From: Mediterranea massiliensis
GTDB lineage: Bacteria; Bacteroidota; Bacteroidia; Bacteroidales; Bacteroidaceae
NCBI GenBank assembly: GCA_015060685.1
Contig: SUXZ01000014.1
Span: 1-64,000, forward strand
Direction of reading: 5' to 3'
DNA: 64,000 nt
Shown here: positions 1 through 64,000 of the stretch, piece by piece
Numbering within the stretch: the first letter of the stretch is position 1
How the letters are laid out: each line of letters starts with the position of its first letter
The notes under the pieces: generated by a model
Database searches by the model: none
The model's input: the letters and a program-made list of their open reading frames with translations, nothing else
Told to the model about the DNA's origin: nothing
Program-made: the position numbers and the translations under genes

Positions 1-2
1 CC

Positions 3-884
3 ACCAATACCTATTATTACTACTTGAAAGATCATCAAGGAAACAATCGCGTAGTAATTAGCACTGATGGTACAGTACAAGAAACCAACCACTACTACCC
101 GTTCGGTGGTTTGTTCTCTACATCGACTAACGTACAGCCCTACAAGTACAACGGCAAGGAGTTAGACACCAAGAAAGGCTTGAACTTGTATGACTATGGT
201 GCAAGACATTACGATGCGGCATTAGGTCGTTGGCATGTAGTTGACCCATTGGCAGAAAAGTATGGTGCATTGAGTCCATATGGCTATTGTTTCAACAATC
301 CGATAAAGTTTGTGGATAAAGAGGGTGAAGTGCCTTTTATTGTTCCTTTCCTTGTTAAAGGATTAATTGGTGCAGCAATTGATGCAACCACTCAGGTCTC
401 TATTTCTATGCTTTCAGGCAATAGTTTTACTGCGGCTGTTGGAAGTATAGATATGGTTAGTGTAGGTAAATCCTTTGTTACTTCTGCTGTTCCAATGGGA
501 AAGGTCGCTAAATTGGGGTTTGAAGTTGCAGATGCGGCTGTAGATATAAAAGCTAATGGAAAAATTGAAAATGTTGTTACTGAAACTAAAGATATATCTC
601 ATGCTTTTTTTGATTTTGCAGCATCTAAAGCTAGTGATATAATTGCAGATGGTTTTACTAATGGATTAAGTCGGGCCATTTCCGATGACCTAGGTGCTAA
701 ATCTGCTGCTACAATGACAAAAGAAACGAAAGAAAGTTTAAAGCACACAAAAGAGGTTGTCAATAGTGAAGGATTCCAAAATACTGCATCTGCGATTACA
801 GGATTTGCGACAGGTTCTGTAAATGAAATAACTAAAGAATATATAAATGATTCTCTTTTATATGATGAATTGAAGAATAATTAA
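3..884 (+). CDS. Rhs core C-terminus with variable tip (5' end outside window)
   Basis: The reading frame is open from the first bases, so the gene starts upstream of the window. The first ~95 residues are the end of an Rhs/YD-repeat core: LKDHQGNN, the YYPFGGL stretch, then YGARHYDAALGRW and a DPLAEKY segment that marks the core boundary. After about residue 100 the protein changes to an AT-richer, Ala/Ser/Thr-rich helical tip of about 190 residues, which I do not recognise as a known toxin fold. In Rhs families such tips are usually secreted toxins cleaved from the core shell; that role is inferred here. A small membrane-protein gene follows after 47 nt and a terminator closes the unit. The same core segment recurs at 2263-2485. 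Confidence 0.85.
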   Translation, partial: TNTYYYYLKDHQGNNRVVISTDGTVQETNHYYPFGGLFSTSTNVQPYKYNGKELDTKKGLNLYDYGARHYDAALGRWHVVDPLAEKYGALSPYGYCFNNPIKFVDKEGEVPFIVPFLVKGLIGAAIDATTQVSISMLSGNSFTAAVGSIDMVSVGKSFVTSAVPMGKVAKLGFEVADAAVDIKANGKIENVVTETKDISHAFFDFAASKASDIIADGFTNGLSRAISDDLGAKSAATMTKETKESLKHTKEVVNSEGFQNTASAITGFATGSVNEITKEYINDSLLYDELKNN

Positions 885-931
885 TACATCCGATAAAATA
901 TCACCACACCTTTAACGAAACATAAACTAAT

Positions 932-1258
932 ATGAATAGAAAAATGAAATTAACCAAAAAACAAGATAGATGGTTAAGTATTGTAATATGGTCATTATTG
1001 ATAGTTATAGTAATAAGAGGTATTGTTTTTAATACTTCATTATCCAAGTATGGTAAAACGACAAAAGGGGTTGTTGTTGAAATAGATAGAGCTGGAAAGA
1101 CTGATACATTTGATTATGAATATTGCGTTAATGATAGAGTATTTGTTGGCCATACAAGTTTAGCTGGTATGCCAATACAAATAGGCGATACGATAGAAAT
1201 TCTTTATGACTCAACGAATGTAAGTCGTTCTCGTCCTTTAAAACATACTCCTTGGTAA
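932..1258 (+). CDS. Small membrane-anchored protein, candidate immunity protein
   Basis: The 108-residue product has a basic N-terminus, one strong membrane segment at about residues 16-32 (IVIWSLLIVIVIRGIVF), and a soluble domain with GKTTKGVVVEID and GDTIEILYD. This layout resembles the DUF3592-like group of short beta domains behind one helix. It lies 47 nt after the Rhs tip and just before a terminator, the usual place for an immunity gene. AT content is high, like the tip before it. The immunity role rests on position only; it could be an unrelated small membrane protein. Confidence 0.6.
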   Translation: MNRKMKLTKKQDRWLSIVIWSLLIVIVIRGIVFNTSLSKYGKTTKGVVVEIDRAGKTDTFDYEYCVNDRVFVGHTSLAGMPIQIGDTIEILYDSTNVSRSRPLKHTPW

Positions 1259-1270
1259 AATACTTTAAGT

Positions 1271-1306
1271 AGCCTCTTTGTTTTGTAACAAGGAGGCTTT
1301 TTTTTA
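1271..1306 (+). terminator. Rho-independent terminator after first Rhs tip unit
   Basis: A 12-bp stem (1271-1282 with 1287-1298, one G-T pair) encloses a 4-nt loop and is followed by a run of eight or more T. It ends the first tip/immunity unit. The orphan Rhs core frame becomes open within this hairpin. Confidence 0.85.
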
Positions 1307-1320
1307 AGTACCTTGGCGGC

Positions 1321-3174
1321 TTGGAAACCTATCAACACGCTTACGACCGTTTGGGCAATCCATTGAAGAAGAAGCATGTGCATACAGCAAGCGGCAAAAC
1401 CACCCGTACCGAGGAGCTGGCCTATACCTACGACAGCGGTGCACGTCCTACGAAGGTGACACACAAGTTGAATAGTGGCAGCACTGTTACCCTTGCTACT
1501 TATAGCTACGATGAGTTCTGCCGCCTTGCCAACAAGAAACTGCACGGCAGTAGCAATAGCACCAACCAACAAAGCTATAGCTATAACCTACATGGTTGGA
1601 TGACAAATGCCAATAGTGGAAAATTCAGTCAAACGTTAATCTACAACACGAATACGGTTGGTTTTACAGGCAATATTACGATAATGAACTGGACTACCGA
1701 TGGCCAGAATCGTACATACTCTTATACCTACGATGGCTTGAATCGTATGCTGAATGCTGTAGAAACGAATGGTCGTTATACCGAGAAGGTAACCGGCTAT
1801 GACAAGAACGGCAATATCTTGGGCTTGCAACGCTATGGACAAACAGGTGCAAGCAGCTACGGATTGGTAGATAACTTGACTTACACTTATAATGGAAACA
1901 AGGTAACGAGAGTAGATGATGCAACTACAGCCACATCCTACACAGGAGGCACGAACTTCATTAACGGAGCGAATACCAATAACGAATATACCTACGACCA
2001 AAACGGCAATTTAACAAAAGATTTGAATAAGGGTATTGCAAATATCACTTATAATTTGTTATCTTTGCCCCAAGTAGTTACGTTCAGTGACGGAAGTACC
2101 ATTACCTACACTTACACCCACGACGGAAAGAAACTCCGCACGGTGCATGTAATAGGCGGTGTAACCACCACTACGGACTACTGCGGAAACGTGATCTATG
2201 AAAACGGAACGGCCAAACGCCTATTGCACGACGAGGGTTATGTAGATTTGAGCAACAACACCTATTATTACTACCTGAAAGACCATCAAGGCAACAACCG
2301 CGTAGTAATAAACAGTAGCGGAGCGGTACAAGAAACCAACCACTACTACCCATTTGGAGGTTTGTTTGCTGCAAATGGCAGTGTACAGGATTACAAGTAC
2401 AATGGCAAGCGTTTGGATAGTTACTTAGGTTTGGATTGGTACGACTATGGTGCAAGACATTATGATGCTGCATTGGGAAGGTTTACGACTCAAGATCGAT
2501 TTGCAGAAAAGTATTCCGCTTTATCAACTTATCAATATGGAGCAAATAGTCCAGTATGCAATATAGATATAAATGGTGACAGTTTAAAAATAGTTTCATC
2601 TGATTTAATTACTGCGATATATCATGGGTTGAAAGATGGGAGTAGAATACAAATGAAGTTTAACAATGGAATATTGGATCCAGCTTCAATAAAAGATTCT
2701 GCAATGGAAACTGATGATTTATTTCTGCAAGATTTGTATGAGATTGCAATTAATTCTCAAATGGTAGAAATGTATCTAGATTCTAAAAATACTTATTTGT
2801 TGAATGGGATACCACATTCAGAAACATTTTCGGCTCCATATGATGATAATGATGATGTGTTGACAGATGCAATGAGAAGGGATTTAGAACTTATGGGTAT
2901 TCCTACAGGTAAACATGTCAATGGAAATTTAGGGCAAACATTAGTCCCAAATGTCTTGTTGCCTTCTAGAAAGAACTCTACTAATAATAATGTTCAGATT
3001 ATTATAAACAGTAAGGGGAATTTAAATCATAGAGCTATTGGTATTGCACATGAATTTGGACATGTAATACTATATTTAAGGAATCAACCTTTTAGCCATG
3101 GACAACCCGGAGTAAATTCATTTATAGATAGGCGTTCATCAATAATGTCAAAAAGATTAGGATATGAATATTAA
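1321..3174 (+). CDS. Orphan Rhs core with HExxH metallopeptidase-like tip
   Basis: This is an Rhs/YD-repeat fragment without N-terminus. The frame is open from 1273 to 3174 with no ATG before the core sequence; TTG at 1321 is only a nominal start. About 400 residues of YD repeats (SYTYDGLNR, LTYTYNGNK, NEYTYDQNGN) lead to YGARHYDAALGRF, after which a ~210-residue AT-rich tip begins. The tip contains AHEFGHVILYL near its end, an HExxH zinc-peptidase motif, followed by more His and Glu residues. It is probably a silent donor cassette that can replace the tip of the upstream full-length Rhs protein by recombination in the shared core. The next gene overlaps its end by 11 nt. Confidence 0.8.
   Translation: METYQHAYDRLGNPLKKKHVHTASGKTTRTEELAYTYDSGARPTKVTHKLNSGSTVTLATYSYDEFCRLANKKLHGSSNSTNQQSYSYNLHGWMTNANSGKFSQTLIYNTNTVGFTGNITIMNWTTDGQNRTYSYTYDGLNRMLNAVETNGRYTEKVTGYDKNGNILGLQRYGQTGASSYGLVDNLTYTYNGNKVTRVDDATTATSYTGGTNFINGANTNNEYTYDQNGNLTKDLNKGIANITYNLLSLPQVVTFSDGSTITYTYTHDGKKLRTVHVIGGVTTTTDYCGNVIYENGTAKRLLHDEGYVDLSNNTYYYYLKDHQGNNRVVINSSGAVQETNHYYPFGGLFAANGSVQDYKYNGKRLDSYLGLDWYDYGARHYDAALGRFTTQDRFAEKYSALSTYQYGANSPVCNIDINGDSLKIVSSDLITAIYHGLKDGSRIQMKFNNGILDPASIKDSAMETDDLFLQDLYEIAINSQMVEMYLDSKNTYLLNGIPHSETFSAPYDDNDDVLTDAMRRDLELMGIPTGKHVNGNLGQTLVPNVLLPSRKNSTNNNVQIIINSKGNLNHRAIGIAHEFGHVILYLRNQPFSHGQPGVNSFIDRRSSIMSKRLGYEY
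1717..2050 (+). repeat. Rhs core direct repeat, copy A
   Basis: This stretch encodes SYTYDGLNR through TKDLNKGI and is closely matched at 3955-4290 in the third Rhs fragment. It is a likely tract for homologous recombination between cassettes. Confidence 0.8.
2263..2485 (+). repeat. Rhs core direct repeat matching 3-240
   Basis: The segment from NTYYYYLKDHQGNN to YGARHYDAALGR is nearly the same at protein and DNA level as bases 3-240. It is the last conserved block before both tips, and so the natural crossover point for swapping tips. Confidence 0.85.
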
Positions 3175-3721
3175 AAAGGCACTTTTGTTTATAATTTTAA
3201 TTTTGCCATTTACTTGTGTTTTATCTCAAAATAAGGTTGTAGAAAAAACAACAATAATATCTTCTCAGGATACACCTTCGATAAGAATGGTGAGGGAGGT
3301 AACACATTTTGACGTGTCAGATAACCGCCCTAAGCTTACGATAGTTACCGATTCTATTGTTGGCGGTATTACAAGTACTAATTGTTATTATAAATACAGA
3401 GGGAAAAGTAGAGAAGTATTCCCTTCAGTAGTATTTATTGAGGGGCGTGATTCCCTTCAAGAAGATTTTAGTCTGTATTTTTGGGAGAATTATTTTGGGA
3501 ATGAAGTCAATGCTTCATGCATATATGTCATGTTGTTTAATGACAAATTAAAGATAAAAGATATAAGCATTATTGTACGTAGTGGCTATAATAATTCCCA
3601 ATATGACTTTGATAAATTGATAACAGATTTTTTATATTCTACTGAAGGTAAATGGAAAATTACTCATGAATATCAGTGTAACAGATGGTATTATGTAGTA
3701 GGAAGGATTTTTGTTAGGTAG
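3164..3721 (+). CDS. Secreted 185-aa protein, candidate immunity partner of the HExxH tip
   Basis: The product starts with a clear signal peptide (MNIKKALLFIILILPFTCVLS, cleavage expected just after residue 21), so it is exported. There is no lipobox. The mature part is a mixed alpha/beta domain without a family I recognise. The ATG lies inside the last codons of the preceding tip (11-nt overlap), so the two are translationally coupled, and a terminator follows. Base composition is AT-rich like the tip. By position it is the candidate immunity protein; periplasmic location would suit a tip delivered to the periplasm. The function is inferred. Confidence 0.65.
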   Translation: MNIKKALLFIILILPFTCVLSQNKVVEKTTIISSQDTPSIRMVREVTHFDVSDNRPKLTIVTDSIVGGITSTNCYYKYRGKSREVFPSVVFIEGRDSLQEDFSLYFWENYFGNEVNASCIYVMLFNDKLKIKDISIIVRSGYNNSQYDFDKLITDFLYSTEGKWKITHEYQCNRWYYVVGRIFVR

Positions 3722-3751
3722 AAATACATTATAAATTATATTTTAAATTGT

Positions 3752-3790
3752 TACTCCTTGCTTGTTATTATTAACAGCAAGGAGTATTTT
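3752..3790 (+). terminator. Rho-independent terminator after second Rhs tip unit
   Basis: An 11-bp perfect stem (3752-3762 with 3776-3786) carries an AT-rich loop and is followed by TTTT. As after the first unit, the T run leads into AAGTA and then straight into Rhs core sequence. Confidence 0.8.
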
Positions 3791-3798
3791 AAGTAGAT

Positions 3799-4539
3799 AG
3801 TACTTCGTTTAGCGTGTCCGAGTATTCCTACAATGGATTGAGGCAGCTATCAGGTATATACGGATAGAAGTTTGTAGAGGGAGTAAACTATTCTGGCCTT
3901 TACAATGGCAATATCAGGAGCATTAACTGGGGCACTCTGACAAACTGCCAATCGTACACTTATATCTATGATGGCTTGAACCGTCTGACCGAAGCCATAC
4001 ATAGCGGTAACCGATTCACGGAGAAAGTAACCGAATATGACAAGAACGGCAACATCAAGAAGCTGCAACGCTACGGCCAAACCGGTGCAAGCAGTTACGG
4101 CCTTGTAGATAACCTGACCTATACTTACAATGGTAACAAACTGACACGAGTGGATGATGCCGTAACAGCCACATCCTACACCGGTGGTACTAACTTTGTG
4201 AACGGTGCAAGCACAAGCAATGAATACGTTTACGATGCAAACGGCAATATGACGAAAGATTTGAATAAAGGAATTAGCAATATTCAATACAATTCATTAA
4301 ATTTAGATAAGATAGGCTGCGCCTCGGGATAAAAAATAAATAGATTTATTTTGTTCTCCTCTCGGCTTGCACTATCTTTGCCCCAAGTAGTTACGTTCAG
4401 TGACGGCAGCACCATTACGCAGAACAGTGTGCCCACTACGTTGTCCTACACCACTCCCGACACCGGCTACGACTATGCCGCCTGCTACTACAGCCAACTG
4501 CATGCATGGAGTGAATATGGCAGTTCATCCTTAAAATAG
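3799..4539 (+). pseudogene. Decayed third Rhs core fragment
   Basis: Rhs core sequence is readable from about 3799 (EYSYNGLRQL), but it meets an in-frame TAG at 3865-3867. It continues in the same frame as YTYIYDGLNRL through TKDLNKGI to a stop at 4330-4332. A 78-bp promoter-bearing repeat is inserted at 4303-4380. After it the core resumes with PQVVTFSDGSTIT and then a non-matching run to 4539. There is no tip or immunity gene. It is a mosaic remnant, not a working gene. Confidence 0.8.
4303..4380 (+). repeat. 78-bp promoter-bearing repeat inside Rhs remnant
   Basis: This segment aligns without gaps to the reverse complement of 16264-16341, the promoter region of the DEAD-box gene, with roughly ten mismatches by eye. 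It keeps TTTG at 4350-4353 and TATCTTTG at 4373-4380, with the same 19-nt spacing. The right junction falls at TATCTTTGcCCC, a string also present in the intact Rhs core at about 2058-2069. Confidence 0.85.
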
Positions 4540-4605
4540 GATGAGTTTCTACTAAAGAGCTACCTTTACATAGGGTATGCGTAAAATAAATAGCCGTGCT
4601 ATTCC

Positions 4606-4632
4606 TTTGTTTCACTTTTTCGTGTATCTTTG
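4606..4632 (+). promoter_or_regulatory. Probable ruvB promoter
   Basis: TTTG at 4606-4609 and TATCTTTG at 4625-4632 fit the Bacteroidetes -33/-7 pattern with a short 15-nt spacer. The ATG of ruvB is 21 nt downstream. Confidence 0.6.
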
Positions 4633-4653
4633 CTTCGTAAATAGTTTAATGCT

Positions 4654-5688
4654 ATGGAACAAGAAGATTTTGATATACGCCGCCAACAACTCTCGTCGGG
4701 GAAGGATAAGGATTTCGAAAATGCCTTGCGACCCCTTTGTTTCGAGGATTTCAGCGGACAAGACAAGGTGGTGGACAACCTGCGCATCTTTGTGAAGGCT
4801 GCCCGATTGCGTGGTGAGGCACTGGACCACGTGCTTCTGCATGGCCCTCCGGGATTGGGAAAGACTACGCTTAGCCAAATCATTGCCAACGAGTTGGGCG
4901 TGGGATTCAAGATTACCAGCGGCCCCGTGCTGGACAAGCCGGGCGACCTGGCCGGTATCCTGACCAGCCTTGAACCGAACGATGTGCTGTTCATCGACGA
5001 GATTCACCGTCTCAGCCCCATCGTGGAGGAGTATCTTTACTCGGCCATGGAGGACTATCGCATCGACATCATGATAGACAAAGGCCCCTCGGCACGAAGC
5101 ATACAGATTGATTTGAACCCATTTACTTTGGTGGGCGCAACCACACGAAGCGGATTGCTCACGGCTCCTTTGCGTGCACGCTTCGGCATCAACCTGCACT
5201 TGGAGTATTACGACGACGAGGTGCTGAGCGGCATTATCCGGCGCTCGGCTTCCATTCTGGATGTGCCTTGCTCGAACCGTGCCGCCGGCGAGATTGCCGG
5301 ACGAAGCCGCGGTACGCCGCGTATTGCCAACGCCTTGTTGCGCCGTGTGCGCGACTTTGCACAGGTAAAGGGCACCGGAAGCATCGATACCGAGATAGCG
5401 CAATATGCTCTCGAAGCGTTGGGTGTGGATCGCTACGGCCTCGATGAAATCGATAATAAACTGCTCTGTACCATCATCGACAAATTCCGCGGAGGCCCCG
5501 TAGGCATTACCACCATTGCTACGGCATTGGGCGAGGATGCCGGCACCATTGAAGAGGTTTACGAGCCTTTCCTTATTAAGGAGGGTTTCTTGAAACGCAC
5601 TCCTCGCGGACGCGAAGTCACTGAGCTTGCCTATAAGCACTTAGGCAGAAGCCTTTATAGCAATCAAGGAAACTTATTTAGTGATTAG
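4654..5688 (+). CDS. ruvB: Holliday junction branch migration helicase RuvB
   Basis: RuvB is the hexameric AAA+ motor that, with RuvA, drives branch migration of Holliday junctions. The 344-residue length is normal. Visible are Walker A GPPGLGKT (64-71), Walker B FIDEIH (about 113-118), sensor I GATTRSG, an arginine-finger region APLRARFG, sensor [14 protein letters not shown], and the C-terminal winged helix with TPRGREVT. The last residues SD and the stop codon are written by the heptamer array that starts at 5679, so the native end was probably replaced when that array arrived. Confidence 0.97.
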
Positions 5689-5713
5689 TGTTTAGTGATT
5701 AGTGATTATTGTT
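5679..5713 (+). repeat. Left heptamer array (TAGTGAT-type, five units)
   Basis: Five perfect 7-bp steps (TAGTGAT, TAGTGTT, TAGTGAT, TAGTGAT, TATTGTT) run from inside the ruvB stop region directly to the ATG at 5714. The array is in inverted orientation to the one at 6071-6105, so a transcript could pair the two and loop out the gene between. Confidence 0.85.
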
Positions 5714-6088
5714 ATGGGAAGTGAATATAAAGGGATATTAAGAGATAAAACTAAGGCTTTTGCTATAAGGATAATAAAATTATATCAGTACCTATCATCA
5801 CAGAAAAAGGAAACGGTTCTTTCCAAACAATTATTGCGTGCAGGAACAGCTATCGGTGCTTTACAACGAGAAGGCGAATACGGAGAAAGTCCAATGGATT
5901 TTATTCATAAATATGCCATTGCTCAAAAGGAATGCAACGAAACTATTTATTGGATAGAATTATTATATGAAACTTCATATTTGAGCCAAGAAGAATACGA
6001 AAGTATAAACGGTGATGCTGAAGAGTTGATGAAATTATTAACGAGCAGCATAAAAACATTAAAATCAAAACTAATCACTAATCGCTAA
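5714..6088 (+). CDS. Four-helix bundle protein (S23/IVS-encoded family)
   Basis: The 124-residue product matches the S23-type four-helix bundle family: FAIRIIKLYQYL, a QLLRAGTAIGA stretch, then EGEYGESPMDF and KECNETIYWIELL. Members are known from intervening sequences in 23S rRNA genes, and relatives (Avd) serve in diversity-generating retroelements, but many are stand-alone and of unknown role. I chose ATG 5714 over GTG 5702, which lies inside the repeat. The gene is bracketed exactly by inverted heptamer arrays, which also write its last residues (LITNR) and stop. No rRNA or reverse transcriptase is nearby. Confidence 0.85.
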   Translation: MGSEYKGILRDKTKAFAIRIIKLYQYLSSQKKETVLSKQLLRAGTAIGALQREGEYGESPMDFIHKYAIAQKECNETIYWIELLYETSYLSQEEYESINGDAEELMKLLTSSIKTLKSKLITNR

Positions 6089-6105
6089 CCGCTAATCACT
6101 ATTAT
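6071..6105 (+). repeat. Right heptamer array (CTAATCA-type, five units)
   Basis: Five 7-bp steps (CTAATCA, CTAATCG, CTAACCG, CTAATCA, CTATTAT) are the reverse complement register of the left array. They encode the end of the four-helix bundle gene and stop 1 nt before the ATG of the flippase gene. Confidence 0.85.
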
Positions 6106-6106
6106 C

Positions 6107-7549
6107 ATGGCTAATTTAAAGAGTTTGGCAAAAGACACTGCTATTTACGGATTGAGCAGCATAGTAGGCAGGTTTCTGAACTACCTGTTAGTGCCCATCT
6201 ATACCAATGCCATGACCGCCGAAAGCGGCGGATATGGTGCGGTGACCAACATCTATGCATGGGTGGCGCTGGTCTTGGTGCTGCTTACTTGCGGCATGGA
6301 GACAACCTTCTTCCGTTTTGCCAACAAGCAGGAAGAGAATCCTATGCGGGTATATGCTACAGCCCTGTTCTTTGTGGGCGGTGCATCGCTGCTCTTCTTG
6401 GTAGCCGGCCTGGGACTTTTGCAACCCATAGCCGGATGGCTGGGGTATGCCGAACATCCTTGGTATGTAGGGATGATGATGATGGTGGTGGCGATGGATG
6501 CCATCCAATCCATACCGTTTGCCTACCTTCGTTACAAGAAACGCCCGATAAAGTTTGCCGCCCTGAAGTTGCTCTTCATTGGTTTGAACATTGCCTTGAA
6601 CCTGATTTACTTTGTAGGCATGAAGGGTAGCGACCCGGGAGCAGCCTTCTTCCTCAATCTGATTTGCACATCGGTCATCATGCTTTGCTTGATTCCGGAG
6701 TTTCGCGGTATCCCTTGCGTTTGCGACCGCCAACTGCTTCGCCGCATGCTTTCCTATAGTCTGCCGTTGTTGGTGTTGGGCCTGGCAGGTATCCTCAACC
6801 AGGTGGCCGACAAGATTATCTTCCCCTTTGTCTATCCCGACGAGGCGCAAGCCGATGTGGAGCTGGGCATCTATGGGGCAGCCGTAAAGATTGCCATGGT
6901 GATGGCTATGCTGACGCAGGCTTTCCGCTATGCTTACGAGCCGTTTGTCTTTGCCGGAAGCAAGGAGAAAGATAGTCGGAAGACCTATGCCGATGCCATG
7001 AAGTTCTTCATCATCTTCACGCTCTTGGCCTACCTGGCCGTGATGTTCTACATGGATATCCTGAAGCACATCATTCCCCCCGACTATTGGCCGGGTTTGA
7101 AAGTAGTACCTATCGTGATGGCCGCCGAAATATTTATGGGCATCTATTTCAACCTCTCCTTCTGGTATAAGCTGATTGACGAAACACGTTGGGGGGCCTA
7201 TTTCTCAATCATTGGTTGTGCCGTGCTGATCAGTGTCAACGTATGGCTGATTCCTCGCTACAGTTACATGGCCTGTGCGTGGGCCGGATTTGCCGGCTAT
7301 GGTGTAGCCATGCTGCTCTCTTATTTCGTGGGGCAGAAGAAGTACCCCATTGCTTACGACCTGAAGGCCATCTGCTGCTATGTGCTATTGGCCGCCTTGC
7401 TTTATGCCGCCGCTATGCTGGTACCTATCGATAACTTCTGGTTGCGCATGGCCTACCGCACCTTGTTGTTGCTACTCTTTGTGGGGTATATCGTAAAGCG
7501 CGATTTACCGTTGAAGCAGATACCCTTTATCAATAGATTTGTGCGATGA
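6107..7549 (+). CDS. Polysaccharide/oligosaccharide flippase (MATE/Wzx-like)
   Basis: The 480-residue protein is almost all membrane helices, about 12-14, beginning with SLAKDTAIYGLSSIVGRFL, the typical N-terminus of polysaccharide-biosynthesis (RfbX/Wzx-like) transporters in Bacteroidetes. Such proteins flip lipid-linked glycans across the inner membrane. Its stop overlaps the next ATG by 4 nt, so the two genes are co-translated. No glycosyltransferases adjoin it, so the substrate cannot be told from context; the surface-glycan cluster at 45-53 kb is one possible client. Confidence 0.85.
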   Translation: MANLKSLAKDTAIYGLSSIVGRFLNYLLVPIYTNAMTAESGGYGAVTNIYAWVALVLVLLTCGMETTFFRFANKQEENPMRVYATALFFVGGASLLFLVAGLGLLQPIAGWLGYAEHPWYVGMMMMVVAMDAIQSIPFAYLRYKKRPIKFAALKLLFIGLNIALNLIYFVGMKGSDPGAAFFLNLICTSVIMLCLIPEFRGIPCVCDRQLLRRMLSYSLPLLVLGLAGILNQVADKIIFPFVYPDEAQADVELGIYGAAVKIAMVMAMLTQAFRYAYEPFVFAGSKEKDSRKTYADAMKFFIIFTLLAYLAVMFYMDILKHIIPPDYWPGLKVVPIVMAAEIFMGIYFNLSFWYKLIDETRWGAYFSIIGCAVLISVNVWLIPRYSYMACAWAGFAGYGVAMLLSYFVGQKKYPIAYDLKAICCYVLLAALLYAAAMLVPIDNFWLRMAYRTLLLLLFVGYIVKRDLPLKQIPFINRFVR

Positions 7550-9684
7550 AAAGGCTCATTTTACTTCTTTTCTCACTTTGTTGCCTCTTGCCGGCACAAG
7601 CCGATGAGGGCATGTGGATGTTGGCTAACCTGAATAAGAAGGTTCGTCGTGACATGAAGGAGCGAGGACTGGAAATGTCGTTGAAGCAACTGTTTCATCC
7701 AAAGAAGGCTTCACTGAAGGATGCCATTGTCAGTTTCGGTGGTTTCTGTTCGGGGGTGGTGGTGAGCGAAGAGGGCCTGTTGCTGACCAATCATCATTGC
7801 GGATTCAGTAGTGTGCAGCAACACTCGTCGACGGCTCACGACTATTTGCAGGATGGCTTTGTGGCCCGCAATAGGGAGGAAGAGCTTTCTTGTCCCGAGC
7901 TTTATGCCCGCTTCTTAGTGAGTCAGGAAGATGTAACCAAACGGGTATTGGCCGAAGTGACGCCAACGATGGATGAGGCCAAGCGAACGGCCGTCATCGA
8001 CTCTATGGTGTACTTGATAGAAGAGGAGGCTTACCGCAAAGATACCACGTTAGTTGCTATGGTAGATGCCTATTATGGCGGCACGGAGTTTTGGCTTTCC
8101 ACTTATCGCGACTATAACGATGTGCGGTTGGTATATGCTCCGCCTACTTCGGTGGGTAAGTTCGGATGGGATACCGACAACTGGATGTGGCCGCGTCATA
8201 CGGGCGATTTCTGTGTGTTCCGCATTTATGCCGATGCTGACAACCAACCGGCCGACTATTCTCCCGACAACCGTCCGTATCGTCCGCGCTATGTGGCACC
8301 TGTCTCGGTGGAGGGCTATCGGGAAGGCGATTTCTGCATGACCATCGGCTATCCGGGTAGCACCGAACGCTACCTCTCTTCTTATGGCATCGAAGAGATG
8401 ATGCTGACGCAAAACCAGGCACAAATTGATGTCAGGGGAGTGAAGCAGGCTATTTGGGAGCGCGCTATGGATAGGAGTGACAGTATCCGGATAAAGTATG
8501 CCTCCAAGTACGACGAAAGTTCCAACTACTGGAAGAACAGCATCGGCATGAACCGCTCCATTAAACAACTGAAGATTTTGGAGAAAAAGCGGGCGGCCGA
8601 ACAGGAACTTCTTCGATGGATTCGGCAAAATCGTACTGCCGATGAATCTTCGTTGCTCCATCTCTTTACCGATTTGGAACTGAATTACGAGGCCCGTCGC
8701 GAAGGGTATAGGGCACAGGCCTATCTGTTGGAGGCCTTCTTCAATGCTGCCGAACTTTTCCCCTTGGCCTTGGCGATACTGAACCTGGATATCGACGGTG
8801 ATGAGCAACAGTTGCAATCGGCCGTCAAGGAGATTACGAATATCTATGCCGACTACGACAAGGAACTGGATAAGGAGGTGTTTGTGGCCATGCTGGACAC
8901 CTATCGAAAGCAGGTTCCTACAGAGTATCTGCCAATGTTTTATCTGATAATCGATGGCCGGCACGCGGGCAGTGCGCAGGCATTTGCCGACTCAATCTAC
9001 CAGCACACTGCACTGACCGATATCGGGGCACTGCACTCCCTCTTGCAACGCGATTCCACGTTCAATGCCTTCAATGATGCTGCAACGGATGTCTGTCTCG
9101 ACCTGTTAGTCTCGTATATGCAGTTGAATGCCAGTATGCAACAGACAACAGAGAAGATTCAGCAATCCGAACGCATGTTCTCCACCGCTATGCGCAGGAT
9201 GTATGCCGCCCGCAATTTCTATCCCGATGCCAACTCTACCATGCGCCTGAGTTTCGGCGCGGTAGCGGGTTATCAGCCGGCCGATGGGGTGGTGTACGAC
9301 TACTATACCACCACGCAAGGCATCTTGGAAAAGGAGAAGCGGCATAAGGGCGACAAGGATTTCTACGTACAGCCCGAAATACTCTCGTTGCTGCAGGGCG
9401 ATTTTGGCCGATTAGCCGATGAAAACGGCGAAATGCGCGTCTGCTTCATTACCGACAACGACATTACGGGAGGCAATAGCGGCAGTGCCATGTTCAACGG
9501 CAACGGCGAGCTGATAGGCTTGGCTTTCGATGGCAATTGGGAGGCCATGAGCAGCGACCTACAATACGAACCACACCTACAACGATGTATAGGTGTGGAT
9601 GTACGTTATATGCTATTCATTATCGAGCATTATGGTAATGCCAAGCATATTGTGGAAGAAATGATGTTTGGTAGTGATAAGTGA
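7546..9684 (+). CDS. S46 family dipeptidyl-peptidase, DPP7-type
   Basis: This exported serine exopeptidase should release dipeptides in the periplasm. It has a signal peptide (LILLLFSLCCLLPAQA), TNHHCG with the catalytic His (about 81-86), the DTDNWMWPRHTGDF block with the catalytic Asp (about 207-221), and GGNSGSAMF with the catalytic Ser (about 644). The residue 18 positions after that Ser is Gly (FDGNWE), as in DPP7, which prefers hydrophobic P1; DPP11 has Arg there. Its 712 residues are typical. The last residues SDK and stop come from the heptamer hairpin at 9672-9738. Confidence 0.93.
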   Translation: MKRLILLLFSLCCLLPAQADEGMWMLANLNKKVRRDMKERGLEMSLKQLFHPKKASLKDAIVSFGGFCSGVVVSEEGLLLTNHHCGFSSVQQHSSTAHDYLQDGFVARNREEELSCPELYARFLVSQEDVTKRVLAEVTPTMDEAKRTAVIDSMVYLIEEEAYRKDTTLVAMVDAYYGGTEFWLSTYRDYNDVRLVYAPPTSVGKFGWDTDNWMWPRHTGDFCVFRIYADADNQPADYSPDNRPYRPRYVAPVSVEGYREGDFCMTIGYPGSTERYLSSYGIEEMMLTQNQAQIDVRGVKQAIWERAMDRSDSIRIKYASKYDESSNYWKNSIGMNRSIKQLKILEKKRAAEQELLRWIRQNRTADESSLLHLFTDLELNYEARREGYRAQAYLLEAFFNAAELFPLALAILNLDIDGDEQQLQSAVKEITNIYADYDKELDKEVFVAMLDTYRKQVPTEYLPMFYLIIDGRHAGSAQAFADSIYQHTALTDIGALHSLLQRDSTFNAFNDAATDVCLDLLVSYMQLNASMQQTTEKIQQSERMFSTAMRRMYAARNFYPDANSTMRLSFGAVAGYQPADGVVYDYYTTTQGILEKEKRHKGDKDFYVQPEILSLLQGDFGRLADENGEMRVCFITDNDITGGNSGSAMFNGNGELIGLAFDGNWEAMSSDLQYEPHLQRCIGVDVRYMLFIIEHYGNAKHIVEEMMFGSDK

Positions 9685-9738
9685 TAAGCGTTTAGTGATA
9701 AACTACTCTCCTGACTGCTAATCGCTAATTACTAACCT
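9672..9738. repeat. Gene-less heptamer hairpin between convergent genes
   Basis: The left heptamers (TAGTGAT, AAGTGAT, AAGCGTT, TAGTGAT, AAACTAC; 9672-9706) face right heptamers CTAATCG, CTAATTA and CTAACCT (9718-9738) across 11 nt. The right arm ends exactly at the ahpF stop codon. This is the same repeat type as around the four-helix bundle gene but without an insert. It may act as a bidirectional terminator. Confidence 0.8.
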
Positions 9739-11301
9739 CTATATGACTCCTCTTGTTCTATCGTCGAAGGCTGATAAAGCTGCTTTAGCACCTTCGCCCA
9801 TGGCGATGATGATTTGCTTGTAGGGTACACTCGATACGTCGCCGGCTGCATATACGCCCGGTATGCTGGTGCGACAGGCGGCATCGATCTTGATTTCGCC
9901 GATGGGGGTGGTCTCCAAAGCTTCGCGGAAGGGTGCGCTATTGGCTGCCAAACCGATTTGTACAAAGATTCCGTCCAATGGATGCACCTCCTCTTCGCCA
10001 CTCTTGCGGTTCTTGACGCGGATACCTGTCACCTTTTCTCCGTTGCCCACCACTTCGGTTGTCTGCATCGAGGTGAATACCTCTACGTTTGGCAGGCTAT
10101 AGAGCTTCTTTTGTAATACTTGGTCGGCCTTCAGGTTGTCCAGAAACTCGTAAACGGTTACTTTGCTGCAGATGCCGGCCAAATCGATAGCAGCTTCGAT
10201 GCCTGAGTTGCCACCACCAATCACCGCCACATGTTTGCCTTGATAGAAAGGGCCGTCGCAATGGGGGCAGAAGGCTACACCGCGGCCGATGTATTCGGCT
10301 TCGCCGGGCACATTCAGTCTGCGCCAACTTGCTCCTGTTGCAATGATGATAGCCGGTGCCGAGAATGTTTCGCCTCCATGAGCCATAATCAGCTTTTGTG
10401 ACTCTTGCAATAGGGCGCTCTCGATGTTTCGTTCCTCGAACAACTCGATGGGGTAGTGATTCATGTGGCTACGTAGGTCATTGGCCAATTGTGCGCCAGT
10501 TGTTTGTGGCACTGAAATGAGGTTCTCAATGCCTACCGTCTCTTTCACCTGTCCACCGATGCGTCCGGCCACTACACCAACGTGCAATCCCTTGCGTGCC
10601 GAGTAGATGGCTGCCGATGAACCGGCAGGGCCTCCACCGATTACCAACACGTCGAATTCGCGATGGATTGGCGCATTTTCGCTGTTTGGCTCGCTACCGA
10701 ATCGTTCTTCCAGCTTCTGTAATAACTCGCCCAACGAGCCGCGTCCCATGTGCAGCATCTCGCCGTTGGCATAGACTGCCGGCACGGCTTGGACATTCAG
10801 CTTGTTTACCTCTTCCTGGAAGAGCGCGCCATCTACCATTTCGTGCGTCAGGTCGGGCTTCAGCAACGCCATGATGTTGAGTGCCTGTACCACGTCGGGA
10901 CAGTTGGTGCAGGTCAGCGACACATAGGTTTGCAAACGGATGTCGCCTTTCAGTGCTTTGATGCGTCTGCAGATAGCCTCGTCGGGCAGGTTCTTTCCTT
11001 TGCCATCGGCATTGAGCACTGCAAGCAAGAGCGAAGTGAACTCATGTCCGTTGGGGATGCCTCGGAAGGTTATGCCAGTCTCAATTCCATCCTTCAAGAT
11101 AGAGAATTCAAGACTGTTATCCTGAAACGTCTGGTTGTATTCGTTTGCCAAGTGATCGGAGCATGAAGCGAAATCGTTCAGGAATTGACGCATCTCTTCT
11201 GCTTCGCTACGGTGGCTATCTGCGATTAGTCTGAAAGTATAATGTGCATCGAGATTCTTGAATATCTCTCGTACTTGTTGAAGGATGGATTGATCTAACA
11301 T
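9739..11301 (-). CDS. ahpF: Alkyl hydroperoxide reductase subunit F
   Basis: AhpF is the NADH-dependent flavoprotein disulfide reductase that recharges AhpC. The 520 residues match the family (E. coli 521). The N-terminal double-thioredoxin-fold domain has CTNC (131-134), the FAD site is GGGPAG (222-227), the thioredoxin-reductase-like centre is CPHC (345-348), and the NADH site is GGGNSG. It lies 52 nt downstream of ahpC on the same strand and forms an operon with it. Its stop abuts the heptamer hairpin. Confidence 0.97.
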   Translation of the reverse strand: MLDQSILQQVREIFKNLDAHYTFRLIADSHRSEAEEMRQFLNDFASCSDHLANEYNQTFQDNSLEFSILKDGIETGITFRGIPNGHEFTSLLLAVLNADGKGKNLPDEAICRRIKALKGDIRLQTYVSLTCTNCPDVVQALNIMALLKPDLTHEMVDGALFQEEVNKLNVQAVPAVYANGEMLHMGRGSLGELLQKLEERFGSEPNSENAPIHREFDVLVIGGGPAGSSAAIYSARKGLHVGVVAGRIGGQVKETVGIENLISVPQTTGAQLANDLRSHMNHYPIELFEERNIESALLQESQKLIMAHGGETFSAPAIIIATGASWRRLNVPGEAEYIGRGVAFCPHCDGPFYQGKHVAVIGGGNSGIEAAIDLAGICSKVTVYEFLDNLKADQVLQKKLYSLPNVEVFTSMQTTEVVGNGEKVTGIRVKNRKSGEEEVHPLDGIFVQIGLAANSAPFREALETTPIGEIKIDAACRTSIPGVYAAGDVSSVPYKQIIIAMGEGAKAALSAFDDRTRGVI

Positions 11302-11353
11302 AATGAATAGGGGATTGAGTTGATAGTTAAATTGAGAATGTCTCTGAAATTAA

Positions 11354-11920
11354 TTAGATTTTGCCTACAAGGTCGATGCTGGGCTTCAAGGTTTCGCCAC
11401 CTTGCTTCCACTTGGCTGGGCAAACTTCGCCCGGATGGCTGGCTACAAACAGAGCGGCTTCTACCTTGCGGACCAATTCGTCGGCATTGCGACCGATGCT
11501 GTTGTCTTGAATTTCGGCAATCTTTACTTTTCCTTCAGGATTTACCAAGAAGGTGCCGCGATAGGCCATACCATCTTCTTCGCTCATTACGCCGAAGCCA
11601 CGGCTGATAACGCCAGTTGGGTCGGCCAACATGGGATAGTTGATTTTGCGAATGCTTTCTGATGCATCGTGCCATGCTTTGTGTACAAAGTGAGAGTCGG
11701 TGCTTACTGAATATACCTCTACGCCTAAGCTTTGTAACTTTTCGTATTTCTCGGCAAGGTCAACCAACTCGGTTGGACATACGAAAGTAAAGTCGGCAGG
11801 ATAGAAGAAGAAGATAGCCCACTTGCCTTTTACGTCTTCGCTTGATACTGTCTTGAAAGCTCCGTTGTGATACGCTTGAACTTTGAACTCGGGCATTTGT
11901 GCATTGATAATCGGTGTCAT
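11354..11920 (-). CDS. ahpC: Alkyl hydroperoxide reductase subunit C (2-Cys peroxiredoxin)
   Basis: AhpC reduces hydrogen peroxide and organic peroxides. The peroxidatic Cys is Cys48 in FTFVCPTEL and the resolving Cys is Cys167 in GEVCPAKW, counted from ATG 11920. I prefer that start (MTPIINAQ, 188 aa, the normal length) over the in-frame ATG at 11926. The promoter -7 box lies at 12007-12014, giving a leader of about 75-80 nt. An OxyR-like dyad is found upstream. ahpF follows in the same operon. Confidence 0.96.
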   Translation of the reverse strand: MTPIINAQMPEFKVQAYHNGAFKTVSSEDVKGKWAIFFFYPADFTFVCPTELVDLAEKYEKLQSLGVEVYSVSTDSHFVHKAWHDASESIRKINYPMLADPTGVISRGFGVMSEEDGMAYRGTFLVNPEGKVKIAEIQDNSIGRNADELVRKVEAALFVASHPGEVCPAKWKQGGETLKPSIDLVGKI

Positions 11921-12006
11921 AATCATTTTGTTTTAAAGGGTTATTACTTGTTTTATTACTATATTCTTGCTTTGTCGTTGCAGGTTGTTTCCCTGTTTCG
12001 ACATTG

Positions 12007-12014
12007 CAAAAATA
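12007..12014 (-). promoter_or_regulatory. ahpC -7 box
   Basis: TATTTTTG on the minus strand fits TAnnTTTG. No clear TTTG lies 19 nt upstream, as expected for an activator-dependent promoter. A direct repeat ATTTCCGATT (12022-12031 and 12040-12049) occupies the -33 region. Confidence 0.6.
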
Positions 12015-12067
12015 TAGCAGAATTTCCGATTAAAACAATATTTCCGATTGAAAGGTTTTATGGCCCG

Positions 12068-12082
12068 ATAGATGTTTTCTAT
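12068..12082. promoter_or_regulatory. Candidate OxyR half-operator upstream of ahpC
   Basis: ATAG-N7-CTAT is the dyad form of one OxyR half-operator. It sits about 54-68 nt upstream of the ahpC -7 box and overlaps the oxyR stop codon. Assignment is by motif and position only. Confidence 0.4.
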
Positions 12083-13008
12083 AAGGTGGCTTGAGAGACC
12101 CTGAGCTTGAGCATTTCGCGCGGCACAGCTCCTTGAATTTCAGCGATTATGGTTTGTAATAATGTCTGGCGAATGTAGTTCTTGTTGGTCATCATAATGA
12201 GTTGGCGGGTGGGGACGGGAACGGCAAACGGGCGTACCAATCTTTTTTGTGCTTCGCTCATCTGCATTACGGCCAGTTCGGGGATAAAGGTCACGCCACG
12301 TCCGCTTTCCACCATGCGCATAAAGGTCTCCATGCTACCCAGGCGGTAGGTCAGTTGGCTGTTTTGTGCTGGTTTCAGTTGGCAGAACTTCACCAACTGG
12401 TCGCGAAAGCAGTGTCCTTCGTCAAGCAGCCAGAGTTGGTTGCTTGTTGCCAGGTCGGAAGTGCGTATCTTCTCTTTTTCGAATAGCGGATCCTCCTCGG
12501 CAATGTAGGCATAGTATTGCTCATAAAAGAGGTGGTTGATGGTGTACTCTTCGAAATCGGGCATGTTGGCTAAGATTCCGGCATCAATATCGCCCGTTAG
12601 CAATGCTTGCTTAATGTCAGAGGTCTTCATCTCGCTGACACGAATGTCCAACTTAGGAAATTTCTTTTCCAAGGTAGGAAAGAATCTTGGTAGCAAATAG
12701 GGGGCAATGGTAGGCAAGATGCCCAATCGGAACACTCCGCTTACCTCCTGTTGTGCTTCTTGGATGAGGCTTTTAATCCGTCCGGCCTGTACCAGCACTT
12801 CGCGTGCTTGTTCTATGATTTGTTGGCCAATGGGTGTAATGCCAATGGGTTGACGATTGCGTTCGAAGATTTTCGTTCCCAATTCTTCTTCCAATTTTTG
12901 AATCATGGCACTCAGCGTGGGTTGTGTCACGTTGCATTGTTCGGCCGCCTTGCCAAAGTGGCGCAATTGGTCGAGGGCGAGGATGTATTCCAATTGTTGC
13001 AGAGTCAT
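12079..13008 (-). CDS. oxyR: Hydrogen-peroxide sensor, LysR-type regulator OxyR
   Basis: The 309-residue LysR-type regulator has an N-terminal winged HTH (YILALDQLRHFGKAAEQCNV) and a C-terminal sensor domain. The two redox cysteines are at 200 and 209 in GHCFRDQLVKFC, matching E. coli Cys199 and Cys208 in position and spacing, so it is a true OxyR. ATG 13008 is chosen because the upstream ATG at 13038 lies inside the -7 box. It sits just upstream of ahpC in the same direction, with the ahpC promoter in the 158-nt gap, and is the expected activator of ahpCF. Confidence 0.95.
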   Translation of the reverse strand: MTLQQLEYILALDQLRHFGKAAEQCNVTQPTLSAMIQKLEEELGTKIFERNRQPIGITPIGQQIIEQAREVLVQAGRIKSLIQEAQQEVSGVFRLGILPTIAPYLLPRFFPTLEKKFPKLDIRVSEMKTSDIKQALLTGDIDAGILANMPDFEEYTINHLFYEQYYAYIAEEDPLFEKEKIRTSDLATSNQLWLLDEGHCFRDQLVKFCQLKPAQNSQLTYRLGSMETFMRMVESGRGVTFIPELAVMQMSEAQKRLVRPFAVPVPTRQLIMMTNKNYIRQTLLQTIIAEIQGAVPREMLKLRVSQATL

Positions 13009-13035
13009 ACGAAAACGTTGTAAGTTATGCTTATG

Positions 13036-13043
13036 CAAAGATA
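13036..13043 (-). promoter_or_regulatory. oxyR -7 box
   Basis: TATCTTTG on the minus strand gives a start of transcription near 13029 and a leader of about 20 nt. It rules out the ATG at 13038 as start. Confidence 0.7.
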
Positions 13044-13108
13044 GAAAATATCAATGAAGGTTTGTCGTTAAATATCCTTAATATGATACTCAATTCTTAC
13101 TTTTCTGC

Positions 13109-13116
13109 TACTTTTG
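13109..13116 (+). promoter_or_regulatory. -7 box of the DUF2752 gene
   Basis: TACTTTTG matches TAnnTTTG and lies 18 nt before ATG 13135. A possible TTG start at 13114 falls inside the box and is rejected. Confidence 0.65.
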
Positions 13117-13134
13117 CTTAAAAGTTTGTTCTTG

Positions 13135-13491
13135 ATGAAGATACGAATAGTCTATTTGCTGCTTGGCATCCTGGTCTTGTGCTTGTTGGCATGCCTTATC
13201 GACGAACGATGGATGCTTCCTTGCTTGTTTCATCGCCTCACGGGGTGGGATTGCCCTTTGTGCGGTGGCCAGCGGATGTTGCGTGCATTGCTGCATGCCG
13301 ATTTCCGTGCCGCTTTCGCCTTGAATCCATTCCTGATGTGTAGCCTTCCGCTCTATTTGCTTTGGGTGGTTTGTTATATTAAGCCGAAGATTTTGCAACA
13401 TTCTTCCGTTATTTCCCGTTTATGTAGCGATTCAGCATTTTTTATCTATATATTTATTGCTTTACTTTGGGGTATAATCAGAAATATATAA
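13135..13491 (+). CDS. DUF2752 membrane protein
   Basis: The 118-residue protein has three predicted membrane helices and the DUF2752 signature: LFHRLTGWDCPLCGGQRM with the CPLCGG motif, followed by FRAAFALNPF. The cysteines suggest a metal or redox site in the membrane. The family is widespread in Bacteroidetes and has no established biochemical function. The promoter of the next gene overlaps its stop codon. In this phylum it often precedes a small integral-membrane gene, as here. Confidence 0.85.
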   Translation: MKIRIVYLLLGILVLCLLACLIDERWMLPCLFHRLTGWDCPLCGGQRMLRALLHADFRAAFALNPFLMCSLPLYLLWVVCYIKPKILQHSSVISRLCSDSAFFIYIFIALLWGIIRNI

Positions 13492-13496
13492 ATTTG
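13466..13496 (+). promoter_or_regulatory. Promoter of the frameshifted membrane gene
   Basis: TTTG at 13466-13469 and TAAATTTG at 13489-13496 are separated by exactly 19 nt, a near-ideal Bacteroidetes promoter. It overlaps the end of the DUF2752 gene. Confidence 0.75.
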
Positions 13497-13523
13497 CATA
13501 ACGATTAATCAATTATAATTATT

Positions 13524-14290
13524 ATGGAAACGTACAATTATCAATCTCAATTTACTGTTGGTGGTGTGATAGATGAAGCATGGGCGTTGACCAAGAAGCA
13601 TTTTCCCGTGTTTTTGCTGCTGACAATTTTATCAAGTATTGTTTCGGGCATATTTCAGTATGCTTATTATGGCCCTTATTTCGAACTCTTGCACTGAGCA
13701 ATATCGATTCCAACATCACGGAAGAAGAGTGGATGAATATGATGGTAGCAAATGGCGAAGTCTGGAATTGGGTTGGCAGAATTTCGATAGTAGGTATTAT
13801 TGTCTTTCTGGTAAGTAATTATCTGGTGGTAGTAGGTGGTCGTATGTTGCATGCTGCTGTCTATAACGAAAGAGTGGATATGACCGCTGAATTTAAAAAT
13901 GCTCGCCACACTTTCTTGTTCTATCTTGGCACTTGGATTGTATATTTGGTGATTGTAACAATCGGTTCGTTCCTTTGCATTTTGCCAGGTATCTTTTTGG
14001 CGGTTCGCTTTATGTTTGCTCCGATGATTGCCATTAATCATCCCGAATTAACGTTTAGTGAAGCCTTTACACGCTCTTGGCAAATGACTAAAGGACATTT
14101 CTGGAAACTATTGGGCTTGGGTATTCTTGCAGTTCTGATAAATATCCTTGGCATTATTTGTTGTTGTGTCGGTTATTTATTGACGATTGTCATTACTTAT
14201 ATGATGTACGGATATGCATATAAGTTGCTCTATCCAGTAGAACTCGAGCCGGTTGTGGAAGCTGTTCCAACTGCTGAAGCCGAAATGTAA
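13524..14290 (+). pseudogene. Integral membrane protein gene with a frameshift
   Basis: The natural start is ATG 13524 (METYNYQSQFTVGGVIDEAW), well placed behind the promoter. That frame stops at 13695-13697 after 57 codons. The remainder (SNIDSNITEEEW onward, with four hydrophobic helices and HARHTFLF-like loops typical of DUF975/GPDPase-membrane-type proteins) lies in a different frame to 14290. Loss of one base around 13686-13688 explains the break. The longer frame from 13580 starts in out-of-frame sequence and is not a real start. It may be a true mutation or a sequencing error. Confidence 0.75.
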
Positions 14291-14310
14291 GCTATACGAT
14301 ATGTAAATAA

Positions 14311-14338
14311 AAAGCCCCTCGACAGGAGGGGCTTTTTT
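14311..14338. terminator. Bidirectional terminator
   Basis: An 8-bp GC-rich stem (14313-14320 with 14326-14333) has a 5-nt loop, with A runs before and T runs after. It serves the membrane gene on the plus strand and the DEAD-box gene on the minus strand. Confidence 0.85.
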
Positions 14339-14352
14339 GTTGGTACTATCTG

Positions 14353-16233
14353 TTATTTCTTCTTTCCTTTTTTCATTGGCTTGGCCCAGCCATCTTCTTC
14401 GAAGTTGGGTTCGGGTCCCTTCAACCATTTGCTGTTTTCGGGAGCAAAGAACTGCTTCCAATCATCCTTACGTCCGCGTGCTTTGGTGTATCCACGCTCT
14501 TCGCGACTGGGTTTCTTGGCTTTCGGCTCTCTTGTCGGCTCTTTATTCTCCTTTTTTCTCTTTGGCTTGGCCGATTCCTTTTCCGGACGGTTGTTGGCCT
14601 TCTCTTCCCCTTTCTCTTCCGAAATCTCTACCACCACCTTACGGCCATGGAACTTGGCATTCTTCAGTGCTTTTACCACGAGTTTGGCATCCTCTTCGCG
14701 CACTTCGAAGAACGAGAAGTTCAGCATCAGGTCGATGCGTCCGGTTTCCACCCGCTTGTGTGTGTGCTGGTTCAGCAGGTCGAGCATATCGTAGGGGCGG
14801 AAGTTGTCCTTCTTACCCAGGTTGATAAACAAACGTGCAAATCCCTTTTCGGCCTTGCGACTACGTCCTTTTTTGCCCTTTTCATCGGCATTTTCCTTAC
14901 GTCCGGTGTCGGTTTTTATCTCTTCGCGGTCGCGGTAATAGTCGAGGAAGCGGTTGAACTCCAACGACACGATGCGCTTGATAAGGTCTTCTTTCGATAG
15001 CCATTCCAGTTTGCGATACACATCGTGCATAAATTCGCTGATTTCTTCCTCGTTTACCTTTACCTTTTCCAACTCGTCGATTACCTTGAAGAGTTGCTTT
15101 TGGCAGATTTGTTGGCTGGTGGGGATGGTACCCATTTCGAATTGCTTGCCAATGATTTTCTCTATTTGGCGCATCTTACCTTTTTCGCGCAGGTTGATGA
15201 TGGCGATAGAGGTACCTGTTTTTCCGGCGCGTCCGGTACGTCCGCTTCGGTGGGTGTAGCTCTCGGTGTCGTCGGGTAGGCCGTAGTTGATGACGTGTGT
15301 CAAGTCGTCCACATCCAGTCCGCGCGCAGCTACGTCGGTAGCAACCAAGAGTTGCAGGTTGCGGATGCGGAACTTCTGCATCACGGCATCGCGTTGTGCT
15401 TGGCTCAGTTCGCCGTGTAGTGTATCGGCATTATAGCCCTCTTGCATCAGTTTGTCGGCAATCTCTTGTGTCTCCTTGCGTGTGCGGCAGAAGATGATGG
15501 CGTATATGTCGGGATAGTAATCCACCACGCGCTTCAGCGCTTCGTACTTATCTTTGGCTTGTACGCAATAGGCGCGATGCTTTACGTTGGCGGTACTTTC
15601 GTTCTTGCGGCCGATGGTTATCTCCTTGGCATTGCGTAGGTAGTTCTTGGCGATGGCGGCAATTTCGGGGCTCATTGTTGCGCTGAACATCAGTGTATTG
15701 CGTTGCTCGGGTACTTGCTCAAGGATGGCATTGATGCTATCGGTGAATCCCATGTTCAGCATCTCGTCGGCTTCGTCCATCACTACGTTTTCGATGGTGG
15801 CAAGCGAAACTGTTTTGCGCTCCATCAGGTCAATCAGTCGGCCGGGAGTGGCTACGATGACGTGAACACCACGTTTCAAAGCGCGTATTTGACTTTCGAT
15901 GCTGCTTCCGCCATAAACGGGCAACACACGTAGGTCGTCGATGTACTTGGAGTAATCGTTCAGGTCGCCGGCAATCTGCAAGCAGAGTTCGCGGGTGGGG
16001 CAGAGGATGAGCGATTGCGGATGGCGTTGCTTCACGTCCACCTTTTGTAACAAGGGCAAGCCAAAGGCGGCTGTCTTGCCGGTGCCGGTTTGTGCCAGAG
16101 CTACTACATCGTTGTTTTCTCCTAACAGGTATGGGATGACGGCCTCTTGTACCGGCATGGGTTGCTCATAGCCCATCTCGCTGATGGCTTGGCAAATGGC
16201 GGGCGATACGCCCAATTCTTCGAAACTGTTCAC
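14353..16233 (-). CDS. DEAD-box RNA helicase with DbpA-type RNA-binding domain
   Basis: This ATP-dependent RNA helicase probably acts in ribosome assembly or cold-adapted RNA remodelling. It shows the Q motif, AQTGTGKT, TPGR, VMDEADEML, FSATMS, and HRSGRTGRAGKTG, followed by a DbpA/CsdA-like RNA-binding domain (FRPYDMLDLLNQ, GRIDLMLNFSFFEV) and a highly basic Lys/Arg-rich tail. GTG 16233 is chosen (626 aa): the frame is open to 16293, but that part lies upstream of the -7 box and translates the promoter. The gene carries one copy of the 78-bp promoter repeat. Confidence 0.93.
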   Translation of the reverse strand: MNSFEELGVSPAICQAISEMGYEQPMPVQEAVIPYLLGENNDVVALAQTGTGKTAAFGLPLLQKVDVKQRHPQSLILCPTRELCLQIAGDLNDYSKYIDDLRVLPVYGGSSIESQIRALKRGVHVIVATPGRLIDLMERKTVSLATIENVVMDEADEMLNMGFTDSINAILEQVPEQRNTLMFSATMSPEIAAIAKNYLRNAKEITIGRKNESTANVKHRAYCVQAKDKYEALKRVVDYYPDIYAIIFCRTRKETQEIADKLMQEGYNADTLHGELSQAQRDAVMQKFRIRNLQLLVATDVAARGLDVDDLTHVINYGLPDDTESYTHRSGRTGRAGKTGTSIAIINLREKGKMRQIEKIIGKQFEMGTIPTSQQICQKQLFKVIDELEKVKVNEEEISEFMHDVYRKLEWLSKEDLIKRIVSLEFNRFLDYYRDREEIKTDTGRKENADEKGKKGRSRKAEKGFARLFINLGKKDNFRPYDMLDLLNQHTHKRVETGRIDLMLNFSFFEVREEDAKLVVKALKNAKFHGRKVVVEISEEKGEEKANNRPEKESAKPKRKKENKEPTREPKAKKPSREERGYTKARGRKDDWKQFFAPENSKWLKGPEPNFEEDGWAKPMKKGKKK

Positions 16234-16263
16234 GTTCTGATTGATGTTTTTGTTTTCGGGGGA

Positions 16264-16294
16264 CAAAGATAGTGCAAGCCGAGAGGAGGACAAA
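16264..16294 (-). promoter_or_regulatory. DEAD-box gene promoter
   Basis: On the minus strand TTTG (16294-16291) and TATCTTTG (16271-16264) are 19 nt apart. The predicted transcript starts about 25 nt before GTG 16233. Confidence 0.8.
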
Positions 16295-16341
16295 ATAAAT
16301 CTATTTATTTTTCATTCCGAGGCGAAGCTTAGCTTATCTAA
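16264..16341 (-). repeat. 78-bp promoter-bearing repeat, resident copy
   Basis: This is the homologous partner of 4303-4380 in opposite orientation. It contains a complete -33/-7 promoter that drives the DEAD-box gene. Confidence 0.85.
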
Positions 16342-16416
16342 CAGATAGTGAAAAGCATAAATACTTCGTTTTAGTTGTAATTTAGTAATGCAATAATTGC
16401 AAATTATTAATAATAT

Positions 16417-16447
16417 TTTGAGTAAAGGTAAAAAACTACTACTTTTG
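16417..16447 (+). promoter_or_regulatory. Promoter of the 79-aa lipoprotein gene
   Basis: TTTG at 16417-16420 and TACTTTTG at 16440-16447 are spaced by 19 nt. The ATG follows 35 nt downstream. Confidence 0.75.
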
Positions 16448-16482
16448 TCCCCGATAATGTATAAACACTTATTTAGGAAAAC

Positions 16483-16722
16483 ATGAAAAAATTTATTGTC
16501 GGATTGGCGATTCTTTTACTCGTAACATCTTGTCAAACAATGAAAGAATTATTCATGGAATCGATTATCGACCCCAAAACCGATACGCAAGTATTTGTTA
16601 GAGATAATGACTTTGAACCTTATTCCATAAATGCTGGAGAACTTATTGAAGCTCGAAAGGATTTGAAGAAGAAGAAATTGCAAGATGCATTGGATTCATT
16701 AGCACGTAATGATAACTTCTAA
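16483..16722 (+). CDS. Small lipoprotein
   Basis: The 79-residue protein has a lipoprotein signal with lipobox LVTSC (Cys17). The mature part is short and ends in a charged helix (ELIEARKDLKKKKLQDALDSL). It stands alone behind a near-consensus promoter and before a shared terminator, so it is transcribed as a single gene. I do not recognise a family. Confidence 0.75.
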   Translation: MKKFIVGLAILLLVTSCQTMKELFMESIIDPKTDTQVFVRDNDFEPYSINAGELIEARKDLKKKKLQDALDSLARNDNF

Positions 16723-16745
16723 CTTTTATAGTTTTGATATTAGTT

Positions 16746-16772
16746 AAAAGGCCGCTAATACGCGACCTTTTA
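16746..16772. terminator. Bidirectional terminator
   Basis: A 10-bp stem with one mismatch (16746-16755 with 16762-16771) has A and T runs on both sides. It separates the convergent lipoprotein and thioredoxin-like genes. Confidence 0.8.
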
Positions 16773-16778
16773 CTTTAT

Positions 16779-18644
16779 TTATAATGCTTTCTCTAACTCC
16801 TCTTTTATCTTGCTTGTACCCGGATAGCCAACCGATCTGAATGCGGTGTTTCCTTCGCGATCTATTATATAATAGGTTGGCACGCCACTGATATCGAGCG
16901 AATTGCCTAAATATTCCCATTGTTCTTCGGTGAGGTAGAAATGTTCGCCTTTCAGGTCGGGAATCATCTGTTCCCATGTTGTTCTGTCTGAGGTTTCACC
17001 GGTGATGTAAACATACACGATATCCTTCTCTTTCAGCGTCTCTTTCATAGGCTTCATCTCCTTATTGGCTGCTCTGCAAGGGCCGCACCAAGTAGCCCAG
17101 AAGTCAACCAACAATACCTTTCCATGGAATTTGCTGATGATGCTTTCAAATAGTTTTTCATTGGCTACTTCGCCCACTTCGTTTACGTGATGGCCCTCTT
17201 TCTTTTTGTTGGCTTCGAGGGTAGCGAGTAATTCCTTGTTGGCAACGTTTAGGTATTGCTGACAAGCTTCGGGTAGCGATTTCATCTCTTCTCTCTGTTT
17301 GTCGGTTAGCGGAATAAAGCTGTGCAAATCATTGACAATTGCCAATGCTTTACTCATACTCTTCAATAATCCCTCTTTCTCTGCTTCTGTTCTTAAAAGA
17401 GATGGATATGGATTGGTGGTTATCGCAATGGTGCTGTTCAGCAAATCGTCTAATTCTTTAGGTAGTTGATAGAAATCGGCAGGGATGGATTGCTTCATTT
17501 TAACATAGTAGGCAAGGATTTCTGCTTTACTTTTGTTATTTCTATATAGTAGGCTGATGTGGTTATCGGGTGCCATACTTAAAGAGGACATCATACGAGC
17601 AGCTGCTTCTACCTTAATATAGTCTTTGGTAGCTTGGCTCAAGTCCGATTGGTTTGCTTTTTCGATGATTGTTTCGTATATCTTGATTTCGTTGGCTTTG
17701 AATGCTTCGAATGAGGTGTTAAGTAACTCTTCGTTGGGGATGGATAGTTCCCTGCTTGTGTCATATACTATAATACTTTTCTTTGCATTTTCCATCACTA
17801 AACTTTCCCATGGCCCATTGTAATAGATGGCTTCGCCGAGTGAAGCCTTGTCTGCATGGATTTTGGATTTTCTGCGCGTTATTTCGGGCATATTGATGCA
17901 TACTTCGCTTGTTTCGTTGGGCATTCCCCAAATCTGTATATAGTTTTCGGCATAGTTCAAACTGATTCTTGTCATACCCAATAAATTGATGGTATAGCTG
18001 AAACTGCCGTCTTCCTCCAATGTTGCTTCGGGATATTCCTTGCCCATTATACCCCCGTAGAATGGGTTATAATCTTCTATAGTTATCTTGTCGGGCATGC
18101 CTTTGGTGTAGCCCAACACCTTTCCTTTTATGGTGGCCGGGCCATAGATAAATGCAGGTTCGGTTAAAGGTGCGTTTTTATCAACTTCTGCTTGCGTAAA
18201 TTCTTTGGGAATGCTGATTTTTTGCGCGGCATTTTTTAATTGGATATTCCAAATGCGGAAACCATCAGCAGCATCTGCTCCTTCGATGAAATCGATGGTT
18301 TTGGCGCCTCGCTTCAAGGGTGGGAATATTAATTGGAAGGTTGCCTCGCCCGATTCGGGCATCCAGAATTCTTTGTCAAGGTCGATGCCGATGCTCGATG
18401 TAAGGGGATAGATGTTACCTTTGTCATCAGTCAGTAAGGTATTGGAAACTATCTTAATCCAATAGCCGGGTGTATAGGTTGCTTGAATGTCGAGTACAGT
18501 GGTGCTATCGGTTAGTGAAATCTTGCTTACTTCGATGGTATTGCTATTTCTGGCGAAATAAACGGGATTCTCAATTACCCGATTCTCGGGTGTACAGCTT
18601 GCCAACAATAGCAAACCGGCAATGAATAGATGGGATAGTTTCAT
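16779..18644 (-). CDS. TlpA/thioredoxin-like lipoprotein
   Basis: This is a periplasmic or surface thiol-disulfide protein. The signal peptide ends in lipobox LLASC. A long central region (about residues 30-480) has an all-beta part (DUF4369-like in layout) followed by helices. The C-terminal ~150 residues form a TlpA-type thioredoxin domain with VDFWATWCGPCRAAN and the cis-Pro loop GVPTYYI. ATG 18644 is preferred; ATG 18656 would begin almost at the transcription start, since the -7 box lies at 18665-18672. Such proteins are common in Bacteroidetes and often expanded; the client substrates are unknown. Confidence 0.85.
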   Translation of the reverse strand: MKLSHLFIAGLLLLASCTPENRVIENPVYFARNSNTIEVSKISLTDSTTVLDIQATYTPGYWIKIVSNTLLTDDKGNIYPLTSSIGIDLDKEFWMPESGEATFQLIFPPLKRGAKTIDFIEGADAADGFRIWNIQLKNAAQKISIPKEFTQAEVDKNAPLTEPAFIYGPATIKGKVLGYTKGMPDKITIEDYNPFYGGIMGKEYPEATLEEDGSFSYTINLLGMTRISLNYAENYIQIWGMPNETSEVCINMPEITRRKSKIHADKASLGEAIYYNGPWESLVMENAKKSIIVYDTSRELSIPNEELLNTSFEAFKANEIKIYETIIEKANQSDLSQATKDYIKVEAAARMMSSLSMAPDNHISLLYRNNKSKAEILAYYVKMKQSIPADFYQLPKELDDLLNSTIAITTNPYPSLLRTEAEKEGLLKSMSKALAIVNDLHSFIPLTDKQREEMKSLPEACQQYLNVANKELLATLEANKKKEGHHVNEVGEVANEKLFESIISKFHGKVLLVDFWATWCGPCRAANKEMKPMKETLKEKDIVYVYITGETSDRTTWEQMIPDLKGEHFYLTEEQWEYLGNSLDISGVPTYYIIDREGNTAFRSVGYPGTSKIKEELEKAL

Positions 18645-18664
18645 GGTATAATTCATTTTTTTTA

Positions 18665-18672
18665 CAAAAATA
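18665..18672 (-). promoter_or_regulatory. -7 box of the TlpA-like gene
   Basis: TATTTTTG on the minus strand, about 21 nt before ATG 18644. Confidence 0.55.
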
Positions 18673-18762
18673 TTTATATCATGTAAAACCGAGTAATTAT
18701 TCCGCTTGATTAACAAATGTTTAACCTGCATTAATAGTAGTTGACACTTTCGGTGCGCTGTT

Positions 18763-18828
18763 CTGCCGTATGCAATCGGTGCGAGCACGGAATGTATTGC
18801 GTGGATGCACGGAACGCATTCCGTGGAA
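18763..18828. repeat. Palindromic tandem array, 22-bp period
   Basis: Two clear 22-bp units (18785-18806 and 18807-18828) each form the dyad CACGGAA-N4-TTCCGTG or a close variant. A degenerate third unit (18763-18784) keeps the ATG-N6-GTG spacing at the same 22-bp step. The array lies between the kinase gene end and the TlpA-like promoter. Confidence 0.65.
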
Positions 18829-18851
18829 AGCGGGTATCTTAGCGGATAAAC

Positions 18852-18895
18852 AATTTACCCTTAAGGGAATTTTTATTTTCCCTTAAGGGTAAATT
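18852..18895 (-). terminator. Terminator of the SIS/kinase operon
   Basis: A perfect 18-bp inverted repeat (18852-18869 with 18878-18895) has an 8-nt loop and an A/T-rich base. Each arm also contains the self-complementary 10-mer CCCTTAAGGG, so the arms could fold on themselves as well. Confidence 0.8.
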
Positions 18896-18916
18896 TATAG
18901 AACGGATGTGGAAATA

Positions 18917-19837
18917 TTATTTCAGCGATTGTGCAAATTCGTTGGAAACGTAGTTCTGATAGCTTTGGCATACCTCCGACGAGAAGCGGATGGCATAGTT
19001 CACAATCTTGTCCCAAGTTGCTTCGGGCAGGGTTTCCAACTGACAATGGCGCACGTTTTCGTGGATGAGGCCAAACAGGATGCCGGCATTGAAGTTGTCG
19101 CCCGCACCGATGGTGCTGACGGTTTCGATGGGCAGGGTAGGGTAGGCTTTGTCCAATCCTTTGGTTTTCAGTATCACCTTTTCGCCGCCTTGTGTGCAGA
19201 GGAAGTTGTTGCAATAGAACTTTATCTTGTCGTTATACACCTTTTCGATGTCTTTCAGGCCGAACATGAAGTTGAAGTCTTCGTTCGAGCCGCGGACAAT
19301 GTCGGCAAACTCCAGGTTCTCGATGATGGTAGGCATCAGTTTCAGTGCCTCTTGTTGGTGCGATGCGCGGAAGTTGGGGTCGTAGTAGATGATGGCATGG
19401 TTGGCCTTGGCACGCTCGAGCAGTCCCAACACCTTGTCGCGCAAAACGGGGTTCAAGGCATAGAACGAGCCGAAGATAACGATGTCGTCCTCATTGATTT
19501 CAGGCAGTTCGAAGCAGAGCTGCTGATTGTCGTAATACTTATAGAATTGGTATTCGGCATCGTTGTTTTCGTTCAAGAAGGCCAGTGAGATGGGCGACTT
19601 GCTATCGGGCTGGCGGTTGATGTGCTGGGTGGAGATGTTGTTCTCCTCCAAAAAGCGGCAGATGATGTTGCCTACACGGTCGTCGCCAACTTCGCTGATA
19701 AACTCCACCGATACGCCGGCACGAGCCAACGATACCAGTCCGTTGAATACCGATCCGCCAGGAACGGCCGCCGAGGGCTGCTCGTTGCGGAAGACAATGT
19801 CCAGGATGGTTTCGCCTATACCTATTACTTTACGCAT
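18917..19837 (-). CDS. PfkB-family sugar kinase (fructokinase-like)
   Basis: This is a ribokinase/PfkB-fold kinase for a sugar or sugar phosphate. The 306-residue protein starts MRKVIGIGETILDI, has the substrate-binding GGSVFNGLVSLARAG near residue 30, and the catalytic STIGAGDNFNAG motif near residue 245. ATG 19837 is used because the upstream extension only translates the SIS gene in another frame. It overlaps the end of the SIS-domain gene by 13 nt, so the two are co-expressed. Fructose is the usual annotation for the family, but the sugar-phosphate isomerase partner leaves the true substrate open. Confidence 0.85.
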   Translation of the reverse strand: MRKVIGIGETILDIVFRNEQPSAAVPGGSVFNGLVSLARAGVSVEFISEVGDDRVGNIICRFLEENNISTQHINRQPDSKSPISLAFLNENNDAEYQFYKYYDNQQLCFELPEINEDDIVIFGSFYALNPVLRDKVLGLLERAKANHAIIYYDPNFRASHQQEALKLMPTIIENLEFADIVRGSNEDFNFMFGLKDIEKVYNDKIKFYCNNFLCTQGGEKVILKTKGLDKAYPTLPIETVSTIGAGDNFNAGILFGLIHENVRHCQLETLPEATWDKIVNYAIRFSSEVCQSYQNYVSNEFAQSLK

Positions 19838-20430
19838 AATTCTTTCGATTTTTTTCCTAAATAGCCGCCGTGATGACGCTTGTAATACTCTTCTATCGTA
19901 AAACCGGTCTCCTTCATGGTTTGCACCACCAGGATGTCGCCAATCACCGTCATGGCGGTGGTAGAGGTGGTGGGTGTCATGCCCAGGTTGCATACCTCCT
20001 TGGGCGAGCCGGTGGGCAGGCAGACGGTTGCTTTCTTGGCCAGCGGACTGTCCGGATTGCCGGTGATGACGATAAGCTTCAAATCGTTGGAGAGGTTCTG
20101 TGCAAGTTGCACCAACTCAAGGATTTCTCTTGTCTTTCCCGAATTGGAAATCAACAGCAACAGGTCGTTCTCCTGTAAAATGCCAAGGTCGCCATGTTGC
20201 GCTTCGCTTGGATGAAGAAACACCGATGGGATGCCGGTAGAACAGAACGTCGTGGAGATATTCATGGCTATTTGGCCGGCTTTACCCATGCCTGAAGTAA
20301 CCAGTTTACCCTTTTTGCGGTGAACCTGCTCTACTATCAGCGACACAGCCTTTTCATAAGCCTCGGTTATAGGTATATTCATTACTGCTTCTGCCTCTTG
20401 TCTCAGAAGCTCTTTAATTGATGCAATCAT
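19825..20430 (-). CDS. SIS-domain sugar-phosphate isomerase (KpsF/GutQ-like)
   Basis: This is a phosphosugar isomerase-fold protein of 201 residues, with SGMGKAGQIAMN, HPSEAQHGDLG, and the SNSGKTREI loop typical of arabinose-5-phosphate isomerase relatives. It lacks the two C-terminal CBS domains of full KdsD/KpsF enzymes, so Kdo biosynthesis is possible but not certain. Start is ATG 20430; the TTG at 20436 is less likely. The gene overlaps the downstream kinase, which suggests that isomerisation and phosphorylation act on one pathway. Confidence 0.85.
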   Translation of the reverse strand: MIASIKELLRQEAEAVMNIPITEAYEKAVSLIVEQVHRKKGKLVTSGMGKAGQIAMNISTTFCSTGIPSVFLHPSEAQHGDLGILQENDLLLLISNSGKTREILELVQLAQNLSNDLKLIVITGNPDSPLAKKATVCLPTGSPKEVCNLGMTPTTSTTAMTVIGDILVVQTMKETGFTIEEYYKRHHGGYLGKKSKELCVK

Positions 20431-20497
20431 AGGCAATGTTTACTAATAACTTTTGCAAATATCTGTAAATTTCTACACACTACAATGACTTTTGTTG

Positions 20498-20505
20498 TAT
20501 TTTTG
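20498..20505 (+). promoter_or_regulatory. -7 box of the M16 peptidase gene
   Basis: TATTTTTG lies 27 nt before ATG 20533. No good -33 element is seen. Confidence 0.55.
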
Positions 20506-20532
20506 CCGTTCCAAAACCATCATTAATTAACA

Positions 20533-21777
20533 ATGAAGTCCGATTTAGACAAAAATCTGCTGATAAAACAACATACACTGCCCAATGGTTTACGGCTGAT
20601 TCATCGTTATACCTCCAGCCCCGTGGCCTATTGCGGCTATGCCATCGATGCCGGTACTCGCGACGAGGAAGACCACCAGCAAGGAATGGCGCATTTCGTT
20701 GAACACCTGCTGTTTAAGGGAACACAGAAACGACGTGCCTGGCACATCTTGAACCGTATGGAAAATGTAGGGGGCGACCTGAATGCCTATACAAATAAGG
20801 AGGAAACGGTGGTCTATACCGCTTTCCTGACCGAGCATTTTGCCCGTGCCTTCGAGCTGCTTACCGACATCGTGTTTCACTCTACCTTTCCGCAACACGA
20901 GATAGACAAAGAGGTGGAGGTGATTATCGACGAGATTCAGTCCTACGAAGATACCCCCTCCGAACTGATTTTCGACGATTTCGAAAACCTGATTTTCCCC
21001 AACCATCCGTTGGGACGTAACATCTTGGGAAATCCCGAACAGTTGAAGGGATTCACTACAAACGATGCGTTAGCATGGACAAAGCGCTATTATCACCCCT
21101 CGAATGCGGTGTTCTTTGTTATGGGCGATTTTGACTTCAAGCAGGTAGTCAGGATGGCCGAACGTTTCACGGCTCATCTGCCGATGGTGGAAACCTCCCA
21201 CCATCGCGTGGCACCAGCAGCCTATTTACCGCAATTACAGAAACTTAATCGTGAAACGCATCAGGCACACGTCATGATTGGCGGTCGCGGATACGATGCC
21301 TATAACGAAAAGCGTACGGCACTCTATCTGTTGAACAATCTGTTGGGCGGTCCGGGAATGAATAGCCGCTTAAACCTCTCTCTGCGCGAACGCCGTGGAT
21401 TGGTCTATCAAGTGGAATCCAACCTGACCTCCTACACCGATACGGGTACCTTCTGCATCTACTTCGGTTGCGACCAAAGCGATGCCGAACGATGCATCCG
21501 ATTGGTACATAAAGAACTGAAAAGGTTGTGTGACAACAAGATGAGTTCATCCCAACTGCTTGCGGCTCAAAAGCAGTTGATAGGACAAATCGGAGTAGCT
21601 TCGGACAATAATGAAAACAATGCTTTAGGTATGGCAAAGACTTTCCTGCATTACCATAAGTACGAAACGCCGGAGGCTGTGTTCCAGCGCATTAACTCGC
21701 TCACTCCTGATTTGTTGCTCGATGTATCGAACGAGATGTTCGGCGAAAGCCAACTCTCTACACTGATCTATTCCTGA
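20533..21777 (+). CDS. M16 family zinc peptidase
   Basis: This is an insulinase/processing-peptidase-like enzyme. The inverted zinc motif HFVEH is at residues 54-58 and a downstream Glu-rich helix (EVEVIIDEIQSYEDTPSE) carries the third ligand. The second half has the R/Y pair region SLRERRGLVYQVES that closes the active site. At 414 residues it is a single M16A/B half-pair of normal size. No signal peptide is seen, so it acts in the cytoplasm. The last 10 nt overlap the end of queH, which converges on it. Confidence 0.92.
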   Translation: MKSDLDKNLLIKQHTLPNGLRLIHRYTSSPVAYCGYAIDAGTRDEEDHQQGMAHFVEHLLFKGTQKRRAWHILNRMENVGGDLNAYTNKEETVVYTAFLTEHFARAFELLTDIVFHSTFPQHEIDKEVEVIIDEIQSYEDTPSELIFDDFENLIFPNHPLGRNILGNPEQLKGFTTNDALAWTKRYYHPSNAVFFVMGDFDFKQVVRMAERFTAHLPMVETSHHRVAPAAYLPQLQKLNRETHQAHVMIGGRGYDAYNEKRTALYLLNNLLGGPGMNSRLNLSLRERRGLVYQVESNLTSYTDTGTFCIYFGCDQSDAERCIRLVHKELKRLCDNKMSSSQLLAAQKQLIGQIGVASDNNENNALGMAKTFLHYHKYETPEAVFQRINSLTPDLLLDVSNEMFGESQLSTLIYS

Positions 21778-22340
21778 TTCCTTATGCTGAACTCGCAACC
21801 GCAATATTGCTGGTTGTAGAAGCCGTATTCCTTTAAAAGTTGGTTGCGACGCTCTTGTAGTCCCCCTTTGCGCCAATTCTGCTCCCAGAATTGTGTGCCG
21901 GGATACTTCTTTGCGGCTTCTCTTCCCGCTTCGTTTATTTGCTCAAGACTTTTCCAACGGCTGCTTGCCAATGTAGTAGTAAAGAGTGTGAAGCCGTTTT
22001 CGGCTGCATAACGGGCAGTTTCAGTCAATCTAAGTAGGAAACATTTCAGACAACGCCCTCCGCGCTCAGGCTCATTCTCCATACCTTTTGTGGCTTTTAG
22101 CCACCCTTCATGGTCGTAATCGGCATCGATAAAATCGACATTTTTCTCTTTCATGAAACGAATAGCCTCTTTCTTTCGAATTTCGTACTCTTCGCTTGGA
22201 TATATGTTGGGGTTAAAAAAGTAAACAGTTGGTTGTATGCCGTTAGCCAGCATACATTCTATAATAGCCGACGAGCAAGGTGCGCAACAACAATGTAGCA
22301 GCACTTGCTCGTCGTTATTTGGTGTAGTGATTTTCAGCAT
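21768..22340 (-). CDS. queH: Epoxyqueuosine reductase QueH
   Basis: QueH (formerly DUF208) performs the last step of queuosine biosynthesis in tRNA, with an Fe-S cluster and an additional metal. The 190-residue protein shows the invariant HCCCAPC near the N-terminus, GGRCLKCF in the middle, and YCGCEFS at the C-terminus. It replaces QueG in many anaerobes. It ends within the M16 gene (10-nt convergent overlap) and starts 4 nt after the uxuA end, so it may be read from the uxu operon. Confidence 0.93.
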   Translation of the reverse strand: MLKITTPNNDEQVLLHCCCAPCSSAIIECMLANGIQPTVYFFNPNIYPSEEYEIRKKEAIRFMKEKNVDFIDADYDHEGWLKATKGMENEPERGGRCLKCFLLRLTETARYAAENGFTLFTTTLASSRWKSLEQINEAGREAAKKYPGTQFWEQNWRKGGLQERRNQLLKEYGFYNQQYCGCEFSIRNQE

Positions 22341-22344
22341 AGCG

Positions 22345-23523
22345 TTAAATGCCTAATTCCATGCACTTGCTAATACCCATTTCAAGGCCTCGCAACTCGG
22401 CCAAACCACGCAGGCGGCCAATGCACGAGTAGCCTGGATTGGTCTTTTTACGTAGGTCGTCCACCATCTGATGTCCGTGGTCGGGACGCATTGGGATGGA
22501 AACACCACGTTTTTGTTGCAGTTCAAGGAATGCCTTCATCACATGGAACATATCTACATTGCCTTCCAAGTGGTTGGCTTCGAAGAAGTTACCTTCGTCA
22601 TCGCGCTGAGTGCTACGCAAGTGAACGAAGTTGATGCGGTCGGCAAAGCGAGTCATCATGGCGGCACAATCGTTGGCACTGCTCACGCCGAACGAGCCTG
22701 TGCACAGGCAAAGGCCGTTGCGGCGGTTGGGCACTGCATCGATAATGGCTTGGAAATCTTCGGCACAACTCATGATGCGTGGAAGGCCTAATATTGAGCA
22801 AGGTGGGTCGTCGGGGTGAATCACCAGTTCCACACCGGCTTCGTCGGCCACCGGACAAATCTCGCTCAAGAAGTAGATGAGGTTTTGACGCAAACGTTCG
22901 GGCGTAATATCCTTGTAGCGGTCAAGTTCTTGTTGGAATTGCTCCAAGGTAAAGCTCTCTTCCGAACCTGGCAGACCGGCAATCATGTTGCGTACCAACA
23001 ATTGCTTGTCGGCCTCTGTCATTTGCTCGAAACGCGCTTTTGCCTTGGCCTTTTCGGCTTCGGTGTATTCATTCTCGGCGCCCGGACGCTTCAGCAGGAA
23101 CAGGTCGAAAGCAATGAAAGCCGCCCGCTCGAAACGCAAAGCACGACTACCATCGGGCAGTTCGTAGGCCAAATCCGTACGTGTCCAGTCAAGCACCGGC
23201 ATGAAGTTGTAGGTAACGATGTTCACGCCACATTTTCCCAAATTGCGCAGGCTCTCCTTATAATTATCAATATATTGTTGGAAGTTGCCTGTCTGCGTTT
23301 TGATGTGCTCGTGTACGGGTACACTCTCTACCACCGACCAGCTAAGGCCAACGGCCTCGATCATCTCCTTACGTTTCAGAATCTCCTCTTCGGTCCACAC
23401 CTCTCCGTTAGGAATGTGGTGCAGGGCGTTGACAATACCGGTTGCACCGGCCTGTTTGATGTCCCAAAGACTAACGGGGTCGTTTGGGCCATACCAACGC
23501 CAGGTTTGTTCGCACAATATCAT
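22345..23523 (-). CDS. uxuA: Mannonate dehydratase
   Basis: UxuA converts D-mannonate to 2-keto-3-deoxygluconate in hexuronate catabolism. The 392-residue protein has the family pattern [20 protein letters not shown] at the N-terminus, [22 protein letters not shown], and MRPDHGHQM near the C-terminus (metal-binding His and Asp residues). ATG 23523 follows the stop of the SDR gene after one base; the longer frame to 23553 lies inside the SDR gene. The pair forms a glucuronate branch operon. Confidence 0.95.
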
Positions 23524-23524
23524 A

Positions 23525-24337
23525 TTACATGGCAAATGTATTGAAACCGCCATCCACTACGGCTACGGTTCCGGTTACGAAACTGGCTGCTTCACTGATA
23601 AGGTATTGGATGGTGCCACACAACTCTTCAGCACGTCCCATACGGCCGAATGGTGTTTGGCGGATAACATCCTCGCCACGTTGTGTCCAGCTGCCGTCGG
23701 GGTTGGTCAGCAAGGTGCGGTTCTGTTCGGTCAGGAAGAAACCTGGGGCGATGGCATTTACGCGGATACCTTCGCCAAACTTCTTGGCCACTTCGGTAGC
23801 CATGTATGCAGTAAAGTTGCTGATGCCTGCTTTAGCGGCAGCATATCCGCAAACGCGTGTCATGGGGCGGAAGGCGGCCATGCTCGAGAAGTTTACGATA
23901 GCACCCTTCTTTTGTTCCACCATCGGCTTCAAGAACACTTGTGTAGGCAATACTGTGCCTGTAAGATTCAAGTCGAGTACACGTTGGAACTCTTCAATCT
24001 TCAAATCGAAGAAAGTACCTGTAGGAGCGATGGTTGCACCAGGCATATTACCGCCGGCGGCGTTCAGCAAGGCATCTACTCGTCCGTATGCAGCAAGGAT
24101 ATCTGCCAGGTTTTGTTCCAGGATTTCGCGGTTCATTACGTCGGTCACCAGGAACATGGCTTCGCCACCGTTCTTTTTAATCTCATCAACGATTGCATTA
24201 CCCACTTCAGCCTTGCGGCCCATGATTACAACTTTGGCTCCTTGGTCGGCCAAGTGGATGGCGATGGCGCGTCCTAACACACCTGTTCCACCGGTGATGA
24301 CAACTACATTGTCCTTAATGTCGAATAAGTTTTTCAT
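23525..24337 (-). CDS. SDR oxidoreductase, probable D-mannonate/fructuronate reductase
   Basis: This short-chain dehydrogenase of 270 residues should reduce D-fructuronate to D-mannonate with NAD(P)H. It has the cofactor loop TGGTGVLG (16-23), NAAGG, the catalytic Ser in NFSSMAA and YAAAK, and ends in VDGGFNTF. Its gene is joined to uxuA with a 1-nt gap, which supports the UxuB-like role carried out by an SDR in Bacteroidetes instead of the longer E. coli UxuB. The other genes of the pathway (uxaC, transporter, kdgK) are not in the window. Confidence 0.9.
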
Positions 24338-24366
24338 ACAGTTATGATTTTATTAATAAGCGAATG

Positions 24367-24374
24367 CAAATATA
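24367..24374 (-). promoter_or_regulatory. -7 box of the SDR-uxuA operon
   Basis: TATATTTG on the minus strand, about 30 nt before the SDR start codon. Confidence 0.6.
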
Positions 24375-24430
24375 GGTTTTAATTCTCTATGCTTGTTTAT
24401 TGCGGTGTTTCAAATAGCTTTTCAATTCAT

Positions 24431-25057
24431 TCAAATAAGGCACTTTTGCAACACTAAGATGCTTTCCGGCCCCATGTTGAAGAGCAAATCGATGATGCTC
24501 AGATTGGGCAGGAAGCCTAATTTCTCCTGAAAAACCTGGTAGTAGGGAGTTGCCATGAACAAGGCATCATCCACACCCCTCTTGGGCTGTACCAAGTGGC
24601 GCAGGTCGGTTACGCCTTGAGCCGGTTCGGTGAGGTAAGCATCTGTTCGTTTGGATGTTATGTCGATGTCAATCAGTTGGCACACCAGTTGGAACAGCCC
24701 TTCGTTGTAGTCCATCAGGAAATCAATCTTCTGCTCATAGAAGGGTCGGAAATCATCCTTGTAGTACTCGAAGAAGGGCGTATGATTGTATGCCGACTCG
24801 ATGGCGTTCCAATGCATATGGCGCCAGTTGCCGTGGTCGGAGATGCGGATGTCGCGCATAAGCGCCTTGGGCGTGTCGGGCTTTTCGATGGGAATGGTCA
24901 GCGGCAAAGGCCCGTCGGGTGCTGCAATGACGCAGCGGTTCCGATAGGTCTGCTTCTGGTAATGGTCGTATTGCTCCGTCCACACTTGCTTGGCATTCAG
25001 CAAATGTGCAAAGTGTTGCACCGGTGGCAAGTAGGCTGAAGAGAGCAGTATTTCCAT
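24431..25057 (-). CDS. WbqC-like family protein
   Basis: The 208-residue protein begins MEILLSSAYLPPVQHFAHLL, the hallmark of the WbqC-like family (PF08889), and includes TYRNRCVIAAPDGPLPLTIPI and FEYYKDDFRPFYEQ. The family is linked to glycan loci in some bacteria, but in Bacteroidetes it regularly follows the signal peptidase gene, as here, and its reaction is unknown. ATG 25057 lies 8 nt after the lepB stop. It is the last gene of the dapB-lepB-wbqC operon. Confidence 0.85.
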   Translation of the reverse strand: MEILLSSAYLPPVQHFAHLLNAKQVWTEQYDHYQKQTYRNRCVIAAPDGPLPLTIPIEKPDTPKALMRDIRISDHGNWRHMHWNAIESAYNHTPFFEYYKDDFRPFYEQKIDFLMDYNEGLFQLVCQLIDIDITSKRTDAYLTEPAQGVTDLRHLVQPKRGVDDALFMATPYYQVFQEKLGFLPNLSIIDLLFNMGPESILVLQKCLI

Positions 25058-25064
25058 AACCCTA

Positions 25065-26477
25065 TTATTTATGTACCCATTTGAACAGTCGGTTCCATCG
25101 GATTTTTCCATCCAGCCAACCTTTGTCCTTGTCTAACGAGAGCCAGACAAGTATCGGCTTGCCCACAATGTGATCCTCTGGAACGAATCCCCAATAGCGC
25201 GAGTCGGCCGAGTTGTGTCGGTTGTCGCCCATCATCCAGTAGTAGTCCATCTTGAAGGTGTAGCTATTGGTCTTCTCTCCGTTGATGTAGATGTCTTGTC
25301 CTTTCACTTCCAGGTTATTGCCTTCGTATGCACGGATGCAGCGCTCGTAGATGGGCAGTGTTTCGGCATTCAGCTCAATGGTTTCGCCCTTCTTAGGAAT
25401 CCAGATAGGTCCGTAATCCTCTGTGCTCCATTGCTTGTGCAGGTTTTGCGGATAGAGCGACGGGTCGGGGTAGGAAGTGATGCGTTTGGCCGATGTAACC
25501 AAGTCCTTGCGGGCCAGCAGCTTGCTCAGGCTCTTCTGCGTCAGGGGAAGCAGGAATTCGGTTGCTCCGGCTTTGTAGTATTGCATATCATCGAAGCTCA
25601 GCCCCAATTCGTCTTGCATAAACTCTACAGGCAAGGTTTTTCCGGTACCTTTCACGGTGTAGTAGTATTGCAAATCCTCCGGGTTTTCAGAGGCCTTTCC
25701 ATCGATATACACCTGTCCGTCTATGATTTGCAGCGTATCTCCGGGCAGTCCGACGCAACGCTTCACATAGTTTTCGCGTCTGTCCACCGGGCGGGTGATA
25801 ACCTCTCCGTAGTATTCTGGATGGCCCAGGATGTGTTGTCGTCCGGCGTTGTAGTAGAGGTCGAATACGGCTCGTTGTTGCCAACGGTTCAGGCTATCCA
25901 TGTTTATCCTCTTTGGATAGATGCGCTTTCCTTCGCGATAGGCAATGTTGTAGAAGTCTTCGGCCTGGTTGTTCAGTGCCACGGTATCGCCAGCCGGGAA
26001 GTTGAATACCACGATGTCGTTCAGCTTCACCTTGCCGAATCCGGCCACGCGCTTGTACTCCCATTTCGGCCATTCCAAGTACGACTTGCCACCCCAAGGC
26101 ATGGTGTGTTGTGTCAGCGGCATGGAGAGCGGTGTTTGCGGCACGCGTGCTCCGTAGCTGGCCTTGCTCACAAAGAGATAGTCGCCCACCAACAACGATT
26201 TCTCCAGCGACGAGGTAGGTATCTGGTAGTTCTGGAAAATGTAGATGTTTACGAAATAGACAGCCACCAATGCAAAAACAATGGCATCTACCCAACTCAT
26301 TACAGTACGCACAGCACTGTTCTTCGATTTTTTCCACCAAGTCCAAGGTATTTTCTTGCTGATATAGGCATCGTATATAAAAGGTACAAGTAACAATCCC
26401 CACCAACTCTTCACCCAAAGCAGGAAGAGCAGGTAAAGCAGGATAACTATGCCGAATTTAATCCACTGTTTTTTCAT
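25065..26477 (-). CDS. lepB: Signal peptidase I
   Basis: This inner-membrane serine peptidase removes signal peptides from exported proteins. It has two N-terminal membrane segments (about 8-33 and 60-81), the catalytic Ser90 in IPTSSLEKSLLVGD, the general base Lys239 in NYVKRCVGLPGD, and the box MGDNRHNSADSRYWGFVP near the C-terminus. At 470 residues it is longer than the E. coli enzyme because of an insert of about 120 residues between the Lys box and the GDNR box, as usual in Bacteroidetes. It lies 9 nt after dapB. Confidence 0.96.
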   Translation of the reverse strand: MKKQWIKFGIVILLYLLFLLWVKSWWGLLLVPFIYDAYISKKIPWTWWKKSKNSAVRTVMSWVDAIVFALVAVYFVNIYIFQNYQIPTSSLEKSLLVGDYLFVSKASYGARVPQTPLSMPLTQHTMPWGGKSYLEWPKWEYKRVAGFGKVKLNDIVVFNFPAGDTVALNNQAEDFYNIAYREGKRIYPKRINMDSLNRWQQRAVFDLYYNAGRQHILGHPEYYGEVITRPVDRRENYVKRCVGLPGDTLQIIDGQVYIDGKASENPEDLQYYYTVKGTGKTLPVEFMQDELGLSFDDMQYYKAGATEFLLPLTQKSLSKLLARKDLVTSAKRITSYPDPSLYPQNLHKQWSTEDYGPIWIPKKGETIELNAETLPIYERCIRAYEGNNLEVKGQDIYINGEKTNSYTFKMDYYWMMGDNRHNSADSRYWGFVPEDHIVGKPILVWLSLDKDKGWLDGKIRWNRLFKWVHK

Positions 26478-26486
26478 ATCGTTCTT

Positions 26487-27242
26487 TTAAAAGTCAAACA
26501 AGTCGCTCATGCCCAGGAAACCTTCGTGCTCAGCGGTATATTCGGCGGCAAGCACGGCGCCCAAGGCAAACCCTTGGCGGTTCTTGGCATCGTGAGTAAT
26601 GCTGATGCTGTCGGCTTCCGAATCGTAGCGGATGGTATGTATGCCGGGCACTTCGCCTTCGCGGATAGAAGCAATGGGCAGTTCGTTGGCTGCACATTCG
26701 TTGCTACCGCTCAGCACACCGTTGGCATCGAGCAGTGTGCCTTTCACCCACGACTGCTTGCGCTCAATGTTCTCCAATATGCCTTCGGCCAGTGTGATGG
26801 CCGTGCCGCTGGGAGCATCCAGTTTATGGATGTGATGCGTTTCGCTCATAGTAACATCGTATGCCGGGAAGCGGTTCATGATTTTGGCCAAGTATTTGTT
26901 TACAGCCGAGAAGATGGCTACACCCAGGCTGAAGTTCGACGACCAGAACAGTGTCTTTCCGCCGGTGGTGCAAAGTTGGCGAATCTCCTCGCCATGCTCT
27001 TCCATCCATCCGGTACTGCCCGAAACTAATTTCTTTCCTGCCTGGAATGTCTTTAGGTAGTTCTGATAGGCCACCATAGGGTTGGTAAACTCAATGGCTA
27101 CGTCGGCACTCTTGAATGCCTCCGATTCGAAGTCTTCCTGGTTGTCTATATCAATGATGCAAACAATCTCATGTCCGCGGCTAAGGGCAATCTTTTCTAT
27201 CTCTTTACCCATCTTTCCGTAGCCGATAAGTGCAATTTTCAT
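26487..27242 (-). CDS. dapB: 4-hydroxy-tetrahydrodipicolinate reductase
   Basis: DapB makes tetrahydrodipicolinate for lysine and diaminopimelate synthesis. The 251-residue protein has the Rossmann loop GYGKMGKEI, the acidic residue region CIIDID, GSTGW, and the substrate-binding ETHHIHKLDAPSGTA. It is first in an operon with lepB and wbqC. Its promoter overlaps that of the divergent DUF2851 gene. Confidence 0.96.
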   Translation of the reverse strand: MKIALIGYGKMGKEIEKIALSRGHEIVCIIDIDNQEDFESEAFKSADVAIEFTNPMVAYQNYLKTFQAGKKLVSGSTGWMEEHGEEIRQLCTTGGKTLFWSSNFSLGVAIFSAVNKYLAKIMNRFPAYDVTMSETHHIHKLDAPSGTAITLAEGILENIERKQSWVKGTLLDANGVLSGSNECAANELPIASIREGEVPGIHTIRYDSEADSISITHDAKNRQGFALGAVLAAEYTAEHEGFLGMSDLFDF

Positions 27243-27274
27243 ATACCTTTGTTTTAGTTTTTTAGTTTAATCAG

Positions 27275-27303
27275 TTGCAAAGATAATAATTTTATTACAT
27301 TTG
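27275..27303. promoter_or_regulatory. Overlapping divergent promoters of dapB and the DUF2851 gene
   Basis: TATCTTTG on the minus strand (27285-27278) is the dapB -7 box. TACATTTG (27296-27303) on the plus strand is the DUF2851 -7 box. The TTG that serves as -33 for the plus promoter (27275-27277) abuts the dapB -7 box, so RNA polymerase can occupy only one at a time. Confidence 0.6.
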
Positions 27304-27329
27304 CACGCAACATTAACCATTCTTATACA

Positions 27330-28604
27330 ATGGAGCAGCTACTTCACTATGTTTGGAAACACAAAATCTTCCCTTTAGGCGAGATGCTAACCACTGCCGG
27401 CCTGCCGATAGAGGTTATCGACCCCGGTTTGCCCAATACCAACGCCGGCCCCGATTTCTTCAATGCCAAGGTGAAGATTGGCGGCACCATGTGGGTGGGA
27501 AACGTTGAGGTGCATACCCAGGCTTCCGACTGGATGCGCCACGGACACGACCGCGACAAGGCCTACGACAATGTTATCCTGCATGTAGTGGGCGAGGACG
27601 ATTGCCATGTGTATCGAACCGATGGGGCGGTCATTCCGCAGTTGCAGCTCAGTTGCCCCGAAAAGGTGCGGCTGCACTACGATGAACTGCGCAAGGCCGA
27701 CATCTGTCCGCCCTGCCACGAAATACTCTCCACCCTGCCCAAGCTGACCGTTCACTCCTGGCTGTCGGCCTTGCAGGTAGAGCGTTTCCAACAGAAAACA
27801 GCCTTGATTTCCGAGCGTCTTGCTCGCTTCAACAACCACTGGGAAGATGTCTTCTTCATCACCCTGGCCCGTAATTATGGCTTTGGCCTGAACGGAGATG
27901 CCTTCGAGGCGTGGGCCTCCCGATTGCCCTTGCGTGCCGTCGATAAGCATCGCGATTCCCTGTTTCAGATAGAGGCCTTCTTCTTCGGTCAGGCCGGCCT
28001 GTTGGAAGAGGCTATTCAAGATGCCGATGAGTACTACTTGAAATTGCAGAAAGAGTATCACTATCTGCAACATAAGTTCCAGTTGCCCGCACCGATGGAT
28101 GTGTCGCAATGGCGCTTCCTACGCTTGCGTCCCGGCAACTTCCCTCATGTGCGCCTGGCCCAATTGGCATGGTTGTATCACACCCGCCAATCCCTTTTCT
28201 CCTCCGTCATGGAGGCCGAAACCATCGACGATGCCAAGTTGCTGCTTGTTTCGCAAACCTCGCCCTATTGGGAAACCCATTTCACCTTCTGGAAGGAGTC
28301 TGTCCGTCGCGAAAAGCCGGTGGGCGATACGGCCCTGAATCTGATGCTTATCAATACCGTCATCCCCTTCCTGTATGCCTACGGCCTGCATAAAGGTAGC
28401 GAGTTGCTTTGCGACAGGGCCACCCGTTTCCTCGAATCGCTGAAGGCCGAAAACAACTACATCACCCGCCAATGGAGTGGGGCAGGCTTGGTGGTCAATA
28501 CGGCTGCCGACTCACAAGCGCTTATCCAACTACGCAAGGAGTATTGCGACAAGCGCGATTGCCTGCGATGTCGGTTTGGATATGAGTTTTTGAAACGTAA
28601 ATAA
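27330..28604 (+). CDS. DUF2851 family protein
   Basis: The 424-residue protein begins with EQLLHYVWKHKIFP and continues with NTNAGPDFFNAKVKIG and GNVEVHTQASDW, which resemble a nuclease-like core with acidic and His residues. It ends in a cysteine cluster CDKRDCLRCRFGYEFL that could bind a metal. DUF2851 is almost confined to Bacteroidetes, is single-copy there, and has no known role. It is transcribed divergently from dapB and followed closely by a deacetylase gene. Confidence 0.85.
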   Translation: MEQLLHYVWKHKIFPLGEMLTTAGLPIEVIDPGLPNTNAGPDFFNAKVKIGGTMWVGNVEVHTQASDWMRHGHDRDKAYDNVILHVVGEDDCHVYRTDGAVIPQLQLSCPEKVRLHYDELRKADICPPCHEILSTLPKLTVHSWLSALQVERFQQKTALISERLARFNNHWEDVFFITLARNYGFGLNGDAFEAWASRLPLRAVDKHRDSLFQIEAFFFGQAGLLEEAIQDADEYYLKLQKEYHYLQHKFQLPAPMDVSQWRFLRLRPGNFPHVRLAQLAWLYHTRQSLFSSVMEAETIDDAKLLLVSQTSPYWETHFTFWKESVRREKPVGDTALNLMLINTVIPFLYAYGLHKGSELLCDRATRFLESLKAENNYITRQWSGAGLVVNTAADSQALIQLRKEYCDKRDCLRCRFGYEFLKRK

Positions 28605-28634
28605 TGGATTTATCAAACTAATAACTTATTTAAT

Positions 28635-29348
28635 ATGAAAGCATTTACTTATCTATTGGCTGCCGGCTTGATGTTTACGGCCTGTAGCGGAAAGAAAGCA
28701 GCATCTGCCGATGCCAAAGAGTCTCAAAAGGAGGAAAAACTGGTTTGCTTGAGTTTCGACGATGGCCCTAACACAACCACTACCGTTGCCATGCTCGACA
28801 TGTTGCAGAAGCACAACGTGGTAGGTTCGTTTTTTGTCATTGGCAACAACATCAACGAGCAGTCGGCCGAGGTAATGAAGCGCACCGTAGAGATGGGTTG
28901 CGACATACAGAACCACTCGAAGACACACACCCAAATGCCCTCCCTTACTGCCGACGAGATAAAGGCCGAGATTGCCTATACATCGGGCAAGATAAAGGAG
29001 GCTGTTGGCGTAGAGACCACCTTCTTCCGTCCACCCTACATTGCCGTGAACGATGTGATGCACCAAAACATCGACCTCTGCTTCATCTGTGGTCATGGAT
29101 GTCAAGACTGGGAACCTGCAATAACCGCCGAACAGCGTGCAGAAACCATCCTGAAGGCTCCCAAGCATGGCGATATCTTCCTGCTACACGACATGCCGGG
29201 CAACGATGCAACCGTTCAGGCTTTGGACATCATCATCCCCGAACTGAAGAAGCAAGGTTTCGAGTTTGTCACCGTAACCGAACTTTTCAAGCGTTGCAAC
29301 GTCACTCCACAACCGGGCGTGATGTATAGCAATGTCTTCGACAAGTAA
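28635..29348 (+). CDS. Polysaccharide deacetylase lipoprotein (NodB domain)
   Basis: This is an exported carbohydrate esterase family 4-type enzyme. It has a lipobox FTACS (Cys17) and a NodB domain with the catalytic motif SFDDGPN (41-46), the metal-binding NHSKTH (about 92-97), RPPY, and LLHDMPG at the C-terminal end of the barrel. It probably removes acetyl groups from peptidoglycan or a surface glycan. It begins 30 nt after the DUF2851 gene and may share its transcript. Confidence 0.92.
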   Translation: MKAFTYLLAAGLMFTACSGKKAASADAKESQKEEKLVCLSFDDGPNTTTTVAMLDMLQKHNVVGSFFVIGNNINEQSAEVMKRTVEMGCDIQNHSKTHTQMPSLTADEIKAEIAYTSGKIKEAVGVETTFFRPPYIAVNDVMHQNIDLCFICGHGCQDWEPAITAEQRAETILKAPKHGDIFLLHDMPGNDATVQALDIIIPELKKQGFEFVTVTELFKRCNVTPQPGVMYSNVFDK

Positions 29349-29754
29349 GCTGCCGTTCTTACCACTTCTATTACGCGTAATTTTCTTTTTGGCAGTTAGA
29401 GAAAAACTTCTCATGTTCCGAGAAGAAAATAATTAGTCGCCGCATAAAACTAAAATACCGACGGTATTTAAAAAAATATCGTCGGTATTCTATAAAATAT
29501 CAGCGGTATTCTAATAAATACCGTCGGTATTTTAATTTTTCTCAGTCAATAAACATTTTCTTTGCCATACTTCCTACTTTTTTTCTTTAGCGATGCGAAT
29601 GATTTTTGTTCGTGAACCAAGTGACAATTGCTCTTGATTGTGTAGAGATTATAATAATCGTAATTCGGATTGGCTAAGGAATCGAACCATACTTGCTTCC
29701 ATACAACCTGTTAAATTAGGTTTTGGTAGCATATTGTAAATAAACTCATCTATA
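29349..29754. other. 406-bp intergenic region between convergent genes
   Basis: No gene is visible. A weak hairpin CTTCTC-N7-GAGAAG lies at 29407-29425 and may terminate the deacetylase gene. The phased palindromic array follows at 29455-29530. The rest, 29531-29754, is AT-rich and shows no clear ORF, promoter or RNA gene. Confidence 0.7.
29455..29530. repeat. Four palindromic 13-mers at exact 21-bp period
   Basis: The units ATACCGACGGTAT (29455), ATATCGTCGGTAT (29476), ATATCAGCGGTAT (29497) and ATACCGTCGGTAT (29518) start exactly 21 bp apart, separated by 8-bp AT-only or nearly AT-only spacers. Each is a dyad around a central base. All therefore face one side of the DNA helix. Confidence 0.85.
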
Positions 29755-30699
29755 TTACCTCAACAAATTACTTACTGCCGCCTGATAGTTGCTGAGCTTG
29801 GATGTTTTGTGGATAACCTTTTTCGCTTTGCGGTCGCCATCGGGTAGGAGGTATTCCCAGAACGTGCGCATTTTGGTGAGGAGTTGCTGTTCGCCCCCTT
29901 CGAGCAGGTTGCCGTATTGGCTGAAGACATCGGCATGGAGCAACCGGATTTTCTCCATCATTGCTTGTGGCGATAGCGGCTCGCCTTGCTGGTATTCGAT
30001 GGCTAAGGCTGGGTTGGCAAGCAGGCCGCGGCCAATCATCAAGCCGGCCAAACGTGGGAAGCGGCTTTCGATGCGTTCAATATCGTCCAGCGTCAGCAAA
30101 TCGCCATTATATACCAACGGCTTTTCGCATTCGGCATAGAAACGTTGGAAGGCCTCCAAATCTACCTCACCCTTGTATTGCTGCTTACCTAAGCGGGGAT
30201 GCATGGTGATGTGGGATAGGGGGAGGCTATTCAGTAATGGGAGCAGTGCCATACATTCGGCGGCATCTTCCCAACCTAAACGCATTTTTACCGAAAAACG
30301 GATGTCGGGATGGGCTTCGAGGGCTGCGCTTAACAAAGCCTTAACCTCGTCGGGATAGGGGAGCAGTCCGGCACCGTTGTGACGCTTGGCCAAAGTGGGG
30401 AACGGACAGCCTAAGTTGATGTCCACTTCCTGATAGCCTTTCTCGATGAAAAGGGACAAAATGTGCAAAATGGTCTCGGGCGTTGAGGCTATCAGTTGGG
30501 GCGTAAGCACTACTCCGCGATTGTTTTCGGCTTCCAGTTCGCGCACGTCCTTGCGTCGGAAATCGCCGTGTTCGATGCGGACGAACGGGGTGTAATAACT
30601 GGCTATGCCGCCAAAGATGCGGGCGTGCGCCTGGCGGTAAATGGCATCGGTGTAGCCTTGCAAAGGTGCAAAATGTATGGGTAGTTTTTCTTTCTTCAT
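29755..30699 (-). CDS. tRNA-dihydrouridine synthase
   Basis: This FMN enzyme reduces uridines in tRNA. The 314-residue protein begins IHFAPLQGYTDAIYR, has the catalytic Cys98 in NLGCPFPTLAKRHNGAGLL, SVKMRLGW, the HPRLGKQQYKG phosphate-binding loop, and MIGRGLLANP. The family is clear, but which Dus subgroup and tRNA position cannot be told. Its -7 box (30704-30711) sits so close to the start that the mRNA may have no leader. Confidence 0.93.
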   Translation of the reverse strand: MKKEKLPIHFAPLQGYTDAIYRQAHARIFGGIASYYTPFVRIEHGDFRRKDVRELEAENNRGVVLTPQLIASTPETILHILSLFIEKGYQEVDINLGCPFPTLAKRHNGAGLLPYPDEVKALLSAALEAHPDIRFSVKMRLGWEDAAECMALLPLLNSLPLSHITMHPRLGKQQYKGEVDLEAFQRFYAECEKPLVYNGDLLTLDDIERIESRFPRLAGLMIGRGLLANPALAIEYQQGEPLSPQAMMEKIRLLHADVFSQYGNLLEGGEQQLLTKMRTFWEYLLPDGDRKAKKVIHKTSKLSNYQAAVSNLLR

Positions 30700-30703
30700 G
30701 CCG

Positions 30704-30711
30704 CAAAGTTA
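30704..30711 (-). promoter_or_regulatory. dus -7 box next to the start codon
   Basis: TAACTTTG on the minus strand ends 5 nt before the ATG at 30699, so transcription would start at or within the first codon. Confidence 0.5.
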
Positions 30712-30786
30712 AAGAAAAACCTTGTTTTTTATGGATTTATAAGTGAAAATAGCCTAATTCGTAGGGATTTATTGAGAGATAACCCT

Positions 30787-30794
30787 TATTTTTG
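30787..30794 (+). promoter_or_regulatory. -7 box of the Big_5 lipoprotein gene
   Basis: TATTTTTG about 38 nt before ATG 30833. Confidence 0.55.
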
Positions 30795-30832
30795 TGCCGT
30801 AAAAGATAGATTATTGTGCAGAAACAACGAAT

Positions 30833-32767
30833 ATGAAAAAAATATCTCATCAATTGCTATTGGCCGCAGGCTTGCTCATCTTCATCTACTCGTGTGCCAG
30901 CATCGGACGTTTGGAGGGTGGACCCATCGACGAAGAGCCGCCGGTGTTCATCGGCAGCACGCCCGAACAGGCCGGCATCAATAGCGACCGCAACAAGATA
31001 ACCATTGAGTTCGACGAATTCATCAAGTTGGATAAACCCGGCGAGAAGGTAGTTATCTCGCCTCCGCAGGTGCAACAACCGGTTATCAAGGCCAACGGAC
31101 GTAAAGTGGTCGTTACATTGGAAGACTCGCTGAAGCCGAACACTACCTACACTATCGACTTTGCCGATGCCATCCAAGACAATAACGAGAGCAATCCGTT
31201 GGAGAACTTCTTCTTTACCTTCTCTACCGGCGAAAAACTCGACACCATGGCCGTGGGCGGAACCGTGCTGAACGCCTCCAACCTTGAACCCGTCAAGGGA
31301 ATGATGGTGGGCTTGCATGCCGATTTGGACGATTCTACCTTCACTACCAAACCTTTCGAACGTGTGGGCATCACCAACAGCCGCGGACAATTCTCCATTC
31401 GTGGGGTGGCACCGGGCAAGTACAGAATCTTTGCCTTGCAGGATGCCGACCGCAACTATTTCTTCAACCAGCCCACCGAAATCGTGGCTTTCAACGACTC
31501 GCTCATCATTCCTTCGATGGAGCCTCGCACCCGTCAGGACACTACATGGCTGGACACACTGACCATCGACACCATTGCAACAGTGGCCTATACACACTTC
31601 CTGCCCGACGACATCCTGTTGCGCAGCTTCAAGGAGGTTCACCATCGCCAACGATTGGCCAAGACCGAACGCCTCTCGCCCGAAAAGTTCTCGTTCTACT
31701 TCACCGCACCGGCCGATAGCCTGCCGCGCATGAAGGGGTTGAACTTCGACGAAAAGGATGCTTTCATCGTGGAAGACCTTACCGGCAGAAACGACACGCT
31801 ATGCTATTGGATTAAGGACTCGCTCCTCATCAAGCAAGATACCTTGCAGATGGAACTGTCGTACCTCTATACGGATAGCCTGAACCAACTGTCGCCCCGC
31901 ACCGATACCATCAACGTGGTGTCTAAAACAAGTTTTGCCAAGTTGATGGAGAAGAAACAGGAGGAGGAGAAAAAGAAACGCGAAGAAGAAGAGAAGAAGA
32001 ACAAACGTCGCAAGAAAGATGAAAACGACTCCATCCCTCCACAACCCGAAGAGGTGAAGATAGAGTTCCTGAACCCCGATGTGTATGCACCCAACTCGCT
32101 CGATGTTTACGATTACCTCAGCATCACACTGCAAGAGCCGATAGCACAATTCAACCCCGAGGGCATACACGTGAAGCAGAAGGTGGACACGCTTTGGGAG
32201 GATATTCCGTTCGACTTGGAACACGACACCATCGACATCAAACGATATAACATCTATGCCGATTGGAAACCGGAAAATACCTACGAACTGACCATCGACT
32301 CGGCATCTATCTATGCGCTGTATGGAAAGTTCAACAACACCATCCGCAAGGAGATGAAAACCAAGAAACTGGATGAGTATGGTGCCATCTTCTATAATGT
32401 GACCGGGGTGCAAGGCCCTGCATTCGTCGAACTGCTTGATACAAAAGACATGCCCGTCAGACAAGTGCCCGTGGTGGATGGAAAGGCCGATTTCTACTAC
32501 TTAGCTCCCGGAAAATATGGTGCGCGACTGGTGGTGGACAGCAACGAAAACGAGGTGTGGGACACCGGTAACTACGAAGAGAGACGCCAGCCGGAGATGG
32601 TGTACTACTATCCGCAAGTGCTGGAACTGAAGGCAAACTTCGACCTGACACAAGATTGGGATGTCAGGGCTTTGCCTCTTGATAGACAGAAACCTCTTGA
32701 ACTGAAAAAGCAAAAACCCGATGAAAAGAAAAAGAAGAACAACAGTAGCAATAGCCGCTATAGGTAG
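30833..32767 (+). CDS. Big_5 (Ig-like) domain lipoprotein
   Basis: This 644-residue surface or periplasmic lipoprotein has lipobox IYSCAS (Cys21), then a bacterial Ig-like Big_5 domain (GGPIDEEPPVFIGSTP, ITIEFDEFIKLD, about 28-135). A carboxypeptidase-regulatory-like beta domain follows (FSIRGVAPGKYRIFALQDAD, about 180-210). A strongly charged KEE/KRK stretch of about 30 residues lies near residue 378, with more beta sandwich after it. Proteins of this build are conserved in Bacteroidetes and linked to the envelope, function unknown. The last 47 nt overlap the next gene in another frame. Confidence 0.85.
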   Translation: MKKISHQLLLAAGLLIFIYSCASIGRLEGGPIDEEPPVFIGSTPEQAGINSDRNKITIEFDEFIKLDKPGEKVVISPPQVQQPVIKANGRKVVVTLEDSLKPNTTYTIDFADAIQDNNESNPLENFFFTFSTGEKLDTMAVGGTVLNASNLEPVKGMMVGLHADLDDSTFTTKPFERVGITNSRGQFSIRGVAPGKYRIFALQDADRNYFFNQPTEIVAFNDSLIIPSMEPRTRQDTTWLDTLTIDTIATVAYTHFLPDDILLRSFKEVHHRQRLAKTERLSPEKFSFYFTAPADSLPRMKGLNFDEKDAFIVEDLTGRNDTLCYWIKDSLLIKQDTLQMELSYLYTDSLNQLSPRTDTINVVSKTSFAKLMEKKQEEEKKKREEEEKKNKRRKKDENDSIPPQPEEVKIEFLNPDVYAPNSLDVYDYLSITLQEPIAQFNPEGIHVKQKVDTLWEDIPFDLEHDTIDIKRYNIYADWKPENTYELTIDSASIYALYGKFNNTIRKEMKTKKLDEYGAIFYNVTGVQGPAFVELLDTKDMPVRQVPVVDGKADFYYLAPGKYGARLVVDSNENEVWDTGNYEERRQPEMVYYYPQVLELKANFDLTQDWDVRALPLDRQKPLELKKQKPDEKKKKNNSSNSRYR

Positions 32768-33587
32768 CAAGTTCATCCTTTCCATAGTGGCCCTGTGGAT
32801 GCTCTCTACCCATGTAGTGCAAGCACAATGTACGGCAATCAACGAGGCTTTCCTGCCCGGCGAAAAAATAGAATACGACCTCTATTTCAACTGGAAGTTC
32901 ATTTGGAAAAAGGTGGGAACAGCCAGTCTGAAGACCGATTCGGCTACCTATAACGGTAAGCGTGGCTATGTGATGGACTTGCTTACCAAAGGAAGCAAGC
33001 AGGCCGATTTCTTCTTCAAGATGCGCGACACGCTGACTTGCTATATCAGCGAGCAGTTGGAACCGCTCTACTTCTGCAAAGCTGCTGAAGAGGGTAAGCG
33101 TCATACCGTGGATGAGGCTTGGTTTTCGTATAAGGATGGTGTGTCGCACGTTAAGCAACGCCGCACATGGAAGAGCCATAACCGCCCCACGCAAGAGATG
33201 GAGTATAGCGATTCGCGCTGCATCTTCGATATGCTGAGTATCCTGGCGCAAGCGCGTTCGTACGATCCGAACGATTATAAGGTTGGGGATAAAATCAACT
33301 TCCCGATGGCAACAGGCCGTCGCGTGGAGCAGCAGACATTGATTTATCGGGGAAAAGAGAATGTTGAGGCCAACGACGACAAAACCTATCGTTGCCTGGT
33401 ATTCTCGTTTGTGGAATACGATGATGATGGCGATGAGGAAGAGGTTATTACGTTCTATGTATCCGACGACAAGAACCACTTGCCCATACGCTTGGACATG
33501 TACCTGAACTTCGGCTCGGCCAAAGCATTCTTTAAGAATGTAAAGGGAAATCGTTATCCGCTAACCTCTGTGGTTAAAAAGAAATAG
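32721..33587 (+). CDS. DUF3108 exported protein
   Basis: The 288-residue protein has an N-terminal signal segment after a very basic start (KRKRRTTVAIAAIGSKFILS), cleavage near VVQAQ. The DUF3108 domain follows, recognised by GEKIEYDLYFNWKFIWKKVG near the mature N-terminus and a beta-barrel-like repeat of strands. The start codon lies 47 nt inside the preceding gene; its Lys/Arg-rich leader reads the same DNA that encodes the Lys-rich end of the Big_5 protein. The tight coupling suggests the two act together in the envelope. Confidence 0.85.
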   Translation: MKRKRRTTVAIAAIGSKFILSIVALWMLSTHVVQAQCTAINEAFLPGEKIEYDLYFNWKFIWKKVGTASLKTDSATYNGKRGYVMDLLTKGSKQADFFFKMRDTLTCYISEQLEPLYFCKAAEEGKRHTVDEAWFSYKDGVSHVKQRRTWKSHNRPTQEMEYSDSRCIFDMLSILAQARSYDPNDYKVGDKINFPMATGRRVEQQTLIYRGKENVEANDDKTYRCLVFSFVEYDDDGDEEEVITFYVSDDKNHLPIRLDMYLNFGSAKAFFKNVKGNRYPLTSVVKKK

Positions 33588-33588
33588 T

Positions 33589-33993
33589 CTATACGGTAAA
33601 TGGTAGCGGGTTGTCTTTACGGAAGACACTCGACTCGAAGGTGGCAATCAGCTCTCCATGCTGGTTGGTAATATCCACTTGATAGCAACCCGTGCTGCGT
33701 CCGATGTAGCGCTCGCGGGCTTCGGCATACAAGGTATCTCCCACACCACTTCCGCGCAAAAAGGTGATGTTCGACGAAAGCGAAACGGCAAAGGTGCCGT
33801 GCGAGTTGGCGGCGGCGGCCAGTGCCAAGTCGGCCAATGTAAACAGTGCCCCACCTTGCGTACGCCCACCCGCATTGAGGTGAGCGTCCGTAATGATGAG
33901 TTGTGCTTTGCTATATCCGGGCTTTACTTCCAATAGTTCGATGCCTGCATTGGTAGCAAACCGATCGTTCTTGAAGAATTCCTGCGGAGTCAT
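33589..33993 (-). CDS. PaaI-like hotdog-fold thioesterase
   Basis: This 134-residue hotdog protein shows NAGGRTQGGALFTLADLALA, the central helix and active-site region of PaaI/YbgC-type acyl-CoA thioesterases, and ends in a typical beta strand. ATG 33993 is used; the frame upstream overlaps cysS. It lies 8 nt after the cysS stop and is probably co-transcribed. The substrate is unknown; phenylacetyl-CoA-like or other aromatic and acyl-CoA esters are usual for the family. Confidence 0.85.
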   Translation of the reverse strand: MTPQEFFKNDRFATNAGIELLEVKPGYSKAQLIITDAHLNAGGRTQGGALFTLADLALAAAANSHGTFAVSLSSNITFLRGSGVGDTLYAEARERYIGRSTGCYQVDITNQHGELIATFESSVFRKDNPLPFTV

Positions 33994-34001
33994 ATAGTTT
34001 T

Positions 34002-35477
34002 TTACTTGTTCAGTTTCCAACTGCATCCGTCCTTGCCGTCTTTGATTTCGAAGCCGAGGGCGGTAAGTTCGTTGCGAATCTTGTCGCTGGTGGCCCAATC
34101 TTTGTTGGCCTTGGCCTTGGCACGCTCTTCGAGCAGCATGTCAACCACCTTGCCGAAAGCCTCTTCGCGTCCGGCATTGGATGTGGCCTCTTCTTTCAAT
34201 CCAAGGATATCGAAGCAGAAGAGGTGGAATGTCTCTTTCAACTCTTCCAAATCGGCAGCATTGATGCTGTCGTTTCCGGCTACGATGTTGTTTATCATCT
34301 TGGTAGCATCGAATAGGTGAGCGATAACAATCGGTGAGTTCAAGTCGTCGTTGATGGCATCGTAGCACTTGGTACGGATGGCTTTCACATCGACGGTCGA
34401 GTTTGCCGATGGAGTAACCTTCTTCAAAGCTGCCCAAGCATCCATCAATCTTGCCAATCCCTTTTCGGCGGCTTGCAGCGCTTCGTTGCTGAAATCGACG
34501 GTGCTGCGATAGTGTGCCTGAAGGATGAAGAAACGGATGGTCATGGCCGAATAGGCTTGCTCCAGCTTCTCGTGAGTGCCGTTGAAGAACTCCTCAAGGG
34601 TGATGAAGTTGCCAAGCGATTTGCCCATCTTCTGTCCGTTGATGGTAATCATATTGTTGTGCATCCAGTAGTGTACCATGTCGTCGCCTTGGCTGGCTAC
34701 CGATTGCGCAATTTCACATTCGTGGTGAGGGAATACCAAGTCCATGCCACCGCCGTGAATGTCGAAGTGGCTACCCAAGTATTTGCGTCCCATGGCAGTA
34801 CATTCGCAGTGCCAACCGGGGAAACCGTCGCTCCAGGGAGCCGGCCAGCGCATGATGTGTTCGGGTTGTGCCTTCTTCCAAAGGGCAAAGTCGGCAGGAT
34901 TGCGTTTCTCGTCTTGTCCGTCAAGTTCGCGTGTAGTGTTCAGCACGTCGTCCAAGTTGCGGCCGGAGAGTTTGCCGTAGCGATGTGCTTCGTTGTACTT
35001 GGCCACATCGAAATATACCGAACCTTCGCTTTCATAGGCAAAGCCGTTATCCAGAATCTCCTTCACGAGTTCAATCTGTTCGATGATGTGTCCGCTTGCA
35101 TGCGGTTCGATGCTTGGGGGAAGTACGTTCAGCGCTTCCATGGCTTTGTGGTAGCGGTTGGTATAGTATTGTGCCACCTCCATGGGTTCGAGTTGTTCCA
35201 GACGTGCTTTCTTTGCAATCTTGTCTTCGCCTTCGTCGGCATCATGCTCAAGATGGCCTACGTCAGTAATGTTGCGAACGTAGCGCACTTTGTACCCCAA
35301 ATGTTTCAGGTAGCGGAATAATAGGTCGAAAGTGATGGCCGGGCGGGCATGTCCCAAGTGTGGGTCGCCATATACTGTCGGGCCACAAACATACATGCCA
35401 ACGTGTGGCGCATGAAGGGGTTTGAAGAGTTCTTTTCTTCTATTCAGCGTGTTGTAAATAATCAGTTGCTGCTCCAT
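34002..35477 (-). CDS. cysS: Cysteinyl-tRNA synthetase
   Basis: This class I synthetase of 491 residues has [19 protein letters not shown] at the N-terminus (HIGH-type motif HLGH, with the zinc Cys in VCGPT), zinc ligands around WHCECTAM and HHECEIAQS, and the KMSKS-type loop QKMGKSLGN. The length and order of motifs are normal. It leads a short operon with the thioesterase gene, and is divergent from mnmA. Confidence 0.97.
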
Positions 35478-35506
35478 AATGTTTTCGTTTTCTTCTGTTT
35501 GGGATG

Positions 35507-35514
35507 CAAAGGTA
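35507..35514 (-). promoter_or_regulatory. cysS -7 box
   Basis: TACCTTTG on the minus strand, 30 nt before the start codon. Confidence 0.6.
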
Positions 35515-35567
35515 CAATAATTCTTCTTATTTCGTTGCTTTATTATCGAGGATTTGGGAAAAAAGAG

Positions 35568-35575
35568 TACATTTG
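35568..35575 (+). promoter_or_regulatory. mnmA -7 box next to the start codon
   Basis: TACATTTG ends 6 nt before ATG 35582, so the transcript probably begins at or very near the start codon. Confidence 0.55.
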
Positions 35576-35581
35576 CCGAAA

Positions 35582-36631
35582 ATGGACAAACAGAAACGAG
35601 TATTATTGGGTATGAGTGGGGGCACTGACAGTTCGGTGTGCGCCATGAAATTGCAGGATGCCGGCTACGAGGTGGTTGGTGTGACGTTCCGTTTCTATGA
35701 AGCGGATGGAAATACCGGCTATCTGGAAGATGCCCGTATGCTTGCCACGAAACTTGGCATTGAGCACCTGACGGTGGATGTGCGCCAACGGTTTTGGGAG
35801 GAGGTAGTGACCTACTTCATGGATGAGTATATGGCCGGATGCACACCGGTGCCTTGTACGCTTTGCAACAACCGCTTCAAATGGCCCTTGTTGGCCAAAC
35901 TTGCCGATGAAATGGGCATTTTTTATATCGCCACCGGGCATTATGTAAAGAAGGTTTGCCGTGAAGGCATCTACTATCTGGCACCGGCAAAGGATAGCGA
36001 TAAAGACCAGTCGTTCTTCTTATGGGGATTGTCGCAAGACATCTTGCAAAGAATGCTCTTACCGATGGGTGATTTGACCAACCAAGAGGTGCGTGAATAT
36101 GCCATAAGCAGGGGATTCGAGCGGATAGCCACCAAACAGAACAGTACAAGTGTTTGCTTCTGCCCACACGACTATCGCTCGTTTCTGACTTCGCATGTCC
36201 CTGCCGACAAGTTCCCCGGTGAGGGTCGTTTTCTCGATGAAAACGGCCATTTCTTAGGATTTCATCGGGGATTTCCGTTTTATACCATCGGCCAGCGAAG
36301 AGGCTTGGGCCTGCAACTGAATAAAGCCGTTTTTGTGAAGGAGATACATCCTGATAGCAACGAAGTGATATTGTCGCCCCTGGCATCCTTATATAAAAAG
36401 GAGATGTGGCTGAAGGATTGGACGTTGCAAGATGCCAATCGGGTATATGCAATGGATGAGGTTATCGTAAAGATTCGCTATCGCAAGCAAGCCAACCGTT
36501 GCAAGGTCAGTCTGGTAGGTGATAAGCTGCATGTAGCCTTGATTGATCCGCTCGAATCCATTGCTAAGGGGCAGGCGGCCGCCTTCTACGATGCCGAAGG
36601 CCTGTTGCTGGGCGGCGGTATTATATGTTGA
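35582..36631 (+). CDS. mnmA: tRNA-specific 2-thiouridylase MnmA
   Basis: MnmA makes 2-thiouridine at the wobble base of Glu, Gln and Lys tRNAs. The 349-residue enzyme has the PP-loop [11 protein letters not shown] (12-18; Thr replaces the common Val), the catalytic Cys95 in [10 protein letters not shown], and Cys192 in [14 protein letters not shown] 35582 follows the -7 box. Bacteroidetes often carry more than one mnmA-like gene, so another copy elsewhere is possible. Its end overlaps the convergent YgjP-like gene by 11 nt. Confidence 0.92.
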
Positions 36632-37322
36632 ACGACTTCAACTCCTTGCGCAACGCTTTTGCCTTTCCGTCGGTCAGCTTGTCGAGCAATTCCCAAAACC
36701 TGTCGCCATGATTCATCTCTTTTGTATGGGCAAGTTCGTGAAGCAATACATAATCTATCAGGTGGGAGGGTAGCAACATCAGGTAGCACGAAAGGTTGAT
36801 GCTCTTCTGTGCCGAGCAACTTCCCCACCGCCCTTTACTGGTAGTAATCTTCAGTTGTTTGTAGGGCAAGCCGTGCTTCATGGATAGCATGTATAGGCGT
36901 GGTGGAAGCACTATCTTGGCGTTTCGTCGCAAAGCTTCCACGATGACTTTGTTCAGCCATTCTTGTAGCTTTTCGTCATTGAAATCGGCATTGGGCGGAC
37001 AGATAATCCGCATCTCACCCAGTTCGGAGTGCGAGAGGAAACGTTCGCGGTTGCCGTTGACCAGCGATAGCTTGAAGTACTCCGCATCGATGCGGTAGTC
37101 AAGGTCGATAAGTTTCCTTGGTTTTACCTTCTCTTTGGCCTTCAGTAGTTTGGGACGCAACTCCTCGATGGCCCTTTCCAACTCTTTGTACGTTGTACCT
37201 GCGGGTATGGTGGCAAACAGCCCTTCGGGTTTTGTCCGAAAGGTGAGCCGTCTGGCTCTTGGATTCACTTTCCAAGTAATTGTGCCCAGTGCGGCATCCT
37301 CTATTTTGCCTGTTTTCTCCAT
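36621..37322 (-). CDS. YgjP-like (M48-related, DUF45) metallopeptidase
   Basis: The 233-residue protein has the zinc motif [16 protein letters not shown] near the C-terminus (HExxH plus third His in NHG), preceded by KGRWGSCS, both typical of the YgjP/DUF45 group. The N-terminal half is a beta-rich substrate-binding module. No signal peptide is seen. The family is widespread, sometimes linked to restriction systems, with poorly defined substrates. ATG 37322 ([10 protein letters not shown]) is chosen over the upstream 37385 start, since homologues begin near here. Confidence 0.85.
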
Positions 37323-37451
37323 AATTCGGTGGCAAATTAACGACTTTCTTCCGACTATTGCTATTTTTTTTGCCTCTATTTGCAACTTTTTTAGGGGGTG
37401 CTGCGTCTAACACACAGAGAAACGAAATAAAACCAAAAACATATAAATAAA

Positions 37452-38357
37452 ATGAAACGATTTACGATTATTCTTTCTGTGATGCTTTTGTGCGCATCAT
37501 CTCTATTTGCACAAAACATCTTTTTTGGAAACAAGAAGGTGAAAGCCAGCAATGTGTATGTTACAAAGGATATAAGGGTTAGCGATTTCGACCGCATCCA
37601 GCTATCCGGTTCGATGGATATGGTTTACGAGCAGAAATCGGGTAAACCATCGTTGGAGATCTATGCGTCCGACAATATTGTCAACCTGTTGGAGGTTGAT
37701 GTGGAAGACGGATTGCTTAGCATCCGCTTTAAGAAAGGATATAGCATTTCAAGTGGTAAGGTGCAAATCCGTGCTACTTCGGCCAATCTCTATGGCGTGT
37801 CTCTCGCCGGAAGCGGTTCGATTGATTTGAGCAAAGGGATAAAAACCAATCACCTGACTGTTCAGCTCTCCGGTAGTGGCGATGTGATGGGCAAGAACAT
37901 CTTTTGCCAGGAAGATTTGCGTGTAGCTATATCTGGAAGCGGTGATGTGGATATGCAGCAGTTGGTGTGCAACCAATTCGGCGTGTCGCTTTCGGGTAGT
38001 GGCGATGTGGAAATCAACAACATCGATGCCAACAATGCCAAGGTGTCGGTGGCCGGTAGTGGCGACATGAAGTTAAGAAGCCTTACCTGTGCCAAAGCCA
38101 ATGTAGAAGTGGCCGGAAGCGGATGCATCGAGATGTATGGCAAGAGCAACGATGCCCAATTCGAGGTGGCCGGTAGTGGCGAAATATCAGCCGCCGGTTT
38201 CGAAGCCAAGCAGGTAGCTGTTTCCATAGCCGGTAGTGGCGATGTAGAGTGCTATGCAACCGATTACCTGAAGGCCTCCATAGCCGGTAGCGGCGAAGTG
38301 GGCTATAAGGGAAATCCCGAATTGAACGTACCTAAACGAGGTGTACACAAACTCTAA
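37452..38357 (+). CDS. Head-GIN domain (DUF2807) exported protein
   Basis: The 301-residue protein has a signal peptide (cleavage near SSLFAQ) and a DUF2807 auto-transporter-adhesin head-GIN domain: about ten short beta-helix turns each carrying a GSG pair (SLAGSGSIDL, SLSGSGDVEI, SVAGSGDMKL and so on) from residue 115 to the end. The fold is a right-handed beta helix; function is unknown, and the name reflects structure only. It is monocistronic, ended by a perfect hairpin terminator. Confidence 0.9.
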   Translation: MKRFTIILSVMLLCASSLFAQNIFFGNKKVKASNVYVTKDIRVSDFDRIQLSGSMDMVYEQKSGKPSLEIYASDNIVNLLEVDVEDGLLSIRFKKGYSISSGKVQIRATSANLYGVSLAGSGSIDLSKGIKTNHLTVQLSGSGDVMGKNIFCQEDLRVAISGSGDVDMQQLVCNQFGVSLSGSGDVEINNIDANNAKVSVAGSGDMKLRSLTCAKANVEVAGSGCIEMYGKSNDAQFEVAGSGEISAAGFEAKQVAVSIAGSGDVECYATDYLKASIAGSGEVGYKGNPELNVPKRGVHKL

Positions 38358-38385
38358 ACTTAAACATATTTCTCTCTTAAACAGA

Positions 38386-38418
38386 AGTGAGGGTATCGCG
38401 ATACCCTCACTTTTTTTA
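38386..38418. terminator. Terminator after the head-GIN gene
   Basis: A perfect 26-bp palindrome (38386-38411) is followed by seven T on the plus strand. It also lies just past the end of the convergent lipoprotein gene. Confidence 0.85.
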
Positions 38419-38865
38419 TTCCTCCTCAGAGGCTTCATTATCTTCTATTCTTTCTATTTGGTAGGTATTCCAAAACAATCCGTACATTTCAATCTCGTTT
38501 TGTATTTCTGCTAAATTCGGAGCAGAACGATACCATTTTTCGTTTAACGTATATACCTTCCCCGAAAATTTGACTTTGATACCCTCTTTAAGTAGCTCTG
38601 TTATTGGCTGATATTCAGTAGTACAATTCAAGTTTATATAATATCTCCTGTTTTGAGTATCCTCTATGTAGTAATAGAGGCCCTCGGGACTATCGGCACA
38701 ATGATGTATAATGCCAATATTATTCCATGTATCTGTCACATAATCACCCCTAAATTGATATTGTGGAAGGGGCGCCATCCTTGGATTATCATCGTCATCG
38801 TCGCTACAAGCCATTCCAACCCATAGCCATGCAAACACACTTAAAAATAGTAACGTTTTTTTCAT
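38416..38865 (-). CDS. Short lipoprotein, twin cassette member A
   Basis: The 149-residue product has the signal MKKTLLFLSVFAWLWVGMAC with lipobox GMAC, then an Asp-rich linker (SDDDDDN), which in Bacteroidetes often directs lipoproteins to the cell surface. The mature domain (about 120 residues, with INLNCTTEYQPITELL and KFSGKVYTL) looks like a small OB- or NigD-like beta barrel but is not clearly assignable. Promoter, leader and signal sequence are almost the same DNA as those of the next lipoprotein gene, while the mature parts are unrelated. Confidence 0.75.
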   Translation of the reverse strand: MKKTLLFLSVFAWLWVGMACSDDDDDNPRMAPLPQYQFRGDYVTDTWNNIGIIHHCADSPEGLYYYIEDTQNRRYYINLNCTTEYQPITELLKEGIKVKFSGKVYTLNEKWYRSAPNLAEIQNEIEMYGLFWNTYQIERIEDNEASEEE

Positions 38866-38987
38866 AATCGTAATTTTTTAAATTGTTAATAATGGTGGGG
38901 TGTCATGTATTATGCTGCAAATATAGCAATAAGCGTTTTAACAAGAGGGAGGGGGAATTCCTACTTTTGAATAGGAATTTCCCTATT
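38803..38987 (-). repeat. 185-bp promoter-leader-signal repeat, copy A
   Basis: This aligns without gaps to 39779-39963 with only a few mismatches. It covers the lipobox, signal peptide, start codon, -7 box and a dyad AATTCCTA-N8-TAGGAATT (38956-38979). Confidence 0.9.
38918..38925 (-). promoter_or_regulatory. -7 box of lipoprotein A
   Basis: TATATTTG on the minus strand, about 52 nt before the start codon; the same box recurs 976 bp away for lipoprotein B. Confidence 0.65.
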
Positions 38988-39004
38988 ACTTAAATTTTTT
39001 GTAT

Positions 39005-39841
39005 TTATTGAGGCCAATTACTAAACCCATAACCTTCTTTTTGATAATGTATTCTAAGTCCATAAGTTTGCCATTGTTCAGTATCAAACACTTCTTCAGG
39101 TATTTCACCTGTGAGACAATTCTTCTGCAATACAGGTACAATACCTTTTTCTTCGGTAAAGAATCGCCAATCCATTTCCGTAAATTCATTACTCCTACAC
39201 TCTGCTCCATGAGGTAAATTACGCAATGACAATGGAGGCATCCCCTTAAATTTATTAGCATATAGAAGTGCTGGCATTCCTAAATTCAGTAACAACCCTA
39301 TTTCATCCGGTAATTTATTAAAGGAAGTATCAATAATATACAACCATTTCATCGTTTCGGCTACATTGCCAATCTCCTTAGGGATTTCTCCACTAAATCC
39401 TTTACCTGAAATATACAATAGCTCCAACGGACAATTAAAGATTTCTTTGGGGATACCACCTTTGGCGCGTTCATCACCCGATATCTCTAACCAGGTCAAA
39501 TAAGGCAGATTACCCAATTCGGTCGGCAATGAATAGCCTGCCGGCAAGTATTTCGGATCGCCTACTCGGATTTTCACTATGCGATATTCATTCTTTTCTG
39601 TATCCAATGCCGCTGATACACCTCCCCAAGTGGTATAGTCGGTAATATCCCAATGAAAGGGTTCTTTCCATTCTGCACACTTCATACTATGATAATAGGC
39701 CACCATAACCAAACTATCTTGTACATTCATTGTTGGGCGTGCCGGCCCTTTAGGTACTTCCGGCAAATCGTCGTCGCCGCTACAAGCCATTCCAACCCAT
39801 AGCCATGCAAACATACTTAAAAATAGTAACGTTTTTTTCAT
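39005..39841 (-). CDS. Leucine-rich-repeat lipoprotein, twin cassette member B
   Basis: The 278-residue protein has the same signal and lipobox as lipoprotein A (one residue different), followed by SGDDDLPE. From about residue 100 it shows leucine-rich repeats: LPTELGNLPYLTWLEISG, GGIPKEIFNCPLELLYISG, GEIPKEIGNV, NKLPDEIGLL. The repeat type is bacterial LRR as found in many surface proteins of gut Bacteroidales. The chain ends soon after the repeats, with no other domain. Surface binding is plausible; the ligand is unknown. Confidence 0.85.
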   Translation of the reverse strand: MKKTLLFLSMFAWLWVGMACSGDDDLPEVPKGPARPTMNVQDSLVMVAYYHSMKCAEWKEPFHWDITDYTTWGGVSAALDTEKNEYRIVKIRVGDPKYLPAGYSLPTELGNLPYLTWLEISGDERAKGGIPKEIFNCPLELLYISGKGFSGEIPKEIGNVAETMKWLYIIDTSFNKLPDEIGLLLNLGMPALLYANKFKGMPPLSLRNLPHGAECRSNEFTEMDWRFFTEEKGIVPVLQKNCLTGEIPEEVFDTEQWQTYGLRIHYQKEGYGFSNWPQ

Positions 39842-39963
39842 AATCGTAATTTTTTTAATTGTTAATAATGGTGGGGTGTCATGTATTATGCTGCAAATAT
39901 AGCAATAAGCGTTTTAACAAGAGGGAGGGGGAATTCCTACTTTTGAATAGGAATTTCCCTATT
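39779..39963 (-). repeat. 185-bp promoter-leader-signal repeat, copy B
   Basis: This is the second copy of the 185-bp block, offset by exactly 976 bp from copy A. The homology ends abruptly on both sides: after the lipobox codons and shortly upstream of the dyad. Confidence 0.9.
39894..39901 (-). promoter_or_regulatory. -7 box of lipoprotein B
   Basis: TATATTTG on the minus strand, at the same place in repeat copy B as in copy A. Confidence 0.65.
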
Positions 39964-40050
39964 TTTTAATAATTGTCCATTAATCATGCCTTAATAGGAT
40001 AATTACTGACAACTATACATATCAAATCACACTACGAAGATTAGCGGTTT

Positions 40051-40121
40051 TGCCACAGTTATGGCACTCCACTGCCATAGGCTTGGCAAGGTTGTGCCAC
40101 TGCGGTGGCAGTGGAGTGCCA
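40051..40121. repeat. Alternating TGCCA/TGGCA array at exact 11-bp steps
   Basis: TGCCA and its complement TGGCA alternate at 40051, 40062, 40073, 40084, 40095, 40106 and 40117, each 11 bp from the last. This makes three TGCCA-N6-TGGCA dyads with a 22-bp period plus a half-unit. A further TGGCA lies out of phase at 40137. Within it, 40062-40077 and 40106-40121 are a perfect 16-bp inverted repeat. Confidence 0.85.
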
Positions 40122-40229
40122 AGGCTGAAAAAAGTTTGGCACACGAGAAGCTATTCTGAGAGGGGTTAAAGAGGAATTGAGCCAATAGGCAGAGAGGTTT
40201 GAAAGTGCGTTGGGATGATGAAAAAGACA

Positions 40230-40268
40230 ATCATCGCCATGACTGCGATATGCAATCATGGCGATGAT
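40230..40268 (-). terminator. Terminator of the aroK-argB operon
   Basis: A perfect 13-bp inverted repeat (40230-40242 with 40256-40268) is followed on the minus strand by a T-rich run. It lies about 45 nt past the argB stop. Between 39964 and 40311 no gene is seen; the region holds only this hairpin and the phased array. Confidence 0.7.
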
Positions 40269-40311
40269 ATTTGATTGAGTAAGCCTACGGCAAGTTTGGT
40301 CGAGTGAGACA

Positions 40312-41085
40312 CTATTTGATGCGAGTTCCCTCTTCAGCATTTGCAATGGCCGAGGCGAGTGTGATGATTACCTCCTTCACTCCGGCATGGATGGCCTCGA
40401 ACGAGTTTTCAAGCTTGGGAATCATGCCGCCTTGAATCACGCCATCGGCTACAAGTTGCTTGAAGGTAGCCTCGTCGATGGTTGGGATAACGCTATCGTC
40501 ATCGTTTTCATCGCTCAAAACGCCTTTCTTTTCGAAGCAATACACCAAGGTAACGTCGAAATGTTGTGCCAAGGCTTTGGCCGTTTCGCCCGCAATGGTG
40601 TCGGCATTGGTGTTCAGCATGTTGCCCTGGCCGTCGTGGGTTAGGGGAGCCATGACGGGTACAATGCCTTTTTGGATGATGTCGGCCAGAAATTCGCCAT
40701 TCACGTTCTTTACATCTCCTACGAAACCATAGTCGATATCCTTTACCGGTCGCTTCACGCTACGGATAACGTTCATGTCGGCACCGGTCAGGCCAAGTGC
40801 ATTTACACCACGGGCCTGCAAGCCGGCCACAATGTTCTTGTTCACCAATCCGCCATACACCATGGTTACTACCTTCAGCATCTCCTTATCGGTGATTCGG
40901 CGGCCGTTTACCATCTGGCTTTCAATGCCCAGGCTGGCGGCTATCTTGGTGGCCGAGCGGCCTCCACCATGTACCAATACCTTATATCCTTCGATGTGTG
41001 CAAAATCGTTCAGTAGTTGCAACAAAGTGGCCTCTTCTTCTACAATCTTTCCGCCTACTTTGATAACGGTCAATTTCTCTTTCAT
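40312..41085 (-). CDS. argB: Acetylglutamate kinase
   Basis: ArgB phosphorylates N-acetylglutamate (or N-succinylglutamate, known in Bacteroides) in arginine synthesis. The 257-residue amino-acid kinase fold has TVIKVGGKIVEE, LVHGGGRSAT, GLTGADMN, NTNADTIAGE and the C-terminal GGMIPKLENSFEAI. It lies 9 nt downstream of aroK and both end at one terminator. Whether it uses the acetyl or succinyl form cannot be read from these motifs. Confidence 0.93.
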   Translation of the reverse strand: MKEKLTVIKVGGKIVEEEATLLQLLNDFAHIEGYKVLVHGGGRSATKIAASLGIESQMVNGRRITDKEMLKVVTMVYGGLVNKNIVAGLQARGVNALGLTGADMNVIRSVKRPVKDIDYGFVGDVKNVNGEFLADIIQKGIVPVMAPLTHDGQGNMLNTNADTIAGETAKALAQHFDVTLVYCFEKKGVLSDENDDDSVIPTIDEATFKQLVADGVIQGGMIPKLENSFEAIHAGVKEVIITLASAIANAEEGTRIK

Positions 41086-41094
41086 ATCCTTGTT

Positions 41095-41634
41095 TTAATC
41101 GTTTGAATTAGCAAATAACAATCTGTCCAGCTCTTCAATGCTTTGGTTGATTTGTGAGTGGCTTTCCAGGAAACTACCATCGAAGCTATAGCGTGCCTGC
41201 TGGTAGAAGGGCAACCTTTTCTGTAGCGCTTCTTCGATGAAAAGGCGCAATTCGTCATCGTTCTTATTGCTCAGGATGGGGCGTTGTTGCTTGGCCACCT
41301 TCAGCCGGCGGAACAATACATCGATGGGAACATTCAGGAAAACCGTGTCGCCTTGTTGGTTCATATACTCCATGTTGTCGAAGTGGCATGGAGTGCCTCC
41401 ACCGGTGGAAATCAGTACGTTTTCGAATTCGCCCACTTCGTGAAGCATGTTTTTCTCGATGATGCGGAAACCATCTTCGCCGCGTTCGGCAAACAACTCT
41501 CTGATGGTCTTGTGGAAGCGTTTTTCGATGTACCAATCCAAGTCGATGAATTCGATGTTTTTAGCCTTTGCAAAGGCTTTCCCCAATGTAGTTTTGCCGG
41601 CGCCCATATAACCGGTAAGAAAGATTCGAATCAT
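41095..41634 (-). CDS. aroK: Shikimate kinase
   Basis: AroK phosphorylates shikimate in aromatic amino-acid synthesis. The 179-residue P-loop kinase has FLTGYMGAGKTTLGK at the N-terminus, the DLD shikimate-binding motif in EFIDLDWYIE, the Arg in FRIIEKNML, and the STGGGTP loop. It is first in a two-gene operon with argB. The -7 box is at 41655-41662. Confidence 0.95.
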   Translation of the reverse strand: MIRIFLTGYMGAGKTTLGKAFAKAKNIEFIDLDWYIEKRFHKTIRELFAERGEDGFRIIEKNMLHEVGEFENVLISTGGGTPCHFDNMEYMNQQGDTVFLNVPIDVLFRRLKVAKQQRPILSNKNDDELRLFIEEALQKRLPFYQQARYSFDGSFLESHSQINQSIEELDRLLFANSND

Positions 41635-41654
41635 ATACAGAATTATTTTTGCGA

Positions 41655-41662
41655 CAAAGATA
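41655..41662 (-). promoter_or_regulatory. aroK -7 box
   Basis: TATCTTTG on the minus strand, 21 nt before the aroK start codon. Confidence 0.65.
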
Positions 41663-41694
41663 CATAAAATGTGTTAATTCTGATTTTTTCTTTC

Positions 41695-41702
41695 TATCTT
41701 TG
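41695..41702 (+). promoter_or_regulatory. rnhA -7 box next to the start codon
   Basis: TATCTTTG ends 4 nt before ATG 41707, implying a leaderless transcript if this promoter is used. Confidence 0.5.
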
Positions 41703-41706
41703 TTGC

Positions 41707-42339
41707 ATGAATAAGAAGCCGAAATACTATGTAGTGTGGCATGGAGTTGAGCCGGGAATATACACAACCTGGGAAGATTGCTTGTTGCAAACCAAAGGAT
41801 TTGCCGGCGCAAAATACAAGTCGTTTGATACAATGGAAGAGGCTCAAAAGGCCTATCAGGCATCGCCAAGCGACTTTATAAAACCGAAATCTGATACGTC
41901 TCGTCCGCGAAAAAATGAGGAGACATTGCCGAAAGAGGTGCAGGAGAACAGTCTGGCCGTAGATGCGGCGTGTAGCGGAAATCCCGGGCAGATGGAGTAT
42001 CGTGGAGTGCATGTTGGAAGCCGTCAGCAGGTGTTTCATTTCGGTCCCATGTTTGGCACAAACAATATCGGAGAGTTCCTTGCCATTGTGCATGGATTGG
42101 CATTGATGAAACAGAAAAACATCCGAATGCCCATCTATAGCGATAGCGTAAATGCCATCAACTGGGTGAAGAAAAAGCAATGCAAGACCAAGCTGGAGCG
42201 CAACGAGAAAACCGAAGAACTATTCCGGTTGATTGAGCGGGCCGAAAAGTGGTTGGCGGAAAATAAATACGATACACCCATACTGAAGTGGGAGACGAAG
42301 CAATGGGGGGAAATACCGGCCGATTTCGGCAGAAAATGA
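41707..42339 (+). CDS. rnhA: Ribonuclease H with N-terminal viroplasmin domain
   Basis: This enzyme cuts RNA in RNA-DNA hybrids. The N-terminal ~45 residues (YYVVWHGVEPGIYTTWEDC) form a viroplasmin/hybrid-binding domain. The RNase H1 domain starts near residue 80, with acidic residues in AVDAACSGNPG, NNIGEFLAIVHGL, and YSDSVNAINWVKKK. The 210-residue length from ATG 41707 is normal; the upstream TTG extension only translates the promoter. It is monocistronic and divergent from aroK. Confidence 0.92.
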   Translation: MNKKPKYYVVWHGVEPGIYTTWEDCLLQTKGFAGAKYKSFDTMEEAQKAYQASPSDFIKPKSDTSRPRKNEETLPKEVQENSLAVDAACSGNPGQMEYRGVHVGSRQQVFHFGPMFGTNNIGEFLAIVHGLALMKQKNIRMPIYSDSVNAINWVKKKQCKTKLERNEKTEELFRLIERAEKWLAENKYDTPILKWETKQWGEIPADFGRK

Positions 42340-42364
42340 TACATATTTTATAACTTTAATTATA

Positions 42365-43612
42365 ATGACAATGAAACACCCTATGAAACAATGTTTAGCC
42401 GTTGCTTTTGGAGCAATGTTGCTATTGGCAACTTCTTGCAAGCAAGAAATTCCATTGGTTTATGATGTGGAAAATACCGGTGCAGACTTCGAATTGCCGG
42501 TATTGCCAAGTTTCGATGAACTGCCCGTAGTAGAGCCGTTGACCGACCCCTTGTTGTGGTCGGACGGAAGCGGTCGTGTAAAGAAATTCAGCGACTGGAA
42601 ACGTCGTCGTGCAGAAATCATCAGAGAGATTGAACATTACGAAGTGGGACAAAAGCCCACCGTACCCAGAGAGTGTATCGATGCCATCATGGATGGTGAT
42701 ACGTTGAAGGTGAAGGTTAGCGTAAATGGTGAAGTGCTCACCATTAAAGCACCGATTAACTATCCGGAAGGCGAAGGCCCGTTCCCTGCAATTATCGGTA
42801 TCGGTTGGGGTGCAGGAAGTCTGCCTTTAAGCATCTTCAAGGAGCGTAACATTGCAACCATCGGCTTCAACTTCACACAAGTGATGTCGCACACCCAAAA
42901 GCGTGGACAAGAGCCTATCAACAAGCTCTATCCCGACCAATTGGAAATGGGTTCATACACCGCATGGCCTTGGGGCGTCAGCCGTTTGATTGATGGTTTG
43001 GAAATCGTTGGCGAAAAGTCGAAGATTGATACCAAGCACCTGGCAATCTCCGGTTGCTCGTTTGCCGGAAAGATGGCACTCTTTGCCGGTGCATTCGACG
43101 AACGCATTGCCTTGACCATTGCTCAAGAACCCGGAGGTGGCGGTGCTGCTGCTTGGCGTGTATCTGAAACATTGGGCAATGTGGAAACCCTTGGCAGAAC
43201 AAACTACTCATGGTTCAAGGAGAGCATGATTCAATTCAAGGAAGAAAATGTTGCTCGTCTCCCACACGACCATCACGAACTTTGTGCGTTGGTTGCACCG
43301 CGTGCCTTGTTGGTATTAGGTAACCCCGACTACGAATGGTTGGCCGATGAATCGGGCTATGTATCTTGTCAGGCCGCCCGCAAGGTATGGGAAGCATTCG
43401 GCATTGAAGACCGCATGGGCTTCTCGTTCATCGACAAACATGGACATTGCCAATTGCCCGAAAGCCAATATCCTGAAGTGGAAGCGTTTGTCGACAAGTT
43501 CTTGCTCGACAAGAAGGAAGTGAATACAAACGTAACCATAGCACCCATGTTCGAAGACGTTGATTACGAACGTTGGATGAAGTGGTGGGGAACAGGAAAT
43601 CCTACTTTCTAA
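42365..43612 (+). CDS. CE15-like glucuronoyl esterase lipoprotein
   Basis: This is an exported alpha/beta hydrolase. The lipobox is LLATSC (about Cys25). The domain resembles family 15 carbohydrate esterases, which cut ester bonds between lignin and glucuronoxylan. The nucleophile elbow is GCSFAGK (Ser near 232), the acid region is AQEPGGGGAAAWR, and the catalytic His lies in DKHGHCQLP. The usual CE15 motif has Arg after the Ser (GCSRxGK); here it is Phe, so activity may differ. It begins 25 nt after rnhA and is not in a PUL. ATG 42371 is an alternative start. Confidence 0.8.
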   Translation: MTMKHPMKQCLAVAFGAMLLLATSCKQEIPLVYDVENTGADFELPVLPSFDELPVVEPLTDPLLWSDGSGRVKKFSDWKRRRAEIIREIEHYEVGQKPTVPRECIDAIMDGDTLKVKVSVNGEVLTIKAPINYPEGEGPFPAIIGIGWGAGSLPLSIFKERNIATIGFNFTQVMSHTQKRGQEPINKLYPDQLEMGSYTAWPWGVSRLIDGLEIVGEKSKIDTKHLAISGCSFAGKMALFAGAFDERIALTIAQEPGGGGAAAWRVSETLGNVETLGRTNYSWFKESMIQFKEENVARLPHDHHELCALVAPRALLVLGNPDYEWLADESGYVSCQAARKVWEAFGIEDRMGFSFIDKHGHCQLPESQYPEVEAFVDKFLLDKKEVNTNVTIAPMFEDVDYERWMKWWGTGNPTF

Positions 43613-43622
43613 TTACATCAGA

Positions 43623-45461
43623 TTATCCCAACGACTGCATATCGTTCAGTCGTTTGTAATAACCGTTTTTAGCTAAAAGCTCATCATGTTTACCGTGCTC
43701 TACGATTTCACCATCGTAGAGCACGTATATTTTATCGGCATTCTTAATGGTGGACAAGCGGTGAGCAATGGCGATGGTAGTGCGTGTCTTCATCAGTCGT
43801 TCAAGCGCTTCTTGAACCAATCGTTCGCTTTCGGTATCGAGGGCAGAGGTAGCCTCATCCAAGATAAGAATAGGCGGGTTCTTCAGAATGGCGCGAGCAA
43901 TGCTGATGCGTTGGCGTTGGCCGCCGGAAAGCTTGCCGCCTCGGTCGCCTACGTTTGTATCGTATCCGTTTTCGGTTTCCATGATAAAGTCGTGTGCATT
44001 GGCTATCTTGGCCGCTTCAATTACTTGTTCCATGGTGGCACCCTCTACACCAAATGCAATGTTATTGAAGAAACTGTCGTTGAACAAGATAGCCTCTTGG
44101 TTTACATTACCGATAAGTGTGCGCAAATCGTGGATGCGTGCGTCTTTGATATTGATGCCATCGATACAGATTTCCCCTGATTGTACGTCGTGGTAGCGTG
44201 GTAACAAATCGACGAGCGTTGACTTGCCTGAACCCGATTGGCCGACCAATGCAATGGTAGAGCCTTTAGGCACGCTGAGGTTGATGTGCTTCAGCACTTC
44301 GCGCGAGCCGTCGTAGCTGAAACAGATGTCCTTGAACTCGATAGAGTCGTTCAGTGCCGGCAAGTCCTTGGGTTGTGCCGGCTCCTTGATGGGGTTGTCG
44401 GCTTTAAGGATGCGGTCGATGCGCTCCATACTTGCCAAACCTTTCGGGATGCTATATCCGGCCTTTGAGAACTCTTTCAGTGGGTTGATGACGCTATAGA
44501 GCATCACTAAGTAGAAGATGAACGAAGGTGCATCGATGGGGGCGTTGTTGCTCAGGATGAGTGTGCCGCCAAACCACAACACCACTACGATGAGGCAGGT
44601 GCCAAGGAATTCGCTCATGGGGTGGGCCAATGCCTGGCGGGTAGCCACGCGGTTGATGGCGTCGCGATATTCGTTGCTACAACGGTCGAATCGTTTCGAC
44701 ATCTTGTCTTCGGCAAGAAAAGCCTTGATGATGCGCAATCCGCCCAATGTTTCTTCCAGCTGAGACATGGTGTCGCTCCATTTCTCTTGCGCTTCGAGCG
44801 ATTTGCGCTTCAGCTTCTTTCCTACGGTGCCCATTACCCAGCCCATGACGGGTACTACCAGGATGGTGAAGAGAGTAAGCTCCCAACTAATCATGATGAG
44901 CGTGCCGAAGTAGGCAATGATGAGGATAGGGTTCTTGACGAGCATGTCCAGCGAGCTGGTCACACTGGTTTCCACCTCGGTAACGTCGCCGCTCATTCGG
45001 GCGATGATGTCTCCTTTACGCTCTTCGCTGAAGAAACCTAAGGGAAGGTGTAAAACCTTGTCGTACACTTGCTTGCGGATGTCGCGAACAACTCCTGTGC
45101 GAAGCGGTATCATGATGGCCGACGAGGCAAAGTAGGTGAATGTCTTGAACAGCGTCATCACGGCCAGGAAGATTCCCAACAACAATAGTGTCAGCGATGC
45201 TCCGTGCGAGCTGATCAGTTCGGTGACAAAGTAGTAGAAGTTGTTGGTGGCAATATCTTTTAGTCCCATGTCGGGGGTATTCCAAGGGATGAACTGATAG
45301 ACTTGTGTGTCCATCTCGAACAGAATTTGCAGGATGGGGATGATGAGTGCAAACGAGAATATGTTCAGTACGGCCGAAAGCAGGTTTAGCCAAACGGCAC
45401 CGATTAGATACTTTTTGTAAGGAGGGATGAATCTGCGAAGCAGTTGGATGAATTCTTTCAT
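43623..45461 (-). CDS. ABC exporter, MsbA-like
   Basis: This 612-residue half-transporter has an N-terminal six-helix membrane domain (about 15-320) and a C-terminal ATPase. The ATPase shows Walker A VGQSGSGKSTL, the Q-loop NVNQEAILF, signature LSGGQRQRISIARA, Walker B ILILDEATSALD, and the H-loop AHRLSTI. It fits the lipid A/multidrug exporter group (MsbA-like), which suits its place beside the surface-glycan cluster. ATG 45461 is chosen because the upstream frame crosses the -7 box at 45482-45489. Confidence 0.92.
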   Translation of the reverse strand: MKEFIQLLRRFIPPYKKYLIGAVWLNLLSAVLNIFSFALIIPILQILFEMDTQVYQFIPWNTPDMGLKDIATNNFYYFVTELISSHGASLTLLLLGIFLAVMTLFKTFTYFASSAIMIPLRTGVVRDIRKQVYDKVLHLPLGFFSEERKGDIIARMSGDVTEVETSVTSSLDMLVKNPILIIAYFGTLIMISWELTLFTILVVPVMGWVMGTVGKKLKRKSLEAQEKWSDTMSQLEETLGGLRIIKAFLAEDKMSKRFDRCSNEYRDAINRVATRQALAHPMSEFLGTCLIVVVLWFGGTLILSNNAPIDAPSFIFYLVMLYSVINPLKEFSKAGYSIPKGLASMERIDRILKADNPIKEPAQPKDLPALNDSIEFKDICFSYDGSREVLKHINLSVPKGSTIALVGQSGSGKSTLVDLLPRYHDVQSGEICIDGINIKDARIHDLRTLIGNVNQEAILFNDSFFNNIAFGVEGATMEQVIEAAKIANAHDFIMETENGYDTNVGDRGGKLSGGQRQRISIARAILKNPPILILDEATSALDTESERLVQEALERLMKTRTTIAIAHRLSTIKNADKIYVLYDGEIVEHGKHDELLAKNGYYKRLNDMQSLG

Positions 45462-45481
45462 ATCATTTTCGTTTAATACGG

Positions 45482-45489
45482 CAAAAATA
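45482..45489 (-). promoter_or_regulatory. -7 box of the ABC exporter gene
   Basis: TATTTTTG on the minus strand, 21 nt before ATG 45461. Confidence 0.6.
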
Positions 45490-45508
45490 GTATCTTTTTC
45501 GCTAAACA

Positions 45509-45540
45509 TTTGCACAAAATGCAAACTTTGTTTAGTTTTG
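45509..45540 (+). promoter_or_regulatory. Promoter of the DUF4254-GT9 operon
   Basis: TTTG at 45509-45512 and TAGTTTTG at 45533-45540 are 20 nt apart. The ATG follows 30 nt downstream. Confidence 0.65.
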
Positions 45541-45570
45541 TATATCAAATCACGTAAAAATAAAAATATT

Positions 45571-46176
45571 ATGAATTTTACAGAGTTATGTAACCCCATT
45601 TTCGAGCAATCTATCCTGGATTATCATAAGACCGATTGTGTGGATACTCCTATCCAAAATCCCTATCCATTGAAGAGCATCGAGTATTATCTTTATCTGA
45701 AGAATTGGATTGATACGGTTCAATGGCATTTCGAGGATATTATCCGCGATCCGAATATCGACCCCGTCGAGGCGTTGACCTTGAAGCGCAGAATAGACAA
45801 ATCCAATCAGGATAGAACCGACCTGGTGGAGTTGATAGATAGCTATTTCCTGCAAAAGTATCAGGATGTGAAGGTGCTTGCCGATGCAACCATCAATACC
45901 GAAAGCCCGGCATGGGCCATCGACCGCCTCTCTATCTTGGCACTGAAGATTTATCATATGCGTCAGGAGGTTGAGCGTACCGACGTTTCGCCCGAGCACC
46001 ACGAGCAATGTGCCAAGAAACTGGCCATCCTTTTGGAGCAACAGAAAGACCTTTCTTCGGCTATCGACCAGCTGATTGCTGATATTGAAGCAGGACGCAA
46101 GTACATGAAGGTGTACAAGCAGATGAAGATGTACAACGACCCTGCATTGAATCCGGTACTTTACGGTAAGAAATGA
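45571..46176 (+). CDS. DUF4254 family protein
   Basis: The 201-residue, largely helical, soluble protein includes NPYPLKSIEYYLYLKNWIDTV, PAWAIDRLSILALKIYHM and a C-terminal KYMKVYKQMKMYNDP, the DUF4254 pattern. The family is found in Bacteroidetes next to lipopolysaccharide-core glycosyltransferases and may be a sugar-transfer accessory. It overlaps the GT9 gene by 4 nt (ATGA), so the two are translationally coupled. Biochemical function is unknown. Confidence 0.8.
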   Translation: MNFTELCNPIFEQSILDYHKTDCVDTPIQNPYPLKSIEYYLYLKNWIDTVQWHFEDIIRDPNIDPVEALTLKRRIDKSNQDRTDLVELIDSYFLQKYQDVKVLADATINTESPAWAIDRLSILALKIYHMRQEVERTDVSPEHHEQCAKKLAILLEQQKDLSSAIDQLIADIEAGRKYMKVYKQMKMYNDPALNPVLYGKK

Positions 46177-47201
46177 AACTGCTCGTCATCCGATTCTCTG
46201 CTTTAGGCGATGTGGCCATGACCGTACCCGTTATCGACTCGTTGGCGCGGCAATATCCGTCGTTGGAGATAACCGTACTCTCCAAGCCATCCATGTCGGT
46301 ATTCTTCGAGCGACTACCCAAGAATGTGTCGTTCAGAGGAGTAGATGTGAAGCAATACAAGGGAGTTAGGGGTATGTTCCGTCTGTTTAAGGAACTGAGA
46401 GTGGAAGGATTTAAGGCCGTTGCCGATTTGCACGATGTGCTTCGAAGCAAGCTTCTAAGAGGTTTCTTCCGCTTGACAGGAGCCAAGGTAAAGTGCATTG
46501 ATAAAGGTAGGAAGGAAAAGAAGGAACTGACTTCAGCATCGCATAAAGTCTTCAAGCAACTTCCCTCATCGTTCGAGCGCTATCAGCAGGTGTTCCAAGA
46601 ATTAGGCTTCCCACTTACGCTATCCTTTACCTCCATTTTCACCGAACAGAAGGGGGACGAGCACGCATTCTGTTCCGTGCATCCACCGAAAGCATTCGGT
46701 GAAAAGTGGATAGGTGTTGCACCGTTTGCCGCCCATCAAGGGAAAATACTTCCCGAAGAAACCACTTGCGAACTGATTGGCTTGCTTGCCGAAGATGCCT
46801 CAAACCGCATATTCCTTTTCGGTGGCGGCAAGGTAGAGAAAGAGAAGATGGACAAGTGGGCCGATGGTCGTCCGAATGTCATCTCCCTGGCCGGAAGCCT
46901 CTCTATGGAGGGCGAGTTGTCGCTTATCAGCCACCTGGATGTGATGGTCAGCATGGATTCGGCCAACATGCACCTGGCTTCGTTGGTAGGCACACCCGTA
47001 GTCTCCGTGTGGGGTGCCACCCATTCGTATGCCGGTTTTATGGGGTGGAATCAGTCGGTGGATAATGCCGTACAAGTGGAGTTGCCTTGTCGTCCCTGCT
47101 CGGTGTTTGGAAACAAACCGTGCCATCGCAACGACTATGCCTGCTTGACGCAAATAAAAGCGACCGACATACTTACGAAAATTCAGCATATTACAAGATA
47201 G
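46173..47201 (+). CDS. Family 9 glycosyltransferase (heptosyltransferase-like)
   Basis: This is an inner-membrane-associated GT-B enzyme of lipooligosaccharide core synthesis. It starts LLVIRFSALGDVAMTVPVID, the classic GT9 N-terminus, and carries the C-terminal donor-site block VSMDSANMHLASLVGTPVVSVWG with the conserved D-S-x-x-H. The 342-residue length is typical. It is second in the DUF4254-GT9 operon and is closed by a strong terminator. ADP-heptose is the usual donor, but related enzymes use other sugars. Confidence 0.92.
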   Translation: MKLLVIRFSALGDVAMTVPVIDSLARQYPSLEITVLSKPSMSVFFERLPKNVSFRGVDVKQYKGVRGMFRLFKELRVEGFKAVADLHDVLRSKLLRGFFRLTGAKVKCIDKGRKEKKELTSASHKVFKQLPSSFERYQQVFQELGFPLTLSFTSIFTEQKGDEHAFCSVHPPKAFGEKWIGVAPFAAHQGKILPEETTCELIGLLAEDASNRIFLFGGGKVEKEKMDKWADGRPNVISLAGSLSMEGELSLISHLDVMVSMDSANMHLASLVGTPVVSVWGATHSYAGFMGWNQSVDNAVQVELPCRPCSVFGNKPCHRNDYACLTQIKATDILTKIQHITR

Positions 47202-47204
47202 CAA

Positions 47205-47235
47205 AAAAGCCGTTCTCAATGAACGGCTTTTCTTT
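47205..47235. terminator. Terminator between convergent glycan genes
   Basis: A perfect 11-bp stem (47205-47215 with 47221-47231) with a 5-nt loop and T-rich flank. It serves both the GT9 gene and the convergent GT10 gene. Confidence 0.85.
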
Positions 47236-48280
47236 ATTTATCCAAGACAGATTTTCCTTTAAAGAGGGATGTGAAGAATTTCTTTATTTTGAACGAGTTG
47301 CGTCCGATTACATTCAAGTATATATTATGCCAATCGGACATTGTTTTAGCCGGTTGTATGAGAATGTCCTTTTTCGGTAAGTCCGGATTCAAGTTGTCCA
47401 GACACATTGATAGGTAGTTGAATATATTGTACTTCTCCAACACAAGTTCCTTGCATTCTTTTAGTGTAGAGATGCTTTCGTCAAAATGTTGTTCGCTTGA
47501 TATCAGTTTATCAATTGTTTCGATACTTTTTTCAAAGTCGTAGATGTCAATGGTTGCGAAAGAATCTGTAGGGAAATAATCTTCAGTATTTTTGCAACCG
47601 TAGTAGATAGGAAATGTCTCTGTCAGATAGCAATCGGATAGTTTCTCTGTCCAATAATATTTTGATTGCGAATTCTCTATGGCAATGTGATATTTGTATG
47701 GCGCCAGTACATCCCATTTATCCTCAAAACTATTGAATCCTCTACCGAACACATCAAGTTTGTCTCCATAATGTTGCTTTAACTTCTCTACAAAGTTAAT
47801 TCGGTCTTGATGTCCTTGCGTAAATGCCTTATTACTGGTTACAACCGATATCAATTTCTCTTTTGCAGGGGTGTCTTGTTGCTTGAAATCATCGTAACTC
47901 ATATGTGGAATTACTTTTCCATCCTTGAATTTTAACCCTACAAACCAAGACAATATGGCCGGTGTATATTTAATGTTATGGTGTTTTAATTGCTCTTGGC
48001 AAGAACATACCATCCCGAATTGCTTGCAATACTTTTTGGGATAGCTAAGCACTGAATATGGCTCGCTTGTTGTTAGTATGATGTTCTCGGGAGCAACATG
48101 GAATGTGGTAGCTTTTTTAAGAGTTTTTCCGCGAATGATAACAAAATCCGGATCAGGGATTATTTCATTTACGTAAAACTGATATTTCCCACAACTGGGA
48201 ATGCCTTTGCCTCCTGGTGTTTGGCGAAGGATGTCCTTACCTTGATCGCCGGTACCAGTTATCATGATTACTTTATACAT
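47234..48280 (-). CDS. Family 10 glycosyltransferase (alpha-fucosyltransferase-like)
   Basis: This is probably a GDP-fucose-dependent transferase that decorates a surface glycan. The C-terminal half has the GT10 signature: YKYHIAIENSQSKYYWTEKL, then SDCYLTETFPIYYGC, with the acceptor/donor Glu and Lys. The N-terminal half is a weakly conserved acceptor domain. The gene is clearly more AT-rich than the glycan genes around it, which hints at horizontal gain. It lies 16 nt after the acyltransferase gene. Confidence 0.85.
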   Translation of the reverse strand: MYKVIMITGTGDQGKDILRQTPGGKGIPSCGKYQFYVNEIIPDPDFVIIRGKTLKKATTFHVAPENIILTTSEPYSVLSYPKKYCKQFGMVCSCQEQLKHHNIKYTPAILSWFVGLKFKDGKVIPHMSYDDFKQQDTPAKEKLISVVTSNKAFTQGHQDRINFVEKLKQHYGDKLDVFGRGFNSFEDKWDVLAPYKYHIAIENSQSKYYWTEKLSDCYLTETFPIYYGCKNTEDYFPTDSFATIDIYDFEKSIETIDKLISSEQHFDESISTLKECKELVLEKYNIFNYLSMCLDNLNPDLPKKDILIQPAKTMSDWHNIYLNVIGRNSFKIKKFFTSLFKGKSVLDK

Positions 48281-48295
48281 ATCGTTTCTTGTTTG

Positions 48296-49252
48296 TTACG
48301 ATTGTGCGTTCTGATTCTTCTCTTTTAGTTTTTGCAAGTCTCTTGCCCGTTTTGCTTCCCGTTCGGCATATCCCTGGCGAGTACGTTTCCAACGCTTGTG
48401 TGTCCACAACCAAAGGTGTGGTTGTTCTTTGATATTCTCTTCCAACAGGTTGAAGTATTTGTTGGTCAGTTCGTTTTCTTCGGTTTTGGATGCATCTTCG
48501 CTAATGAGGTGGAAGGTTGCTACAAATTGTCCTCGTTTTTCTTGACGCATGGACATGTAGAATACACTACTGCTTGTGCGTCGGGCAATCTTTTCTGTGC
48601 CGGTAAATACCGGTGTGTCTTGGTTGAAGAAGTTCAGCCAATGGTTGATGGCTTCCCAAGTGGGTACTTGGTCGGCTATGAATCCGATGACAAATGGTTT
48701 GTTCTCTTTCTGTAGTTGCAGGATTCGTCGCAAAGTACCGGCCATGGTGATGCTTTCCGAGCCATATTGTTCGCGCAAATCCAAGAACAGCTTATCCATG
48801 CTTTTATCCGAAAGTGGATGATAAATCTGTCCGAATTGGATATTCGGGTTACTGAAGTGTAGGGGTAGCGATACTACAAATTCCCAATTAAAGTTGTGTC
48901 CCATGTATACGACACACGATTTACCTTTCTCGGAAATGATTCGTTCAACCATCTCCGTACCTTCAAAACGCAAATGTTTTTTCACATCTTCCGGCTTCAT
49001 GTTCATCAGTTTGACGGTTTCCATGATGTAGTCGCAGAAGGTGGAATAGAATCTCTTCTCTATTTGTACGATTTCTTTTTCCGCTTTTTGCGGGAATGCA
49101 TTTGTCAGGTTCTTGCGCACCACTTTCCGACGATATCGCACAAGGTAATATAGCGGAAAATAGATGAGGTCGCTGATGAAGTAAAGAAACCAAAACGGCA
49201 AGAGTGATGTCAGTTTCCACCCGAATCGGATAAGATGGTATTTAAAGTTCAT
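48296..49252 (-). CDS. LpxL/HtrB-like lipid A acyltransferase
   Basis: The 318-residue membrane-anchored acyltransferase has an N-terminal hydrophobic helix and the HX4E motif in YMGHNFNWEF (the active-site His and Glu), then GFIADQVPTWEAI and a basic C-terminal tail after LWLWTHKRWK. The family adds a secondary acyl chain to lipid A or related lipids. It is upstream of the GT10 gene in one transcript. The -7 box is at 49278-49285. Confidence 0.9.
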   Translation of the reverse strand: MNFKYHLIRFGWKLTSLLPFWFLYFISDLIYFPLYYLVRYRRKVVRKNLTNAFPQKAEKEIVQIEKRFYSTFCDYIMETVKLMNMKPEDVKKHLRFEGTEMVERIISEKGKSCVVYMGHNFNWEFVVSLPLHFSNPNIQFGQIYHPLSDKSMDKLFLDLREQYGSESITMAGTLRRILQLQKENKPFVIGFIADQVPTWEAINHWLNFFNQDTPVFTGTEKIARRTSSSVFYMSMRQEKRGQFVATFHLISEDASKTEENELTNKYFNLLEENIKEQPHLWLWTHKRWKRTRQGYAEREAKRARDLQKLKEKNQNAQS

Positions 49253-49277
49253 TGTGCTGGCTTGTTTTTTGTTTTGT

Positions 49278-49285
49278 CAAAGGTA
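49278..49285 (-). promoter_or_regulatory. -7 box of the acyltransferase-GT10 operon
   Basis: TACCTTTG on the minus strand, 25 nt before the start codon. Confidence 0.6.
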
Positions 49286-49500
49286 CTACTTTTTTGCGAT
49301 ATACAATAACTTCCGCTTAGAAAACAACCATTTGCATGCTTGTTTTGTTGTGAATTCGTTGTTTTATTGAGAAACGAAGCTGGCGGTTTTAGTATAATCT
49401 TTGTCTTTGCGAGTAAATTATTTGCAAAATCATTTATCGGATAATTACTTTTTAGTACTTTTAGCCTCAAATATGATAATTAGTATAGCAGATAGTTTTT

Positions 49501-50565
49501 ATGAAGCGTTTCCTGATAGTTGAGTTCGGTAGTTGGCACGATGAGTGCTTGTTTTCCATGTGCATGCTGATGAAGAAGTGCGGTTGGCATGTTACGCTTG
49601 TAGCAAATAGCAAGTTGCAGGGGAGGGTATCGGCTACGTTGAAGACGGTTACCGACGAAATGCTCTTCTTCCCCTTTGGAAGCGATTGGGAAGGCATCCG
49701 GGCATTGTGGAAGTTTTATCGCTATCTGCTGAAGCAAGGCAACCTTCACATGCATGTAAACACGGCTCAGGGCAGCCTGGCATGGAAGTTCTTCTTGTTG
49801 CCTCTGCCCAAGCGCGTTAAGGTGACGGGCACGATGCACAACATAGCCAAATTAGTTGGTAGTACCGGCCAACGCATCATAACAAGGCAGATGGATGGCT
49901 ATTTGCTATTGAACGACATACTTGTTGATGCCTACAAAAAGCATTCGGACAAGCCTTTCGGGGTGGTATATCCCATATTCTATCCGAAAGATGTCTTGAA
50001 GACTTCGCCATCTATAAAGAAACCCGATGATGAGGTTTGGATAACCATACCCGGCGCCATTTCCTATGGTCGCCGCAATTACAATCAGTTGTTACCACCC
50101 GATGGAGTGAACTATGGCAAGCAAATCAAATTTATCTTATTGGGAAACATCCATAAGGCCGATGGCATGAAGTTGAAGGAAGAAATCATGAAACGTCGTC
50201 TCGAAGAGAACTTTGTGCTGTTTGATGCTTTTGTGCCCGATGATGTTTTCTATGCCTATGTTGAACAGAGTGATTATGTGCTTCCATTGATTTCGCCCGA
50301 AATACCTATTTATAATAAGTACCTGACGGAGAAGATTTCGGGCACTTATAATCTTTCCATCGCCTATCGCAAGCCGATGCTTTGCCCGATGGAGATGGCT
50401 GGTATCGAAGATTTTAAGGATACGGCACTCTTCTACGATAAATCCACGTTCTTCGAGTATATCAATGCGCTTGTGCCCGACAAACCGTTGGCAACAGGCC
50501 TTTTCCAATCTCCGAAGTGGCAGGTTCAAGAACAATTAAAGCGTCTTGAGGCGTTTATTGCGTAA
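49501..50565 (+). CDS. GT-B-type glycosyltransferase
   Basis: The 354-residue protein begins KRFLIVEFGSWHDECLFSM and contains an N-terminal Rossmann-like half, a linker with IPGAISYGRRNYN, and a C-terminal half with LLGNIHKADGMKL, FDAFVPDDVFYAYVEQSDYV and LTEKISGTYNLSIAYRKP. The layout is of a GT-B transferase, with an EKxSG loop near the donor site. I cannot place it in a CAZy family with confidence. It stands between the acyltransferase and GT2 genes, supporting a role in lipooligosaccharide assembly. Confidence 0.7.
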   Translation: MKRFLIVEFGSWHDECLFSMCMLMKKCGWHVTLVANSKLQGRVSATLKTVTDEMLFFPFGSDWEGIRALWKFYRYLLKQGNLHMHVNTAQGSLAWKFFLLPLPKRVKVTGTMHNIAKLVGSTGQRIITRQMDGYLLLNDILVDAYKKHSDKPFGVVYPIFYPKDVLKTSPSIKKPDDEVWITIPGAISYGRRNYNQLLPPDGVNYGKQIKFILLGNIHKADGMKLKEEIMKRRLEENFVLFDAFVPDDVFYAYVEQSDYVLPLISPEIPIYNKYLTEKISGTYNLSIAYRKPMLCPMEMAGIEDFKDTALFYDKSTFFEYINALVPDKPLATGLFQSPKWQVQEQLKRLEAFIA

Positions 50566-50580
50566 ATGCCTTCACCGCAA

Positions 50581-50610
50581 TTTGCTCACCAATTATTTTC
50601 ATTACTTTTG
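50581..50610 (+). promoter_or_regulatory. Promoter of the GT2-sulfatase operon
   Basis: TTTG at 50581-50584 and TACTTTTG at 50603-50610 are 18 nt apart. A second -7 match, TATTTTTG, lies at 50620-50627, so two starts are possible. Confidence 0.55.
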
Positions 50611-50653
50611 CGAAATCACTATTTTTGTGGCGAATATAACGTAGTGTTCAGTT

Positions 50654-51475
50654 ATGAAAGAAGGAAAATTTACGATAGGAATCATCATTTCCACCTATAA
50701 CAATCCCCGTTGGTTGGAAAAGACGCTTTGGGGCTACTTGTATCAAACCCGTCCGGCCGATGAGATTGTCATTGCCGATGACGGCTCGAAGGAAGATACC
50801 AAATTGCTGATTGATAGTTTCAAAGACCGTCTGCCCATCAAGCATGTATGGCACGAAGATCAAGGTTTCCAAAAGTCGGAGATTTTGAACAAGGCCATTG
50901 TAGCTGCTACGGCCGACTACCTGATTTTCACCGATCAGGACTGCATTCCGCGCGAAGATTTCATCGAAACACACGCACGCTTCGCGCAGAAGGGCTATTT
51001 CCTTTCAGGTGGATACTTCAAATTGCCTATGGATACCAGCCTTTGCATTGTGCAAGAGGATGTTGCATCGGGCAATGCCTTCAAGTTGCCGTGGCTTCAC
51101 AAGCGCGGATTGAAGTATTCGTTCAAGTGTTCAAAGCTCTTCCGTTCTCCGCTTTATGCCAAGATACTGAACGCTATCACTCCGGCCAAGGCCAGTTGGA
51201 ATGGATGCAATGCATCCGGTTGGCGCGAAGATGCCCTTGCCGTGAACGGCTTCAACGAAGACATGCACTATGGCGGACAAGACCGTGAGTTTGGCGAGCG
51301 CATGGCCAATTTAGGCATTCGTTCGAAGCAGATTCGCTACTCGGCCGTTGTGCTTCATCTTGACCATAAACGCCCATACAAAACCAAGGAGTCGATGGAC
51401 AAGAACCGTGCCATTCGCCGAAACACTCGTAAAGAGATGATTATCCGTACTCCAAATGGCATTGAAAAGCTATGA
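50654..51475 (+). CDS. Family 2 glycosyltransferase
   Basis: This GT-A enzyme of 273 residues begins IGIIISTYNNPRWLEKTL, has ADDGSKED, the metal-binding DXD in FTDQDC (about 94-99), and a C-terminal GWREDALAVNGFNEDMHYGG that matches the galactosyltransferase-like (GT7-type) acceptor block. It is cytoplasmic and probably adds a hexose to the core. Its stop overlaps the next start by 4 nt. Confidence 0.92.
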   Translation: MKEGKFTIGIIISTYNNPRWLEKTLWGYLYQTRPADEIVIADDGSKEDTKLLIDSFKDRLPIKHVWHEDQGFQKSEILNKAIVAATADYLIFTDQDCIPREDFIETHARFAQKGYFLSGGYFKLPMDTSLCIVQEDVASGNAFKLPWLHKRGLKYSFKCSKLFRSPLYAKILNAITPAKASWNGCNASGWREDALAVNGFNEDMHYGGQDREFGERMANLGIRSKQIRYSAVVLHLDHKRPYKTKESMDKNRAIRRNTRKEMIIRTPNGIEKL

Positions 51476-53415
51476 TACAGAAATTTCTTTCCACCATTCG
51501 CCAGACAGCTGCCTTGTGCTACAACCTTTTGTTAGCATTCTTGGCATATTTTGTTTGCCGCTTGGCTTACTATTGGGAAAACATTGAATACTTTCCCGAT
51601 ATTTCGTTCGACCACCTTGGTGAACTTTTCTATGGAGGAGCCCGCTTTGACCTGACTACATTGGTTTACTTCAATGCCCTCTACATTCTTTGTATAGCCA
51701 TACCATTGCACTATAAGGAGACTTCCCGCCGCTTTGCCAATGTTGCGAAGTGGATTTTTGTGGTGTGCAACTCGCTGGTGATAGTTGCCAATTTGGTCGA
51801 TTCGGTCTATTTCAAATATACCAACCGCCGGACAACCGCTACCATCTTCCAGGAGTTTCAAAACGAAGACAATCTGGCATCTGTCTTTGGCGTGGAATTG
51901 CTGAATCATTGGTATTTGGTGTTGGTAGGAGTGTTGCTGATAGTAGCCTTGTGGAAGCTCTACATCCGTCCCGAAAATGTGGCGTTAAAACCATCGAAGG
52001 CAGCCTACTATATTTCTCAAGCCATCTGTTTGCTGCTCATGGTTGCCTTGTGCATCGGTGGTGCGCGAGGTGGATTCAAGCACTCAACACGTCCCATCAC
52101 CATCAGCAATGCCAACGACTATGCCGATGCTCCCATCGAAACGGCCATTGTACTGAATACACCTTTTTCGATTATTCGCACCATTGGAAAAGATATCTTT
52201 GAAAATCCTAACTATTTTGCAGATATCCAAGAGGCAGAAGCCTATTTTACGCCACTTCATCAACCGGCCGACACATTGGCTTCCCGGCAGAAGAATGTGG
52301 TGATATTCATCCTCGAAAGTTTCAGCCAGGAGTTTCTGGATAGAGGATTTGCAGCTTTTACCGATTCGCTTGCTCACGAAGGACTCTCCTTTGATATCGG
52401 TTTGGCCAATGGGCGGAAAAGCATCGACGGCATGCCTTCGGTGTTGTCTTCAATCCCCATGTTTGTCGAACCCTTCTTCTTGACACCGGCCTCTCTGAAC
52501 GAGGTGAGCGGCATTGCCGGCGAATTGAAGAAGGTTGGCTACGAAACGGCTTTCTATCACGGAGCACCCAATGGTTCGATGGGCTTTAGTGCATTTGCCA
52601 AAGCCACCGGTTTTGAGCACTATTTTGGCTTGGACGAGTATGTGGACGATAAATCTTTTGGCGGTATGGACGATTTCGATGGCATGTGGGCCGTTTGGGA
52701 CGAAGAGTTCTTCCAATTCTTCTGCAAGAGTTTAGGTTCCTTGAAGCAACCCTTTGCTTCGGCCATGTTCAGTGCAAGTTCTCACCATCCATTTGCCATC
52801 CCCGAAAAACATCAAGGAACCTTTGTCGACGAGGAGGGTGGCATGCCTTTGCACAAGTGTATTCGTTATACCGACTATGCCCTTCGTCGTTTCTTTGAAG
52901 AGGCAAGCAAGCAGCCCTGGTATCAGAATACTATATTCGTTATCACGGCCGACCATACCAACCAGCCGCAAGAGGCATACTACACAACCGACTTGGGCCG
53001 CTACCTTGTCCCCATCATCTTCTATGCGCCCGATGGCTCGTTGAAACAAAGAAGCAATGTCTTGGCTCAGCAGATAGACATCATGCCTACGTTATTGGGT
53101 TATTTAGGATACGACAAACCCTATATAGCCTTTGGTAAAGACCTTCTGCAAACACCCGATTCATTGTCTTATGTTTATAATTATCAGAATGGTATCTTTC
53201 AGTTTGTCCAAGGAAATCATCTTCTGCAATTCGATGGCAAGCAGGCAACCGCCTTCTACGACTATCAATCGGATTCATTGCTGAAGAACAACCTTTTAGG
53301 CACCTTCCCCGAAAAGCAGGTGCAAATGGAAACAACACTGAAAGCCATTATACAACAATACATGGAGCGGATGAATTCCGATAATATCGTTGTGAAAGAT
53401 GAAAGTAATCGTTGA
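51472..53415 (+). CDS. LTA-synthase-like sulfatase, probable phosphoethanolamine/phosphoglycerol transferase
   Basis: The 647-residue protein has five N-terminal membrane helices (about 15-210) and a periplasmic alkaline-phosphatase-fold domain. Metal and nucleophile sites are visible: ILESFSQEF, GRKSIDGMPSVLSS (likely Ser or Thr nucleophile region), SASSHHPF, and TADHTN. Proteins of this family move phosphoethanolamine or phosphoglycerol onto lipid A or surface glycans. It is coupled to the GT2 gene before it (4-nt overlap) and to pdxB after it (17-nt overlap). Confidence 0.87.
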   Translation: MIQKFLSTIRQTAALCYNLLLAFLAYFVCRLAYYWENIEYFPDISFDHLGELFYGGARFDLTTLVYFNALYILCIAIPLHYKETSRRFANVAKWIFVVCNSLVIVANLVDSVYFKYTNRRTTATIFQEFQNEDNLASVFGVELLNHWYLVLVGVLLIVALWKLYIRPENVALKPSKAAYYISQAICLLLMVALCIGGARGGFKHSTRPITISNANDYADAPIETAIVLNTPFSIIRTIGKDIFENPNYFADIQEAEAYFTPLHQPADTLASRQKNVVIFILESFSQEFLDRGFAAFTDSLAHEGLSFDIGLANGRKSIDGMPSVLSSIPMFVEPFFLTPASLNEVSGIAGELKKVGYETAFYHGAPNGSMGFSAFAKATGFEHYFGLDEYVDDKSFGGMDDFDGMWAVWDEEFFQFFCKSLGSLKQPFASAMFSASSHHPFAIPEKHQGTFVDEEGGMPLHKCIRYTDYALRRFFEEASKQPWYQNTIFVITADHTNQPQEAYYTTDLGRYLVPIIFYAPDGSLKQRSNVLAQQIDIMPTLLGYLGYDKPYIAFGKDLLQTPDSLSYVYNYQNGIFQFVQGNHLLQFDGKQATAFYDYQSDSLLKNNLLGTFPEKQVQMETTLKAIIQQYMERMNSDNIVVKDESNR

Positions 53416-54436
53416 CAATAAAATACCCTATATTCGCGAAGCATTGACATCGCTTGTCGATGAGGCCCTTTTCTTTCCGGCATCTCAAATTACGGCAGAC
53501 AAGGTAAAGGATGCTGATGCACTTATCATCCGTACACGCACTCAATGCAATCAGGCATTGCTGGAGGGGAGTAACGTGAAGTTCATTGCTACGGCAACCA
53601 TTGGATACGACCACATCGATACCGATTATTGCCGTCAGGCCGGTATTTCTTGGACCAACGCACCGGGCTGCAATGCATCTTCGGTAGCCCAATACTTGCA
53701 ATCGTCGTTGTTGTTGTTGCAACGCGATAAGGGATTTGAACTGAAAAATAAAACCATCGGAATTGTTGGGGTGGGGAATGTCGGTCGGAAAGTGGCTGAA
53801 GTAGCCAAGCAATTGGGTATGCGAGTATTGCTGAACGACCCTCCAAGGCAAGCGGCCGAAGGAGACGAGTCGTTCTGTTCCCTACAACAACTGGCCGAGG
53901 AGTGCGATGTGATAACCTTCCATACACCACTTAACAAAGTCGGTAGCTATAAATCCTATCATTTGGCCGACGAAGTTTTCTTCCGTACGTTGAAGCGCAC
54001 CCCTTTCATCATCAATACTTCGAGGGGGGAGGTCGTAGAGACACAAGCCTTGTTGGCTGCCTTGAATGGCGGACAGATAGCCGATGCCATTGTTGATGTG
54101 TGGGAAAACGAGCCGGCCATCGACTACAACCTATTAAATAAGGTATATATAGGCACCCCACACATTGCCGGATATTCGGCCGACGGAAAAGCCAATGCCA
54201 CTCGCATGTCGCTCGATGCGCTATGTCGCTATTTCCATTTGGAAGGTTGTTACCAAATCAATCCGCCCCTACCGGAAAATGCTCCCAAACTGATAGGTGA
54301 GGCCTTCTCCGATTACCTGCAAATCTACAATCCGTTGAACGATAGCGAAGCATTGAAAAAACATCCCGATTGGTTCGAACTGTTGCGAAACAATTACCCG
54401 ATAAGAAGAGAGCCTTCAGCCTACGGATTGAAGTGA
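53399..54436 (+). CDS. pdxB: Erythronate-4-phosphate dehydrogenase
   Basis: PdxB acts in the DXP-dependent pyridoxal phosphate pathway. It is a D-2-hydroxyacid dehydrogenase with the NAD loop GIVGVGNVGRKV, the catalytic Arg in INTSRGEVV, Glu in VWENEPAID, and His in GTPHIAGYSADGK. The 345-residue length and the C-terminal dimerisation tail after INPPLPENAP are typical of PdxB, setting it apart from SerA. The start overlaps the preceding sulfatase gene by 17 nt. Confidence 0.92.
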   Translation: MKVIVDNKIPYIREALTSLVDEALFFPASQITADKVKDADALIIRTRTQCNQALLEGSNVKFIATATIGYDHIDTDYCRQAGISWTNAPGCNASSVAQYLQSSLLLLQRDKGFELKNKTIGIVGVGNVGRKVAEVAKQLGMRVLLNDPPRQAAEGDESFCSLQQLAEECDVITFHTPLNKVGSYKSYHLADEVFFRTLKRTPFIINTSRGEVVETQALLAALNGGQIADAIVDVWENEPAIDYNLLNKVYIGTPHIAGYSADGKANATRMSLDALCRYFHLEGCYQINPPLPENAPKLIGEAFSDYLQIYNPLNDSEALKKHPDWFELLRNNYPIRREPSAYGLK

Positions 54437-54534
54437 TAATTCTTCTATTTTATCGATAAAAGCACCCAATTAACTGCGTTTGGTGCACAAATCTTCTTTT
54501 TTTGTGCAAAAAATTGCATTTATTTGGATAAATA

Positions 54535-54566
54535 TTTGCTCAAAACAATAAATATTCATTCCTTTG
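54535..54566 (+). promoter_or_regulatory. acpP promoter
   Basis: TTTG at 54535-54538 and TTCCTTTG at 54559-54566 are 20 nt apart. The leader before ATG 54619 is about 45 nt. Confidence 0.55.
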
Positions 54567-54618
54567 CGGTGCAAAATTTAAGAACTAAAATTATTTACTA
54601 ATTTAAAATCAAAAAATT

Positions 54619-54855
54619 ATGTCTGAAATTGCATCAAGAGTAAAAGCCATTATTGTAGATAAATTGGGCGTAGAAGAATCAGAAGTTACTAACGAAGCTA
54701 GCTTCACTAACGACCTCGGTGCAGACTCTCTTGACACTGTAGAGTTGATCATGGAATTCGAAAAGGAATTTGGTATCTCTATTCCAGATGACCAAGCTGA
54801 AAAGATTGGTTCTGTAGGTGATGCTGTAGCTTACATCGAAGAGCACGCTAAGTAA
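54619..54855 (+). CDS. acpP: Acyl carrier protein
   Basis: The 78-residue acidic helical protein carries the growing acyl chain in fatty-acid synthesis. Ser37 in [10 protein letters not shown] is the site of the 4'-phosphopantetheine arm. Codon use is biased to fast codons (many GAA, GCT, GTA, TCT), unlike the flanking genes, as expected for high expression. It lies 23 nt before fabF. Confidence 0.98.
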
Positions 54856-54878
54856 TTCTAATCCCATACAGTTATAGA

Positions 54879-56141
54879 ATGGAATTAAAAAGAGTGGTAG
54901 TAACAGGTCTCGGCGCCATTACACCCATCGGCAACAACGTTCAAGATTATTGGGACGGACTTGTTAATGGTAGAAGTGGAGCGGGACCTATTACTCATTT
55001 TGACGCATCCCTTTTCAAGACACAATTTGCATGCGAAGTTAAAGGCTTCAATGCAGCAGATTATATTGACCGTAAAGAGGCCAGAAAGATGGACCTCTAC
55101 GCACAATATGCTGTAGCAGTAGCCAAGCAAGCAGTGAGCGATGCCGGATTGGATGGTGAAGCGATTGACAAGAACCGTGTTGGAGTAGTTTTCGGTGCTG
55201 GTATCGGAGGTATCAGAACTTTCGAAGAAGAAATTGGATACTATGCTATGAACAAGCAAAATGGTCCAAAATTCAATCCTTTCTTCATCCCGAAAATGAT
55301 TTCGGACATTGCTGCCGGTCAAATCTCTATCCTTTATGGTTTCCATGGTCCTAACTACGCAACAACCTCTGCATGTGCCACTTCAAGCAACGCCATTGCC
55401 GATGCATTCAACCTTATCCGTTTGGGAAAGGCCAATGCTATCGTAACAGGTGGTGCCGAAGCAGCTATAACAGAAGGTGGTGTTGGCGGATTTAGTGCCA
55501 TGCATGCCATCTCTACCCGCAACGACTCTCCAGAAACAGCATCTCGCCCATTCAGCGCAAGCCGCGACGGTTTTGTGATGGGAGAAGGTGCCGGATGCTT
55601 GATTCTCGAAGAATTGGAGCATGCAAAAGCACGCGGTGCTAAAATCTATGCCGAAGTTGCCGGTGTTGGTATGTCGGCCGATGCTTATCACCTTACTGCT
55701 ACCCACCCCGAAGGATTGGGTGCCAAGTTGGTGATGATGAATGCATTGGAAGACGCAGAGATGAAGCCAGAACAAGTAGATTACATCAACGTTCACGGTA
55801 CCTCTACCCCCGTTGGTGATATCTCTGAAGCAAAAGCCATTCAAGAAGTGTTTGGAGAACATGCTTACAAGTTGAACATCAGTTCAACCAAGTCTATCAC
55901 CGGACACTTGTTGGGAGCTGCTGGTGCCATCGAAGCCATCGCAAGCATCATGGCTATACAAAATGGCATTATTCCTCCTACTATCAACCACGAAGAGGGG
56001 GATAATGATGAGAAGATCGACTATAACATGAACTTCACTTTCAACAAAGCACAAAAACGTGAGGTAAACGTTGCATTGTCCAATACATTTGGTTTTGGCG
56101 GTCACAACGCATGTTTGATATTCAAGAAGTTTGTTGGATAA
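54879..56141 (+). CDS. fabF: 3-oxoacyl-ACP synthase II
   Basis: FabF is the condensing enzyme that elongates fatty acids. The 420-residue thiolase-fold protein has Cys166 in TTSACATSS, His in NVHGTSTPVGD (about 306), and His in KSITGHLLGAAG (about 343), plus the gatekeeper region NTFGFGGHN at the end. It follows acpP and is followed at once by rnc, the conserved Bacteroidetes order. Confidence 0.98.
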   Translation: MELKRVVVTGLGAITPIGNNVQDYWDGLVNGRSGAGPITHFDASLFKTQFACEVKGFNAADYIDRKEARKMDLYAQYAVAVAKQAVSDAGLDGEAIDKNRVGVVFGAGIGGIRTFEEEIGYYAMNKQNGPKFNPFFIPKMISDIAAGQISILYGFHGPNYATTSACATSSNAIADAFNLIRLGKANAIVTGGAEAAITEGGVGGFSAMHAISTRNDSPETASRPFSASRDGFVMGEGAGCLILEELEHAKARGAKIYAEVAGVGMSADAYHLTATHPEGLGAKLVMMNALEDAEMKPEQVDYINVHGTSTPVGDISEAKAIQEVFGEHAYKLNISSTKSITGHLLGAAGAIEAIASIMAIQNGIIPPTINHEEGDNDEKIDYNMNFTFNKAQKREVNVALSNTFGFGGHNACLIFKKFVG

Positions 56142-56148
56142 TAAGCTC

Positions 56149-56982
56149 GTGTTACAAAACCTAATAGACAAGATAAGGCTTCTTTTCCGTAAGGATAGGG
56201 AGTCTTATCTTTGTTTTTATAGGATAATGGGATTTTATCCGCACAACATCCAGGTTTATGAGCAGGCGTTGCTACATAAATCGACTGCTATCCGCTCGGA
56301 AGAGGGGCATTGGCTGAACAATGAACGCCTGGAATTCTTGGGAGATGCCGTTTTGAATTCGGTTGTCGGCGATATTGTTTATCGCTATTTCGACGGAAAG
56401 AAAGAGGGTTTCCTCACCAGCACACGCTCGAAAATCGTTCAGCGCGACACACTGAACAAACTGGCCGTAGAAATCGGTCTCGACAAATTGGTGAAGTATG
56501 GCTGCCGTTCCTCTTCGCACAACAATTACATCTACGGCAATGCTTTCGAGGCACTTGTTGGCGCCATCTACATAGACAGAGGCTATGCTTGCTGCCAGCA
56601 ATTCATTGAAAAACGAATCATCGACAAATACATCAATTTGGAGAAGATGTCTCGCAAGGAGGTAAACTTCAAGTCAAGGCTGATAGAGTGGGGCCAAAAG
56701 TACAAGTTCGAACTCTCCTTCGAGTTGATAGATCAACATTACGACGACGACAACAATCCCGTATTTCAAAGCGAAGTCCTTATCGAAGGTATTCCTGCCG
56801 GGTCGGGTGTAGGTTATTCGAAAAAAGAATCCCAGCAGTTGGCAGCACATGATGCCTTGACGCGAATCAAGAAAGATTGCGCGTTAAAGGAAGAGATTGA
56901 GCATGCAAAAGAGGTGAACCATCCCACACCCATACAGTCGGCCCCCAATGAAGAGGAGGCGCATACTGCTGATGCTGAATAA
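56149..56982 (+). CDS. rnc: Ribonuclease III
   Basis: RNase III cuts double-stranded RNA in rRNA and mRNA processing. The nuclease domain has the signature NERLEFLGDAVLNSVVGD and the second acidic cluster in FEALVGAIYIDRG. A double-stranded RNA-binding domain follows (about 180-245), and then a short acidic tail. I choose GTG 56149 (277 aa), 7 nt after the fabF stop, because homologues begin with this LQNLIDKIRLLF segment; TTG 56131, inside fabF, is the longer alternative. Confidence 0.93.
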   Translation: MLQNLIDKIRLLFRKDRESYLCFYRIMGFYPHNIQVYEQALLHKSTAIRSEEGHWLNNERLEFLGDAVLNSVVGDIVYRYFDGKKEGFLTSTRSKIVQRDTLNKLAVEIGLDKLVKYGCRSSSHNNYIYGNAFEALVGAIYIDRGYACCQQFIEKRIIDKYINLEKMSRKEVNFKSRLIEWGQKYKFELSFELIDQHYDDDNNPVFQSEVLIEGIPAGSGVGYSKKESQQLAAHDALTRIKKDCALKEEIEHAKEVNHPTPIQSAPNEEEAHTADAE

Positions 56983-56985
56983 TTG

Positions 56986-57996
56986 TTATCCGAAGCAGAT
57001 TCCCATTCTGCGACCTTGAACGATAAGGTCGTGGTTCTCCGTTACAAGTTTTAGTTTTCCGGCCACTTCGGTCAGAGGGAGTGACGAAATCTGGTCTCCC
57101 TTCAGTGTTACCATCCGTCCAAATTGTTGGTTGGCTATCAGTTCGGTAGCATGTCCGCCCATGCGAGTGGAAAGGTTGCGGTCGAATGGTGTTGGCGAAC
57201 CGCCTCGTTGGATGTATCCCAATACTGTTTCGCGTGTTTCAATGCCTGTTTCGTACTCAATTTCCTGTGCAATGTATTCTGCCGCACGCTTGCGTCCGTC
57301 AGTCTTGATGCCCTCGGCCACCACTACGATGGAGTAGGGCTTACCCTTCTTGAGTCGTTGCAGAATTGTATCTCCAATGCGGTGAATGTTATACTCTATT
57401 TCCGGAATCAGGATAACATCTCCCCCTCCGGCCATGCCCGAGTATAGTGCAATCCATCCGGCTTTGTGTCCCATCACCTCGATTACCATCACTCGCTTGT
57501 GCGAGCTGGCGGTAGAGTGCAGGCGGTCGATGGCATCGGTAGCAATGTTTACTGCCGAGTCGAAACCGAACGAAAAGTCGGTTCCCCAAATGTCGTTATC
57601 GATGGTCTTGGGTATAGATACCACGTTCAGCCCCATGGCCGACAGTTTGTTGGCTGTCTTCTGCGTTCCGTTTCCGCCGATGCAAACAATGCAATCCAAT
57701 CCCAGTTCCTTTACGTTTCGTTCAATGAGAGCAGGCTTGTTGGTATCGGCCGTGATGCCTCCCTTCTTGAAAGGCTTTTCGCGCGAAGTGCCCAATATGG
57801 TACCGCCAAGATTCAGCAATCCGGAGAGCGATTTTTCGTTGAAGGTTTCCACTTCTTTGGTCAGCAGTCCTTGGAAACCGCTATGTATTCCCACCACTTC
57901 CATTCCGTAGTGATTGATGGCTGTTTTACAAACTCCCCTGATGGTAGCATTAATACCTGGGCAATCGCCTCCTGAAGTAAGAATTCCTATTCTCAT
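56986..57996 (-). CDS. pfkA: 6-phosphofructokinase
   Basis: Pfk commits fructose 6-phosphate to glycolysis. The 336-residue protein starts RIGILTSGGDCPGINATIRG and has the effector/ATP loop IGGNGTQ (107-112), the catalytic PKTIDND (129-135) and EVMGHKAGWIAL. Gly at the E. coli 104-equivalent points to ATP, while Lys at the 124-equivalent is a trait of PPi-type enzymes; this mix is known for group III ATP-PFKs. The Asp at the 103-equivalent is Asn here. It converges on rnc with 3 nt between stops. Confidence 0.93.
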   Translation of the reverse strand: MRIGILTSGGDCPGINATIRGVCKTAINHYGMEVVGIHSGFQGLLTKEVETFNEKSLSGLLNLGGTILGTSREKPFKKGGITADTNKPALIERNVKELGLDCIVCIGGNGTQKTANKLSAMGLNVVSIPKTIDNDIWGTDFSFGFDSAVNIATDAIDRLHSTASSHKRVMVIEVMGHKAGWIALYSGMAGGGDVILIPEIEYNIHRIGDTILQRLKKGKPYSIVVVAEGIKTDGRKRAAEYIAQEIEYETGIETRETVLGYIQRGGSPTPFDRNLSTRMGGHATELIANQQFGRMVTLKGDQISSLPLTEVAGKLKLVTENHDLIVQGRRMGICFG

Positions 57997-58153
57997 ATTG
58001 ATTCTCTTTTATGAGTTTGACATCTGTTTATTGTGCTGATTTCTATGCCGTTTTTTGTACGGATTGGCATGGATAATGCTGTTTTGCACAGAAATTACGC
58101 GGTAAAGGTATAAAAAAAAGGAGAAAAAGATGGGCGATGATAATAATTAAGAT

Positions 58154-58161
58154 TAATTTTG
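58154..58161 (+). promoter_or_regulatory. -7 box of the GH3-type adenylating gene
   Basis: TAATTTTG, 26 nt before ATG 58188. It excludes the longer in-frame start at 58137. Confidence 0.55.
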
Positions 58162-58187
58162 CACCCAAATTTTCTAAACGAATAGGT

Positions 58188-59699
58188 ATGAACTTAACTA
58201 AGTTTCTGAATAAGATATATCTTGCTCCAAGTTTGAAGCGCTTGAGCCGATATGCATCCGAACCGGAGAAGGTACAGCTCGAGGTTCTGTTGCGTTTGGT
58301 CAAGAAGGCAAAGAATACGGAGTGGGGCAAAAAATATAATTATGATTCCATTCGTACATATGAAGACTTCAAGTCCCGTGTACCTTTGCAGACCTACGAG
58401 GAGGTGAAACCCTATGTAGAGCGTTTGCGTGCAGGCGAGCAGAACCTGTTGTGGCCTTCCGAAATCCGTTGGTTTGCCAAGTCTTCGGGCACTACGAATG
58501 ATAAGAGTAAGTTCCTGCCTGTTAGCCGTGAGTCGCTGAAGGATACCCACTATCGTGGTGGCCAGGATGCCGTGGCCTTGTACCTTGCCCAAAATCCGGA
58601 TAGCCGTTTCTTCTCGGGTAAGGGATTGATTCTTGGCGGCAGTCACAGTCCCAATCTGAATACCAACCACAGCCTGGTTGGCGATTTGTCGGCCATCTTG
58701 ATTGAAAACATCCATCCGTTTGTCAATTGTTTCCGCGTGCCCGGCAAGCAGATAGCCTTGATGGAACACTTCGAAGAGAAGATAGAGGCCATTTCCAATA
58801 CCACCTATGATGTCAACGTAACCAACCTTTCCGGTGTGCCCTCTTGGATGCTGGTGGTTATCAAACGCTTGTTGGATAAGACAGGCAAGCAATCCTTGGA
58901 ACAGGTTTGGCCGAATCTGGAAATCTTCTTCCACGGAGGCGTTGCGTTTACCCCCTATCGCGAGCAGTACAATGAGATTATCCGTAGCAGCAAGATGCAC
59001 TATATGGAGACCTACAATGCCAGCGAGGGCTATTTTGGTACGCAAAGCGACCTGACCGATCCGGCCTTGCTGCTGATGATAGACTATGGCATCTTCTTCG
59101 AGTTCATTCCGATGGATGAGTTCGAAAAGCCCCATCCGAAAGTATGCAGCCTCACCGAGGTAGAGATAGGAAAGAACTATGCCGTGGTCATTTCCACCTC
59201 AGCCGGTTTGTGGCGATACATCATTGGCGACACCGTCAAGTTTACGCAAAAGAATCCCTATAAGTTCATCATTTCCGGTCGTACAAAGCATTTCATCAAT
59301 GCCTTTGGCGAAGAGTTGATTGTAGATAATGCCGAGAAAGGGCTTGCCAAGGCATGTGCAGCAACCGGAGCCAAGGTGCTCGACTATACCGCTGCACCGG
59401 TCTTTATGGATGCCAATGCCAAGTGCCGCCATCAGTGGCTGATAGAGTTTGCCCAGATGCCCGATGACCTGGGAAAGTTTGCCAAGATACTGGATGACAC
59501 GTTGAAAGAGGTGAACTCCGACTACGAGGCCAAGCGTCAGAAAGACATTGCCTTGCAGCCGTTGGAGGTAGTCGTTGCCCGCAAGAACCTGTTCAACGAT
59601 TGGCTTGATGGAAAAGGCAAGTTGGGCGGTCAGCACAAGATACCCCGCTTGAGCAATAGCCGTCAATACATCGAAGAGATGATGGCGTTGAACAACTAA
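58188..59699 (+). CDS. GH3 auxin-responsive-promoter family acyl-adenylating enzyme
   Basis: The 503-residue protein is related to plant GH3 acyl-acid amido synthetases, in the ANL adenylating superfamily. It shows the ATP motif FAKSSGTTNDKSKFLPVS, a middle NASEGYFGTQSDL, and the hinge region GLWRYIIGDTVKF followed by GRTKHFINAFGEEL. It should adenylate a carboxylic acid and pass it to an amino group, but the substrates in Bacteroidetes are unknown. It is monocistronic. (Not glycoside hydrolase family 3.). Confidence 0.88.
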   Translation: MNLTKFLNKIYLAPSLKRLSRYASEPEKVQLEVLLRLVKKAKNTEWGKKYNYDSIRTYEDFKSRVPLQTYEEVKPYVERLRAGEQNLLWPSEIRWFAKSSGTTNDKSKFLPVSRESLKDTHYRGGQDAVALYLAQNPDSRFFSGKGLILGGSHSPNLNTNHSLVGDLSAILIENIHPFVNCFRVPGKQIALMEHFEEKIEAISNTTYDVNVTNLSGVPSWMLVVIKRLLDKTGKQSLEQVWPNLEIFFHGGVAFTPYREQYNEIIRSSKMHYMETYNASEGYFGTQSDLTDPALLLMIDYGIFFEFIPMDEFEKPHPKVCSLTEVEIGKNYAVVISTSAGLWRYIIGDTVKFTQKNPYKFIISGRTKHFINAFGEELIVDNAEKGLAKACAATGAKVLDYTAAPVFMDANAKCRHQWLIEFAQMPDDLGKFAKILDDTLKEVNSDYEAKRQKDIALQPLEVVVARKNLFNDWLDGKGKLGGQHKIPRLSNSRQYIEEMMALNN

Positions 59700-59718
59700 T
59701 GCGTTCCGTAAAAATCCA

Positions 59719-60114
59719 TTAAGGTTTCAGTTGGTTTATTTCGTTGCCGCTCTTGTCAAACAAGTAGTGGCCCCCCTCCTTATTCAATGGGAACAAACGC
59801 ATGCTTTCGCTGATGTTTTCCACGATTATCAGCGTGTTCTCCTCTTCAAATCGGTTGATGTTCAGGATGAAAGGAGTGCTGTTGATGGTCTGGTTCGTCA
59901 ACAGGCTGTCGTTCAGGAATATCGAAATCGAGTCGTCGGCAAATCCTTCGGCCAGCTCTATCCGGTAGGTTTCGGCGAATTGTCGGCCCGCTTTCTTCTC
60001 TTGCTGCATTCGCAGGCTCATATAGACAAAAACCACTACCACGAAAATCACGGCAAATGCCAAAATGGCGTTGCCTATCATGAATTGCTTGTTGGTGTTC
60101 AAACGATGTGCCAT
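59719..60114 (-). CDS. Single-pass membrane protein of unknown function
   Basis: The 131-residue protein has a cytoplasmic N-terminus, one membrane helix (IGNAILAFAVIFVVVVFVYM, about 13-32), and an external domain of about 95 residues (AETYRIELAEGFADDSISIFLN, ENISESMRLFPLNKEGGHYLF). ATG 60114 fits the -7 box at 60149-60156; the upstream frame to 60273 is not used. I do not recognise a family. It is convergent with the adenylating gene. Confidence 0.75.
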   Translation of the reverse strand: MAHRLNTNKQFMIGNAILAFAVIFVVVVFVYMSLRMQQEKKAGRQFAETYRIELAEGFADDSISIFLNDSLLTNQTINSTPFILNINRFEEENTLIIVENISESMRLFPLNKEGGHYLFDKSGNEINQLKP

Positions 60115-60148
60115 CTTCCTTATCCTTATTAGTTGGTTATCTGCTGTG

Positions 60149-60156
60149 CAAAAGTA
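60149..60156 (-). promoter_or_regulatory. -7 box of the small membrane protein gene
   Basis: TACTTTTG on the minus strand, 34 nt before ATG 60114. Confidence 0.6.
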
Positions 60157-60240
60157 CATTTTTTTAGCATAAATTGCTACTATTCTGTCAAAAACACCAT
60201 TATTCTTTCTTTTCTTTTCTACTATTCCGTTGTTTTTCTG

Positions 60241-60248
60241 TAACTTTG
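60241..60248 (+). promoter_or_regulatory. -7 box of the esterase-GH3 operon
   Basis: TAACTTTG, 31 nt before ATG 60280. Confidence 0.6.
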
Positions 60249-60279
60249 TGGAAAGTTTACTATTAAAATACAAAGTTCT

Positions 60280-61434
60280 ATGAAAAACACCCTTTTCTGC
60301 GTAGCCTTTATGCTATTCTCGTTCATTGCCCATGCCCAGCAAGCACTTTGGGGAACACCGGCTTTACAATCGCCGGAGATACATGCCGACAATACCGTTA
60401 CTTTCCGTTATCGCGCTCCTAAGGCCGTGCGTGTTCAACTGGCGGGCGACTTCCTTCCCCAGGGCCAGTTGGCCGAGCTGACCGAGGTCGATGGCATTTG
60501 GCAATACACCACTCCCGAAGCCTTGCAGCCCGAGCTTTACAGCTATTCCTTCATTGTGGATGGCGTAAAGACCACCGATCCCAATAATGTCTATCTCATT
60601 CGCGATGTGGCAACAGTGACCAATGTCTTCCTGATTCAAGGCGGCCGGGCCGATTTGTATGCCGTGAATCAAGTGCCCCACGGCACCGTTTCCAAGGTGT
60701 GGTACAACAGCCCCTCGTTAGGTTTGCAACGCCGTCTTTCCATCTATACCCCTCCCGGCTACGAGTCGGGCAGCAAGCGCTACCCCGTCTTCTACCTGTT
60801 GCACGGCATGGGTGGCGACGAGAATGCCTGGATGGAGTTAGGCCGCACTTCGCAAATCCTCGATAACCTCATCGCACAAGGTAAGGCCGAGCCTATGATT
60901 GTGGTGATGACCAACGGCAACGCTGCACTCGAGGCAGCTCCCGGCGAATCCTCTTTAGGCTTTGCCGCCCCCACCATCCAGTTGCCCAAAACCATGGATG
61001 GCAGTTTCGAGTCCGCCTTCCCCGAGGTAGTAGCCTTTGTGGACAAGCACTACCGCACCATCCGTAAGAAAAACTCGCGCGCTATTGCTGGCCTGTCGAT
61101 GGGCGGTTTCCACTCCCTGCACATCTCCAAGCACTATCCCGATACATTCGGATACATCGGCCTCTTCTCGGCGGCCATCAATCCCAACCGTGGAGCCGAT
61201 TCGCCTATCTACAAAGATACCGATGCCAAGCTGAAGAGACAGTTCGACAAGAAACCAGCTTTGTACTGGATAGCCATCGGAAAGACCGACTTCCTCTATG
61301 CAGACAACGAAGCCTTCCGTAAGCTGCTCGATGAAAAGGGCTATCCCTACACCTATTACGAATCGGAAGAGGGCCACATCTGGAAGAACTGGCGCATCTA
61401 CCTCACCGAGTTCACACCCTTACTATTCAAATAA
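60280..61434 (+). CDS. CE1-like esterase with CBM48/E-set domain
   Basis: This exported esterase of 384 residues has a signal peptide (cleavage near IAHAQ), an N-terminal E-set/CBM48 domain (about 30-115, FRYRAPKAVRVQLAGDF), and an alpha/beta hydrolase domain with YLLHGMGGDENAWME, the nucleophile AGLSMGGFHSL, and the catalytic His in EEGHIWKNWR. It resembles feruloyl or acetylxylan esterases. It lies 25 nt before the family 3 glycoside hydrolase gene, so the two probably form an operon for plant-glycan breakdown. Confidence 0.88.
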   Translation: MKNTLFCVAFMLFSFIAHAQQALWGTPALQSPEIHADNTVTFRYRAPKAVRVQLAGDFLPQGQLAELTEVDGIWQYTTPEALQPELYSYSFIVDGVKTTDPNNVYLIRDVATVTNVFLIQGGRADLYAVNQVPHGTVSKVWYNSPSLGLQRRLSIYTPPGYESGSKRYPVFYLLHGMGGDENAWMELGRTSQILDNLIAQGKAEPMIVVMTNGNAALEAAPGESSLGFAAPTIQLPKTMDGSFESAFPEVVAFVDKHYRTIRKKNSRAIAGLSMGGFHSLHISKHYPDTFGYIGLFSAAINPNRGADSPIYKDTDAKLKRQFDKKPALYWIAIGKTDFLYADNEAFRKLLDEKGYPYTYYESEEGHIWKNWRIYLTEFTPLLFK

Positions 61435-61459
61435 CAAACAATAACCATTCAAAACATCT

Positions 61460-63802
61460 ATGAAGAAAAATTCAATCCTTTCTTGGGCGTTTGCAGGAGT
61501 GCTCCTTGCTTCCTGTTCAACAACACCCAACGTTGAGCCTGCCATCCCTGTAGATGAGCAGATAGAGGCAAAAGTCGAAGCCTTATTGAAAAAGATGACC
61601 TTGGAAGAAAAGGTGGGGCAGATGTGTCAGCTGAACATCGACGTTCTGCAAGACCGTGAAGCAAGCCGCACCAACGGATTCACCTTGAGCGAAGCCCTGC
61701 TTGATACCGTCATTGGTAAGTACAAGGTAGGTTCCATCCTGAACGTGCCCAACGGCATGGCGCAAAACACCGCCAAGTGGCAGGAAATCATCACCCGCAT
61801 CCAAGAGAAGTCGATGGAAGAACTCGGCATACCTTGTCTTTATGGTGTGGACCAGATTCACGGTGCCACCTATACAGCCGGCGCCACCTTCTTCCCGCAA
61901 GGCATCAACATGGCAGCCACCTTCAACCGCGAACTCACCCGCGAGGGTGCCCGCATCTCGGCCTACGAAACCAAGGCCGGCAGCATCCCCTGGACCTTTG
62001 CACCGGTGCTCGACCTGGCACGCGATGCCCGTTGGCCCCGCCACTGGGAGAACTATGGCGAAGATGCCTACGTCAATGCCGAAATGGGTCGTGAAGCAGT
62101 CATCGGCTTCCAAGGCGAAAACCCCAACCAGATTGGCGAGAACAGTATTGCAGCTTGTCTGAAGCACTACATGGGCTACGGCGTACCCGTTAGCGGAAAA
62201 GACCGCACCCCGTCGTCTATTACCGAGCAAGACATGCGCGAACGCCACTTTGCCCCCTTCCTCGAAACCGTAAAGGCCGGTGCCTTGTCTGTAATGGTTA
62301 ACTCGGCCATGAATAACGGTCTTCCCTTCCATGCCAACTACGAGCTGCTTACCCAATGGCTGAAGGAAGACCTGAACTGGGACGGTATGATTGTGACCGA
62401 CTGGGCCGACATCAATAACCTCTGTACGCGCGACCACATCGCCGCCACCAAGAAAGAGGCCATCATGCTGGGCATCAATGCCGGCATCGACATGTCCATG
62501 GTGCCCTACGAATGGAGCTTCTGCACCGATTTGAAGGAACTTGTCGAAGAAGGCAAGGTATCGATGGAGCGCATCGACGACGCTGTTCGCCGCATCCTTC
62601 GTCTGAAACTCCGCCTGAACCTCTTCGAAAAGCCCTATTATAGCTTGGAAGACTATCCTCAGTTTGCTTGTCAGGAGCATGCCGATGCCGCCCTTCAAGC
62701 AGCCGAAGAGTCTATGGTATTGCTCAAGAACAACAACAGCCTGTTGCCGATAGCCAAGGGTAAGAAAGTGTTGCTCACCGGTCCTAACGCCAACAGCATG
62801 CGCACCCTGAACGGCGGTTGGAGCTACACCTGGCAAGGTAGCAATGCCGACCACCTCAGCAAGCAGTACAACACCATTCTCGAAGCGTTGCAAAACAAGC
62901 TGGGTGCCGCCAACGTGGTTTATGAACCGGGCGTAACCTATAACGACCGCGGCCAATGGTGGCAAGAAAACGAGCCCCAAATCCAGAAGGCCGTTGCCGC
63001 TGCCCGTGGTGTGGATTACATCATCGCCTGCATCGGCGAGAACTCTTACTGCGAAACTCCGGGCAACTTGGACGACCTCACGCTTTCTGCCAATCAGTTG
63101 GAGTTGGTTAAGGCCTTGGCCAAGACCGGCAAGCCCATCATCATGCTGCTGAACGAAGGCCGCCCACGCATCGTAAAAGATATCGAGCCTTTGGCAACAG
63201 CAGTGGTACACGTCATGCTTCCGGGCAACTACGGTGGCGATGCCTTTGCCAACCTGTTGGTAGGCGATGCCAACTTCAGCGGCAAGCTGCCGTTCACCTA
63301 TCCAAAGCACGTCAATTCGCTCATTACCTACGACTATAAGCCATGCGAACACATTGGCGAGCAGATGGCCGGTGCCTACAACTACGATGCCCAGGTATCC
63401 GTACAATGGATGTTTGGCTACGGACTTAGCTACACCACCTTTGCCTACAGCAACCTGAAGGTGGACAAGAGCAACTTCTCTGCTGCCGATGAGCTGACCT
63501 TCACCGTCGATGTGACCAATACAGGCAATGTGGCCGGCAAGGAATCGGTATTGCTTTTCAGCAGCGACTTGGTGGCCAGCCTTACCCCCGACATCCGTCG
63601 CCTCCGTGCATTCGATAAAGTAGCGCTTCAACCGGGCGAAACCAAGACCGTCACCCTGAAGGTTCCTGCATCCGACCTTGCCTTCGTGGGCTACGATGGC
63701 AAGTGGATTCTGGAAGCCGGTGACTTCCGCATCCAAGTGGGCAACCAAACCGTCGATGTTGCCTGCAACGAAACCAAGAAGTGGGAAACACCTAATATTT
63801 GA
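61460..63802 (+). CDS. Family 3 glycoside hydrolase (beta-glucosidase/xylosidase-like) lipoprotein
   Basis: The 780-residue lipoprotein has lipobox LLASC (Cys19). The N-terminal TIM barrel (about 35-390) has [14 protein letters not shown] and the nucleophile Asp in VTDWADI (near 313). The second domain (about 410-640) has the likely acid/base Glu in [16 protein letters not shown]-terminal fibronectin III-like domain ends the chain. The beta-glucosidase (BglX-like) group is the best fit, but xylosidase activity is possible. It is the second gene of the CE1-GH3 pair. Confidence 0.93.
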
Positions 63803-63820
63803 TTGTTAGGGTAACTATAC

Positions 63821-63850
63821 AGTAAAGGCCGCTAATCAGCGGCCTTTACT
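63821..63850. terminator. Bidirectional terminator
   Basis: A perfect 13-bp stem (63821-63833 with 63838-63850) around a 4-nt loop separates the family 3 hydrolase gene from the convergent gene at the window edge. Confidence 0.9.
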
Positions 63851-63857
63851 ATATCCC

Positions 63858-64000
63858 TTAACTTACCACAATAACAATCTGATGCTTTGCCCTCAGGGCA
63901 TAATCAATGCGTTCCATAATCTTGTCGAACGCTTGTCGCGACTTCAGCACCAGTCCTCTGATGGTGTTGTAGCCCACAATGATGCACCCCTGCGTATTCT
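63858..64000 (-). CDS. C-terminal end of a minus-strand gene (partial)
   Basis: An open minus-strand frame enters from the window edge and stops at 63858-63860. The visible 46 residues include IIVGYNTIRGLVLKSRQAF and DYALRAKHQIVIVVS. This is too short to assign, but the codon use and the position behind a terminator suggest a real gene. Confidence 0.6.
   Translation of the reverse strand, partial: NTQGCIIVGYNTIRGLVLKSRQAFDKIMERIDYALRAKHQIVIVVS

Follow-up and report, generated by a model that had tools for sequence, protein, structure and literature searches.

Does the short run of Rhs genes at one end of a Bacteroidaceae contig belong to a system in which recombination within a common core exchanges toxin tips together with their immunity genes? 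The DNA analyzed here (the window) comprises bases 1 to 64,000 of contig C9, which is 71,915 bases long and belongs to a genome of 2.6 Mb in 31 contigs. We consider it very likely that the window captures a polymorphic Rhs toxin locus at its downstream end, where displaced C-terminal tips are strung together. The anatomy of displaced tips is directly visible; the toxin and immunity functions, the export of the proteins, and the direction of each event are what we infer.

Three Rhs core pieces follow one another between positions 3 and 4498, all on the forward strand, as the original prediction had it. Contig C9 begins at base 1, inside an Rhs core. The first piece (3 to 229) is the 3′ end of a core up to its LGR junction and is open to the contig end. 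It runs in frame into an AT-rich tip (tip 1, 230 to 884) in which no family exceeded its cut-off, followed by a small gene (932 to 1258), likely an immunity gene, that has a weak match to DUF3592 (18.2 bits; cut-off, 25.3) and a membrane segment as judged by eye. A terminator-like hairpin with a T-run (1271 to 1298) ends this cassette. The second core (1310 to 2480), 79.8% identical to the core on contig C17, is an orphan without a proper start: its frame opens past a stop at 1270, has its first TTG at 1321, and reaches its first in-frame ATG only at 1600, after 97 codons. It too continues in frame into its own AT-rich tip (tip 2, 2481 to 3174), whose end is overlapped by a second small gene (3164 to 3721), again a likely immunity gene, with a start that looks signal-peptide-like by eye. 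An ortholog of this gene (66% amino acid identity) lies beside the tip 2 ortholog at locus L108 of a Mediterranea massiliensis metagenome-assembled genome (MAG). A hairpin at 3752 to 3786, also conserved in L108, is the likely terminator of the second cassette. The third core (about 3800 to 4498) is decayed and scrambled, in that pieces of earlier core come after later core (4419 to 4471 and 4464 to 4498 match the earlier core of C17), and a 72-base dispersed promoter-like element is inserted in it, in the forward orientation, at 4305 to 4376, with TTT on both sides. The array ends at 4498/4499, where the upstream flank of ruvB begins (4499 to 4653, forward strand).

Profile matches and base composition bear out this order. 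Matches to TIGR03696 (Rhs_assc_core) at 93 to 326 and 2344 to 2577 exceed the curated cut-off, which is exceeded at three places in the whole genome, and RHS_repeat scores 22.1 bits in orphan core 2 (cut-off, 22) and 28.1 bits in the C17 gene. The GC content is 35.8% in tip 1, 31.6% in tip 2, and 30.6% and 30.8% in the small genes; the cores have 42.5 to 44.6% and the window has 47.0%. The locus thus combines what defines Rhs polymorphic toxins, namely, an Rhs-associated core with YD/RHS repeats and different C-terminal tips on the same core. To judge by the anatomy, the small gene after each tip probably protects its owner as an immunity gene.

Tip 1 had been taken for the end of a long gene. 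The sequence does not show this: the contig breaks off at base 1, and the tip of the full-length C17 gene is a different one. The genome has two full-length Rhs starts. On C17, a gene for a 1,021-amino-acid partner protein precedes a DUF6443 Rhs gene that runs for 921 amino acids and then off the contig; at the right end of C9, a 1,023-amino-acid partner precedes at least 522 amino acids of Rhs. The link from a full-length gene to the window array is interrupted by contig ends, and the assembly breaks inside the locus. It is hardly plausible that C9 continues from its right end into its left end, so C17 is the likely neighbor of base 1. With another tip already present on the C17 gene, tip 1 is probably an orphan too, a conclusion reasoned from contig ends and not from a measured join. 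Past the common core, tips 1 and 2 and the C17 tip differ, with a weak 32% likeness to the C17 tip in the first 59 amino acids of tip 1 after the linker. A search of 398 other genomes of the family gave no match to tip 1.

The other edge of the array can be placed by comparison with sister genomes. Similarity to the window begins at 4499 in G473 and at 4583 in an M. massiliensis genome, and neither matches 3701 to 4498, the Rhs part searched. In both, a gene before ruvB that we take to be alkD-like adjoins ruvB with no Rhs between them. The window genome has its homolog at one end of contig C27, pointing off the contig, as it would if the Rhs locus lay between the alkD-like gene and ruvB. One more remnant of an Rhs core is found where contig C20 ends. 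There (L017), and in relative G017 (L047), Rhs sits beside the same gene run, presumably GH130-like, MFS, and epimerase-like genes, in opposite orientations at the two loci. Beyond the array, some 418 bases of the window (5688 to 6105) are missing from sisters G473 and G471; the stretch holds a 128-codon frame between inverted TTAGTGATTAGTG-type repeats and looks like a small mobile unit.

How alike are the cores within this genome? They had been described as matching each other closely, which is too strong: aligned over the full blocks, DNA identity is 76.9% between 2 to 226 and 2253 to 2477 and 73.0% between 1663 to 2041 and 3899 to 4280. Ungapped sub-blocks reach 75 to 85%, and the longest exact runs common to the blocks are 26 and 34 bases. 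The full-length C17 gene is 83% identical to core 1 and 78 to 80% identical to core 2, with a longest exact run of 46 bases between window cores and C17. At fourfold sites, core 2 and C17 agree at 32 of 52 (62%), the same value as ruvB between species. In a tree, core 2 groups with G473 (86/87) and not with C17, and the genome's own two cores do not group. By identity, exact runs, and tree, clear recent exchange was not seen among the window genome's cores, which on these values appear to have drifted too far for frequent exchange at present. Two observations point towards exchange in this genome nevertheless: the full-length loci on C17 and at the right end of C9 have exact runs as long as 71 bases in common, and a 46-base stretch that is 96% identical between cores 2 and 3 may be a short conversion tract. 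The original prediction would have fallen had the downstream cores diverged as genes with their own starts; the cores have diverged, and proper starts are absent.

This drift invites the leading alternative, which accepts a history of displacement but holds that the orphans are no longer moved to the full-length gene, so that only their immunity genes matter, or nothing does. It is a real possibility, one that we lean slightly against. It accommodates the diverged cores with their short exact runs and the scrambled core 3, and within positions 1 to 4700 the promoter-like pattern TTTG-N19/20-TAnnTTTG occurs inside the core 3 insert only. Tips 1 and 2 are nevertheless still open frames, and tip 2 keeps its HEFGH (HExxH) site. 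Tip 2 is predicted to be a metallopeptidase-like domain; its AlphaFold model has a mean pLDDT of 84.3, and comparison with solved structures gave only weak matches, several of them to zinc metallopeptidases. A scan of species genomes found relatives of tip 2 at 17 loci, of which one genome has three, and H189, E190, and H193 are kept in all 17. The nearest is that of L108 (the MAG has the handle G539 and is apparently identical to G451), which is 85% identical in amino acids despite far-diverged silent sites. Moreover, tip 2 also occurs on a long gene elsewhere, because the frame at L122 is closed and 1,323 codons long; among the other loci, 6 frames are open at a contig end and 10 are closed at fewer than 460 codons.

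Similarity between the window and L108 spans the core, tip 2, the partner gene, and the hairpin and then ends. The neighbors differ: L108 has another tip upstream and an intact core with a further tip downstream. Elsewhere in L108, positions 5409 to 5551 and 7417 to 7559, each comprising hairpin, junction, and core start, are 97% identical on either side of a cassette with another tip (tip D), as expected from tandem duplication or insertion of a circle.

Relatives give a clearer record of the process. A survey of 41 genomes (the window genome and 40 others) found the Rhs core domain in 20, and in 11 of these, by our count, two or more core ends lie within 5 kb of each other on the same contig and strand. 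In G017, a partner gene and a full-length Rhs gene (a 1,136-codon frame) precede seven orphan cores, every one of which leads into its own tip; these retain 359 to 1,329 bases of core, stop within 40 bases of a common 3′ point, and are 88 to 97% alike. A 326-base pretoxin there is 99% identical between the full-length gene and a distal fragment (11997 to 12322 and 29863 to 30188, reverse strand) and then leads into different C-termini, suggesting that exchange also takes place at a second site, within the tip. In G189, a full-length gene is accompanied by ten more core ends over some 30 kb, and the M. massiliensis MAG has 10 core ends on three contigs. Identity between cores of one locus is about 85 to 97% in M. 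massiliensis, G017, and G189, compared with 73 to 77% in the window.

Core and tip histories are separate, a result carried by the sister species and not by the window genome alone. In a tree of the eight M. massiliensis cores with enough core sequence and 12 others, cores form clades by genome: M. massiliensis (eight cores, three contigs; 100/100), G189 (six cores; 100/99), G537 (two cores; 100/99), and G473 (90/88). A clade of the two tip 2 cores (core 2 of the window and core 2 of M. massiliensis) was rejected, with a p-AU of 2.4e-9 (2.8e-4 in a first tree); a clade of the two tip D cores was not (p-AU, 0.115). At fourfold sites, M. massiliensis cores 2 and 3 are identical at 64 of 69 (93%), whereas between species the values are 28 of 60 (47%) for tip 2, 52% for the partner gene, 99 of 159 (62%) for ruvB, and 45% for core 2. 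Therefore, the M. massiliensis cores became homogenized after the two species had separated, and the tips remained distinct. The best exact runs between M. massiliensis cores are 65 to 157 bases, against at most 46 between window cores and C17. The difference in raw identity between core (70.9%) and tip (82.6%) is no evidence of separate histories, because their fourfold identities are alike (45% and 47%).

The 72-base insert acts as a natural tag in these comparisons. In the M. massiliensis MAG, an insert of 72 to 76 bases marks the same core point in three cores on three contigs, although the copy on that genome's contig C9 has non-core sequence on its left; one more insert adjoins a shorter remnant of core. 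The copy on contig C27 of the MAG is matched at 94 to 98% by the other three array copies, the genome's seven remaining matches reach at most 87%, and the array inserts fit one insertion followed by copying. From the tag to LGR, the marked cores are mostly 90 to 100% identical per 40-base step (lowest, 80%), after which the tips are unrelated: the four tips, including a remnant tip, gave no pairwise hit at 1e-3 with the linker removed (13 tips compared). Tip D occurs on a marked core (C27) and, as a variant of 70% amino acid identity, on an unmarked core (C9), and near-identity in this pair extends some 250 bases into the tip. One marked core thus carries different tips.

These data speak against an island of old duplications whose cassettes have been inherited unchanged, with no exchange. 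The window genome taken alone would suit such an account, its cores being as divergent as orthologs. However, the cores of M. massiliensis, G189, and G537 each form one clade regardless of tip, tip 2 cores are rejected as a clade, and one marked core bears different tips in M. massiliensis, so that for the relatives this account is largely refuted and overall we hold it to be highly improbable. Recombination in the core that swaps a tip together with its immunity gene, as first proposed, is well supported in relatives by the tagged cores, the genome-wise clades, and the conserved tip 2 unit; in the window's own locus, clear recent exchange was not found.

The junctions were also examined. Both hairpins fold better than all 200 shuffles of their sequence (z, -4.3 for hairpin 1 and -6.0 for hairpin 2), and the stretch containing hairpin 2 (3722 to 3791) is 87.5% identical in L108. 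A separate terminator pattern scan of positions 1 to 4700 found 5 sites, with 2.9 expected by chance, and called hairpin 1 only, the stem of hairpin 2 being followed by just four T residues. A hairpin after each tip unit is therefore upheld by folding, and its reading as a terminator by the scan for the first unit only. As for the proposed T-run-AAGTA lead into a startless core, core 2 lacks a proper start, and T-run-AAGTA occurs at both window junctions (1302 and 3787) and once more on the opposite strand, but it is not a conserved joint, because it is absent from all 13 junctions checked in two relatives (G017 and L108). A site-specific, integron-like cassette system with hairpin and AAGTA as its joint, suggested by TTTTAAGTA beside the hairpin at both window junctions, is almost certainly wrong, given those 13 junctions, the widely varying 5′ ends of the G017 cores, and the fact that AAGTA in part lengthens the stem of hairpin 1.

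The insert itself belongs to a dispersed family with 24 matches in the window genome. Downstream of 19 of these, an ATG frame of at least 60 codons starts within 90 bases on the same strand (several matches are tandem copies before one gene); on the other side, this holds for 1 of 24. Many of the genes that follow look like housekeeping genes and, by eye, are presumably lepA, mnmG, trpS, metG, and priA. The window copy and four M. massiliensis array copies contain TTTG-N19-TATCTTTG, which we take to fit the Bacteroides promoter consensus; two G189 copies have a spacing of N24. A motif scan of 62 sequences found 46 core sites, of which 6 carry the whole insert (2 in G189, with different inner sequence) and a further 2 carry its last bases only. 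These two, at window position 2059 and in core 3 of L189, have just TATCTTTGCC and are perhaps short conversion tracts. The G189 insert may be a separate insertion or an old common one.

Displacement at Rhs loci has been described before. In Enterobacteria, Jackson et al. (2009; PMC2935791) reported conserved cores, variable AT-rich tips, and strings of dissociated tips downstream, with core fragments of varied length mostly without a start and with decoupled core and tip histories, all as here. The present locus differs in belonging to Bacteroidaceae, in having an Rhs of the DUF6443 type preceded by the gene for a large partner, and in the absence of a PAAR match in either protein. The passages of that paper on displacement also report identical cores within a locus; those of the window genome are 73 to 83% alike, which counts against the displacement reading. 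Poole et al. (2011; PMC3150448) described orphan cdiA-CT/cdiI and rhs-CT/rhsI modules in which, as here, a toxin fragment without initiation signals and its immunity gene occur in arrays with homology from one junction to the next; the junction motif given there is VENN (CDI), whereas here exchange falls at the LGR core end and, a second time, within the tip. Koskiniemi et al. (2014; PMC3967940) gave experimental evidence in Salmonella LT2 for an orphan Rhs toxin expressed after recombination across 522 bp at 95% identity. The route predicted here, between a full-length and an orphan core, is the same, although the cores are 77 to 83% identical and the case is known from sequence alone. The order of toxin and then immunity gene, the standalone cassettes, and displacement at the 3′ tip also agree with polymorphic toxin systems as surveyed by Zhang et al. 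(2012; PMC3482391), a general survey whose cassette passages are not on this locus type. As far as the passages of these papers on displacement and orphan modules extend, the array is of that known kind (PMC2935791, PMC3150448, PMC3967940), and core exchange is documented, by comparison, for the sister species and not for the window's own genome.

In the displacement reading, a full-length DUF6443-type Rhs gene, with its signal-peptide-like start and large partner gene before it, would gain units of tip, immunity gene, and terminator by homologous recombination in the common 3′ core. Each gain would push the old tip downstream as an orphan, with some core of arbitrary length still attached but lacking a proper start and a signal peptide. 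With a hairpin behind every partner gene, reading from upstream would not extend into the orphans. The same recombination could copy an orphan back onto the full-length core, or the orphans may act solely as an immunity store. As for export, the C17 protein lacks the N-terminal PAAR domain of type VI PAAR-Rhs effectors; it starts with a signal-peptide-like segment and DUF6443 (94.2 bits; cut-off, 27.8), and profile comparison found no PAAR match in it or in its partner.

Arrays of orphan tips have been worked out in Enterobacteria and CDI systems, and here one is seen in Bacteroidaceae, whose Rhs proteins, to judge from their sequences, seem to use general secretion and not a type VI PAAR tip. 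The most unusual detail is that the core insert belongs to a dispersed promoter-like element. As a rare fixed mark on a core, it lets tip exchange be read directly from genomes. Always facing the tip, at a fixed point of silent Rhs cores in at least two distant Bacteroidaceae lineages (the window species with M. massiliensis, and G189), the element, 72 to 77 bases long with TTT on both sides, might also be a portable switch that allows orphan units to be transcribed without relocation, an idea that we consider unlikely on present evidence. If the element does switch on silent cassettes, these bacteria would have a second way to use them beside recombination.
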